NCBI GenBank assembly: GCA_001784475.1
Contig: MFRE01000015.1
Coordinates: forward strand, 1 to 49,660
Length of the DNA: 49,660 bases
DNA from: Candidatus Magasanikbacteria bacterium RIFOXYD2_FULL_41_14
Lineage (GTDB): Bacteria; Patescibacteriota; Patescibacteriia; Magasanikbacterales; GWA2-37-8
Direction: 5' to 3'
The position numbers and the translations under genes were made by a program. This document shows positions 1 through 49,660 of the stretch, piece after piece. Each line of letters starts with the position of its first letter. Position 1 is the stretch's first letter. The notes below the pieces were generated by a model, which did no database searches, was not told the DNA's origin, and worked only from the letters and a program-made list of their open reading frames with translations.

Positions 1-2
1 AA

Positions 3-1064
3 TTATTTCAAATTACTACTGCCGGCGAATCGCACGGCGGGGGAGTTGGTTGTATCGTGGACGGCTGTCCGCCCGGTTTAGAATTGTCGGAAAAAGATAT
101 CCAAGCGGAATTAGATCGTCGTCGTCCCGGCCAGAGCCACCTCACCACTCCGAGAATGGAAAAAGACACTATTCAAATTTTATCCGGAGTGTCGGCCGGA
201 AAGACATTGGGCACACCCATTATGCTTTTGGCTTTAAATGAAGACGCGCGTCCGGCTGATTACAGTAAATTACAAGATAGCTATCGTCCCTCGCACGCAG
301 ATTTTACTTATGATGCTAAATACGGTTCGCGCGAACATCGCGGTGGTGGACGTTCGTCAGCGCGTGAAACTTTGGCGCGGGTGGCCGCTGGCGCGATTGC
401 GCAGAAATTTTTGCGTGAGCGTTTGGGAATTGAATTTGTCAGTTATGTTAGTCAAGTTGGTTTAATTCAAACTGAAATTGATCGCTCGCAAGTAACGCGT
501 GAAAAAATAGACAATAGTTTGGTGCGCTGTCCGGACGAAAAATCATCCGCGCAAATGATAGCGGAAATTGAAAAAGCCAGAGCCGAAGGCGACTCGTTGG
601 GTGGAATAATTACTGGCGTTATCCGTAACGTGCCGGCGGGACTGGGCGAGCCGGTGTTTGATAAATTGCCGGCGGATTTAGGCAAAGCAATGTTATCAAT
701 TAACGCTGTCAAAGGTTTTGAAATCGGTTCGGGATTTTCCGGCGTTACTTTGCGCGGTAGTGAACATAACGATTCTTTCTACATGGATGATTCTGGTCGT
801 ATCCGCACGCGCACCAATCATGCCGGTGGCACTTTGGGAGGAATTTCCAATGGCGAAGAAATTTATTTCCGTGTGGCCTTTAAACCTACAGCCACTATTG
901 CCAAAACTCAACAAACCGTTACCAAAGACGGCCAAGCGATAGAAATGTCCGCCGCCGGTCGTCATGACCCGTGCGTATTACCGCGCGCCGTGCCGATAGT
1001 AGACGCGATGGGGGCGCTTGTGATTATGGATCATTATCTGCGCCAACGCGCGCAAAATTCTTAA
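3..1064 (+). CDS. aroC: Chorismate synthase (5' end truncated by window edge)
   Basis: Frame is open from base 3 ([29 protein letters not shown]...); GESHG, RPGQS and GGRSSARET motifs typical of chorismate synthase. Confidence 0.95.
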
Positions 1065-1089
1065 ATACTTTAAATTACGAAACTCACTT

Positions 1090-1172
1090 GTCATTCCGAC
1101 CGAGCGTCGCAGTGAGTGGAGGAATCCCTTACAGTTGAGTATAAGGGATCCCTCGGCTACGCTCGGGATGAC
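1090..1172. repeat. REP-like palindromic element (GTCATTCCGACCGAGCG...CGCTCGGGATGAC)
   Basis: Inverted-repeat termini GTCATTCCGA../..CGGGATGAC and internal AAGGGAT/ATCCCTT; intergenic. Confidence 0.7.
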
Positions 1173-1219
1173 AAAAAAACGAGTTTTGAAACTCAAAGTA
1201 AGTAGTAAAAATAAATTTT

Positions 1220-1801
1220 ATGATGACAAAAATACCTTTAGAAAAAATTCGTTTAGGCGTATCGGGTGATGCCGGTTCTTTTTCCGAAGAAGCCGGTCGG
1301 CTTTACGCTGGTCGCGAAGGAATTGATGCCGAGATTATTTTTGCGATTGATATGGAAGGAGTGCTCGCGCGTTTGGATCGCGCGGAAATTGATTTGGGAA
1401 TTTTTCCGGTTGTTAATTCGCAGGGTGGTTTAGTAACGCAAGCGTTTGAAGCCATGGGTCGGCATGAATTTAAATTAGTGAGCGAGTTGTGGCTGGAAGT
1501 CCAACAATGTTTAATGGTTTTACCGGGATTGCGTCGCACGGAAATAAAAAATATCGCCACGCATCCGCAGGCCATTGCCCAATGTCAGCGTTTTATCAAA
1601 CGTGAATTTCCAGAAGCCAAAATAATTGAATGGGCCGATACGGCCAAAGCGGCGCGTGATCTGCAAGCTGGGTTATTGCCGGCGGCCACGGCCGTTATCG
1701 CGCCAGCCCGGGCGGCAACGTTATACGGTTTGGAATTATTGGAATCTAATATCCAAGATATGCGTCCAAATCTTACAACTTTTATTATTGTTAAGAGATA
1801 A
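1220..1801 (+). CDS. Prephenate dehydratase-like protein
   Basis: 193 aa; IRLGVSGDAGSFSEEAG, HPQAIAQCQRF and TAKAARDL resemble PDT-domain motifs; sits in an aromatic biosynthesis cluster. Confidence 0.75.
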   Translation: MMTKIPLEKIRLGVSGDAGSFSEEAGRLYAGREGIDAEIIFAIDMEGVLARLDRAEIDLGIFPVVNSQGGLVTQAFEAMGRHEFKLVSELWLEVQQCLMVLPGLRRTEIKNIATHPQAIAQCQRFIKREFPEAKIIEWADTAKAARDLQAGLLPAATAVIAPARAATLYGLELLESNIQDMRPNLTTFIIVKR

Positions 1802-1802
1802 T

Positions 1803-2849
1803 ATGCCAAGCACAGAAATAAAATTTGGCGTTATTGGTTGCGGTCGGTTTGGGAAATTGTGGGCGCAAACATTGTCGGCGTTTGGTTCGGTCGCGGTGTT
1901 TGATAAAAATCCCATTGACCCCGCGTCTTTAGTTGTTCCCGCCGGACAAACTATCCAATTTTTACCATTAGAGCAAGTGGCCACCGCTTCGATGATTTTT
2001 TTGTGCGTGCCAATTTCAGAAATTGATCCGGTCTGTCGCGAACTTGCCCCGTTGTTATCGCCCGGCACAATTGTGGTTGATACTTGTTCGGTAAAAGTTT
2101 ACCCGGCCAAAGTAATGCAAGCGATTTTACCAAAAAATCAACCACTCATCGCCACTCATCCGCTTTTTGGTCCGGATTCAGTCGCGCGTTTAGGTACGCC
2201 GGGAAGAAAAATTGTAGTTTGCCCATTGCGCGTTAGCACGGTTGAACAAGATCAACTGCTCAGTATTTTAAAAGAACTACAATTGCATATTATTGAAACT
2301 ACCGCCGACAATCATGACCGGCAGATGGCCCGTTCGCAATCTTTGGTACACCTGTTGGGGCGAGTGTTTGCGGATTTGGATTTGAATAATCAAGAAATCA
2401 GCACGCCAGATTATGAGTCGCTCTTGCGTATTAATTCTTTCGTCAACAACGACACTTGGCAATTATTTTTTGATATGCAATGCTATAATCCTTACACGCC
2501 ACTCATGCGCCTGACATTGCGCCAAAGTTTGGACAATCTGGAAGAGAAGATCAGGGTAGAAAGTGAAACTAAAGCCCCGGACGATGGCACGTTTTTTTTG
2601 TGGCGCTCCATGATTGAACAATTAGACCACGAGATTATTCAATTAATCGCTCACCGTCTTAATGTTGGCAAACGAGTTCAGGAATACAAAAAAATGCGCG
2701 ATTTGCCGGTTACCGATCCGGAGCGCGAAAAAGAATTAGACAAAAATTACGAAATTTGGATGCGCGAATTGGGAATTTCCGCCGTAGAGCCGGTGAAAAA
2801 TGTTTTGAAATTATTAATGAAAGAAGTAAAATCGCAAAATCAAAAATAA
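1803..2849 (+). CDS. tyrA: Prephenate dehydrogenase with C-terminal AroQ-type chorismate mutase domain
   Basis: N-term FGVIGCGRFGKLWA nucleotide-binding motif and ATHPLFGPDS; C-term MIEQLDHEIIQLIAHRLNVGKRVQEYKK chorismate mutase motif. Confidence 0.85.
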   Translation: MPSTEIKFGVIGCGRFGKLWAQTLSAFGSVAVFDKNPIDPASLVVPAGQTIQFLPLEQVATASMIFLCVPISEIDPVCRELAPLLSPGTIVVDTCSVKVYPAKVMQAILPKNQPLIATHPLFGPDSVARLGTPGRKIVVCPLRVSTVEQDQLLSILKELQLHIIETTADNHDRQMARSQSLVHLLGRVFADLDLNNQEISTPDYESLLRINSFVNNDTWQLFFDMQCYNPYTPLMRLTLRQSLDNLEEKIRVESETKAPDDGTFFLWRSMIEQLDHEIIQLIAHRLNVGKRVQEYKKMRDLPVTDPEREKELDKNYEIWMRELGISAVEPVKNVLKLLMKEVKSQNQK

Positions 2850-2854
2850 AAAAT

Positions 2855-4012
2855 ATGTTTGAGACCTTTTTAAATTTAGAAGAATCAGCCACCGTGGCGA
2901 TAAATAGTTTAGCGCAAGAAAAAAAAGCCAAAGGGGAGCGGGTATATAATTTAAGCGCGGGCGAACCAATGTTGTCCCCACATCCGGCTGTAGCCAAAGT
3001 GGCGAGCATTGCTATTGCCGAAGGTAAAACTTTGTATCCGCCGGTGGCTGGCATACCGCCATTGCGCCAAGCGAGTGCCCAGTGGCTAAATACAACTTAC
3101 CAAACGAATTATCAAACTGCCAATACTTTAATTACCTGTGGCGGCAAGTTTGGAATTTTCGCCGCTTGTCAGGCCTTTTTAAAACCAGACGATGAAGTTT
3201 TAATTCCCGCGCCTTATTGGGTATCGTATCCCGCAATTGTAAAATTATTTGGCGGTAAACCAATCACGGTAATGGGCGATGAAACCAATAATTGGAAAGT
3301 AAGTGCGTTGGAATTAGAAAAGCTCGCCACACCCAAAACCAAAATGCTGATTTTAAACAATGCTGGCAATCCAACCGGTTCGTTGTATGCGCGCACAGAA
3401 TTAGCCGAGATTGTTTCTTTGGCCAAAGCGCGTGGTTGGATGATTATTTCCGACGAGGTGTATAGTGGATTGAGTTATGATGGTGAATTTATTTCGCTCG
3501 GATCATTTCCGGAAATTACCGATAATTTAATTTTAGTGCAAAGTTTTTCTAAACATTTTGCCATGACCGGTTGGCGAGTAGGAATGATTTTCGCGCCAGA
3601 ATATGCCATTAAAATATTAACCAAAATTCAGGGCCAAAGCACTACCGGCACGAGTAGCATTAGCCAATACGCCGCTCTTTCCGCTTTGGAAAATGCCACT
3701 GAAATTCAAACACAGGTGTGCGCCGAGATGCGGTCGCGTCGGGACGCATTAGTGGCAGAATTAAATACTTTTAGCAAAGAAAAAATCTCCGCGCCGGCTT
3801 CGGGTTTGTATTTATTTTTTCCATTAAAAATTTTAGGAGTGGAAAATATCACTTCCGCGGAATTTTGTTTGAAAATTTTACGTGATGCCAATATTGCCCT
3901 GGTGCCAGGTAGCGCGTTTGGTTGCGAGGGCTACGCGCGCGCGTCCTTTGGCGCGCCGGTGGAAGAATTAAAGGATGCGGTCAGTGCTTTAAAAAAATAT
4001 TTGAAAATGTAA
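2855..4012 (+). CDS. Class I/II PLP-dependent aminotransferase (aspartate/aromatic type)
   Basis: LNNAGNPTGSLY, SDEVYSGLSYDG, SFSKHFAMTGWRVG (PLP lysine region). Confidence 0.9.
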   Translation: MFETFLNLEESATVAINSLAQEKKAKGERVYNLSAGEPMLSPHPAVAKVASIAIAEGKTLYPPVAGIPPLRQASAQWLNTTYQTNYQTANTLITCGGKFGIFAACQAFLKPDDEVLIPAPYWVSYPAIVKLFGGKPITVMGDETNNWKVSALELEKLATPKTKMLILNNAGNPTGSLYARTELAEIVSLAKARGWMIISDEVYSGLSYDGEFISLGSFPEITDNLILVQSFSKHFAMTGWRVGMIFAPEYAIKILTKIQGQSTTGTSSISQYAALSALENATEIQTQVCAEMRSRRDALVAELNTFSKEKISAPASGLYLFFPLKILGVENITSAEFCLKILRDANIALVPGSAFGCEGYARASFGAPVEELKDAVSALKKYLKM

Positions 4013-4016
4013 TTTT

Positions 4017-4090
4017 GTCATCCCCGTGTAAACGGGGATCCAGTCGCTGTCTCCCCCTGCCCGAGGGGGAGAAAAAGAGGGGGTGGGAGC
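4017..4090. repeat. Composite palindromic repeats: GTCATCCCCGTGTAAACGGGGATCCAG plus CTCCCCCTGCCCGAGGGGGAGAAAAAGAGGGGGTGGGA
   Basis: First half also seen at 16262 and 24290; second half also seen inside grpE at 32829. Confidence 0.75.
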
Positions 4091-4156
4091 GCTACGCCGT
4101 TCAGTCGGTTGACTTTTTCCATTTTTTTTGGTATTTTAAATGCGCTATATATATGT

Positions 4157-4320
4157 ATGGCCTCATGCCGATACCGCTTCGACGGTATCGAGCATCCTCG
4201 ATTTTGTCGAACAAAATCGGGATCGTCTAATACAAATCATGGCCTCATGCCGATACCGCTTCGACGGTATCGAGCATCCTCGATTTTGTCGAACAAAATC
4301 GGGATCGTCTAATACAAATC
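4157..4320 (+). repeat. Two perfect 82-bp tandem repeats directly upstream of tRNA-Glu, each with two perfect hairpins flanked by tRNA 5'-end sequence
   Basis: 4157-4238 and 4239-4320 are identical; hairpins GATACCG-CTTCGA-CGGTATC and CGATTTTG-TCGAA-CAAAATCG. Confidence 0.95.
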
Positions 4321-4322
4321 AT

Positions 4323-4397
4323 GGCCTCATCGTCTAACGGCTAGGACAGAGCCTTCTCAAGGCTTAAATCGGGGTTCGATTCCCCGTGGGGCTACCA
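4323..4397 (+). tRNA. tRNA-Glu (anticodon CUC), CCA encoded
   Basis: Acceptor GGCCTCA/TGGGGCT, anticodon loop TTCTCAA on stem GAGCC/GGCTT, T-arm GGGGTTCGATTCCCC, ends ACCA. Confidence 0.93.
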
Positions 4398-4547
4398 CTA
4401 TCACACAATCGGAAAATTTACCGATTTTTTCACGGGCGGTCGCCAAGGTCGTCCAAGCGTTTTTTGGCCAACCGTCGCCGTTTTTATATTCCCCCAGTAT
4501 TAATTTATCTGATATTTTTGTTATCATACTCGTATAATTAAGTTTGC

Positions 4548-6695
4548 ATGCTTTCCCCACAAGATAAGATAAATATTTATAAATCCATTTTTATTGGCCG
4601 CACCGATGTTTTTGCGCAACATTGGATTTCGTGGGACGGGAAAAAACAAGGATGGTTTCCGGTTCACACTGACCGTGCCAATACTGCCTATGCGCCGTTT
4701 ACCGACAGCGTTCTTGAAAATCATCTTCGTGGCAATAAAATAGTTGGCATCTATCCGCTGCTCACAAATAATACTTCATGGTTTGTCGCGGCTGATTTTG
4801 ATGGCGACCATTGGCAAAAAGAAGTCGTGGCCATTATGCTGGTATGTAAAGAATATAATTTGCCAATTTATGTAGAGCGTTCACGCTCTGGCAACGGCGC
4901 GCATGTTTGGTGGTTTTTTGAAACTCCGTATCCGGCATTTAAAAGTCGTCTAATTTTTCTGCGCCTTTTGTCGCTATCAAATAGCATAGATCCATTGGAC
5001 GGCGAACGCAGTTTTGATCGTATTTTTCCCAATCAAGATTATTTATCAGGTAAAGGTTTAGGCAATCTTATCGCTTTACCGCTTCAAGGCGTGGCGCGCA
5101 AAAATGACAATACCGTATTTTTAGACACGGAAAATAATTTTTCGCCGTTTGTCGATCAGTGGGATTTTTTGCGAACAATACAAAAAATAGTGACAGCTAC
5201 CCTTGATGAACTTTACGCTAAATTGATTGAGCAGAAAAAAATTACCACTTCTATAATTAAATATACTGGCTCCGATTTGTCAATAACCGTTGGCACACAT
5301 ATTGTTATCCCTAAATTGTTCGTATTTAAAGAATTGGCGACTTTTCTTGGTGAGCAACTCAATTTTTTTAATACCGAGTATGCCGTCAAACAGCGGATGG
5401 GTTTGTCTACTTATGGAACGGAAAGATATTTTAAAATGATTGAAAAAGATGATGCCAACATTTTGCTCCCACGTGGATTTCTTGGCTCTCTCTTACATTT
5501 TCTAAACGAACAAAAAATTCCTTATCATATTACTGATGAGCGCCACCAAGATAAACCAATAAACTACGATTTCTCTTGTTCGCTTTTTGATTATCAAACT
5601 ATCGCACTTAACGCTTTCAAAAATAGCAACACCGGCATCTTGGTCGCTCCACCGGGATCGGGCAAAACTATTATGGGTTTGGCTTTAGTCGCGAAGAAAA
5701 AACAACCGGCTTTAATTCTGGTTCATCGAAAACAAATTTTTAATCAATGGTTGGAACGAATTGAAAATTTTCTCGGTATACCAAAGAAAAAGATTGGTCA
5801 GATTGTTGGTGTCAAGAAAAAAATTCAAATACCTATTACGGTCGCGATGGTGCAAAGTTTGTCTCGTCTTGAAAACATCAGGGAACTCGCCAATCAATTT
5901 GGGACTGTGATTGTTGACGAATGCCACCACATGCCGGCCAAAATGTTTCGACAAATTATTATCAAACTCAAACCAGCATATTTGTATGGTTTGACAGCAA
6001 CGCCAACCAGAAAACGTAACGATGAACGGCTTATTTATATTTATCTTGGCGAAATTATTCATGAAGTAAAAAATACTCAAAATAATAGTATTTCAGAAAA
6101 ATTAGTCGCGAAAACTGCTATCACAAAATTTTACGAAAAGCCATCTGTTTCTATCATTATTAAAACCACCACTCTTAATTTTCCTTTCAAAATTTCCGTT
6201 CGCAATAGTCAGCCGGTAATAAAATCGTTGTGTTTTGACACCACTCGTAATCAACAAATTATTAACGATATTATTCAATCTGCTCAATCCGGGGAAAAAT
6301 GTTTGGTGCTTACCGAACGGAAAGAGCACGTTGATATCATGGCTGAATATTTAAAACGTGATTTTGAAATTATCACTATGACTGGTGGCTTGACCGCAAG
6401 CAAGAAACAGGAGAAAGAAAAACAAATTTTGTCCGGACATTTTCAAATTATTATAGCGACCGGACAACTGGTTGGCGAGGGCGTGCATTTCCCGCATTTG
6501 GATTCACTTTTTTTAGTTTACCCGTTTTCTTTTGAAGGCAAATTGGCGCAATATATTGGTCGTATCCTCCACAGTGATAGTTTAGCCAAAACAGTTTATG
6601 ATTATCGCGACGAGCTGGTTCCATATTTTGAACGGATGTATAAGCAACGAAAAAAGTATTACAACAAGCATTATCCGCCAGAAACCATCGCATAA
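4548..6695 (+). CDS. AEP-primase-like domain fused to superfamily II (DEAD/DEAH-type) helicase; TOTE-like conflict-system architecture
   Basis: N-term FVAADFDGD and ERSRSGNGAHVWWFF primase-like motifs; C-term APPGSGKT (Walker A), VDECHH (Walker B), GLTATPTRK, GRILHS helicase motifs. Confidence 0.8.
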   Translation: MLSPQDKINIYKSIFIGRTDVFAQHWISWDGKKQGWFPVHTDRANTAYAPFTDSVLENHLRGNKIVGIYPLLTNNTSWFVAADFDGDHWQKEVVAIMLVCKEYNLPIYVERSRSGNGAHVWWFFETPYPAFKSRLIFLRLLSLSNSIDPLDGERSFDRIFPNQDYLSGKGLGNLIALPLQGVARKNDNTVFLDTENNFSPFVDQWDFLRTIQKIVTATLDELYAKLIEQKKITTSIIKYTGSDLSITVGTHIVIPKLFVFKELATFLGEQLNFFNTEYAVKQRMGLSTYGTERYFKMIEKDDANILLPRGFLGSLLHFLNEQKIPYHITDERHQDKPINYDFSCSLFDYQTIALNAFKNSNTGILVAPPGSGKTIMGLALVAKKKQPALILVHRKQIFNQWLERIENFLGIPKKKIGQIVGVKKKIQIPITVAMVQSLSRLENIRELANQFGTVIVDECHHMPAKMFRQIIIKLKPAYLYGLTATPTRKRNDERLIYIYLGEIIHEVKNTQNNSISEKLVAKTAITKFYEKPSVSIIIKTTTLNFPFKISVRNSQPVIKSLCFDTTRNQQIINDIIQSAQSGEKCLVLTERKEHVDIMAEYLKRDFEIITMTGGLTASKKQEKEKQILSGHFQIIIATGQLVGEGVHFPHLDSLFLVYPFSFEGKLAQYIGRILHSDSLAKTVYDYRDELVPYFERMYKQRKKYYNKHYPPETIA

Positions 6696-6704
6696 TATTT
6701 GGCG

Positions 6705-6733
6705 TTGTAAATTTTTGGTGTTTGGAGTATAAT
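6705..6733 (+). promoter_or_regulatory. Sigma70-like promoter TTGTAA-N17-TATAAT
   Basis: -10 box 6728-6733 ends 6 nt before ATG at 6740; predicts a leaderless transcript. Confidence 0.6.
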
Positions 6734-6739
6734 AATACC

Positions 6740-6934
6740 ATGACTAAAGAACAACAAAAGCAACAATTTTACAAGGTTTTTGCTAATCTCCCCATAAATT
6801 TACGAGAAGAGATTATTTTGGTTATCTCTGGCAAAGGCCCGATTACTTGGCAGGTGGCTTTTTTGGAAGTTGACAATGACACCGACTTGGGCAAAATAAT
6901 TTTAGAAAAATTATCTGATTTAAAGATTATTTAA
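6740..6934 (+). CDS. Small protein (~64 aa), paralogue of the next ORF
   Basis: AFLEVDNDTDLGKIILEKLSDL aligns with AHVERGDDVGQKIVEVEMSFL of the next ORF. Confidence 0.6.
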   Translation: MTKEQQKQQFYKVFANLPINLREEIILVISGKGPITWQVAFLEVDNDTDLGKIILEKLSDLKII

Positions 6935-6935
6935 T

Positions 6936-7148
6936 ATGGTCTCTAAACAAGAAATAAAACAATTAGTCATTGCACGACTTAAAACTTTACCGGAGGATAC
7001 CGGCATGTCAATTGGTTCGCAGGGTGATTTTAACAAAAGAGAAATGATTGCGCATGTGGAGAGGGGAGATGATGTTGGTCAAAAAATAGTTGAGGTGGAA
7101 ATGAGTTTTTTACGTGGCCTTAAAGAGGGGATATTGTATGAAGCATAG
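6936..7148 (+). CDS. Small protein (70 aa), paralogue of the previous ORF
   Basis: Starts 1 nt after the previous stop; overlaps the next ORF start. Confidence 0.65.
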   Translation: MVSKQEIKQLVIARLKTLPEDTGMSIGSQGDFNKREMIAHVERGDDVGQKIVEVEMSFLRGLKEGILYEA

Positions 7149-7779
7149 CATGCTTGTTACTAGGCCAAATTTTGATTTAACCACTCGCTATATTTCTATT
7201 TGGGCGAAGAAAATAATCGCGTTGGCCAAATCCAAAGGCGACGCTGTTTTTGATTTAGATAAAAAACGTGCTAACCGTAAAGAGTTTGAAAGTGTAATAA
7301 GAAAGAAAGAGCCATCCTTGGTATTTTTGAACGGGCACGGAAATTACAATGTCGTCGCTGGTCAAGACAATGAGGAATTAATCCGCGTCGGTGATAACGA
7401 ACAATTGTTAAAATCCAAAATTATTTATGCCTTATCCTGCCGCTCTGGTAAAATTTTGGGGCCGAGCAGTATCAAATTTGGAGCGGACGCGTATATTGGT
7501 TATGACGAAGATTTTATTTTTTTGTATGATGAGAATAAACAAACTCGTCCGGAGCAAGATAAAACCGCCGAATTATTTTTGGAACCGTCAAATCAGGTGA
7601 TGGTGTCATTGTTAAAAAATCACACACCAAAAGAAGCGCATAAAAATTCCAAACAGTCATTTGCTCGTAAAATTAAAAAACTTCTATCCAGTCAATCAAC
7701 CGCTTTAGAGAGTTCAGCGGTGAGATATTTAATTTGGGACATGCAACATCAGGTTTGTTGTGAAAGATTAACAAAGTAG
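7138..7779 (+). CDS. Caspase/CHAT/C25-like cysteine protease-fold protein
   Basis: SLVFLNGHGNYN (His) and KIIYALSCRSG (Cys) dyad motifs followed by GADAYIGYDEDF; ATG overlaps upstream stop codon. Confidence 0.6.
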   Translation: MKHSMLVTRPNFDLTTRYISIWAKKIIALAKSKGDAVFDLDKKRANRKEFESVIRKKEPSLVFLNGHGNYNVVAGQDNEELIRVGDNEQLLKSKIIYALSCRSGKILGPSSIKFGADAYIGYDEDFIFLYDENKQTRPEQDKTAELFLEPSNQVMVSLLKNHTPKEAHKNSKQSFARKIKKLLSSQSTALESSAVRYLIWDMQHQVCCERLTK

Positions 7780-7880
7780 GTTATACGCACACGAAGCGCC
7801 ACCAACCAATTTTTTACCGAAAAGCCGGAAAGTTGTATCTTGGTGTCAGTTCTATATTTATTCACTCAACCTATCTGGGA

Positions 7881-8282
7881 TTATTCGCAATAACCTTTCT
7901 TGTATTTTTTGCGCAACCGGCCATATTTTTCCGCGTCCAATTTTCTTATGTCTTCAATTCCAATTTGGAGTTCCCTAGCGATAGTGCTATTTGGTCTTTT
8001 GCGATTTAATCTTAGCCACAAAATTTGAATTTCTGTTTCAGACAATTCAGACATTAATAATTCGGATTGCTCTTTAATAAATAATCTTAAGTTCTTATAA
8101 GGTGGTCGCTGTCTAAAATTTGCGCTAAATTCAGTATTGGGTGTTTTTGCTCTTATAAATAAATGGTTTAATAGTTGCTTGGTCAAAACATCCCTGTCTA
8201 TTTGTTCTCGGCCGACAAAATCCGTTGTCGTTTGTTCGGGGGCGCCGGGCTGTAACCCGCCTGCTTGCTCGTATTTTGACAT
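7881..8282 (-). CDS. Hypothetical protein with sigma-region-4/LuxR-like HTH at the C-terminus
   Basis: SELSETEIQILWLRLNRKRPNSTIARELQIGIEDIRKL. Confidence 0.5.
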   Translation of the reverse strand: MSKYEQAGGLQPGAPEQTTTDFVGREQIDRDVLTKQLLNHLFIRAKTPNTEFSANFRQRPPYKNLRLFIKEQSELLMSELSETEIQILWLRLNRKRPNSTIARELQIGIEDIRKLDAEKYGRLRKKYKKGYCE

Positions 8283-8340
8283 ATTTTTTAATTAAATTAT
8301 ATTCTAATATATTTTAACTAACAAACAATTACTTCCAACC

Positions 8341-9429
8341 TTATCTCTTATCTAAAACACGCACTTCTTTTTCCCTGCGCATTTCAGAAAGCATCTCACC
8401 TTCGTTCAATAGCGGCCCTTTGCCTTCGCCTCGTAAATTACCTTCGGCCAGCAACCTAATTTCATCGTCGTTGTTTGCCCGACTTAATACATAGTTTGCT
8501 TTAGCCATTATTTGTAAAAAATCCGGAACCGCTTCCAAGCGAACCCATTTAGGGTCGGTAATTTCAGTTTTACCGGTAAAAAATATTATTTTATCAGGTG
8601 CGATTATTTTAATATCCTTATACAATTGGCTATTGGTCCCTAATAATTGTTCTTTTGGTAAATCATATAGTAAGATTGCATCAGCGTCGGTTGCAACTCT
8701 TAATTTTGACTTTTTAGAACCGCCAAACTCGCTACATACGGCGATTGGCACAATGTCCGGCTTTTTTAATTCGTGAAATTCAAATTTCTGATTTTCATCC
8801 TTAGCCTGAATCGTGTTGTTGTTAATTTTTATTCCTTCAGCGTTTATTTCGGCAATTGGGTCTTCTCCAACACCATCAAAAGCAGCACGACTTTCACTGC
8901 GAGCTGAATATTTTCTGGCATGTACTCCTTTGAACAACTTGCCATGCATACATACAGTAACTTCGTTGATGGCAGAGATTTCATTACCAGATTGTGCCGC
9001 TATATTTACGGCGTCTAACATATTTTGCGGACCGTCCGATCCTTCTTTTGTATTCGGCTCCATTGAACCAGTGAACACTATCGGAGTTTTAAGACCTTCC
9101 AATTGATAACTGATGGCGGCAGCTGAAGGGCCCATAGTATCTGTTCCAAAAACAACAACTATTCCATCATACTTATCATGTTGTTCTGCTAATTTTTTAC
9201 CTAATTCGTTATAGTAATCAATATTTGCGTTTGAGGAATCTATCAACTCTCCTTCAAATCTAAATTCTTCCCATTCAAGCTGATAGGGTAATTCTTGTAA
9301 TTCTGGTAGATTTTTCTGCAGATCTTCCATTGAACCAGGGGAAAGTCCGCCTAGCTTAACCGACGGCTTCATCCCAATCGTGCCACCGGTGTAAAGTATC
9401 AGTATTCTACGTTCTTTTAATTCTTTCAT
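8341..9429 (-). CDS. ansA: L-asparaginase (type I-like)
   Basis: ILILYTGGTIGM, VVVFGTDTMGPSA and IVFTGSMEP active-site motifs; alternative start at 9447. Confidence 0.88.
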   Translation of the reverse strand: MKELKERRILILYTGGTIGMKPSVKLGGLSPGSMEDLQKNLPELQELPYQLEWEEFRFEGELIDSSNANIDYYNELGKKLAEQHDKYDGIVVVFGTDTMGPSAAAISYQLEGLKTPIVFTGSMEPNTKEGSDGPQNMLDAVNIAAQSGNEISAINEVTVCMHGKLFKGVHARKYSARSESRAAFDGVGEDPIAEINAEGIKINNNTIQAKDENQKFEFHELKKPDIVPIAVCSEFGGSKKSKLRVATDADAILLYDLPKEQLLGTNSQLYKDIKIIAPDKIIFFTGKTEITDPKWVRLEAVPDFLQIMAKANYVLSRANNDDEIRLLAEGNLRGEGKGPLLNEGEMLSEMRREKEVRVLDKR

Positions 9430-9574
9430 ATTTAATAATAATGACATAAATACGATATCACAAAAATCTTATTTATTCAACTAAAAAAATTAATTAATTA
9501 TCACTATTGCGTTTTTTTTTACTTTTATGCTATACTTAACGTTAGGTAAAAGTTTTATTATTAACTAAACCTAT

Positions 9575-10579
9575 ATGCCCAAGTATTTTTTTATGGTTGG
9601 TTTTTTAACCTTCCTATTAGCATCCACACCAGCCCTAGCCCAAGACGCCAATATTACTGTTGGCGGTGTTAATTCCGGCGATATGACTATTAGTTTGGAC
9701 GCAGTTACAGTTGATGCTGTCCCTGCCCTAACAGCAGTTGAAAGTGTCGACGAAGTGCCGACTGATTTAGCGGGTGATACCACTACTGATGGTACTGTTT
9801 TAGAAGGTATTACTGTTGTCGAGCCAACCGAAATCCCGTCAGCATTCGGTATGTGGTGGCGTGGAATTCGTGAAAAAATTTCTGTGGCTTTAACATTTGA
9901 CCCCGTTAAAAAAGCGGAAAAACTTTTAGTTTTTTCTGAAGAACGCCAGAAGTTGGCTGAGTTTATTGCCAACATTGCTACAGACGAAAAATTAAGAGCC
10001 AAAGCTACCGATATGATGGAGAAAGCCCAAGAGCAAATAGCAAAGGTGGAAGCCCTAAAAGATAAAATTGCGGCCGACACTAGTGAGCGTGCCACTAGAC
10101 TTAAGCAAAATTTAGCGAAACATGAATTAAATCGCGAAGAGATGATGACACGGCTTGAAGAAAAGTTACCCCAAGCACAGGGCAAATTAGATGAATTACG
10201 TCAAAATGGGTCGGCAATGGGCGAGAGTTTGTTAAATGCTTTGAATAATGATAAATTACCCGCCGTTGCCAAAGAACAGCTGAACGCGGTTAAAACTCGG
10301 GTTCAACAAACCGCTGCCACCGTGCGAGATTTTATAAAACAAAAACAGGACTTGTTAGAGCAGGCCAAGGATGGTGAAAACGCTAATATTCAAGAAGAAT
10401 TAAAACAGTTGCGGGATGATCGCAAGGTAAAAATGGACGAAGTAAGAGATGAGTTCCAATCCGCCCAAGATGAACTTAAAGCAACAGTTCAACAGCGGGT
10501 TCAACAAAGAATGAATAACGCGAAAGATGAAGCCAATCCAGTGTCAGCTGAAACAGATGCGACTGAAAGCAACGAATAA
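9575..10579 (+). CDS. Secreted coiled-coil protein, DUF5667-like
   Basis: Signal peptide MPKYFFMVGFLTFLLASTPALAQ; ISVALTFDPVKKAEKLLVFSEERQKLAEF; long coiled coil. Confidence 0.6.
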   Translation: MPKYFFMVGFLTFLLASTPALAQDANITVGGVNSGDMTISLDAVTVDAVPALTAVESVDEVPTDLAGDTTTDGTVLEGITVVEPTEIPSAFGMWWRGIREKISVALTFDPVKKAEKLLVFSEERQKLAEFIANIATDEKLRAKATDMMEKAQEQIAKVEALKDKIAADTSERATRLKQNLAKHELNREEMMTRLEEKLPQAQGKLDELRQNGSAMGESLLNALNNDKLPAVAKEQLNAVKTRVQQTAATVRDFIKQKQDLLEQAKDGENANIQEELKQLRDDRKVKMDEVRDEFQSAQDELKATVQQRVQQRMNNAKDEANPVSAETDATESNE

Positions 10580-10591
10580 TATTTGTAAAAT

Positions 10592-10625
10592 AAAATCTGA
10601 CGCTACTAGGCGTCAGATTTTTTTA
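10592..10625. terminator. Rho-independent terminator between convergent genes (probably bidirectional)
   Basis: AAATCTGACGC-tactag-GCGTCAGATTT then T-run; A-run on the other side. Confidence 0.85.
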
Positions 10626-10634
10626 TCTCCTTTT

Positions 10635-11990
10635 TTAGTTATCTTCCAAATATCTTTTTAGATTTTGTTTAGTAATTATTATCTCTGAATATAAATCAGC
10701 TGATAGCATTAAAGCGAGTTGGGCGGCTTGGCCGTCGGTCAGTCCATTGTCGCTGTTAAAGCCCAAATCCTTAACTTTTTTTAGTATCCGATCGGAAGCA
10801 GTTTGTCTATTTGCCAAAATGGTTTCCAGCGGAGCGAGCAAAGGCCATTTTTTTTCAGGCATGAAACTTTTTGCCAGTTTTAATAGATTTTGACAATATT
10901 TATAAATAACATCACTGTCCAGGCCTTCATAGGCCGATAATTTTTGTAATTCACCGCGTACATAGCTGTCGGGTGGAATATAAATTGTTTTCCCTTCCAG
11001 TAAAAATGGATTTTCTATGCCTTTGTCTGATGGCACGACTTCTAAAAATTTTTCTTGAATTGCTTTAAAAATGTGTTTGATAGTGCTAGCTACTGCCACC
11101 ACAATATCTGGATGATTAATATCCATACCGCGGATTTCCATGGTGCCGTGGGCGTTGATTTTTATCGGATTCCAAGTATTATCTAAAATTGATCCGTATT
11201 TAGTGAGCATTTCCGCTTTTCGGCCGATGTCAGTGGCCAGTTCGCTCCATTCTTCAAATCTGGCTTTTATTAAATTAAGTAAATCAGTATTAGTGGTTAG
11301 GTACCCTTGCAGTGCGCCAAATTGGGGCAGATCGGTAAAAATACCTTGAGGGTAATTCAATTCTTTACCACCTCGAAAGGCCAACATTCGCGAATCTTTG
11401 GCTAAATATTTTCCTTGATAAAAAGGTGATGATTGGGTAAAGCAAGTCAGGGCTGGATCCATGGCGATCGCTAAATTATAAATATTTACCATGCTTTGTT
11501 TGTTTTTGGAGGCAATTAAGGGCTTAATCATTTTTTCTAAATAATCAAAAACTCCCCAGGGCAGGGAGTAGTGAATATGTAGGCCAATACAGCGCCCAAA
11601 ATTATTAAAGCGTTGTTGACCATATATTTGTTTAAGCGCGTTGAAGCGTTTTAGATTGTGCGCTTCCGGAGTGAATGTGCCTGGGTAGGTGCCATAGGCG
11701 TATAGGACAAGCCCTTCTTGGCGCGCGCAAGTTACTACTGCTTCAAAATCTTCCAATGTAATTAACATCGCGTCGGCCACGTCGGTATAGGGCGGAGTGT
11801 TTAACTCCACCATATTTTTTCCAATTTCTCGCTTAATGTTGATGTTGGGATAGGCGGCGTTAACGGCTTTAATAAGTCGGTCCGCCCCATTAGTCATGTA
11901 TCCTTTTTCATCCAATGTAAACAATTCAAATTCTATGCCAAATTTCATATTTTTGGCCGGAATTTTCTTTTTGGGAAGTGTTTTTGTCAT
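10635..11990 (-). CDS. Glutamate-cysteine ligase/GCS2 (YbdK-like carboxylate-amine ligase) family protein
   Basis: MKFGIEFELFTLD, VELNTPPY, CIGLHIHYSLP, RMLAFRGG. Confidence 0.7.
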   Translation of the reverse strand: MTKTLPKKKIPAKNMKFGIEFELFTLDEKGYMTNGADRLIKAVNAAYPNINIKREIGKNMVELNTPPYTDVADAMLITLEDFEAVVTCARQEGLVLYAYGTYPGTFTPEAHNLKRFNALKQIYGQQRFNNFGRCIGLHIHYSLPWGVFDYLEKMIKPLIASKNKQSMVNIYNLAIAMDPALTCFTQSSPFYQGKYLAKDSRMLAFRGGKELNYPQGIFTDLPQFGALQGYLTTNTDLLNLIKARFEEWSELATDIGRKAEMLTKYGSILDNTWNPIKINAHGTMEIRGMDINHPDIVVAVASTIKHIFKAIQEKFLEVVPSDKGIENPFLLEGKTIYIPPDSYVRGELQKLSAYEGLDSDVIYKYCQNLLKLAKSFMPEKKWPLLAPLETILANRQTASDRILKKVKDLGFNSDNGLTDGQAAQLALMLSADLYSEIIITKQNLKRYLEDN

Positions 11991-12095
11991 AAGACAGATA
12001 CTACACTATCATTTTTTACTGCTTTGGTCAATTTAGTGGGGTTGAGTTTGTTAAATGTTTGTGATATAATGTTGTCATTATTCTTAATTATTTTT

Positions 12096-12446
12096 ATGGC
12101 CAATTTGCAAGAAATATTTAATAGAATTCAATCAATTAAGCAAAAACAAAAAGAAATTAAATCCGCTTATCGGGAAGCACTATCTGGGCAAAGTGAATAT
12201 AAAGAGGTTGTGGATAAGTTAAATACTTTACGCGCGCGTAAAAAACAAATCGAAACATTGACGCGTCAGGAGTTTTCCGGAGAATTTACGAAGTTAGATG
12301 ATTTAAAAATTGATTTGGCTTCGGATATGGAATTATTAACTGACGCGGCCCTCACCAAAATGATGAAGGGGGAGACAGTAGAAGTTGAAGATCAGTATCA
12401 CAATACTTATCAACCAGAGTGGAACGTGAAGTTTAAGAAGACCTAA
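12096..12446 (+). CDS. Hypothetical coiled-coil protein
   Basis: Charged helical sequence; ATG at 12096 downstream of an AT-rich leader. Confidence 0.6.
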   Translation: MANLQEIFNRIQSIKQKQKEIKSAYREALSGQSEYKEVVDKLNTLRARKKQIETLTRQEFSGEFTKLDDLKIDLASDMELLTDAALTKMMKGETVEVEDQYHNTYQPEWNVKFKKT

Positions 12447-12447
12447 A

Positions 12448-13326
12448 CTACTTATTTATTAAATTAGTTATCGCGTTTAAATTTTCTTTGGTTACAGTGA
12501 CGCCGCCCAGAACGATTTCACCGCCAAAGTTCTTCTTTAAAAAATAATTCCGCCACAATTCAGGTTCATTGGAATTTAATTTTGGCTCTAAAACAATATC
12601 AGCTGACAATTTTGAGCGTTCAGCTAAATAGTGTCTCATAATTTCAATACCACGTCCCATTACACTTGTTACTTTTTTGGCGTCAGTTGATTTAAATCGA
12701 CTGTTTTTTTGATAATTATCCAAATTAACAGCAATGACAATGTCTGCGCCCATTTGCCTGACTACGTCGGCCGGTACGGGATTGGAAATTCCGCCGTCAA
12801 CTAAAATTTTCTCCTGATAGACGATCGGCTGAAACATGGTTGGTATGCTCATGCTGGCTCGCACTGCTGGTACAATTTTTCCTTGATTTAAAATAATTGG
12901 TTGTCCACTAATTAAGTCCGTCGCAATTGCCGAAAAAGGAATCTGAGTTTCAGAAAAATCTTTGTCTCCCAACCACTCAAGCAACAGTTTTGCCATTTTA
13001 TTACCTTTGATTAAACCGCCGGAAAATGTCGGTTCCCAAAAACTTCTTAATTTTTCACGGCGTCGACCAACCGTAAGCTCCTCCAATTTTTCCAAATCAC
13101 GATATAAGGCGTAATGTGCTCCTACCCAAGCTCCAATGCTCGTGCCAGCGATAAAATCAATGGGGATATTATTTTTTGTCAGTGTTTGGATAACTCCAAC
13201 ATGGGCTAAACCTTTAATGGCGCCACTACCAAGCGCCAGGCCGACAGTTTTGCGTTTTTTAGTTGGCTTATTTGACTTTGATATTAGACCTTCACTTTTA
13301 TTCATATTTGTGTTATTATTATTCAA
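12448..13326 (-). CDS. Patatin-like phospholipase (RssA-like)
   Basis: GLALGSGAIKGLAHVGV, GTSIGAWVG (GxSxG), VDGGISNPVP (DGG). Confidence 0.9.
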   Translation of the reverse strand: MNNNNTNMNKSEGLISKSNKPTKKRKTVGLALGSGAIKGLAHVGVIQTLTKNNIPIDFIAGTSIGAWVGAHYALYRDLEKLEELTVGRRREKLRSFWEPTFSGGLIKGNKMAKLLLEWLGDKDFSETQIPFSAIATDLISGQPIILNQGKIVPAVRASMSIPTMFQPIVYQEKILVDGGISNPVPADVVRQMGADIVIAVNLDNYQKNSRFKSTDAKKVTSVMGRGIEIMRHYLAERSKLSADIVLEPKLNSNEPELWRNYFLKKNFGGEIVLGGVTVTKENLNAITNLINK

Positions 13327-13402
13327 TTGTATTTTACTCTAAAATATAACTTAATTCAATTTCTCGCCGAGGTGACATTGAGGCCGGAAATAATATAAAA
13401 AT

Positions 13403-14077
13403 ATGGAAACTGCCAAACAGTTCAAATATTGGGATATTATTGTCGTCGCCTTTGTGGCCGTACTTCTAATATCCAATGTCGCTTCTACCAAAATTGTTGA
13501 TTTTGGTTGGTTTACTTTTGACGGCGGAACGTTATTGTTCCCGTTGTCATATATTTTCGCGGATATTTTCACGGAAGTGTATGGCTATTCTTATGCTCGT
13601 CGAGCCATCTGGCTCGGGTTTGTGAGTGCGTTTGTAATGTCGGCGGTTTTTATTGTTGTCGGCAAATTACCGCCGGCCACCGATTGGAACAATCAAGCGG
13701 CGTATGAAGCAATTTTGGGTTTGACCCCACGGATTGTGGCGGCGAGTTTGTTGGCATACTTGGCTGGAAATTTTTCCAATTCATATATTTTGGCCAAATT
13801 GAAATTAAAAACCCAAGGAAAATTTTTATGGGTGCGCACAATTGGCTCCACGATTGTCGGAGAGGGATTGGACACAGCCATATTTTGCTTGGTGGCGTTT
13901 TATGGGGTGTTGCCGGGCGCGCTTTTGTGGTCAGTGATCGTTTCTAATTATATTTTCAAAGTTGGTGTAGAGGTATTGTTTACACCTGTCACTTATCGGG
14001 CGTGTTCATTTTTGAAGAAGTATGAAGGCGTGGATGTCTTTGATGCAGATACTAAGTTTAATCCGTTTAAAGGATAA
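13403..14077 (+). CDS. yhhQ: Queuosine precursor transporter (YhhQ/VUT family)
   Basis: Multi-TM; LISNVASTKIVDFGWFTFDGGTLLFPLSYIFADIFTEVYGY. Confidence 0.88.
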   Translation: METAKQFKYWDIIVVAFVAVLLISNVASTKIVDFGWFTFDGGTLLFPLSYIFADIFTEVYGYSYARRAIWLGFVSAFVMSAVFIVVGKLPPATDWNNQAAYEAILGLTPRIVAASLLAYLAGNFSNSYILAKLKLKTQGKFLWVRTIGSTIVGEGLDTAIFCLVAFYGVLPGALLWSVIVSNYIFKVGVEVLFTPVTYRACSFLKKYEGVDVFDADTKFNPFKG

Positions 14078-14125
14078 ATTGTGACATTGATTTTTTCGTA
14101 TTAAGGGACTAAGATAGATATATAT

Positions 14126-15373
14126 ATGAATACTAATATTAGCCCTTTGGCCGATAGGATGCGTCCCAGGGATTGGGACGCATTTTTTGGCCAAGCTGAC
14201 ATTGTGGCCGAAGGGAAAATTTTGCGTAATTTAATTGATAGTGATAATTTGTCGTCGTTAGTTTTTTGGGGACCGCCGGGAGTTGGCAAAACCACGCTCG
14301 CGGAAATTATTGCCACTAAAACTGGCGCGCATTTTACAGTAATTTCGGCCGTCGAGTCAGGTAAAGATGCGCTTCGCAAAGCGGTGAAAGAAGCGCAAGT
14401 GCGACAGGAAGAAGAAAATAAACGCACAATTTTATTTATTGACGAAATCCACCGTTGGAACAAAGCTCAACAAGATGCGCTTTTGCCGTTTGTAGAAAAA
14501 GGTCAAATTATTTTAATTGGCGCTACGACTGAAAATCCCTCCTTCGAAATTATCGGGCCATTACTTTCACGTTCGCGTGTTTTCATTTTAAAAAAATTAG
14601 AAACAAATGAAGTTGTACAAATTTTAAAACAGGCGTTAGGGGATAAGGTTAATGGTTTGGGAAATTTAAAAATTGAAATTAGTGATGAAGTTTTTGAAAT
14701 GTTGGCAGATTTATGTGGTGGTGATGCGCGGGTGGCGTTGAACGGATTGGAATTGGCGGTTAAGGCGAAAGGCGTTCATATTACCCCTCCTTTTCAAGGA
14801 GGGGGTGAGGGGGTGGTTCGTATCGCAACCACCGACATCAAAGAAGCACTCCAAAAAACCCACTTGATTTTTGATAAAAAGGGTGAAGAGTTTTATAATT
14901 TAATTTCTGCATTACACAAATCAATGCGCGGATCGGATGCGAACGCGTCGCTGTATTGGCTGGCGCGTATGGTTGAGGGCGGGGCAGATCCACTATACGT
15001 CGCTCGACGCGTATTGCGGTTTGCAGCCGAAGATATTGGAATAGCGGATTCGCGGGCTTTGCTTGTTGCCAATGCCGCTTATGATGCTTGTCACAAATTG
15101 GGATTTCCAGAGTGTAATGTTCATTTAGCCGAAGCAGTTGTATATTGCGCTTTGGCGAAAAAATCCAATGCGTTGTACGTTGCTTATGGCAAAGCGGCCG
15201 AAGACGCGAAAAATACCTCACATTTAGGCGTGCCGATTCATTTGCGTAACGCACCTACTAAATTTATGAAAGATATTGGCTATGGCAAGGACTATAAATA
15301 TAATCCAGATTTTGACGGACCGGTAAGTCAAGAATATTTGCCAGAAAAATTAAAAAATAAAAAATATATTTAA
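14126..15373 (+). CDS. rarA: Replication-associated recombination protein A (RarA/MgsA), AAA+ ATPase, with short in-frame repeat insertion
   Basis: LADRMRPRDWDAFFGQ, FWGPPGVGKTTLA, LFIDEIHRWNKAQQDALLPFVE, GATTENPSFE; HITPPFQGGGEGVV insertion. Confidence 0.93.
   Translation: MNTNISPLADRMRPRDWDAFFGQADIVAEGKILRNLIDSDNLSSLVFWGPPGVGKTTLAEIIATKTGAHFTVISAVESGKDALRKAVKEAQVRQEEENKRTILFIDEIHRWNKAQQDALLPFVEKGQIILIGATTENPSFEIIGPLLSRSRVFILKKLETNEVVQILKQALGDKVNGLGNLKIEISDEVFEMLADLCGGDARVALNGLELAVKAKGVHITPPFQGGGEGVVRIATTDIKEALQKTHLIFDKKGEEFYNLISALHKSMRGSDANASLYWLARMVEGGADPLYVARRVLRFAAEDIGIADSRALLVANAAYDACHKLGFPECNVHLAEAVVYCALAKKSNALYVAYGKAAEDAKNTSHLGVPIHLRNAPTKFMKDIGYGKDYKYNPDFDGPVSQEYLPEKLKNKKYI
14783..14815. 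repeat. CCCCTCCTTTTCAAGGAGGGGGTGAGGGGG palindromic repeat within rarA
   Basis: CCTCC-ttttcaa-GGAGG hairpin plus G-rich tail; related to copies in gatA and grpE. Confidence 0.75.
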
Positions 15374-15377
15374 TTTT

Positions 15378-15403
15378 TATGTCCGTACACGTGTACGGAC
15401 ATA
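15378..15403. promoter_or_regulatory. 26-bp perfect palindrome TATGTCCGTACACGTGTACGGACATA with an extra half site downstream
   Basis: Direct reading; further TGTACGGAC half site at 15404-15412. Confidence 0.6.
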
Positions 15404-15421
15404 TGTACGGACAAAATATTT

Positions 15422-15970
15422 ATGCAAAAATTTCTATTACACACCTGTTGTGCCCCGTGTGGTATTGTCGTGATTGACGAATTACGTCAAAAATATAACT
15501 TGACAGTATTTTTTTATAATCCTAATATTTATCCGGAAGAAGAATATTTAAAACGCAAAGCGGAAGTGGTCAAATTATGTATTGAGTGGGGTGTGCCAAT
15601 GGTGGACAATGATTATGAAAATGACAAATGGCAAAAAGATGTTGCGGATGGTTTGGAAACTGAACCCGAAGGTGGCTTGCGTTGCCCGTTGTGTTTTAAA
15701 ATGCGTTTAGCGCAAGCGGCCGAATACGCCGCAAAAAACGGTTTTGAAATATATGGCACAACTATCACTTCTGGTCGCAATAAATTAGCGGCCATAATCA
15801 ATCCGATTGGTCAATCGTTTGCTAAGTATTATAAAATTAAATTTTACTCTGAAGATTGGAAAAAAGGCGGGCGACAAGAAAAAAGCAACCAAATGGTTGC
15901 TGAAAGGGGAATATATCGACAAAATTACTGTGGGTGTAAGTATTCACGAAGATTAAAGATTGAAGATTAA
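15422..15970 (+). CDS. queH: Epoxyqueuosine reductase QueH (DUF208)
   Basis: LLHTCCAPCG, FYNPNIYPEEEYLKRK, RCPLCFKMRL, TTITSGRNK, QNYCGCKYS. Confidence 0.93.
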   Translation: MQKFLLHTCCAPCGIVVIDELRQKYNLTVFFYNPNIYPEEEYLKRKAEVVKLCIEWGVPMVDNDYENDKWQKDVADGLETEPEGGLRCPLCFKMRLAQAAEYAAKNGFEIYGTTITSGRNKLAAIINPIGQSFAKYYKIKFYSEDWKKGGRQEKSNQMVAERGIYRQNYCGCKYSRRLKIED

Positions 15971-15992
15971 AGACTAAAGATGAAAGATTTTT

Positions 15993-16060
15993 GTCATTGC
16001 GAGGAGCCGTAGCGACGTGGCAATCTAATTTTGGGATTGCTTCACTTCATTCGCAATGAC
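15993..16060. repeat. REP-like element GTCATTGCGAGGAGC...CTTCATTCGCAATGAC overlapping the 3' end of tsaE
   Basis: Inverted termini TCATTGCGA/TCGCAATGA; encodes the TsaE C-terminal VIANEVKQSQN. Confidence 0.75.
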
Positions 16061-16537
16061 AATATGACGTGAATTTTCAGAAACATGTTCAATCACTATG
16101 GTGATTATTTTTTTATCTTTCAACAACTTCTCAATTTTGTTCGGCCATTCAATCACGCAAATGGTATCGGGCGCGCCTAAATAATCCTCCACGCCAATGT
16201 CAATTAATTCTTGTTCGTTTTTTAAGCGATAGGTGTCAATGTGGACAAAATTCGCTTTACTGTCATCCCCGTGAAAACGGGGATCCAGCGTTTCGCTTGT
16301 ATTATTTTGCGACTGGATTCCCGCTTTCGCGGGAATGACAATTTTATAAATATTCATCAAACTAAACGTCGGACTCGTGATTTCTTTTTCAATACCAAAA
16401 TATTCCGTCAGCCCTTTGGTAAATGCGGTTTTGCCAGCACCTAATTCTCCGGATAATAAAACAACATCGCCACCCTGTAAGGTGGCGGCAAATTTTTTGG
16501 CAATATCTTTTGTTTCTTGTATTGAATTGGAAATCAT
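16025..16537 (-). CDS. tsaE: tRNA threonylcarbamoyladenosine biosynthesis ATPase TsaE, with in-frame repeat insertion
   Basis: LLSGELGAGKTAFTKGL, TSPTFSLMNIY, HIDTYRL, VIEWPNKI. Confidence 0.9.
   Translation of the reverse strand: MISNSIQETKDIAKKFAATLQGGDVVLLSGELGAGKTAFTKGLTEYFGIEKEITSPTFSLMNIYKIVIPAKAGIQSQNNTSETLDPRFHGDDSKANFVHIDTYRLKNEQELIDIGVEDYLGAPDTICVIEWPNKIEKLLKDKKIITIVIEHVSENSRHIVIANEVKQSQN
16262..16340. repeat. Palindromic element GTCATCCCCGTGAAAACGGGGATCCAGCG...CCCGCTTTCGCGGGAATGAC inside tsaE
   Basis: Two internal hairpins; translated in frame as VIPAKAGIQSQNNTSETLDPRFHGDDS. Confidence 0.85.
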
Positions 16538-16557
16538 AGGAAGGGGGAGGGCTCGGC

Positions 16558-17040
16558 CGACTCCCACGCTTTGCTGTCAGGACCACCGCTGTGTTCACCC
16601 GCACAGCAGTGTCAAGCGTGGGAGTCGAGCCGAGTCGAAGCGAAGTGCGAGCTCGCCTATTGCATCCGGGGAGGACACAGGGAGCTACAGCGAACCTCGC
16701 TTGTATTTGTCCAGGCCGCGTGTTTGCGGCCGCGCGCTGTGAGTTTTTGGCTCGCAACCAATCGCGCGGGGAATTCCACCGTGTGGTGGTTCCGCCCTGG
16801 ACCAACGCGACGGAGATGGCGCGCCGTCGCAATTTGTGGGGCCCACGACGATGTGCGCAACGTTGTGCGCAACAGAGAGGGGCATGTGCCCTCGTCGTGG
16901 GCGAAAAGAGGGGGCGCGATTTGACCCGATTGCGCGCTCGACCTCTTAAAAAAGAGCGAGATGAGGTGACTGGACGAGCAGAGTCGTCCTGCTTACACGG
17001 AGCCATAAGCCGCCACCTGGCAGTCGCCTCATCCCGCTTA
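16558..17040. ncRNA. Candidate large structured RNA (GC-rich; orientation and family unresolved)
   Basis: Nested stems: 16558-16571/16614-16627 (14 bp perfect), 16709-16715/16796-16802, 16841-16851/16892-16902 (11 bp perfect), 16960-16972/17021-17033; visibly GC-rich against AT-rich flanks; no convincing ORF. Confidence 0.45.
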
Positions 17041-17075
17041 TTAAGTAAATCACATTTTAGCCAAAAAGTCAATAT

Positions 17076-17104
17076 TTGCCAATAATCAAAATAAATAGTA
17101 TAAT
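17076..17104 (+). promoter_or_regulatory. Promoter TTGCCA-N17-TATAAT for gatC
   Basis: -10 box ends 10 nt before the gatC ATG (17115). Confidence 0.6.
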
Positions 17105-17114
17105 ATCCGCGAGT

Positions 17115-17402
17115 ATGGCTCTATCACTTGACGAAGTCCGAAAAATTGCTAAATTGGCTCGGCTGAATTTAACCCCAGCCGAAGAAAAACGCCACGCGGA
17201 AACAATTTCCGTTGTTTTGGATTATATGAATATTTTAAATGAAGTAAATACTGATGGTGTGGAAATTACCAGCCAAGTTACCGGCCTGTCCGATGTCATG
17301 CGTCCGGACGAGCCATATGAGTGTGATTTTAAAAAAGAATTAATTAATCAGATGCCGGAAGTGAGTGAGAATGAATTAAAGGTGCCGGCGGTGTTTGAAT
17401 AA
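17115..17402 (+). CDS. gatC: Asp/Glu-tRNA amidotransferase subunit C
   Basis: LDEVRKIAKLARLNLTPAE, VMRPDEP. Confidence 0.9.
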   Translation: MALSLDEVRKIAKLARLNLTPAEEKRHAETISVVLDYMNILNEVNTDGVEITSQVTGLSDVMRPDEPYECDFKKELINQMPEVSENELKVPAVFE

Positions 17403-17461
17403 AGTCAGTTTATTAATTAGTTTATTAGCTGATTATTACAATTATTGTTCAAATAAATTTT

Positions 17462-18346
17462 ATGCTAAGTCGCAAACGCCCAAACGCAGAGACAAGTTTT
17501 GAACAAGGGGGTATTGTCAGACAAATAGTTGATCAAATTGATAAGGAAAAACAGAAGACTGCCTTGATTGATATATCTCCTAACCCAGAAAGTAGAGAAT
17601 TATTTTATAGGGTTCTCGCCGAAATAGAAGTTGAATTAGATAAAGCCAGTCCTGATAGGACTTATCTGAATAAAATTATTCGGGATTTACGTAGAAATTT
17701 TTTTGGGTCTGTCAACAACAGTCCATCTTTAAATGGCTTGATATTTGATGTTTCCGGAAGTGACATAACACTTGATCTTCACGAAGGGATTTTAGACAGT
17801 TTAAAAGACAGGTTACAAGCAGTATCTGTGTCGTCCGGATTTAACATGGGGGCTTTACCAATTGTTGATTTAGGTTGTGGAATGCATAACTATGTTCCTT
17901 ACAGTGTACTTAAAGAAAAATTTCCTGATAGTAAATTAGTTGGTGTTGATTTGGACCCTGCTAATATTATTTATAGAAAATTAGTTGCCAAAGGTCTTCC
18001 TCCCCAAAAGCTTGGGTTTGTAGTTCCACAGTGGGCACATGTCGCTAATCGTCCTGATGATGTTTTGTTGGATAGTTATGTATGCGCCCAACTAGAGCAG
18101 CTACCATTTCCTGATAATTACTCTGGTTTTATGGTAATTGAATCAGCTTTGGAGGATGCTTTTGAGGTTGATGATTATGGGAATCCTGATTTATCGCATG
18201 TGCGCACCCATGTTCCGTCGGTTTTTTCAGAAATAAATAGGGTCTTGGCTGAAGGGGGTTGTTTGGATGATTCGTCGATGAGTTTTGGAGCAGACACCAG
18301 TTTTTTTCGTAAGGTAGACGGCAAATTGATTCCTTGGAGAAAATAA
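17462..18346 (+). CDS. Class I SAM-dependent methyltransferase-like protein
   Basis: IVDLGCGMHNYVPY...KLVGVDLDPANI; later FSEINRVLAEGG. Confidence 0.6.
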   Translation: MLSRKRPNAETSFEQGGIVRQIVDQIDKEKQKTALIDISPNPESRELFYRVLAEIEVELDKASPDRTYLNKIIRDLRRNFFGSVNNSPSLNGLIFDVSGSDITLDLHEGILDSLKDRLQAVSVSSGFNMGALPIVDLGCGMHNYVPYSVLKEKFPDSKLVGVDLDPANIIYRKLVAKGLPPQKLGFVVPQWAHVANRPDDVLLDSYVCAQLEQLPFPDNYSGFMVIESALEDAFEVDDYGNPDLSHVRTHVPSVFSEINRVLAEGGCLDDSSMSFGADTSFFRKVDGKLIPWRK

Positions 18347-18348
18347 TT

Positions 18349-19854
18349 ATGAACCTAAATGAATTAACAATTAAACAAGCGCGTACCGGTTTAGACAACG
18401 GCGAATTTACGTCCGTTGATTTAACGACCGTGTGTTTAAAAAGAATTAAAGAATGCAACGGCGAATTGAATGCTTTTATTACGGTTTGCGAAAAATCGGC
18501 TTTAGCCGAGGCGAAAGTGGCTGATGAGATGATTGAAAATAAAAAAATAAAACCGCTTACCGGTATCCCGTTTTGTGTTAAAGATGCAATTTGTACGGTT
18601 GGTGTGCGCTCCACTGCGGCTGCCAAAATTTTAGATAATTATATTCCGCCCTTTGACGCGACCGTAATTAAAAAAATCCGCGAGCAGGGCGGGGTTTTGC
18701 TTGGGAAAAATAATTGCGATACTTTTGGCCATGGCGCCAGTAACGAAAATAGTATGTATGGCCCGGTGCCAAATCCGCATGATTTAACAAAAGTTTCTGG
18801 CGGATCATCAGGTGGCTCTGCGGCGGCCGTGGCCGATAATATGTGTATTTTTTCAATTGGCGAAGATACGGGTGGTTCAATTCGCCAGCCCGCGTCTTTT
18901 TGTGGTGTGGTGGGTTTACGTCCGTCATATGGTCGTAATTCGCGCTATGGAATAATGCCAATGGCGTCGTCGCTTGATACTGTCGGGCCAATAACTAAAA
19001 CTGTGGAAGACATGGCAGTTGTAATGCAAGAAATTGCCGGTTGTGATGGCCGTGATGCCACTACCGTGCCGGATGATGTACCAGATTATGAAAAAGAATT
19101 GGGAAAAATAGATTTAAAAAAATTGACTGTCGGCGTTCCGAAAGAATATTTCGAAGTTGATGCTTTAGATCCAGAAGTAAAATCCGCCACCCTCGCGGCC
19201 ATAGAAAAATTAAAACAAGCCGGCGCGACGATTAAAGAAGTTAGTTTGCCAATGACCAAATACGCCATTGCCGTTTATTATATTGTCGTGCCCTGCGAAG
19301 ATAGTTCCAATTTAGGCCGTTTAGATGGTGTCCGTTATGGGGTGCGAGTTGACACTCCCCCTACCCCCTCTTATCAAGAGGGGGACAGCGACACCGGCAA
19401 TATCCCCCTCTTATCAAGAGGGGGGCGAGGGGGGAGTCTTTATGACCTCTACGCCAACTCGCGCGACCAAGGTTTTCCCGAAGAAGTCAAACGCCGAATT
19501 TTGATCGGCACTTACGCGTTGTCCGCCGGATATTATGACGCTTATTATAAAAAAGCGCAAAAAGTTCGTACTTTAATTATTCAGGATTTTGAAAAGGCGT
19601 TCAAAAAAGTAGATGTTTTAATTACACCCACTTCACCGTTTCCAGCATTTGCGCTTGGTGAAAAATCTTTTGATCCACTGCAAATGTATTTGGCGGATAT
19701 AATGTTGGCACCAGCATCGCTGGCCGGTGTGCCGGCTTTGTCTGTTCCAGCTGGAATGTCGAAATCTGGTTTACCAATTGGCGTGCAAATTATTGGGCCA
19801 AGGTTGAGCGAGGGGCTGGTGATGGGGGTGGGAGAGGCGATAGAGAAAAATTGA
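18349..19854 (+). CDS. gatA: Asp/Glu-tRNA amidotransferase subunit A, with in-frame repeat insertion
   Basis: GIPFCVKDAICT, GGSSGGSAAAVA, GGSIRQPASFCGVVGLRPSYGR amidase signature. Confidence 0.93.
   Translation: MNLNELTIKQARTGLDNGEFTSVDLTTVCLKRIKECNGELNAFITVCEKSALAEAKVADEMIENKKIKPLTGIPFCVKDAICTVGVRSTAAAKILDNYIPPFDATVIKKIREQGGVLLGKNNCDTFGHGASNENSMYGPVPNPHDLTKVSGGSSGGSAAAVADNMCIFSIGEDTGGSIRQPASFCGVVGLRPSYGRNSRYGIMPMASSLDTVGPITKTVEDMAVVMQEIAGCDGRDATTVPDDVPDYEKELGKIDLKKLTVGVPKEYFEVDALDPEVKSATLAAIEKLKQAGATIKEVSLPMTKYAIAVYYIVVPCEDSSNLGRLDGVRYGVRVDTPPTPSYQEGDSDTGNIPLLSRGGRGGSLYDLYANSRDQGFPEEVKRRILIGTYALSAGYYDAYYKKAQKVRTLIIQDFEKAFKKVDVLITPTSPFPAFALGEKSFDPLQMYLADIMLAPASLAGVPALSVPAGMSKSGLPIGVQIIGPRLSEGLVMGVGEAIEKN
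19352..19440. repeat. Double palindromic repeat (CCCCCTCTTATCAAGAGGGGG twice) within gatA
   Basis: Two CCCTCTTATCAAGAGGG hairpins; translated as TPPTPSYQEGDSDTGNIPLLSRGGRGG. Confidence 0.85.
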
Positions 19855-19929
19855 AGAATGAAGATTGAAGATTTTTTAGAGTGCTTAATTTTTTTAATCT
19901 TTAATCTTTAATTTTCAATCTTTTATCCT

Positions 19930-21240
19930 ATGCTAAAACTTCTCGAAAAACCCCAACTCGTAACCACTGGCGAAGCCGTAAATTTCCGTGACTCCTGGCG
20001 CGTGTTTAAAATTATCGCGGAATTTGTGGATGGTTATAATTTTGTGGGTGATTTAAAACGGGAGGTAACGATTTTGGGTTCCGCGCGTTTGGCTCCTAAT
20101 AATAAATATTATAAAATCGCCGAACAATTTGGCGCGCTTTTAGGCAAGAACGGTTTTACCACCATGACCGGCGGTGGTCCCGGTATTATGGAAGCGGCCA
20201 ACAAGGGGGCGGACAAAGCTGGCGGTGAATCCGTTGGCATCAACATTCAATTGCCCCGCGAACAACGCACCAATCCGTATGTCAAAAAATCAGTCGGGTT
20301 TTCTTATTTTTTTACGCGCAAAGTAATGTTGACTTCGCCGGCCAACGCCTTTGTCCTTTTTCCGGGTGGGTTTGGCACCTTGGACGAATTTTTTGAAGTG
20401 GTGGATTATATGGAACTTGGCTATATGCATAAATCGCCGATAGTTTTGGTTGGGCGCGAATTTTGGGAGCCATTAATTAAATTTTTACGCAATCAATCAG
20501 TTGGTCAAGTGCACGCTTTTCCGGAAGAAATTATTAATACTTGGCACATTGTGGAGACGGCGGAAGAAGCGTTTGATATGATTAAAAATACAGAAGACCG
20601 TGACAATATCTGCGCGGTGGATGATATTTTGTGTCGCGGGGGAGCGGATTGGCGAATATTTCGGATTTTGGCCGAACTGGTGGACGGTTTTGAATTTTTA
20701 TCAAATGTGCGCGGTGATGTTACTGTTTTGGGTACCAAAAGTATTTTACCGGGTTCAGCATATTATGACGCGGCCTATGAATTAGGCAAGGCCTTGGCCA
20801 AAAATGGCAACACCGTGGTTACCGGCGGTGGCCCGGGCACGATGGAAGCGGCCAATAAAGGCGCGTTTGAAGCCGGTGGTACAAGCATTGGTATAAATAT
20901 TATTACCGATCGGGGCGAGCGCGTGAATAATTTTGTGAATAAATCTTTGGGTTTTCATTTTCCGTTTGTGCGCAAATTAATTATCACCGCGCCGTCCGAA
21001 GCGTTCGCGTTTTTTCCCGGCGGGTTTGGCACATTACACCAGTTGTTTGAATTGTTAACACTAATTGAAACCAAAAAACGTGAGCCCATGCCGATTTTGC
21101 TTTATGGCGAAGAATTTTGGGCGCCGATGTTGGAATATTTCCGCCTCCTGTCTGAAAAATTCAAAACCATCAATCGCGTGGATGAGGATTTGGTGACGGT
21201 TTTACATCAGCCGGAGGATATTTTGAAATATTTGCGATAA
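19930..21240 (+). CDS. Tandem double LOG (TIGR00730)-domain protein
   Basis: Motif pairs GGGPGIMEAANKGA/PGGFGTLDEFFE and GGGPGTMEAANKGA/PGGFGTLHQLFE in one ORF. Confidence 0.85.
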   Translation: MLKLLEKPQLVTTGEAVNFRDSWRVFKIIAEFVDGYNFVGDLKREVTILGSARLAPNNKYYKIAEQFGALLGKNGFTTMTGGGPGIMEAANKGADKAGGESVGINIQLPREQRTNPYVKKSVGFSYFFTRKVMLTSPANAFVLFPGGFGTLDEFFEVVDYMELGYMHKSPIVLVGREFWEPLIKFLRNQSVGQVHAFPEEIINTWHIVETAEEAFDMIKNTEDRDNICAVDDILCRGGADWRIFRILAELVDGFEFLSNVRGDVTVLGTKSILPGSAYYDAAYELGKALAKNGNTVVTGGGPGTMEAANKGAFEAGGTSIGINIITDRGERVNNFVNKSLGFHFPFVRKLIITAPSEAFAFFPGGFGTLHQLFELLTLIETKKREPMPILLYGEEFWAPMLEYFRLLSEKFKTINRVDEDLVTVLHQPEDILKYLR

Positions 21241-21301
21241 TATCAAATTTCCAATTTCCAATGTCAAATCAATGTCAAAACAAAAATTTCAAATTATGAT
21301 T

Positions 21302-21392
21302 GTCATGCTGAATTTATTTCAGCATCTCTGTGCTTTTAAGGGGATCCTGAAACACGATAGCCATGCGGCATCGCATGGAGTTCAGGATGACA
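21302..21392. repeat. REP-like element GTCATGCTGAATTTATTTCAGCATC...GAGTTCAGGATGAC
   Basis: Inverted-repeat structure; related to 31385-31450. Confidence 0.65.
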
Positions 21393-21465
21393 ATTGATTG
21401 GTTAATGTAAATTTGATATTTGGATTTATTTTGGAAATTAGAAATTTGGATTTTGAAATTATTGT

Positions 21466-22233
21466 ATGCTCCCATACTTAGAATACCACGCCATCATCCT
21501 CGGTCCCGTCACCCTACAGGTCTGGGGTCTTTGGGTATCGCTTGGTGTAATTGCCGGAGTATTATTGGCCGATCGTTTGGCCAAGAAAAATTTTTTAGCC
21601 CCGCAATTAGTTTGGGATTTAGCCGTGTGGGCACTACTCGCCGGACTACTAGGCGCGCGCGTTGGCCATGTTTTATTTTATGACCCGTCTTATTATTTCG
21701 CCAATCCGGTTGAGATGTTATATTTCTGGCAAGGCGGGGCATCATCGCTCGGCGGGTTTATCGGTGCCAGTTTGGCCGTGGGGGCTTTTACCAAAATCAG
21801 AAAAATTTCTTTCACCCAATTATCCGCCTATTTAGATATTATGACCCCCGGGCTTTGGCTCGGTTGGGCTATCGGTCGCATCGGTTGTTTTTTTATCCAT
21901 GATCACCCGGGCACTTTATCAAATTTTATGTTGGCGATAAATTTTCCGGATGGAGCGCGCCACGATTTAGGATTATATGATTCCATTTTGGCTTGGGTGT
22001 TGCTCGCGTTATCGCTCATATTTTTTAAAAAATTACGTCAACAAAATTCCGGCCTGGTATTTTTATTCACGGTCGCGCTTTACGCCTTTGTTCGTTTTTG
22101 GTTAGATTTTTTGCGCGCCACTGATGTTCGTTATTTTTATTTAACCCCGGCGCAATGGGGGATGGGCGTGGTATTTCTAGGATTGACATTTTGGCAAATT
22201 TACGGTAAAATTCGTTCCACGCCGATAAAATAG
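21466..22233 (+). CDS. lgt: Prolipoprotein diacylglyceryl transferase
   Basis: GLLGARVGHVLFYDP, WQGGASSLGGFIGA, GWAIGRIGCFFIHDHPG. Confidence 0.92.
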   Translation: MLPYLEYHAIILGPVTLQVWGLWVSLGVIAGVLLADRLAKKNFLAPQLVWDLAVWALLAGLLGARVGHVLFYDPSYYFANPVEMLYFWQGGASSLGGFIGASLAVGAFTKIRKISFTQLSAYLDIMTPGLWLGWAIGRIGCFFIHDHPGTLSNFMLAINFPDGARHDLGLYDSILAWVLLALSLIFFKKLRQQNSGLVFLFTVALYAFVRFWLDFLRATDVRYFYLTPAQWGMGVVFLGLTFWQIYGKIRSTPIK

Positions 22234-22243
22234 TTTTTAGAGC

Positions 22244-22328
22244 GGAGAGGTCGCATAGTGGTCTAGTGCGCGTCCCTGGAAAGGACGTATGTCGCAAGGC
22301 ATCGAGGGTTCAAATCCCTCCCTCTCCG
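22244..22328 (+). tRNA. tRNA-Ser (anticodon GGA), CCA not encoded
   Basis: Acceptor GGAGAGG/CCTCTCC, anticodon loop CTGGAAA, long variable arm, T-arm GAGGGTTCAAATCCCTC. Confidence 0.92.
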
Positions 22329-22354
22329 CCTTAAAAATTATTTAGCATAATTTT

Positions 22355-22951
22355 ATGGATAAAATGCCTTCTAAAAAACACTTAATCATGGTTTTTTACG
22401 GCGTGAGCGGTTCGGGGAAATCTTTGCTGTTAAAAATGATGAAAGATATTTTTCCCAATGTTACTTTGCATCGTAAAGATTCTACTCGTCCACGTCGCCA
22501 AGGCGAACCGGCTCACGGCACGCCCGAATTGCGTTTAGTAAAAAAACTTGGTCCGGCCTCGGATTATTTGTTGACTTATCAGGCATATGGTGCTTGGTTT
22601 GGAGTTAGGAAAGATCAACTGAACAAATCGTTTGATAAAAGTGAAATTCATTTGATAATTATCGCGAATATTAAAGCGATTAAAGAATTTAAAGCTTTTT
22701 ATCCGCACGCCATTACCGTTTATGTTCATTCTGATCCGCAAAATATCCCGGAAAGATTAATAAAGCGTGATACGTTGGAGTATGAGAAGCGCAAGAAGCG
22801 ATCGGTCGCATTGTATAAAGGATTTTTGAATAATAATACTTTATTTGATTTTATCGTGTTAAATTTTTGGGACAAAAGAAATGCCGCTCAACAAGCCGAA
22901 AATATTATTAAAAAATATTTAGAAAATACCGGCCGGTTGATTCATGCCTAA
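22355..22951 (+). CDS. Guanylate kinase-like protein
   Basis: MVFYGVSGSGKSLLLKMM P-loop; RKDSTRPRRQGE. Confidence 0.65.
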   Translation: MDKMPSKKHLIMVFYGVSGSGKSLLLKMMKDIFPNVTLHRKDSTRPRRQGEPAHGTPELRLVKKLGPASDYLLTYQAYGAWFGVRKDQLNKSFDKSEIHLIIIANIKAIKEFKAFYPHAITVYVHSDPQNIPERLIKRDTLEYEKRKKRSVALYKGFLNNNTLFDFIVLNFWDKRNAAQQAENIIKKYLENTGRLIHA

Positions 22952-22968
22952 TATCTGGCTATCAAATT

Positions 22969-22997
22969 AAAACCGCTTTTTCAAAAGGCGGTTTTTT
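22969..22997 (+). terminator. Rho-independent terminator
   Basis: AAACCGCTTTT-tc-AAAAGGCGGTTTTTT; promoter-like TATAAT follows immediately. Confidence 0.85.
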
Positions 22998-23034
22998 GGT
23001 ATAATATAGCCAGCTAATTTTTAATCCAAAAAAT

Positions 23035-23862
23035 ATGGAGGACACTAAAATCGCAATTTTTAAGAAAAAGGAGATTCGGAAGGTATTGTTTAATAAGGAG
23101 TGGTGGTTTTCGGTTATTGATGTTGTCGGGGCGTTGACTGATACTGATAGGCCGAGTGCCTATTGGACGGCCATGAAGGCGCGCACGAATAGTGACGAGG
23201 GTGTTGAGTTATCTACAATTTGTAGACAACTGAAACTGAAGTCGTCCGATGGAAAGTTTTACGAAACTGATTGCGCCAACACCGAAGGCATCTTCCGCAT
23301 AATTCAATCAATTCCATCTCCCAAAGCCGAACCATTCAAACGTTGGCTCGCCAAAGTCGGCTATGAACGCGTTCAGGAAATCGAAGATCCGGAATTGGGG
23401 CAAAAACGCACGCGCATGTTGTATAAATTAAAAGGTTACCCGGATGCTTGGATTGAAAAACGGATGCGTGGAATTGATATTCGCGAAATTTTGACTGATG
23501 AATGGAATAAGCATGAAGTGAAACTGCAAAAAGAATATGAAATTTTAACAGCTGAAATTGCCAATGCTACTTTTGGAGTAACACCAAGTAAGCATAAAAA
23601 AATAAAAGGACTCAAAAGAGAAAATTTACGCGACCACATGAGCAATTTGGAATTAATTTTTTCTATGTTGGGTGAAGCGGCGACTACGGAAATTGTTAAG
23701 ACCGAACATCCGCTGGGATTTGATGACAACAAAAAAGTCGCTAAACGTGGTGGTGGCGTGGCTGGGTTAGCGCGCAGTCAGATGGAAATTGAGACCGGGA
23801 AAAAGGTGGTGAGCAAAGATAATTTCCTGCCGTTACTTAAAGGCAAGAAACGATTGAAATAA
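23035..23862 (+). CDS. BRO-N/phage antirepressor-like protein
   Basis: EIRKVLFNKEWWFSVIDVVGALTDTDRPSAYWTAMKAR; FKRWLAKVGYERVQEIEDPELG. Confidence 0.75.
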   Translation: MEDTKIAIFKKKEIRKVLFNKEWWFSVIDVVGALTDTDRPSAYWTAMKARTNSDEGVELSTICRQLKLKSSDGKFYETDCANTEGIFRIIQSIPSPKAEPFKRWLAKVGYERVQEIEDPELGQKRTRMLYKLKGYPDAWIEKRMRGIDIREILTDEWNKHEVKLQKEYEILTAEIANATFGVTPSKHKKIKGLKRENLRDHMSNLELIFSMLGEAATTEIVKTEHPLGFDDNKKVAKRGGGVAGLARSQMEIETGKKVVSKDNFLPLLKGKKRLK

Positions 23863-23927
23863 TTTGTGGTTCTCTTCTCCAAACTATGCTATACTATAAA
23901 TAGTTTTATTCATAACATTCACACTAT

Positions 23928-24227
23928 ATGTGCATGGGAAAAAGCAAAATGTGCGTAGGCCATTTGGTGGCCGGCGCGCTCGTAGTCGTTGGCGCCCTGA
24001 ATTGGGGTTTGGTCGGTTTATTTAGTTTCAATTTGGTGAACGCCATTTTAGGTGGCGCACCAGTGATAGAGCGTTTAGTTTATGTGCTGGTAGGATTGGC
24101 AGCATTGTTTATGCTCGCGATGTGCCATTGTAAAAAGTGTGGCATGGGTGGCGGTAGTTGCTGTAAAAAAGATGGCGAAGCCACTGCTACTGGCGATTCG
24201 TGTTGTGGTGGTGAAAAGAAGATGTAA
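23928..24227 (+). CDS. DUF378-like membrane protein with Cys-rich C-terminal tail
   Basis: LVAGALVVVGALNWGLVGLFSFNLV; CHCKKCGMGGGSCCKKDGEATATGDSCCGG. Confidence 0.75.
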   Translation: MCMGKSKMCVGHLVAGALVVVGALNWGLVGLFSFNLVNAILGGAPVIERLVYVLVGLAALFMLAMCHCKKCGMGGGSCCKKDGEATATGDSCCGGEKKM

Positions 24228-24239
24228 AGTTAATTGGTA

Positions 24240-24273
24240 AAAAATGCCCGCCTCATCGGTGGGTATTTTTTTT
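24240..24273 (+). terminator. Rho-independent terminator
   Basis: ATGCCCGCC-tcatc-GGTGGGTAT followed by T8. Confidence 0.8.
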
Positions 24274-24289
24274 ACTTGTCTTTTGTTTT

Positions 24290-24360
24290 GTCATTCCCGC
24301 GCAAGCGGGAATCCAGAAGTTTAATAACGTGACTGGATCCCCGTTTTCACGGGGATGACA
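24290..24360. repeat. REP-like element GTCATTCCCGCGCAAGCGGGAATCCAG...CTGGATCCCCGTTTTCACGGGGATGACA
   Basis: Two hairpins; same family as the insertion in tsaE. Confidence 0.8.
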
Positions 24361-24364
24361 GCCG

Positions 24365-25765
24365 TTAGGCAAAGTATTTTTTTACCAGTTCCTCAATTTT
24401 TGTATCGACATCAGCTGCTAATAATGGAGGAGTAGCATTGGATTTTTCAATTAATTCTATTACCACTTTTAAAACATGTTTCATACCGGGGATAATATGA
24501 TTATCGCGGTCTTCGGCATAAGAAAAACGAACAAAGCCGGCACCCATTGAGCCAAAATCGCTGCCAGCTAAAGTCGCAATGCCTTTTTCCGTTAATAACC
24601 AATCAACCAGCTGTTTGTCGCTCTTAATTTTTAAATCATTTTTAACATAAGGCAAGTCCAGAACTTTATGAAAACTGGGAAAAAGGTAGAAGGCGCCTTC
24701 GGCCACGTTTGGCACAACATAGGGCGACAACAAACGCAGGGCCGCTTCCACAAATTTACCCTTGTTTTCGTATTGTATGAAATCTTTATTAATAATTTCT
24801 TGAACTTTGTCGCCAATGTATTCATATTTGCATCCATCTAATTCCACCTCGCCAAAAATTACCCCAGCCACAATTTGGGAAAAGCGGGGGACGGCGGTAT
24901 ATTTATTTATGGCGAACTTGCCAAATATTTCAATTACCCAGGTCGGTGCCACAATAAATCCTAGCCGCCAGCCAGTCATGGCAAAATTTTTTGAAAATCC
25001 ATTTAGGTTGATGGTGTAATCTAACATCCCTGGTAGTGATAGAAAACTAAATTGATGTTTATCTCCGCCAAAGACAATTTGGTCATAAATATCATCAAAT
25101 ACCACAAAACATTTATATTCACGTACCAGTTCTGCAATTTGTTCCAACTTTTCTTTACCAAATACCATGCCGGTCGGGTTTTGGGGGGTGTTTAACATCA
25201 AGAGTTTTACTTGATTGTTTTCCGATAGTATTTTTTTTAAATCTTCCACTTCAAATTCTAAAGTGTTTTTATTTTCATCGCGACGTGCGTTCCAATTTAG
25301 CACATTGCCATGATTATAAAATTCAGCTAATGAGGCATAAATCGGATAGCCGGGATTTTGGACAATAATTTTATCACCCGGCGCCACCAATGCTTGAATA
25401 CTCATCTCAATTACCGGTTTACCACCCGGCTGTAGCATTACATTATCTTTAGTAATATTTACGCCTCTGGTTTTGCTCCAATAGCGGGCGATATTCTCAC
25501 GCACTTGAGGATAACCGGCAAAATGACCATATTTAGTTTGTTTGTCCTGAAGGGCTTTAATAGCAGTATTAATTATTGGTTCTGGAGTTTTTGGTCCAGT
25601 ATCGCCTACGTGAAATTTATAAATCTGGGGAAATTTTCCCGATTTTTCTACTTCCATAACTTTCGCTCCAAAATCAAACGCTGATTCTGTGCCTAAATAA
25701 TTTAAGGACGGGTTGATTGTAACATTTGGTGTGAGATTTTTGTCGGTGAGAAATTTTGGTAGCAT
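24365..25765 (-). CDS. PLP-dependent aminotransferase class I/II
   Basis: LNTPQNPTGMVFGKE, FDDIYDQIVFGG, GFSKNFAMTGWRLGFI. Confidence 0.9.
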   Translation of the reverse strand: MLPKFLTDKNLTPNVTINPSLNYLGTESAFDFGAKVMEVEKSGKFPQIYKFHVGDTGPKTPEPIINTAIKALQDKQTKYGHFAGYPQVRENIARYWSKTRGVNITKDNVMLQPGGKPVIEMSIQALVAPGDKIIVQNPGYPIYASLAEFYNHGNVLNWNARRDENKNTLEFEVEDLKKILSENNQVKLLMLNTPQNPTGMVFGKEKLEQIAELVREYKCFVVFDDIYDQIVFGGDKHQFSFLSLPGMLDYTINLNGFSKNFAMTGWRLGFIVAPTWVIEIFGKFAINKYTAVPRFSQIVAGVIFGEVELDGCKYEYIGDKVQEIINKDFIQYENKGKFVEAALRLLSPYVVPNVAEGAFYLFPSFHKVLDLPYVKNDLKIKSDKQLVDWLLTEKGIATLAGSDFGSMGAGFVRFSYAEDRDNHIIPGMKHVLKVVIELIEKSNATPPLLAADVDTKIEELVKKYFA

Positions 25766-25889
25766 AAATTATTTTAGATTTATGATTTTAGATTGTAGAG
25801 CGAGTCAGACAACTTTTTTTCAGAAAGCGTAACCACGGCCGAGCGGCCAAGGGTGTGTTTTTTAAGGATGGTTGTACGGTGAGCGATAT

Positions 25890-28130
25890 TTATTTGCTAG
25901 CCCTTAAAATTTTCTTTTTTAAATCCTGCGCCGTAAACCCGGCCACTTCATAAACTTCTTTCGGATTGCCGGAAGTCAAATAAGTATCAATCGCAATCGT
26001 CCGTTTATCATAATCGCTCGGCAATAAAAACGGATATAAAAATCCTTTCCAGCCATTATGCATCGCGACCACGCGGCTGCGGTCTTCATCTGAACAAATT
26101 TCATTGGCCTTGGTCGGATTGGTTTTGCGTAAGTCCTCGTATAATTCCGGCGATGTGACGGCAATAATTTTTACATCCAATCCGCCCGCTTCTAATTCCG
26201 GCACAATTTCTAAAGTATTGGCCAAAACCTGCGCTCCGCAAATCGCGAGGGCAATTTTTCGTCCGCCATTTTCCGAATAATTTTTAAACACATACGCGCC
26301 GTTCACCGCCTCGCGCGCTTCGGGCACGCCATTGCCACGGGCAAATACCACTGTATCTGGTCGCGCAACTGACAACGCAATTGGTTCGCCTTTTTCTAAT
26401 GCGTAAAACAACATTTCAATGGTTTCATTCGCGTCCATTGGTTTGTAAACTTTTATGCCTGGATAGGCATTGTACATGCTCATCCAAAATAGACCCTGAT
26501 GCGTCGGCCCATCTTCGCCGGTTTCTGGTCCATCGTGAGCGGCCAGCACAATAAAAAATCCTTTGTGTTCGGGGTATAAATGATTATTAATCAAAGTCAA
26601 ACGCACGCAGTTCGTCATCATGGAGGTGAACACGCCGTAAGAAGCAAAAACAGATACGGGTGCGAAATTACCAGGCAAGCGGTCGGTCGTAATCGCCGTG
26701 CCAAACATTGCCATATTTTGTTCAGCAATGCCAAAACGTACACCTCGGCCCAGCGGATTATCGGGAGTAATTATACCAAAAACATTTTCCGCTTTAGCAG
26801 TTAAAACCGATTTAGCCAAATCACCGGCGCCAGCATAGAAAAACGCGGTTTCTTTCATTAACCAATCAAACCAGGATTGGGTGGCTTTGCGAGTGGCAAC
26901 ATTTTTCCCTTGTTCAAAAACTAATTCAGCTGGCAATGTTTCTGGACGTTTGATGTTAGTTGGATTTATCAGGGCGCGTCCAGATAAAGTCGTTGTCATT
27001 TTTGCGACTAATTCGTTTTCCGGTTTTATTTTTTCAGCCACTACTTTTAAGCGCTCACAAACATATTGCGCTAATTCTGGAGTTAAACTTTTTAAAATAA
27101 CCTCAATATCTTTATCAGTTTCTTTTTCCACACCTGGGATGTCAAAGCCTAAATTTTTGATGATTTCCACATAGTCTGGAAATTTAGCTGGTGTGCCGTG
27201 ACTTTCAGCTGTGTTTTCCATTTTGCCATAACCTTGGCCTTTGCGCGCATGCGCCAAAACTACGGTTGGGCGTTTGTTGCTAAAACCACCAGCTGCTTTT
27301 TTGTAAGCATAAGCCAACTCTAAAACATCATGGCCATTAACTTCAATTACATTCCAACCCAATCCTAGCCAATGGTTAATGTAAGGTGTCGCAATCACTT
27401 CATTTATATCGCCGTCAATGCCATAGTGATTATAATCCAAATTAACAATTAAATTATCTTGGCCAAGCGAGACCGCCACATTACGGGCTTCATAACTCAT
27501 TCCTTCTTCACTTTCGGCATCGCCCATAATCACAAAAACCTTCGTGTCTAATCCGCAGGATTTATGCACTGCAGCCATACCAGACGCACCGGATAAACCA
27601 TGCCCAGACGGGCCAGTGCCAAAATCGGCTAACGGGCTATATGCCTCGACATGACCTTGCGGACCATCGGGTCGGCGGAAACGGTCCAAATGTTTGGCCA
27701 TCACTGCGTGTATTTTTTCCGTATCAAAACTTTCTCCGGTTAATTTTAGTGATTCATAAATTATAGCGAGCATGGCGTAAAGAGCGGGGGAGCAGTGTCC
27801 GGCTGACCAAATCAATCGGTCGCGTCCGGGATTTTTCGGGTCAAGCGCATTAAAACTCATTGCCCCCGAAAGTACCATGGCTAAAATCATTTCTGCTTTA
27901 GCGGAAGATCCTGGGTGGCCCGAGCGAGCTGCTTCTACTGCCGAAAAAATAAAGCCACGCAAGATGCGGGCCAAATCACTTAATTTTTCTTTATCAATCC
28001 CGTCCATGGGCGCCAAATCCAATTTTTGTAAATTCAAATATTGGCCACCTTGCAGTTCGTTTTTAAATCTGCTGGGTTCAGTATTTCTTAATTGTTCCAA
28101 TTCTTCTGATTTTAGGATATTATAGTGCAT
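25890..28130 (-). CDS. tkt: Transketolase
   Basis: EAARSGHPGSS, LIWSAGHCSPALYA, MGDAESEEGMSYEA, RFGIAEQNMAMFGTAI, EDGPTHQ. Confidence 0.9.
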   Translation of the reverse strand: MHYNILKSEELEQLRNTEPSRFKNELQGGQYLNLQKLDLAPMDGIDKEKLSDLARILRGFIFSAVEAARSGHPGSSAKAEMILAMVLSGAMSFNALDPKNPGRDRLIWSAGHCSPALYAMLAIIYESLKLTGESFDTEKIHAVMAKHLDRFRRPDGPQGHVEAYSPLADFGTGPSGHGLSGASGMAAVHKSCGLDTKVFVIMGDAESEEGMSYEARNVAVSLGQDNLIVNLDYNHYGIDGDINEVIATPYINHWLGLGWNVIEVNGHDVLELAYAYKKAAGGFSNKRPTVVLAHARKGQGYGKMENTAESHGTPAKFPDYVEIIKNLGFDIPGVEKETDKDIEVILKSLTPELAQYVCERLKVVAEKIKPENELVAKMTTTLSGRALINPTNIKRPETLPAELVFEQGKNVATRKATQSWFDWLMKETAFFYAGAGDLAKSVLTAKAENVFGIITPDNPLGRGVRFGIAEQNMAMFGTAITTDRLPGNFAPVSVFASYGVFTSMMTNCVRLTLINNHLYPEHKGFFIVLAAHDGPETGEDGPTHQGLFWMSMYNAYPGIKVYKPMDANETIEMLFYALEKGEPIALSVARPDTVVFARGNGVPEAREAVNGAYVFKNYSENGGRKIALAICGAQVLANTLEIVPELEAGGLDVKIIAVTSPELYEDLRKTNPTKANEICSDEDRSRVVAMHNGWKGFLYPFLLPSDYDKRTIAIDTYLTSGNPKEVYEVAGFTAQDLKKKILRASK

Positions 28131-28188
28131 ATTTTGGTTGATTTTAAACAAAATTGATGTTATTATAACAGATGTTAGATATTATTCA

Positions 28189-28914
28189 ATGGCAAGTGTG
28201 GATATATTAGAAGCAATTAAAATTGATTTGAAAAAAGCTGGTAACGCTAAGCGAGCACAGCATAGTTTAAGTTTTTTCAAAACCGGTCCAGGAGAATATG
28301 GAGAAGGGGATAAGTTTTTGGGCGTGACAATGCCAGCGATTAGGGTGGTGGTTAGAAAATATTGGGATAATATTAGTGTGGCACAAGTGTCAAAACTTTT
28401 AAGTTCAATTTGGCATGAAGAGCGGATGGCAGGACTTTTGATTTTGGTAGAAAAATTTGGCCGAGCTACTGCACCAGAAAAAGCCAAAATATATCATCTT
28501 TACTTAAAAAATATTAAAGGCAGTATTAATAATTGGGATCTGGTGGATTTAACAGCACCACGGATTGTGGGCATGTATTTAATTGATAAAAGTCGTTTGC
28601 CGTTGTATAAATTGGCCGTATCCAAAAATTTATGGGAGCGCCGTGTTGCTATTTTGTCTACTTTTTGCTATATTTATAGTAGCGATGGTAGTGACGCTTT
28701 AAAGATTTCGGCTTTGCTTTTAAAAGATAGACACGATTTAATTCATAAGGCAGTCGGTTGGATGTTGCGTGAAGTTGGAAAGCGTTGTGATACTCGGAAG
28801 CTGGAAGATTTTCTAGCAAAACACGCTCCTGAAATGCCTCGCACAATGTTGCGTTATGCAATTGAAAAACTACCGTTGGCTAGGCGTAAGTATTGGCTAA
28901 ATTTTAAATTATAG
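28189..28914 (+). CDS. DNA alkylation repair enzyme (AlkD-like HEAT repeat)
   Basis: KFLGVTMPAIRVVVRKY, NNWDLVDLTAPRIVG, ERRVAILSTF, LIHKAVGWMLREVGKR. Confidence 0.88.
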   Translation: MASVDILEAIKIDLKKAGNAKRAQHSLSFFKTGPGEYGEGDKFLGVTMPAIRVVVRKYWDNISVAQVSKLLSSIWHEERMAGLLILVEKFGRATAPEKAKIYHLYLKNIKGSINNWDLVDLTAPRIVGMYLIDKSRLPLYKLAVSKNLWERRVAILSTFCYIYSSDGSDALKISALLLKDRHDLIHKAVGWMLREVGKRCDTRKLEDFLAKHAPEMPRTMLRYAIEKLPLARRKYWLNFKL

Positions 28915-28968
28915 AATTAATCATAGATTTAATTATAGAATTAAATACGGAAATTAAACTTATTTTAT

Positions 28969-29721
28969 ATGGGTATAAGTAGTGGGAGTGGAGGGGGTCG
29001 AGGGTTTGACCCAGACAATTTGCCTGTTCCAACCGATGTTTTGCGAGATTATCAAAAACCGGACTATTCACATTTAAATGCTGTTGATTTGAAAGCAAGG
29101 ATGCGTGTGGTTGAACGTATTGGTGACTTTAGTCCAATTTTAGATCTATATAGAGCGGAAGTGGACGCTTGGCGTCGGTATGCCGATACCCTTGGTTATT
29201 TTGAAGATTTAGCTTGGATGGTGCCACCGGGACTAACTTTAGATGGGGCAATTAAGGCTGGATTATTTACTAAAAATCCTGAGAAAAAAGGTGGTATTCA
29301 AACTGGCGAAGAAATGCTCGCTCTGGTCCAAGAGCCACCGACCACTGATTCCATAGTTTTGTGGATACCGCAAATGATAGATAATAGTGACTCTAAAGAT
29401 GTAGCCACACAACAGCGGATGATCGGAGGGTTGACCCAACAGGTTGGGTTGCCAGCTGGGCGCACACCTAGTTTTGGCTCTGCCACCCTTTTGACAAATT
29501 TGATTTTGGGCTATAGACGTGAAACTGGTAATATGGAGGAGAATATGCCACCCAAAGGTAAGTTTGTTCGTACTGATACGTTGGATAAAGATGGCCACCG
29601 AGTTTGTATTGGCGGTGGCTCTGGCAATGGCAACATATGGTTTGTGGGTGACCGTGATGACCAGGCAACTTTTGGATTAGGTTGTTATATGACCTTGACT
29701 TTACCAAGACCCAAAATATAA
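28969..29721 (+). CDS. Hypothetical protein
   Basis: 250 aa ORF, no recognisable family. Confidence 0.6.
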   Translation: MGISSGSGGGRGFDPDNLPVPTDVLRDYQKPDYSHLNAVDLKARMRVVERIGDFSPILDLYRAEVDAWRRYADTLGYFEDLAWMVPPGLTLDGAIKAGLFTKNPEKKGGIQTGEEMLALVQEPPTTDSIVLWIPQMIDNSDSKDVATQQRMIGGLTQQVGLPAGRTPSFGSATLLTNLILGYRRETGNMEENMPPKGKFVRTDTLDKDGHRVCIGGGSGNGNIWFVGDRDDQATFGLGCYMTLTLPRPKI

Positions 29722-29727
29722 TTTTTT

Positions 29728-30438
29728 ATGCTTGCAAATTTTTGGTATTTTGGCTTGTATCAACCGCTATTTAACGTTTTAATTTGGTTGTACGCTCATG
29801 TGGCCAATGGCAATTTGGGTTGGGCGGTTATTTGGCTTACTGTTTTTTTACGCATAGTACTTTTGCCCTTGACGATTATCTCTGAACGTAATGCCTGGCG
29901 TGAAGAAAAAGCGGAAGAAGAAGCAATCGGCAAGGCCTCGGCTTTTCGCCACGACCGGGTGCTGTTCAAATCCGAAGTGCGCGCCATTATGAAGCGTCAT
30001 AAAATTTCACCATGGGCCAAAGTGGCTGCTCTGGGAATTCAGCTGTTGGTGTTAGTTTTGCTGTATCAAGTATTTGTGCGCGGTATAACTGGTGAACGCA
30101 TGTCTCATATTTTGTATTCCTTTGTTGATTTACCAGGCAAGATAAATATAATTTTTTACGGATTTAATATTGGAGCTCGTCACGACGTTTTTTGGGCCGG
30201 TATCTGTGCGTTATATTTGTTTGGCACGATAGTTTGGGAAAACCGTGGCCACAAATGGACGACTGGTCAGGCGTTTTTCTTGTTTGCGTTTCCAGCTTTT
30301 ACCTATTTAGCACTTTGGATTTTGCCAATGGTGAAGTCGCTGTTCATTTTGACTTCTATGCTGTTTTCAACTATAATAGAAGGAGCGATGCGCACGGTAT
30401 TTTTGAAGAAGAAAAAACAGGAAAAATCACATCACTAA
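29728..30438 (+). CDS. YidC/Oxa1-like membrane insertase
   Basis: YQPLFNVLIWLYAHVANGNLGWAVIWLTVFLRIVLLPLTI; further TM segments. Confidence 0.75.
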   Translation: MLANFWYFGLYQPLFNVLIWLYAHVANGNLGWAVIWLTVFLRIVLLPLTIISERNAWREEKAEEEAIGKASAFRHDRVLFKSEVRAIMKRHKISPWAKVAALGIQLLVLVLLYQVFVRGITGERMSHILYSFVDLPGKINIIFYGFNIGARHDVFWAGICALYLFGTIVWENRGHKWTTGQAFFLFAFPAFTYLALWILPMVKSLFILTSMLFSTIIEGAMRTVFLKKKKQEKSHH

Positions 30439-30495
30439 ATAACGGATGATTTGATGATTAGAAAATTTGTTGATTGGCTGTGCATGACCAAATCG

Positions 30496-30559
30496 ACCAA
30501 TCAACTAATTAACCAATCAACTAATTAACCAATCAACTAATTCACCAATCAACTAATAT
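30496..30559 (+). repeat. Four tandem 16-bp repeats (ACCAATCAACTAATTA) abutting the start codon of the next gene
   Basis: Units start at 30496, 30512, 30528 and 30544. Confidence 0.9.
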
Positions 30560-31135
30560 ATGGCTGGAGATTCTCTTGATAAATTAATGTATTCATTTGT
30601 AGTGGAGGATGTTTTGAAGGGTTTTTTTATTTACGTTCCCCCTGGTTATGTGGCCTGTGTTTATGATATGGGTAGGGGAGTATTGAAAAAGGTTTTAACC
30701 CCAGGATTGCATTTGAAAATTCCATTTTGGCAAAAAGCCAAATTGTTTAATGTGCAGACATTGGAATATGGTATCAATCGTCAGTTTAAGCCGGAGAACG
30801 AAAAAGCCCTGGGCGATATTCCAATTGCCGCTATTACTCAAGATGGTCGGCGCGTAGGGGTGGAGGGAACAATTTTAGTTCGTTTGGATGTCCACCAAAT
30901 CCCAAGTATCTGGCAGACAATTGGTGAGGATTTTGTTGCCAAGATTGTTCGTCCGACAATTCGTAGCCGGATGCGCATGGTATTTTCTCGGTTTGATTAT
31001 AATGATATAGTTGGTTTGAAGCGTGACGCCGTGGAAACTGAATTAAAAAATGAATTAGAGCGTATTTTTTACGCGCGCGGGATATATGTGGAAAATGTTT
31101 TGTTAAGTGAGATTTCACAGATTGCGATGAATTAA
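30560..31135 (+). CDS. SPFH/band 7 (slipin/prohibitin-like) domain protein
   Basis: FIYVPPGYVACVYDMGRGVLKKVLTPGLHLKIPFWQKAKLFNVQTLEY. Confidence 0.85.
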   Translation: MAGDSLDKLMYSFVVEDVLKGFFIYVPPGYVACVYDMGRGVLKKVLTPGLHLKIPFWQKAKLFNVQTLEYGINRQFKPENEKALGDIPIAAITQDGRRVGVEGTILVRLDVHQIPSIWQTIGEDFVAKIVRPTIRSRMRMVFSRFDYNDIVGLKRDAVETELKNELERIFYARGIYVENVLLSEISQIAMN

Positions 31136-31303
31136 TGGATGCTTCGCTACGCTACGCACCATAAATTTTTTGTTTGGAATATAAAGTTTACAGGGCCCGG
31201 CTTCACTGCGTTGCGCCCGGTAAACCATACTACTAATAAATTAAATATAGAGTAAAGTTTACAGGGCGTAGCCGAAGGCGAAGCGCTGTGGATAACTTGC
31301 TTA

Positions 31304-31332
31304 TTGACGAAAAATTGAAAAAGGTATATATT
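31304..31332 (+). promoter_or_regulatory. Promoter TTGACG-N17-TATATT of the hrcA operon
   Basis: Hexamer spacing read directly; overlaps the CIRCE-like operator. Confidence 0.7.
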
Positions 31333-31357
31333 ATCACTCATACAGTATGAGTGATAA
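31331..31357. promoter_or_regulatory. CIRCE-like HrcA operator TTATCACTC-N9-GAGTGATAA
   Basis: Same arm length and spacer as CIRCE (TTAGCACTC-N9-GAGTGCTAA); 9-nt spacer; upstream of hrcA. Confidence 0.85.
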
Positions 31358-31384
31358 TTTTTTACAGAAAATACCCGTTTTTAC

Positions 31385-31450
31385 TGTCATCCTGAACTTG
31401 TTTCAGGATCTCTAGAATAACAGGGAATGCTGAAACAAGTTCAGCATGAC
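31385..31450. repeat. REP-like element GTCATCCTGAACTTGTTTCAGGATC...GCTGAAACAAGTTCAGCATGAC
   Basis: Inverted repeat; lies in the hrcA 5' UTR. Confidence 0.7.
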
Positions 31451-31458
31451 AATATGTT

Positions 31459-32139
31459 ATGGACAAACGCTTATCTGACTTATTAAATTTAGTTGTTGAA
31501 AATCATATTAAAACGGCCGAACCAATTGGATCTCGTTTTTTGGTTGAAAAATGTGATTTAGGACGAGGCGAGGCGACTGTTCGCAATGAATTGCGGGCTT
31601 TGGAAGAGGGCGGATATTTAACTCACCCGCATACTTCGGCTGGACGTGTTCCGACTGAAAAAGGCTATCGCGAGTATTTGACTAGCTTGGATTTGAATGA
31701 AGCAAAATTATCAGCAAAAGATAATGAGGTTTTGGGTATGAATGTGTCAGTGGAAATGGAGCGGGAAAATAAATTAAAAACTTTTGCTAAGATCGTGGCT
31801 GGATTGTCGGGTGCTACCACCATGCTGGCCTTTACACCTGATAAGGTGTATTATACTGGTCTATCAAACCTGTTTTCTCAGCCGGAATTTTCGGTTTTGG
31901 AACATGTGGCCGACATGTCGCAAATTTTTGATCATTGTGAAGAATGTTTGGGTGTTTTTTTTGATAAAACCGATAGCGATGTAAAATATTTTTTGGGCGA
32001 AGAGCATGGTTTTGGAAATTTATTGTCAGTGGCCGCGTTTCGATTTGGTGATGAAAGTATGTTTTTGTTAATGGGACCGATGCGAATGAACTATGGACGC
32101 AATTACGCTTTAATGAATAAAGTTAAGGAATTAATTTAA
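31459..32139 (+). CDS. hrcA: Heat-inducible transcription repressor HrcA (short form)
   Basis: LLNLVVENHIKTAEPIGSRFLVEK, ATVRNELRALEEGGYLTHPHTSAGRVPTEKGYREYL. Confidence 0.92.
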   Translation: MDKRLSDLLNLVVENHIKTAEPIGSRFLVEKCDLGRGEATVRNELRALEEGGYLTHPHTSAGRVPTEKGYREYLTSLDLNEAKLSAKDNEVLGMNVSVEMERENKLKTFAKIVAGLSGATTMLAFTPDKVYYTGLSNLFSQPEFSVLEHVADMSQIFDHCEECLGVFFDKTDSDVKYFLGEEHGFGNLLSVAAFRFGDESMFLLMGPMRMNYGRNYALMNKVKELI

Positions 32140-32140
32140 T

Positions 32141-33103
32141 ATGACTGATCAATCATCGGTAAATAAGAAGCGCCCAACGGTGGCAGTAAGCGTAGTTATT
32201 TATAATAAAATAAATCAGGTTTTTTTAATGCGCTCACCGGCCTGGAACAATCTTCTGGTTATGCCTGGAGGTGGCATTGATTGGAAAGAATCGGCCGAGC
32301 AAGCCGGCAAGCGTGAAGTTTTTGAAGAAACTGGTCTAAAAGTGAAAAATCTGCGTTTTGTGCGCATTGTAGAGATGCTTAATGATCCCAATTATCAAAG
32401 AAAGGTTGATGGCGAGCCCAAACATATTGTGGCCTTGGATTATGTGGCTGATTTGGACGGAGAAGATCAGGTGGCCAAATTAGATGGTCAAGAGGCGATT
32501 GATTATCTCTGGCTCACGGTGGATGAAGTTTTAAAACGAGATGATATTGAACCGGCCACTCGGGAGACTGTAAAAATATTTCACGACGGTCATTTTGGTA
32601 AAGAGAAGAAAAATATATTTAACCGTGATTGTAAAAAATGTCCTGATACAAAAAAAGAATGTGAAGAATACAAAACCGGTTGGCAACGGGCTTTGGCTGA
32701 CTATAAAAATTTACAAACCGAAACCGAAAAACGTCGTGGTGAATGGGTAAAAATGTCAGAAGCGCAGATTTTGGAAGAATTTATTCCGGTTTATGATAAT
32801 TTTAAAAAAGCGTTCGCGGTCAGTGGCTCTCTCCCCCTGCCCGAGGGGGAGATAAAGAGGGGGTGGGGGCAATGGGCACAAGGAATTGAATATATTAAAA
32901 AACAGTTTGGTGATATTTTAAAAAATCATGGTGTGGAAGAAATTAAAACTATTGGTGAAAAATTTGATCCGAATTTGCACGAGTCAGTTGGTGCTGAAGA
33001 AGTGGAAGGAAAAGAACATGGGGAAATATTAAAAGAAATTACTGGAGGATATATGGCTCACGGAAAAGTTTTGTGGGCAGCGAGAGTAATTATAAGTAAA
33101 TGA
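32141..33103 (+). CDS. grpE: NUDIX hydrolase-GrpE fusion protein
   Basis: NUDIX box GGGIDWKESAEQAGKREVFEETGL; GrpE region WQRALADYKNLQTETEKRR...FDPNLHESVG...GYMAHGKVLWAARVIIS. Confidence 0.88.
   Translation: MTDQSSVNKKRPTVAVSVVIYNKINQVFLMRSPAWNNLLVMPGGGIDWKESAEQAGKREVFEETGLKVKNLRFVRIVEMLNDPNYQRKVDGEPKHIVALDYVADLDGEDQVAKLDGQEAIDYLWLTVDEVLKRDDIEPATRETVKIFHDGHFGKEKKNIFNRDCKKCPDTKKECEEYKTGWQRALADYKNLQTETEKRRGEWVKMSEAQILEEFIPVYDNFKKAFAVSGSLPLPEGEIKRGWGQWAQGIEYIKKQFGDILKNHGVEEIKTIGEKFDPNLHESVGAEEVEGKEHGEILKEITGGYMAHGKVLWAARVIISK
32829..32870. repeat. CTCCCCCTGCCCGAGGGGGAGATAAAGAGGGGGTGGGGG repeat within grpE
   Basis: Near-identical to the intergenic copy at 4050-4090; translated as LPLPEGEIKRGWG. 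Confidence 0.88.
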
Positions 33104-33203
33104 AAAAATTAAATATCAAAATGCAAAATGACAAATTAAAATTAAAAATGACCAAATAATTTTGTATTTTACATTGTAATTTTGCATTTTAATTTAATAT
33201 ATT

Positions 33204-33641
33204 ATGTCAATTATCCGCTATTCCCCCCAATGGGACCCGTTTGCCGAAATGGACGACGCATTCAGTCGTCTGCCGGCACTAAATCAATCCATGCGGGCGT
33301 TTATGCCGGCGATGGATGTTTACGAAACCGATAGTGCGGTGGTTGCTGAAACTTCGCTGGCCGGTGTTAATCCGGAAGATGTTAAAGTAAGCGTGGAAAA
33401 AGGCGTCTTGACCGTACAAGGTGAAAGCAAGAAAGAACACGAGGTAGATGATAAAAATTACTATCGCAAAGAAGTTCGCTCGGGTGCGTTTTTCCGCCAA
33501 GTGGCCTTACCAACTGCGGTAAAAGAAGATGAAGTAAAAGCTGAATTTGAAGATGGAATTTTAAAAATTACTTGTCCAAAATTACAGAAAACAGCAAGTA
33601 AAAAAGTGGAGGTAAAAATAGTTAAAAAGAGTAAAAAATAG
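33204..33641 (+). CDS. hsp20: Small heat shock protein Hsp20/alpha-crystallin family
   Basis: DVYETDSAVVAETSLAGVNPEDVKVSVEKGVLTVQGE...ALPTAVKEDEVKAEFEDGILKITCPK. Confidence 0.93.
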   Translation: MSIIRYSPQWDPFAEMDDAFSRLPALNQSMRAFMPAMDVYETDSAVVAETSLAGVNPEDVKVSVEKGVLTVQGESKKEHEVDDKNYYRKEVRSGAFFRQVALPTAVKEDEVKAEFEDGILKITCPKLQKTASKKVEVKIVKKSKK

Positions 33642-33693
33642 TTGTACGACTTGTTCCATTGAAGTGTATAAGTTGGGAAGATAAGTAAAAAAT

Positions 33694-34206
33694 ATGCCAC
33701 ACAATTTATATCGCGGATTTGATCCGATTTGGTCCGGTCATAAAAAAGATTTGCCGACGTTGATGAAATATTTGAATATTTCAAGTAGGGTTTATTATTT
33801 GTCTATTTTTATAGCTAGTTTATTAATAGCGCATATAAATTTTAGTTTATTTGGAAATTCGGTAATTGAAACAAGTGTTGGTTTTTTGGTTTTTTTCGTT
33901 CCACCATTACTGTTATTTTATTTTTTACAAGTTTATCGTCAGTTTTGGTATATCTGTCCAGTTTTTAATGTAAAAGACAAAATAGTAAAGATTGTGTTTG
34001 GTTTTTGGATAATGATATTTTTGTTAGTTGACATATTTCAATTGATTGTAGGCATACCAATTGGGCAAGAAGAAATTAATTTATTTGGTTGGCTGGTAAC
34101 TTTTAGTAATTTGTTTGTAATAGCTAATATGGTGTTGGCATTGATTGGGGAATTTTTATTAGGAATAATAAAAAATAAGATAGAAATTATTGATAGTAAG
34201 GTATAA
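33694..34206 (+). CDS. Hypothetical membrane protein
   Basis: Several hydrophobic segments. Confidence 0.6.
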   Translation: MPHNLYRGFDPIWSGHKKDLPTLMKYLNISSRVYYLSIFIASLLIAHINFSLFGNSVIETSVGFLVFFVPPLLLFYFLQVYRQFWYICPVFNVKDKIVKIVFGFWIMIFLLVDIFQLIVGIPIGQEEINLFGWLVTFSNLFVIANMVLALIGEFLLGIIKNKIEIIDSKV

Positions 34207-34214
34207 AATTTGTT

Positions 34215-34784
34215 ATGGATAAAATTAAACAGGTAAAACGAGAAATTAAAGAAATTTTGTCTAGATCAATAATGCCAGAATTTGATATGCGTCATGGTGA
34301 GTTGGTGTTGAGTTGGGTTTTGAAACTAAAACCAGACGCAGATGATGCTTTGCAAATTGCAGCTTTGGCACATGATATTGAACGCGGGTATTATGGTAAA
34401 GACAAATTAAAGTATGACCCAGCTGTTTATGCGGTTTATGATGATTACAAAAATGAGCATGCTCATCGAGGTGCGCAGGCAATAAAAGTTATACTAAAGA
34501 AATATGATTTTGAAAGGAGTTTCATTGAAAAAGTAAAATACTTGGTGGAAAATCACGAATGTGGTGGTAATGAAGAGGTAAATATTTTACGTGACGCAGA
34601 TAGTATAAGTTATTTTTTTGACAGGTTTGATAGTTATTTAGAAGAAAAAGGTTTAGAACGGGCAAAAATAAAAGTTGAATACATGTTTGATAGAATTTCA
34701 GATGGAAACAAGGAAAAGGTGGGGGAGATTTACAAGCAGGTACTTAAAAAATTAGAAAATTATAAATTTAATAAAATTAATTAA
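34215..34784 (+). CDS. HD-domain protein (DUF4202-like)
   Basis: DMRHGELVLSW...IAALAHDIERG...LVENHECGG. Confidence 0.6.
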   Translation: MDKIKQVKREIKEILSRSIMPEFDMRHGELVLSWVLKLKPDADDALQIAALAHDIERGYYGKDKLKYDPAVYAVYDDYKNEHAHRGAQAIKVILKKYDFERSFIEKVKYLVENHECGGNEEVNILRDADSISYFFDRFDSYLEEKGLERAKIKVEYMFDRISDGNKEKVGEIYKQVLKKLENYKFNKIN

Positions 34785-34796
34785 TTTAATACATAT

Positions 34797-36716
34797 ATGT
34801 CAAAAGTATTAGGAATCGATTTAGGTACAACCAATAGCTGCATGGCCATAATTGAGGGTGGTCAGCCAAAGGTTTTAGAAAATAAAGAAGGCGCGCGCAC
34901 CACGCCATCAATGGTTGCGATTAATAAATCCGGCGAACGCTTGGCCGGGCAATTGGCCAAACGGCAGGCCGTTACCAATCCGGAAAATACTTTGTATTCT
35001 ATCAAACGTCTTATCGGCCGTCGTTTTACGGATGCCGAAGTTCAGCGTGATTTGAAATTGATGCCTTACAAAATTGTTCAATCCGGCGAAGGCGTCAAAA
35101 TTAAAATGGGCGACAAAGATCATTCGCCGCAAGAAATTTCCGCCATGGTTTTGCAAAAATTAAAAGCCGATGCCGAAGAACGCATTGGTGAAAAAATTAC
35201 CGACGCGGTTATCACTGTGCCGGCATATTTTGATGATGCCCAACGCCAAGCGACAAAAGATGCGGGCGCGATTGCCGGTTTAAATGTTTTACGTATTGTC
35301 AACGAACCGACTGCCGCGGCACTCGCCTATGGCTTTGACAAAAAGACCGAACAAAAAATTGCGGTTTACGATTTGGGCGGTGGCACTTTTGATATTTCCA
35401 TTTTGGAAATCGCGCCGGATAATGTTCAGGTGTTGTCCACGAATGGCGACACGCATTTGGGTGGTGATGATTTTGACCAAGTGCTTATTAACTGGATTTT
35501 AGCCGAATTTAAAAAAGATCAAGGCATTGATTTGGGTAAAGACAATTTGGCCTTACAGCGTATTAAAGAAGCGGCGGAAAAAGCTAAAATAGAATTATCC
35601 ACTTCACAAGAAACCGAAATCAACCAGCCGTTTATCACTTCTGGCGTTGATGGACCGAAACATTTGGTAATGAAATTAACCCGTGCTAAATTAGAAGAAC
35701 TAGTCGGTGATTTAGTTCAAAAAACAATGGGTCCAGTACAAAAGGCCTTGGATGATGCCAAATTAAAAGTGGGTGATTTACACGAAGTCGTAATGGTCGG
35801 TGGTATGACTCGCATGCCAATGGTTTTGGCAGCAGTTGAAAAATTCTTTGGGAAAAAACCAAACATCAGCGTTAACCCGGACGAAGTAGTCGCGATTGGC
35901 GCGGCGGTTCAGGGTGGTGTGATGCGTGGAGACGTTAAAGATATTTTGCTTTTGGATGTGACACCACTTTCTCTTGGTTTAGAAACAATGGGTAGCGTGA
36001 TGACCAAATTAATTGATCGCAATACCACCATCCCAACATCTAAGACCCAAACATTTTCTACGGCGGCTGATAACCAACCGGGCGTAGAAATTCATGTATT
36101 ACAAGGCGAACGTCCGATGGCCACTGATAACAAAACTTTGGGTCGATTTATGTTAGACGGTATCCCACCAGCTCCACGTGGCGTTCCACAGATTGAAGTG
36201 AGTTTTGATATTGACGCTAATGGTATTTTGTCGGTAAAAGCCAAAGATAAAGCCACTAACAAAGAACAATCAATTACAATTACTGCTTCGACTGCGCTGT
36301 CAAAAGAAGAAGTAGAAAAGATGAAGAAGGAAGCGGAAGCACATGCTGACGAAGACAAGAAAAAACAAGAATTAATTGAAACCCGCAATTTGGCCGATAC
36401 GATGGTGTACACTTCGGAAAAAATGATGAAAGAAGTGGAAGAGAAAAAAATCGCGATTACCGACGAAGAAAAGAAAAATGTGGAAGAGGGAATTAAATTG
36501 GTAAAAGATGTGAAAGATAAGGATGATGTGGAAGCGATTAAAAAAGCGTCCGAGACATTGTCTAAGGTTGCGCAAGTTGTTGGTCAGAAGATGTACCAAA
36601 CGCAACAGCCACCGCAAGGTGGCCAGCCGGGCGCGCCAGATAGTGCAACTCCATCAGAGGGTGGGGAACAGTCAAAGAAGGATGATGGACCGATTGAAGG
36701 AGAAGTGGTAAAATAG
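34797..36716 (+). CDS. dnaK: Molecular chaperone DnaK
   Basis: [43 protein letters not shown]. Confidence 0.98.
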
Positions 36717-36746
36717 AACGTGTAATTTATTTTTGATGAATAAAAT

Positions 36747-37508
36747 ATGCCGGACCAAGACCCAAGCATAGCAATGCCTTTTGATTTTGATCGTAAAAAA
36801 ATTGCTCAAGAACTTTGGCTGCCACAAACTAAAAATGATTTGATGGAATCCAATCGATTGGGTGCCGATTTATTTAGAAAATTGAATAGTGAAATTGTAA
36901 CAGGAAAAAAATTAGAGGCAGGATCTTGGATTTTTTTGGCTGGATTTTTAGCGAAATCGCTGGGGCATGATAATGGGTTAAGCGTGGGCGATCTGAAAGG
37001 ATTTAAAATAGCTGACATAGGTGGCGGACATTATTCTCCCCCTAGTAGCTTTGGTCCAAATTTGGCTCGTGCTTTAGCTTATTTGGGCGCGGAAGTATTT
37101 GTTGTTGATCCAAAGGCATCAAACAGTGATTTTGCCGAAGATAGTTTTGCTATTGGCTCCGTATCAGTCGTGCCAAAATGGGCGCAGGAGTTGTATGAAG
37201 AAAACGATGGTCCTATTTCTTCGGACAGACCAGTTGATATAGTTACTAGTAGTGCTTTTGTAGCTTCTCCTGGTTCTCCAAATGATTCTGAATATCCAAG
37301 TTTGTTGGATGGATTAAGGAAGATATCAAATGTTCAAATTCATTTGATTCAAATTAATGATGCAGTTTTTTTAGGCGAGAATGGTATTATTCAAAATATC
37401 AGAAAAAATGTAGATGGTGTAAAATATTGCGCTGATGTTTCAGCGAAATTAGGTAGTGACAGTACTGAAACTGATTTTATTGTGATAGACTCGCGGTTCA
37501 AGAAATAA
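36747..37508 (+). CDS. Hypothetical protein with possible Rossmann/SAM-binding motif
   Basis: IADIGGGHYSPPSSFGPNLARALAYLGAEVFVVDPKA. Confidence 0.45.
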   Translation: MPDQDPSIAMPFDFDRKKIAQELWLPQTKNDLMESNRLGADLFRKLNSEIVTGKKLEAGSWIFLAGFLAKSLGHDNGLSVGDLKGFKIADIGGGHYSPPSSFGPNLARALAYLGAEVFVVDPKASNSDFAEDSFAIGSVSVVPKWAQELYEENDGPISSDRPVDIVTSSAFVASPGSPNDSEYPSLLDGLRKISNVQIHLIQINDAVFLGENGIIQNIRKNVDGVKYCADVSAKLGSDSTETDFIVIDSRFKK

Positions 37509-37511
37509 ATT

Positions 37512-38621
37512 ATGCCTAAAGATTACTATAAAATACTCGGTCTGGAAAAAAATGCGACTGCCGATGAAGTAAAAAAAGCGTTTAAAAAATTGGCCATGCA
37601 ACATCATCCGGATAAACCCGGTGGTGATGAGAAAAAGTTTAAGGAAATAAACGAGGCCTTTCAAGTTTTAAACGATGCGGATAAGCGAACCAAATATGAT
37701 CAATTTGGTTCTGATTTTGAATCTCAAGGTGGTTGGGGCGCGTCCGGCGGAAATTGGGAAGATATAATGAATGCGTTTCGTAACCAGCAGGGCGGTGGTG
37801 GATTTTCCGGTTTTAGCGGGGGAGATGCCGGAGACATCTTTGGTGATATTTTTGGCTTTGGTGGTGGCGGTCGTTCTCGTCGTGGCGGTCAACAGGCGCG
37901 TGGTCGTGATATACAAGTTGATGTGGAATTGGATTTAAAAGAAGCCGCGTTCGGTATTGAAAAAGAAATTTCTTTACGCAAACAAAGCGCTTGCGATGTT
38001 TGTCGTGGCACTGGGAATGAACCAGGGGCCAAAATGGAAATCTGCGCTATTTGTAAAGGTCAGGGTCAGATGGTTCAACAACAGCGTACTTTTTTGGGTG
38101 TGATGCAAACTGTGGTGCAATGTAGCGCCTGTTATGGCCGGGGTGAAAAACCAGGTAACATTTGTAAGCATTGTGGCGGTGATGGCGTGATGGCAAAGAG
38201 TTCAACAATTAAAGTAAAAATTCCGGCTGGCATTGATGAGGGTGAATCAATTCGTTTATCCGGACACGGTGAGGCCGCTCCCCATGGTGGTGGGGCAGGG
38301 GATTTGTATGTGCGAGCGCATATAAAACCGCAAAAAGTTTTTCATCGCGATGGGCCTGATGTTTTGACAGAAAGCGAAATTAGTTTTTCGCAGGCGGTTT
38401 TAGGTGATAAAATTATGGTACCAACTTTGGACGGTGAATTAAAAATTATAGTACCGGAAGGCACGGAATCAGGCCAATTAATTCGTTTGAAAGGCCACGG
38501 TATTACCAAATTAGGCCATACCACGCGTGGTGATCATTATGTAAAAATTAAAATTCGTGTACCAAAAAAACTTTCTCGTGATGTTCGTAAAAAGTTAGAA
38601 GAAATTAAAGATGAAATTTAG
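37512..38621 (+). CDS. dnaJ: Chaperone DnaJ
   Basis: J-domain YKILGLEKNATADEVKKAFKKLAMQHHPDKPGG; Gly-rich region; four CxxCxGxG-type zinc motifs. Confidence 0.97.
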   Translation: MPKDYYKILGLEKNATADEVKKAFKKLAMQHHPDKPGGDEKKFKEINEAFQVLNDADKRTKYDQFGSDFESQGGWGASGGNWEDIMNAFRNQQGGGGFSGFSGGDAGDIFGDIFGFGGGGRSRRGGQQARGRDIQVDVELDLKEAAFGIEKEISLRKQSACDVCRGTGNEPGAKMEICAICKGQGQMVQQQRTFLGVMQTVVQCSACYGRGEKPGNICKHCGGDGVMAKSSTIKVKIPAGIDEGESIRLSGHGEAAPHGGGAGDLYVRAHIKPQKVFHRDGPDVLTESEISFSQAVLGDKIMVPTLDGELKIIVPEGTESGQLIRLKGHGITKLGHTTRGDHYVKIKIRVPKKLSRDVRKKLEEIKDEI

Positions 38622-38647
38622 TCTCGCTTTAGTAGTTAATTTTTATT

Positions 38648-39700
38648 ATGTCCATTGAATCCTTTGGTGACTTGCGAAGAATTGTGGCTGGCAACAGAGA
38701 GATAAAAAAAGAAGCCAAGGAAAAGGGCGTTACTTTTGATGGACAAAGAGGGTTTGAGTTAATTGATTATGCCACTGAAATTGATGGCTTGGCCCAGGTA
38801 ATGTTTCAGTCCCACCTAGAGTGGGCAGAAAGTAAATTTGATTCTTTGCGGGAATATTTGAAGGATGTTTCAAGAGAGGACATAGAAGAGGCATTTTTTA
38901 GAGGTTTAAAAACCAATATCACACAGTATTTTAGAGTTTACAAAAAAACCGGTAATTCCGATGTGATTAAACAGCTACATGATCCCGCTTTTCAGAATAA
39001 ATTAGTTGAAAGTTTTTTTATTGATTTTGTTTTGACTTTGCGTAAAAGTGGAAAAGGCAAGACGTCGCCCATTACTGCCTTAAAATTAGCTAGACAATCA
39101 TACATTCACGACCCTGATATTGTTTCCAAGTTGCAAAAACAGTTTCCCGAAACCGACTTGGGTTTAATTGTCAGGGCCGCCGTGGCTTATCCGCATACAT
39201 CTGCTGAATTTATCGCTCGGACCGAAGAAAATATTATTACTTTGGCCAAAGAATTTCCTGATGTTGACCCCAATATAATACGGACGGCCGCAGTTTCAAA
39301 TCACAGGGGTGACCCAGCCTCTTTTATAAGAAAAGTTCAAGATGGTACTACTGCATTATCAAAAAAATTTCCGGACGTTGATATGTATGTTATCAAGGCC
39401 GCGGCTTTGGGAAGGCCTAAACGAATAGAAGCATTTATTGCTGAAGTGGCTGCTGATATTACTCGTCTAACAGGAAAATTTCCTGATGTAAAAAGATATA
39501 TTATTAAAACAGCTGCCGCTTTTCATCGTGATGATCCTGATGCTTTTATTGAGTCAGTACAAAGAAATATTCCGATTTTAACAGCCAAATTCCCAGATCT
39601 TCCCTCTCACGATATTGAAACTGTGGCCGTGTGTCATTTTGGTCGAGCAACTGAACGTCTTGAGGAAATTAGGGCAAAAAGGTTGAATAAAAAAACTTAA
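38648..39700 (+). CDS. Hypothetical helical-repeat protein
   Basis: About five ~37-aa repeats of FPD(V/L)...I(I/V)(R/K)xAA..A.FI. Confidence 0.65.
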   Translation: MSIESFGDLRRIVAGNREIKKEAKEKGVTFDGQRGFELIDYATEIDGLAQVMFQSHLEWAESKFDSLREYLKDVSREDIEEAFFRGLKTNITQYFRVYKKTGNSDVIKQLHDPAFQNKLVESFFIDFVLTLRKSGKGKTSPITALKLARQSYIHDPDIVSKLQKQFPETDLGLIVRAAVAYPHTSAEFIARTEENIITLAKEFPDVDPNIIRTAAVSNHRGDPASFIRKVQDGTTALSKKFPDVDMYVIKAAALGRPKRIEAFIAEVAADITRLTGKFPDVKRYIIKTAAAFHRDDPDAFIESVQRNIPILTAKFPDLPSHDIETVAVCHFGRATERLEEIRAKRLNKKT

Positions 39701-39721
39701 AATCCGCCAGAGCGGATTTTT
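39699..39721 (+). terminator. Rho-independent terminator
   Basis: AAAATCCGC-caga-GCGGATTTTT. Confidence 0.8.
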
Positions 39722-39790
39722 GAAATGATTTTTTGTCAGCCCGATGAAAATTTGCCCCATACTGTGATGCGGAATTGGCATCTCAGTCTG

Positions 39791-40192
39791 TTACATTCTT
39801 TGATCCAACGCCTCATTTACCATTTGGTCCGCTTCTTTATTTTGCGCGCGCATCACGTGACGGTAAGAAACTTTTTTAAATTTAGCGGCGGCGTTATAAG
39901 CAGTAACAAATAATTTTTGTAAAGTTGGTTCTTTAACTTTATATTTTCCTTGCATTTGTTTTGTAACCAATTCACTGTCCAACACACATTCCACTTCGGT
40001 CGCTCCTAGTTCGGCGGCTTTTTTTAATGCCGAAATTAATCCTGAATATTCCGCAAAATTATTAGTTTGTTCGCCTAAATATTCGCCGTAAGAAGTTAAA
40101 ATTTTTCCCGCTTCATTTTTTATCACAACACCAGCTGCCGCCGGACCGGGGTTACCGCGTGCGCCACCGTCAGTAAAAGTAATTAATTTCAT
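39791..40192 (-). CDS. Ribonuclease HI-like protein
   Basis: FTDGGARGNPGPAAAGVVI, NNFAEYSGLISALKKA, CVLDSELVTKQM. Confidence 0.88.
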   Translation of the reverse strand: MKLITFTDGGARGNPGPAAAGVVIKNEAGKILTSYGEYLGEQTNNFAEYSGLISALKKAAELGATEVECVLDSELVTKQMQGKYKVKEPTLQKLFVTAYNAAAKFKKVSYRHVMRAQNKEADQMVNEALDQRM

Positions 40193-40217
40193 ATAAAAAT
40201 TTAAATAAGTATTTAAA

Positions 40218-41594
40218 TCAGTACGGTAATTTCCATAATCCGCGCTCATCTTTAAGCGTACCGCTAAAATATAAAATTTTATGAAAACTGTCAGCAGTTG
40301 AGTTTTCGACGGGATAGTCCAGGAGGTTGTGGCTTACAGAATAGTACGGGAATAATGCTTCAACTCGTTTGTTCCAGACTAGGCCCAGTGTGTTGTAGTG
40401 GTCAAGTGGCCAGACATCGCGTAAGCCCTCGCCAGAACGTGTTAGTAGATAAGGCGGCTGTCCGCTCGTATAGGTATTAATTTCGTATGATGTCCAAAAT
40501 AACCACCAGTCATTGTATGGGGCGAGTCGCCAGTGGTCTGCCTTAATTGGGTATTGCTCATTTTGATTTACTATTAATACATCACCAGGTCTGATTTGAA
40601 GCAGAATTTGTCCGGCGTGTGCTGCCAGTATTTCAGGTAAAATAATTTGTTTATCAATTTCTTTATCAACATTAAATGTGGCAAATTCGGTGGCGAACCC
40701 AAAAGTGTCTTTAGTTATCACATATTTGTCAGTAGTGCTACTTAGTTGTATTGTCCAGATTTGGTTATTTTCAGTTTGCCAATCTAAAAAATCATTTTTG
40801 CTGACAGAGGTTACGCGCGCGTTGGTTGGGTTGGCAATAAATATTTCCTTTTTTGTGCTAAAGAAAATTTGTTGGCCGGGCGAATCTTGCCAAGCGAATT
40901 TTGTGACAGCGCTTTTGTCAGATGTGATAATCTGCCAAGTTAATTTCTTGTCGGCGGTTGATATAATGAAGATATTATCATTGGTGGTGGAATCTGGTGC
41001 AATCGCTAAGTATTTTTCATCACCCGACCATTGCATTTGGGGTAGATTACCAATTGTGGGTAATTCTATTAATTGATTATTGCCGGTGCTATTTTCCAAA
41101 ATAAAAATTAAATAAGTATTTTTATTATCATTGTCTGTGTCTGTTTTTTTAATAGCGTATGCCAAATAATTTCCATTTGGCGATAATGACAAAATTTCCG
41201 GCAGATCGGACGATATTTTTTCCGGGCTGTTTTGTTTCAATAAAGAAATTTCTTTGATGTAAATAGTTTCTTTATCTTTTACCTCAATTTCTTTTTGCCA
41301 ACTATAATAATTAGGAGAGGAAAGAGACAAGTCGTATTTGCGTGAAGTGATATTTTTTAATCGGATTGGCATTTTTTCATTGAGTTTAACGCCGTCCAAA
41401 GAGACAGAAGTGTCGGCCGGTAAAATATCAATGCTTAGGCCACCGGTTTTTTTAAGGAGTCCATTTTGCCAATCATAGCTATAGCCAACGGAATAAAGTA
41501 GTATAATCGGAGTAAGTGTCAAAAAAAAGCCGATAAAAAAAATAAGTAAAATAATTCGCCAAGGTCTGGTAAAATAACTGCCAGGATATTCCAT
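40218..41594 (-). CDS. PEGA-domain membrane-anchored protein with probable beta-propeller-like region
   Basis: N-term TM; LSIDILPADTSVSLDGVKLNEKMPIRLKNITSRKYDLSLSSPNY; repeated LSPNGNYLAYA-type segments. Confidence 0.65.
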   Translation of the reverse strand: MEYPGSYFTRPWRIILLIFFIGFFLTLTPIILLYSVGYSYDWQNGLLKKTGGLSIDILPADTSVSLDGVKLNEKMPIRLKNITSRKYDLSLSSPNYYSWQKEIEVKDKETIYIKEISLLKQNSPEKISSDLPEILSLSPNGNYLAYAIKKTDTDNDNKNTYLIFILENSTGNNQLIELPTIGNLPQMQWSGDEKYLAIAPDSTTNDNIFIISTADKKLTWQIITSDKSAVTKFAWQDSPGQQIFFSTKKEIFIANPTNARVTSVSKNDFLDWQTENNQIWTIQLSSTTDKYVITKDTFGFATEFATFNVDKEIDKQIILPEILAAHAGQILLQIRPGDVLIVNQNEQYPIKADHWRLAPYNDWWLFWTSYEINTYTSGQPPYLLTRSGEGLRDVWPLDHYNTLGLVWNKRVEALFPYYSVSHNLLDYPVENSTADSFHKILYFSGTLKDERGLWKLPY

Positions 41595-41635
41595 AGATTG
41601 ATTTTAGATGTCAAATTTCAGATTCAGAGCCAATT

Positions 41636-41664
41636 TTGACTTATTGTTGATTTTGGGGTATAAT
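41636..41664 (+). promoter_or_regulatory. Promoter TTGACT-N17-TATAAT for murA
   Basis: Near-consensus hexamers at optimal spacing. Confidence 0.75.
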
Positions 41665-41699
41665 AACTCAAATTTCTCAATAAGTCAAAAAATATACCA

Positions 41700-43001
41700 A
41701 TGTCCTATTTATTAATTAACGGTGGTAAAAAATTAAAAGGATCAATTAAAGTACAAACTGCCAAAAATTCAGCAGTGGCAATTTTGTGCGCTTCAATTTT
41801 GGTTAAAGGGAAAGTTGAATTAAATGATGTGCCCCAAATTGAAGAAGTTAATCGCATTATAGAGTTACTCAAAAGTATTGGGGTTAAAATTTCCGGAGAT
41901 GGTGGTCGCTTGATAATTGATTCTTCCGGTTTGCTTGATTTACAAAAAATTGATAAAACTGCCGTTGCCAAAACTCGCTCATCACTACTTTTACTCGGGG
42001 CGTTGGCAGGTAGATTAAAAAAATATAAATTAGCCCGATCTGGCGGTTGCAAATTAGGGAATCGCACGGTGCGTCCCCATATTTTTGCTTTGGAAAAATT
42101 AGGATTAAAAATAAACTCCCGCCCGGATTGCTACGAGGTAGACGCCTCTGGCCTTACGGCCGGTAAAATTGTAATGTACGAATCTGGAGATACGCCAACT
42201 GAAAATGCCATTATGGCAGCGGTGGCGGCTAAGGGTACGACAGTTATCAAGATGGCCTCGGCCAATTATATGGTAGCTGATTTGTGTATTTTTTTGCAAT
42301 CAGTTGGTGCCGAAATTTCAGGTGTGGGAACCACCACCTTAACTGTCGTTGGTGGCCAGTCTATGGCTACTGGTGTCAAATACGCGATTATGCCTGATCC
42401 AATTGTTTGTATGACACTCATGGCGACAGCGATTGTAACTGGTTCGCGTTTGACTATTAAAAATTGTCCGATGGAATATTTGGAATTGGAACTGTGCAAA
42501 TTAGAAGTAATGGGGCAGAAATTTAAAATAAAAAATAAAAGATTGAGCGCTAATAATTTTTTTCAACTGGCCGATATTGAAATTATTCCTAGCAAATTAA
42601 CCGCTTTGCCAGATAAAATTGAAGGGCGTCCGTTTCCTGGTTTGAATATTGATAATTTACCACTTTTTGTTCCGATTTTAGCCAAAGCGCAGGGTCGCAC
42701 TTTAGTGCACGATTGGGCCTATGAAAATCGGGCGGTATATTCTTTAGAATTGCAAAGATTAGGAGTTAATGTTACTTTACTTGACCCCCATAGAATTTGG
42801 GTTGAAGGGCCCACTAAGTTTAAACATAATGAGGTGATAGCACCTCCCGCCTTGCGGCCAGCAGTGAATGTTTTTATCTGCATGCTCGCAGCCAAAGGTC
42901 AATCCATTTTGCGCAATACCTATGAAATTGACCGCGGTTATGAAAATTTATATGCGGTTTTAAATTCAGTCGGGGCGGATGTGCAAGTTATTAGTAAATA
43001 A
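41700..43001 (+). CDS. murA: UDP-N-acetylglucosamine 1-carboxyvinyltransferase (MurA family)
   Basis: LLINGGKKLKGSIKVQTAKNSAVAILCA; ALRPAVNVFICMLAAKGQSIL. Confidence 0.9.
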   Translation: MSYLLINGGKKLKGSIKVQTAKNSAVAILCASILVKGKVELNDVPQIEEVNRIIELLKSIGVKISGDGGRLIIDSSGLLDLQKIDKTAVAKTRSSLLLLGALAGRLKKYKLARSGGCKLGNRTVRPHIFALEKLGLKINSRPDCYEVDASGLTAGKIVMYESGDTPTENAIMAAVAAKGTTVIKMASANYMVADLCIFLQSVGAEISGVGTTTLTVVGGQSMATGVKYAIMPDPIVCMTLMATAIVTGSRLTIKNCPMEYLELELCKLEVMGQKFKIKNKRLSANNFFQLADIEIIPSKLTALPDKIEGRPFPGLNIDNLPLFVPILAKAQGRTLVHDWAYENRAVYSLELQRLGVNVTLLDPHRIWVEGPTKFKHNEVIAPPALRPAVNVFICMLAAKGQSILRNTYEIDRGYENLYAVLNSVGADVQVISK

Positions 43002-43012
43002 GATTTCTAAAT

Positions 43013-44257
43013 ATGATTAATGAGAACAATACTGTTTCAAAGCGGGGAAAATTCGGATTTATAGTTTCAATTATTGTTGTCGCTGGTTTTTTTGGGATGG
43101 GATATTTTACTGGCCAAGGAGTTATAATCAAGAAGCAGTCTCTTAATTCCGAAGGCAATGTTGATATTACCAAGGTTATTAATTTAAAACGATCTTTAAA
43201 TAACTCCGACAGTGTTGATTTTAATGAATTTTGGCAAGTTTGGGATCGGGTCAAAGAAAAGTATGTCAAGCAACCCGCCAAAGAGGCAGACATGTTTTAT
43301 GGCGCAATTTCCGGGATGGTTAGTGCTCTAGGAGATCCATATTCAGTATTTATGCCACCGCAAGTTGCCAGTGACTTTTCCAAAAGTTTGTCTGGTGAAT
43401 TTTCCGGCATTGGAGCAGAAATTGGAATCAAAGAAGACCAGTTGGTTGTGGTCGCGCCCTTACCAGGGACCCCGGCTGAAAAAGCCGGTCTGCACGCTGG
43501 TGATAAAATTTTAGCGATTGATGGCGTTGATACTTACGGTATGGATACGATTACAGCAGTTACTAAAATTCGCGGCGAAGCTGGGACACAGGTTGTTTTG
43601 CTTGTTACTCCTGATGGCATAAAAAAAGCCGAAGAAGTAAAAATAACGCGTGCCACTATTAGCGTCCCATCTGTTATTTATGAGCAAAAAGAAGATGTGG
43701 CTTATTTGCGGATAATGCAGTTCAATGAAGATACCACGAGCGAACTTGATAAATATATCAAAAAATTAAAAAAAGATAATTTAAATAAAGTCATTTTGGA
43801 TTTGCGGAATAATCCTGGTGGCTATTTAGACGCGGCTATTGCTATGGCCAGTGAATGGGTACAAGATGGGGTAGTGGTGAGCGAGCGTTTTAGCAGTGGT
43901 CAACAAAATAACCACAATAGTTTGGGAGAGCATCGCTTGGCTGGCATTAAAACCGCAGTTTTAGTCAATGCCGGTTCGGCTTCAGCTTCGGAAATTGTGG
44001 CCGGAGCTTTGCAGGATTATAAAGCTGGCACTATTATCGGTGAAAAAACTTACGGTAAAGGTTCGGTACAAGAATTTGAACCGTTTCCGGATGGTTCGGC
44101 ATTAAAGATTACTGTGGCGGAATGGTTCACGCCCAAAGGAAAAAATATTAATAAAGAGGGGATTATTCCAGATGTGGAAGTGAAAGAGGATTATGAAAAT
44201 GAGGCAGTTGGTCAAGATGTGATGATGGATAAGGCAATGGAGATTTTAAGCCAATAG
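43013..44257 (+). CDS. S41 family carboxy-terminal processing peptidase (CtpA-like)
   Basis: PDZ PLPGTPAEKAGLHAGDKILAIDG; VLVNAGSASASEIVAGAL; GEKTYGKGSVQ. Confidence 0.95.
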   Translation: MINENNTVSKRGKFGFIVSIIVVAGFFGMGYFTGQGVIIKKQSLNSEGNVDITKVINLKRSLNNSDSVDFNEFWQVWDRVKEKYVKQPAKEADMFYGAISGMVSALGDPYSVFMPPQVASDFSKSLSGEFSGIGAEIGIKEDQLVVVAPLPGTPAEKAGLHAGDKILAIDGVDTYGMDTITAVTKIRGEAGTQVVLLVTPDGIKKAEEVKITRATISVPSVIYEQKEDVAYLRIMQFNEDTTSELDKYIKKLKKDNLNKVILDLRNNPGGYLDAAIAMASEWVQDGVVVSERFSSGQQNNHNSLGEHRLAGIKTAVLVNAGSASASEIVAGALQDYKAGTIIGEKTYGKGSVQEFEPFPDGSALKITVAEWFTPKGKNINKEGIIPDVEVKEDYENEAVGQDVMMDKAMEILSQ

Positions 44258-44267
44258 AAATCATAAT

Positions 44268-44306
44268 AAAAAAACCGCCTAGAATAAATAGACAGGCGGT
44301 TTTTTT
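44268..44306 (+). terminator. Rho-independent terminator
   Basis: AAAAACCGCCT...AGGCGGTTTTTTT. Confidence 0.8.
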
Positions 44307-44319
44307 GTTATGTAAGCTT

Positions 44320-46476
44320 TTAACTAGAAATTGCCTGGTCAAAATCAATTAAATATATTCGCGGTTTTTTGGTAAAATCAACTTGACCGTTTTCGTCCCT
44401 AAAAAATCTTAGGCAAAAATTTCCAGAATGACAGTCGTGGCCATGTACGACGCCTTGTTTTCGTAAAACACTTTTTATTTTATCAGCGTCTCTGTTTAAT
44501 TCGCCTAAAAATTCCCCATCCAATATTTCCCAATCAGCCAAACTTAAATCAAGTACTCCGCTATAAACATCAACCAAATCTTGTTTGTTTAAATGGTATG
44601 ATATGATTGGCTCAACGGGAACATAGTCAAATCCTTCATTTTTCCATAATCCGCAATCTTCATACATTTTTTGCCAAGCCATAAAAGCAGATGGAATTAT
44701 TCGTCTTATTATTGTTTTTCCTTTTAATTGACCGCCGACTAAAAATGTTTCCGATCCATCTTTAGGAAATTGTTTTCGTGAAAATTTGTCTTTCAGAACA
44801 TTTATTTTTTCATACAATCTTGGTTCGACAATGCTATCTCCTAAATTCTTTTTAGCTAATTCCAACAATGCTTTTCTGTCACTTTCAAAAGCATACCGAA
44901 TCATTTTTGAGCATATGCTTCTGGTTTCCAGATCCTCTTGTTCTAATCCCATTCTTATTAATTCCACCCGTTCACTCGCGGAAACGTACATAATCATTCT
45001 CGCACACACTCTTTTGGTTTCCTGGTCTTCCTGTTCTAATCCCATCCTTATCAATTTTCCTCGTTCATTTTCAGGAGCGCACGCAATCATTTTGGCGCAC
45101 ATTTTTTTAGTTTCTGGGTCTTTCTGTTCTAATCCAGCTTTTACTATTTCTCCAACTTTCATTCTGAGTTTCTCTTGTTCATTTTTTGGAGCCCGCCAAA
45201 TCATATCCGCACAAATCTTTTGAGTTTTTGGGTCTTCCTGTTCTAATCCAGCTTTTACTATTTCTCCAACTTTTGTTCTGAGTTTCTCTTGTTCGTTTTC
45301 TGGAGCGCGCCCAATCATCTCTGCATACACACTTTGAGTTTCTGGGTCTTCCTGTTCTAATCCAGCTTTTACTATTTTTCCAACTTTCTTATTTAATATT
45401 TCTCTTTCGTTTTTAGAAACGCTTTCAATCATATTGGCACACGCCTTTATGGTATCTGGGTTTTCCTGTTCTAATCCCATTCTTATTAATTCCACCCGTT
45501 CACTCGCGGAAACGTACATAATCATTCTCGCACACACTCTTTTGGTTTCCTGGTCTTCCTGTTCTAATCCCATCCTTATCAATTTTCCTCGTTCATTTTC
45601 AGGAGCGCACGCAATCATTTTGGCGCACATTTTTTTAGTTTCTGGGTCTTTCTGTTCTAATCCAGCTTTTACTATTTCTCCAACTTTCATTCTGAGTTTC
45701 TCTTGTTCATTTTTTGGAGCCCGCCAAATCATATCCGCACAAATCTTTTGAGTTTTTGGGTCTTCCTGTTCTAATCCAGCTTTTACTATTTCTCCAACTT
45801 TTGTTCTGAGTTTCTCTTGTTCGTTTTCTGGAGCGCGCCCAATCATCTCTGCATACACACTTTGAGTTTCTGGGTCTTCCTGTTCTAATCCAGCTTTTAC
45901 TATTTTTCCAACTTTCTTATTTAATATTTCTCTTTCGTTTTTAGAAACGCTTTCAATCATATTGGCACACGCCTTTATGGTATCTGGGTTTTCCTGTTCT
46001 AATCCCATTCTTATTAATTCCACCCGTTCACTCGCGGAAACGTACATAATCATTCTCGCACACACTCTTTTGGTTTCCTGGTCTTCCTGTTCTAATCCCA
46101 TCCTTATCAATTTTCCTCGTTCATTTTCAAAAGCACAGTAAATCATTTGCGCACACACTATTTTAATTTCCAAATTTGCCTGCGCTAACCCAGCTCTTAT
46201 CAAACGACCGCGTTCATCTTTTAGAGAATCAATTATTTTTTTTTCTAAAAGAAGGGGTGAATTTCCAGCAGCTTCTTTAATTTTTTGATCTTGTTTTTTG
46301 TCGCTTAAATATCTGACCAAGGAATGCTCGGTTATCTCGTCTTGTCCGGAAATTTCATACATAGACAAAAATTCCGGTCTCGCAAAAGCTGGTTTGTTAA
46401 TATTTTCGTTCGCTGATATTTCTGGTGTCAATATATCTGCCACGCCATGCTCTAGTTTCATATAATTTTTTGGCAA
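44320..46476 (-). CDS. HEAT/ARM-like repeat protein with kinase-like C-terminal domain
   Basis: Repeats of (V)KAGLEQEDPETQ..CAxMIxxAPENE; C-term VVHGHDCHSGNFCLRF...RIYLIDFDQAIS. Confidence 0.65.
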   Translation of the reverse strand: MPKNYMKLEHGVADILTPEISANENINKPAFARPEFLSMYEISGQDEITEHSLVRYLSDKKQDQKIKEAAGNSPLLLEKKIIDSLKDERGRLIRAGLAQANLEIKIVCAQMIYCAFENERGKLIRMGLEQEDQETKRVCARMIMYVSASERVELIRMGLEQENPDTIKACANMIESVSKNEREILNKKVGKIVKAGLEQEDPETQSVYAEMIGRAPENEQEKLRTKVGEIVKAGLEQEDPKTQKICADMIWRAPKNEQEKLRMKVGEIVKAGLEQKDPETKKMCAKMIACAPENERGKLIRMGLEQEDQETKRVCARMIMYVSASERVELIRMGLEQENPDTIKACANMIESVSKNEREILNKKVGKIVKAGLEQEDPETQSVYAEMIGRAPENEQEKLRTKVGEIVKAGLEQEDPKTQKICADMIWRAPKNEQEKLRMKVGEIVKAGLEQKDPETKKMCAKMIACAPENERGKLIRMGLEQEDQETKRVCARMIMYVSASERVELIRMGLEQEDLETRSICSKMIRYAFESDRKALLELAKKNLGDSIVEPRLYEKINVLKDKFSRKQFPKDGSETFLVGGQLKGKTIIRRIIPSAFMAWQKMYEDCGLWKNEGFDYVPVEPIISYHLNKQDLVDVYSGVLDLSLADWEILDGEFLGELNRDADKIKSVLRKQGVVHGHDCHSGNFCLRFFRDENGQVDFTKKPRIYLIDFDQAISS
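44939..46129. repeat. 528-bp tandem repeat within the HEAT-like gene (two full units plus a partial third)
   Basis: ATTCTTATTAATTCCACCCGTTCACTCGCGG occurs at 44951, 45479 and 46007; protein units identical. Confidence 0.92.
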
Positions 46477-46535
46477 GATATTAAAAAATTATAAATCTAA
46501 AATTAAAAACCTGCCTGCCGGCAGGTCTAAAATCA

Positions 46536-47414
46536 CTAAATCCGATCTTCCCACCTTCTGTCTGTCTCCACTTCCAGTTCCAAAAAGACTTTTCTATTCA
46601 TGGCAATTTCCAATTCTTTGCGCGCCGCGATGCCAATTTCTTTTATTGCTCGGCCATTAGCACCGATGATCATCTTTTTGTAGCGTTTATCGTAAGTGAA
46701 AATTGTGGCTTTGACCACTACAATTTCACCTTTATCTTCAAACGACTGCACTTCTACGTGTGTAGTGTAGGGAACTTCCTGGCGCAGAGCCAAGAGAACT
46801 TTTTCACGGACTACCTCCGCTATCAAAAATTCCCGATTAACATTAGTGATTTGATCTAGCGGATACAATTGTTCTCCAATTGGCAAAAGTTCTAGCACTT
46901 TTTCACGCAACGGTTCAACATGTCTATTTAGTAGCGCAGACAGTTCAAATACGGCTTGGTATTCTTCACCCAAAATTTTATAATCATCTATATAAGATTT
47001 TTCTTTTGCTGAAAGGTCGCTTTTATTAATCACTAAAATCTTTGGAATATCCAATTTGCGCAATAAAGATTGGATGAATCGCTCTTCGGCACCAACGGCT
47101 TTGCAAGGGTCAACCACATAAATCGCGAGGTCAATATCTTTGATAGCATCATTAACTAATTCACCCAGCTTACCAGCCAAAATATTGTGATGATCCCGCA
47201 GGACCCCAGGGGTATCCACAAACACCGCTTGACCGCCAGGATAATTTAAAACTCCATGAATAATATGGCGCGTTGTTTGTGGTTTGTGCGTTACAGCGGC
47301 TAATTTCGTGCCAACCAAAGCATTAAGCAGGGTTGATTTACCGGAATTGGAACGGCCAATTAGGGTTACAAAACCGCTTTTAAATTGTATTTTTTCTACT
47401 TTTTTTTCTTTCAT
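46536..47414 (-). CDS. era: GTPase Era
   Basis: TLIGRSNSGKSTLLNALVGTKLAAVTHKPQTTRH, VDTPGV, NKSDL, KH domain KKMIIGANGRAIKEIG. Confidence 0.95.
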   Translation of the reverse strand: MKEKKVEKIQFKSGFVTLIGRSNSGKSTLLNALVGTKLAAVTHKPQTTRHIIHGVLNYPGGQAVFVDTPGVLRDHHNILAGKLGELVNDAIKDIDLAIYVVDPCKAVGAEERFIQSLLRKLDIPKILVINKSDLSAKEKSYIDDYKILGEEYQAVFELSALLNRHVEPLREKVLELLPIGEQLYPLDQITNVNREFLIAEVVREKVLLALRQEVPYTTHVEVQSFEDKGEIVVVKATIFTYDKRYKKMIIGANGRAIKEIGIAARKELEIAMNRKVFLELEVETDRRWEDRI

Positions 47415-47490
47415 AATAATATGGCCTTGCCTTTTTTCTATGATTTATGTTATAATTCTACCATAAAATTACAGTTAAATCAAGTATAGA

Positions 47491-47928
47491 ATGAAAGTCA
47501 TTTTATTACAAAAAGTAGCCGGATTGGGAGATATTGACCAAATTAAAGATGTGGCCGATGGTTATGCCCGTAATTTTTTATTTCCCCGGCATTTGGCCGT
47601 AGCCGCCACTGCACCGGTTTTGGCTGACTTGGCAATTCATAAGAAAAAAGAGGCGAAAGAAGCGGAAAATGATCTGCATGACCAGCAGACCTTGGCAGAC
47701 AAATTAAGCGGTTTAGAGGTGGAAATAAAAGAAAAGGCCAGTGGGAAGGGGCTATTATATGCGTCGGTGGGTCCGGCGCGTGTCGCGACTGCTTTGGAAA
47801 AAATTGGATTGGCGGTTGAACGGAGCCAAATACATATGAAACCGATAAAAGAAGCGGGAGAATTTGAAGCGCTAATCAAATTACGCCATGGTTTGGAAGC
47901 AACTGTCAGTGTCATCGTCTCTGTCTAA
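47491..47928 (+). CDS. rplI: 50S ribosomal protein L9
   Basis: [37 protein letters not shown]. Confidence 0.95.
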
Positions 47929-47930
47929 TG

Positions 47931-47957
47931 CCCCCCGAGTAAATCGCGGGGTTTTTA
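47931..47957 (+). terminator. Rho-independent terminator after rplI
   Basis: CCCCCGAgtaaaTCGCGGGG followed by T-run. Confidence 0.7.
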
Positions 47958-48065
47958 TTTTAGCTTATTTATGCTATAATGTTATCTGTTATTTAAAATT
48001 AAAGAATAAAGATTATAATGCTGTTGTAATTATTTAATCTTAAATCTTTAATCTTTTGTTATATT

Positions 48066-49660
48066 ATGAACACAAAATATATTTTCGTAATTGGGGGAGT
48101 CTTGTCTGGAGTTGGCAAAGGCGTTACGACCGCGAGCATTGGGCGTATTTTTAAAAATTATGGTTATAAGGTATCGGCGATTAAAATTGATCCTTACATC
48201 AACGTTGACGCTGGCACGATGAATCCGGTGGAGCATGGTGAGGTGTTTGTAACTGAAGATGGTGACGAAACCGACCAAGATATGGGTAACTATGAGCGTT
48301 TTTTAGATACCAACTTATACTCTGGTAATTATATGACGACCGGTCGGATATATCTAACTGTAATTGAAAAAGAGCGGAGTATGTTTTATAAAGGTAAATG
48401 CGTACAGGTAGTACCGCATATCCCATTTGAAGTTATTGACCGGATTAAAAAAGCGGCCGAGCAAACTAAAGCGGAAATTATGGTGGTTGAAGTCGGAGGC
48501 ACAGTGGGTGAGTACGAAAATATTTTGTATTTAGAAGCGGCCCGCATGATGAAGTTGGATAACCCTGATGATGTGTCAATAATTCTAGTGGGCTATATGC
48601 CGGTACCGTCGCATTTGGGCGAAATGAAAACTAAGCCCACCCAACATGCGGCGCGCACGCTTAATAATTCTGGTTTGCAGGCCGATTTTATCGTGGCGCG
48701 CGGTAAATATGAATTAGACAAACCGCGCAAAGAAAAATTGGCTTTGTTTTGTTGGATGAAGCCAGAGGATATAATTTCGGCGCCTGACGTGGAAAGTATT
48801 TATACCATTCCAGTTGTTTTGGAAAAGCAAAATTTTGGGCATTTGCTCGCGCAAAAATTGAAATTTAAATTAGGATCAGTTAAGAAAAATAATGAATGGG
48901 ATAAATTTTTAAATAAAGCCAAGGCGAAAAAAAAGCCACTGAAAATCGCGGTGGTAGGTAAATATTTTGCGACTGGCGCGTATACTTTGGCTGATTCCTA
49001 TATCTCGGTGATTCAGGCGGTTAAACACGCTGCTTGGTGGGTGGGCGCGGAAGCAGAAATGACTTGGGTTGATTCGGAAGATTTTGAAAAAGATCCGAAA
49101 AAAGTAAAAGATTTATCAAAATATGATGCTTTGATTGTGCCCGGCGGGTTTGGCACACGAGGAATTGAAGGGATAATTTTGGCAATTAAATACGCGCGTG
49201 AAAATAATATGCCATATTTGGGGTTGTGTTATGGTATGCAATTGGCTTCAATTGAGTTTGCCCGCAATGTATTGGGCTTAACAGATGCCCATACAGTTGA
49301 ATGTAACGCGAAAACTACCAATCCGATCATTCATATCAATCCCACTCAAGCGAAAAATGTTAGTAAGAATCGTTATGGTGGCACCATGCGTTTAGGTGCG
49401 TATGATTGCAATATGAAAGAGGGGAGTAAGGTGGCTAAGTTATACGGTGAAAAGAAAATCAGTGAACGCCATCGCCATCGTTATGAATTTAATAATGATT
49501 ACCGTGAGAAAATTGAATCAGCCGGTTTGGAATGTGTTGGTATTAACAAAGAAACCAATTTAGTAGAAATTGTCGAAATTAAAAATCATCCGTTCTTCGT
49601 GGGCGTGCAATTTCATCCAGAATTTAAATCGCGCCCGACACGACCGCACCCGTTGTTTTT
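48066..49660 (+). CDS. pyrG: CTP synthase (3' end truncated by window edge)
   Basis: MNTKYIFVIGGVLSGVGKGVTTASIGRI...KIDPYINVDAGTMNPVEHGEVFV; glutaminase PYLGLCYGMQLA; open to window end. Confidence 0.97.
   Translation, partial: MNTKYIFVIGGVLSGVGKGVTTASIGRIFKNYGYKVSAIKIDPYINVDAGTMNPVEHGEVFVTEDGDETDQDMGNYERFLDTNLYSGNYMTTGRIYLTVIEKERSMFYKGKCVQVVPHIPFEVIDRIKKAAEQTKAEIMVVEVGGTVGEYENILYLEAARMMKLDNPDDVSIILVGYMPVPSHLGEMKTKPTQHAARTLNNSGLQADFIVARGKYELDKPRKEKLALFCWMKPEDIISAPDVESIYTIPVVLEKQNFGHLLAQKLKFKLGSVKKNNEWDKFLNKAKAKKKPLKIAVVGKYFATGAYTLADSYISVIQAVKHAAWWVGAEAEMTWVDSEDFEKDPKKVKDLSKYDALIVPGGFGTRGIEGIILAIKYARENNMPYLGLCYGMQLASIEFARNVLGLTDAHTVECNAKTTNPIIHINPTQAKNVSKNRYGGTMRLGAYDCNMKEGSKVAKLYGEKKISERHRHRYEFNNDYREKIESAGLECVGINKETNLVEIVEIKNHPFFVGVQFHPEFKSRPTRPHPLF

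Follow-up and report, generated by a model that had tools for sequence, protein, structure and literature searches.

SegB, a free-standing GIY-YIG homing endonuclease of phages T4 and T6, cuts DNA that contains tRNA genes, and, as reported for phage T6, it drives a tRNA segment to amplify in tandem through recombination (PMC13096335). In CPR bacteria, rRNA genes contain GIY-YIG ORFs in non-intron insertions as well as short insertions that lack an ORF, in most cases located at the top or the base of rRNA stem-loops; some of these insertion sequences have degenerate ORFs, and the GIY-YIG genes are regarded as lying outside homing (PMC11270868). For the double-hairpin, or repetitive hairpin, elements of mitochondria, the mode of mobility is unsettled (e.g., PMC2800124).

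The window analysed here (the whole stretch of 49,660 nucleotides of contig MFRE01000015.1 from Candidatus Magasanikbacteria bacterium RIFOXYD2_FULL_41_14) contains, just upstream of tRNA-Glu(CTC), a short array of partial tRNA copies split by hairpins, which is probably an ORF-less, tandemly duplicated relic (or a miniature form) of a mobile element that resides at tRNA genes and has a small GIY-YIG nuclease at its core. The likeness to SegB lies in the GIY-YIG enzyme and in the T4 segB ORF ending a few nucleotides before tRNA-Arg; the difference is that SegB is a 221-aa phage protein, whereas the proteins considered here have 80–90 aa, are chromosomal and come together with a dead half of the neighbouring tRNA. 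T4 segB was considered as an exact precedent and rejected: neither a dead tRNA copy nor a palindrome was found before it. The rRNA gene insertions likewise come from CPR bacteria, but they lie in rRNA and not in tRNA genes, and tRNA, hairpins and palindromes go unmentioned in that report (PMC11270868). The mitochondrial elements resemble the palindromic insert of the array (element E) in having adjacent hairpins, in being dispersed, in lying within rRNA and coding genes and in being patchy between close species (PMC2800124), but they are organellar, and the comparison with E is one of description only. REP sequences and REPINs share with E an inverted pair of hairpins and dispersal, and at clean E insertions, as in those systems, no target-site duplication was seen; unlike REPIN/RAYT, however, the only Y1 transposase (Y1_Tnp) gene of this genome has other flanks and not E, and a RAYT was rejected as the mobiliser of E. 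In the open-licence literature, an incomplete body of work, no description was found of an arrangement that combines a GIY-YIG gene and a restored tRNA with a dead, palindrome-bearing tRNA half.

Two dead tRNA-Glu copies upstream of the intact gene

The first-pass annotation had described two perfect 82-bp units, each of them a tRNA-Glu 5′ end that a 57-nt double hairpin interrupts, and this holds throughout 4157–4320: in the assembly sequence the two copies (4157–4238 and 4239–4320) are 100% identical, and a partial third runs into the tRNA itself, which matches the Rfam tRNA model with 57.3 bits (Table 1). Each unit consists of ATGGCCTCA, a 57-nt element (TGCCGAT..ATCGGGA; in blocks, TGCCGATACCG..CGGTATCGAGCATCCTCGATTTTG..CAAAATCGGGA), TCGTCTAA and TACAAATC; the earlier cut into ATGGCCTCAT, 57 nt and CGTCTAA gives the same unit with the ambiguous bases assigned otherwise. 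When ATGGCCTCA and TCGTCTAA are joined, they read AT followed by the first 15 nt of tRNA-Glu. The 57-nt insert, E, comprises a pair of inverted hairpins, CGATACCG-CTTCGA-CGGTATCG and CGATTTTGT-CGA-ACAAAATCG, with GAGCATCCTC as its centre, and both hairpins are real, as had been proposed. That the resemblance to the tRNA might be coincidental, a doubt raised beforehand, is contradicted by a match chain scoring 23 as against at most 13 in shuffled flanks, by the z of −7.2 of the folded leader and by the absence of the insertion from the congener.

Table 1. Features of the tRNA-Glu(CTC) locus in the window.
Feature	Position	Strand	Remark
Promoter-like TTGACT-17-TATTTT (extended TG)	4109..4137	+	flank kept in congener G001 up to tRNA start; identical stretch TGGTATTTTAAATGCGCTATATATATGTAT
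Dead copy 1, tRNA-Glu 5′ end (AT + nt 1–7, GGCCTCA)	4157..4165	+	
Element E, dead copy 1 (hairpins 4169–4190, 4199–4219)	4166..4222	+	inserted after tRNA nt 7; no target-site duplication
Dead copy 1 continued, tRNA nt 8–15 TCGTCTAA; tRNA match then stops	4223..4230	+	
8-nt filler TACAAATC, at position of GIY-YIG ORF in sister elements	4231..4238	+	
Dead copy 2, tRNA-Glu 5′ end	4239..4247	+	
Element E, dead copy 2, identical to copy 1	4248..4304	+	
Dead copy 2 continued, TCGTCTAA + filler TACAAATC	4305..4320	+	
Intact tRNA-Glu (CTC)	4323..4397	+	100% identical to congener's
Terminator-like hairpin 3′ of tRNA	4434..4454	+	weak: 1 found, 0.6 expected

The 164 bp sit between the promoter-like sequence and the tRNA. 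The comparison of this 5′ flank between relatives, as suggested earlier, showed that the insertion is absent from the congener G001, where the same promoter runs straight into an identical tRNA-Glu; the upstream stretch TTGACTTTTT..TGGTATTTTAAATGCGCTATATATATGTAT is about the same there as in the window, and its last 30 nt are identical. Since promoter and tRNA are joined directly in the congener, the 164 bp are most simply a derived insertion. As far as sequence comparison can carry them, both this insertion and the anatomy of the array may be called well supported. No nuclease ORF is present within 4157–4320, where only the 8-nt filler occurs, so the array is at most a relic or a non-autonomous form. 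An Rfam scan of 3900–4700 gave the tRNA alone above threshold, with no family for the array and no group I or group II intron.

Another explanation would be that the array is a functional leader, in which the palindromes and the extra 5′ ends govern folding, RNase P processing or the amount of tRNA. Its position, with a conserved promoter-like sequence on one side and the tRNA on the other, would suit this; and in equilibrium folds the 3′ acceptor strand of the tRNA pairs with the first dead copy (0.92) and hardly with its own 5′ end (0.03), while removal of the palindromes spreads the acceptor pairing (0.31/0.43/0.24). Such an effect, however, would harm the tRNA rather than help it, the congener and other relatives have the tRNA without the array, and the leaders of sister loci contain an ORF instead, which makes a leader function improbable. 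The idea that the palindromes protect the folding of the tRNA was likewise dropped, the equilibrium folds pointing in the opposite direction.

Integration into tRNA genes is a classic pattern and usually leaves a partial tRNA repeat behind. The array might, on these grounds, be the scar of a phage or ICE integrated by a tyrosine recombinase, with att-like repeats. This is very improbable: the whole insertion has only 164 bp, the repeats are interrupted by palindromes and vary in length from 17 to about 60 nt among the elements described below, and these encode a GIY-YIG nuclease alone and no integrase.

Two long ORFs of the window are mentioned here as observations. One, 3′ of the tRNA (4548–6695, plus strand), encodes 715 aa with, by eye only, a primase-like N-terminus and a helicase-like C-terminus; the other (44320–46476, minus strand) encodes 718 aa that are mostly imperfect internal repeats of about 31–38 residues, including a long internal duplication.

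Element E and the sister loci in the same genome

A search with the pattern of the centre of E, for which the reversed pattern gave zero matches, found copies on C3, C5, C6, C21 and C22 of this genome in addition to the window. The canonical form is TCCCGATT..AATCGAGGATCCTCGATT..AATCGGGA, and simple copies have 57–64 nt; both hairpins are conserved at their bases, and the inner stems vary between copies yet remain paired. The distribution in the order is patchy (5/95 genomes), with at least 28 copies in G080, where the inner stems differ and have recombined between copies around a constant centre AATCGAGGATCCTCGATT. The first-pass annotation had named as possible objections a unique insert and a coincidental tRNA similarity; these objections, so far as they were open to test, fail because the element is dispersed, with a family at other sites of the genome and in relatives, and because the insertion is absent from the congener.

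E also interrupts genes. One copy lies cleanly inside the sole RNase P RNA gene found in the genome (L019 1482–1545, C21), at a site that is uninterrupted in G002 (AGTG/GGTAA); the same gene holds two further palindromic inserts (CCCTGCTTCGCTGCGCTACGCAGGG..CCGGGCGAAGCGCAGCGAAG), and its match is below the Rfam threshold. In G019, copies were seen in apparent coding sequences, identified by reading only as a CCA-adding-enzyme-like gene (L034 1375–1434) and a ribA-like gene (L043 ~1498–1557); the former copy has 60 nt, that is, 20 codons, so the frame may be kept. Other copies are intergenic. E thus has the attributes by which RPE- and DHE-type elements are recognised, namely two hairpins with conserved bases, dispersed copies and insertion into RNA genes and apparent protein genes. 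On C22 (L003 1505–1563), E is followed by TAGTTT (nt 10–15 of tRNA-Arg) and a second double hairpin just 5′ of tRNA-Arg(tct), possibly another decayed relic.

An anatomy like that of the window array recurs in this genome at tRNA-Val, tRNA-Glu(ttc), tRNA-Asp and tRNA-Pro, and at the last three a GIY-YIG ORF of 80–90 aa separates the dead copy from the intact tRNA. At tRNA-Glu(ttc) (C3, L004, minus strand), the order is a promoter-like sequence, the 5′ end AAACTGGTCCCA, E, TCGTCTA, an 83-codon GIY-YIG ORF and the intact tRNA AAACTGGTCCCATCGTCTAACGG..; here, a second E is nested in one hairpin loop of the first. The congener allele is empty at this locus too, so that both tRNA-Glu(CTC) and tRNA-Glu(TTC) have a filled allele in this genome and an empty one in G001. 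At tRNA-Asp (C12) and tRNA-Pro (C5), palindrome-bearing dead copies, the ORF and the intact tRNA are all present. At tRNA-Val (C5:6021 on), E lies in the D-loop of the dead copy within a tandem array that is broken by an assembly N gap, and the filler before the intact tRNA reads RLINEAFLEYN-stop; this resembles the C-terminus of the ORF (..AIERLIN..), so the filler looks like an ORF remnant. With its 8-nt filler, the window array would be a further reduced form than the tRNA-Val array. As the window array holds no trace of an ORF, its link to the GIY-YIG nucleases is drawn through these sister loci.

The scar most likely belongs to a GIY-YIG nuclease element, of which intact examples occur at further tRNA genes of this genome and across many phyla, and the dead copy is most likely the residue of the invaded tRNA, or of a duplicated half of it. 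Of the earlier interpretation, the palindromic element within a partial tRNA copy, the amplification in tandem and the scar of an insertion hold; less likely is a free tRNA pseudogene into which a palindrome fell by chance. A version of the latter would have a dispersed palindromic element, comparable to the Rickettsia palindromic elements or the mitochondrial double-hairpin elements, enter a decaying partial tRNA duplicate, which was then duplicated in tandem with no nuclease at the locus. The window array without an ORF, and the occurrence of E alone in the RNase P RNA gene, in the apparent coding genes of G019, between genes and in the many copies of G080, speak for this version. At the sister loci, however, including the other tRNA-Glu of the same genome, the palindrome lies 6–17 nt before the break of the 5′ fragment, with a GIY-YIG ORF and an intact tRNA downstream, and chance insertion would not hit fragments of so many different tRNAs again and again; we therefore consider this version unlikely. 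That the array is an assembly artefact is hardly credible: the perfection of the tandem copies and the N gap in the tRNA-Val array might raise the suspicion, but E, the dead copies and the ORFs recur in independent assemblies of many projects, and the dead copy holds an insert that is missing from the intact tRNA.

GIY-YIG elements at tRNA genes and a candidate mechanism

When an alignment of four such proteins was used to scan one genome per species, it yielded 48 GIY-YIG relatives in Patescibacteria, Deltaproteobacteria, Bacteroidota, Ignavibacteriota, Clostridia and others. In 37 of the 48, a tRNA gene on the same strand adjoins the ORF, and in most of these cases the opposite side of the ORF shows a dead half of the tRNA, usually with a palindrome. 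Two mirror forms exist: 5′ fragment, ORF and intact tRNA; or intact tRNA, ORF and a 3′ fragment with the palindrome. A less biased sample, consisting of all Pfam GIY-YIG matches in 29 genomes of the order, contained 66 small ORFs; in 16 of them the stop is followed directly by a tRNA on the same strand (mostly within 20 nt), and in five such a tRNA directly precedes the ORF, as against an expectation of about 0.2 by our own estimate from some 45 tRNA genes per Mb. Under a conservative null, an automatic test recognised the dead copy clearly in 23 of 41 cases; others were read by eye. Phage and plasmid collections gave only distant relatives (34–43% identity).

Most dead copies contain a palindrome, either as a clean insert (at nt 7/8, in the D-loop or in the T-loop) or in place of the anticodon arm, as in the tRNA-Met element GAGCA/TCCCGATGCATATCGGGA/GAGTCC, and the tRNA match stops about 6–17 nt after it. 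A stem of at least 7 bp precedes the ORF at 25 of 38 loci, compared with 139 of 999 control windows. The dead half is broken by a palindrome, but an intact tRNA copy persists in the element. Within the same order, G069 and G080 carry tRNA-Glu elements, tandem dead copies are also found at tRNA-Ile in G080, and an ORF-less dead copy with a double hairpin occurs in G017 (L141). Another locus of G017 (L198, C22:89290–92030) shows whole units in tandem, each a tRNA-like fragment with a palindrome and a GIY-YIG ORF, partly masked by an assembly gap.

The proteins of the sister elements score 44–63 bits against Pfam GIY-YIG; among 19 aligned members, Y5, Y15, G17, R25 and E61 are invariant, so that the catalytic residues are kept, and the closest solved structures are those of UPF0213 proteins and endonuclease II. 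A tree was built from 111 small GIY-YIG domains (85 usable columns, most forks weakly resolved); on it, the tRNA-linked nucleases group by isotype (Pro, Asp, Glu, Ala, Ser and Lys) across phyla. The isotype label changes 38 times on this tree, a count that includes the label 'none', itself clustered, as against 58.5 times after shuffling (0/200 shuffles as low); the single isotypes Pro, Asp and Ser also pass (0/500 shuffles as low). The nuclease phylogeny thus tends, on the sequences available, to follow the tRNA isotype across hosts, and the 5′/3′ polarity switches inside isotype groups. An intact nuclease ORF, filled and empty alleles and isotype clustering are also among the marks by which a free-standing GIY-YIG homing element is recognised.

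Beyond what can be read directly from the sequences, namely the recurrent anatomy, the empty allele, the isotype clustering, the kept catalytic residues and the palindromes in the dead copies, a course of events may be proposed. A complete element consists of a promoter, a 5′ tRNA part with a palindrome, a GIY-YIG ORF of 80–90 aa and a complete copy of the same tRNA. The nuclease would cut the tRNA gene, and repair of the break (homing) would copy in the element together with a replacement tRNA half, so that a functional tRNA would be rebuilt and never lost. The palindrome may mark or destroy the cut site in the half left behind; it is placed directly ahead of the point where the dead half breaks off, as would be expected of a destroyed cut site. 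On the other hand, the intact tRNA copy of a filled allele should remain a target of the nuclease. The relic in the window would have lost its ORF, and its 82-bp unit would have been duplicated via recombination or slippage between the repeated tRNA 5′ ends; the tandem duplication fits such recombination, as reported for SegB in T6 (PMC13096335).

These findings point to a class of minimal mobile elements (a single gene of 80–90 codons, a hairpin and a tRNA half) that is widespread and apparently undescribed and that would invade essential tRNA genes without killing them, and many small bacterial genes annotated as 'GIY-YIG nuclease family' thereby gain a likely role. The atp6 element of Allomyces mitochondria consists of an endonuclease ORF and a replacement gene part. 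It likewise pairs a nuclease ORF with a substitute for the interrupted part of the target, but the target is a protein gene and the host a fungal mitochondrion.

A second clade framed by palindromic repeats

How gene-less short palindromic repeats spread in bacteria is an old question, for which a GIY-YIG nuclease offers an expressible candidate enzyme. It is possible, and we put it forward tentatively as the less probable outcome, that small GIY-YIG nucleases are the mobilising enzymes of dispersed bacterial palindromic repeats, as a counterpart of RAYT and REP: one clade is framed on both sides by inverted GTCATTCCCG, GTCATTGCGAG or GTCATTCTGAG hairpins and co-varies with the hairpin type; another would be specialised on tRNA genes, with a palindrome in the dead half at one end and the restored tRNA at the other; and E and the scattered palindromes would be non-autonomous copies.

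Among the small GIY-YIG ORFs without a tRNA there is a 19-member clade (support 99), in which most ORFs are framed by palindromes, either as GTCATTCCCGC..GCGGGAATCCAG, ORF, CTGGATTCCCGC..GCGGGAATGAC or with frames of the GTCATTGCGAG and GTCATTCTGAG types; GTCATTCCCG-type palindromes are dispersed. The sub-clades correspond to palindrome types. Inverted flanks scoring at least 16 were found for 11 of 45 non-tRNA ORFs and for two of 93 control ORFs, a twelfth match being left out as an artefact of N runs. Five GTCATNCCCG..CGGGNATCCA palindromes, hairpins that elsewhere frame a clade of GIY-YIG ORFs, occur in the window itself (16262–16339, 24290–24359, 4017–4042), where zero would be expected by chance; four of the five make up two inverted pairs, double-hairpin units without an ORF. 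Taken together, the framing palindromes, the matching sub-clades and the ORF-less pairs of the window suggest that the nucleases may move palindromic repeats. Four further non-tRNA ORFs end inside their right-hand palindrome.
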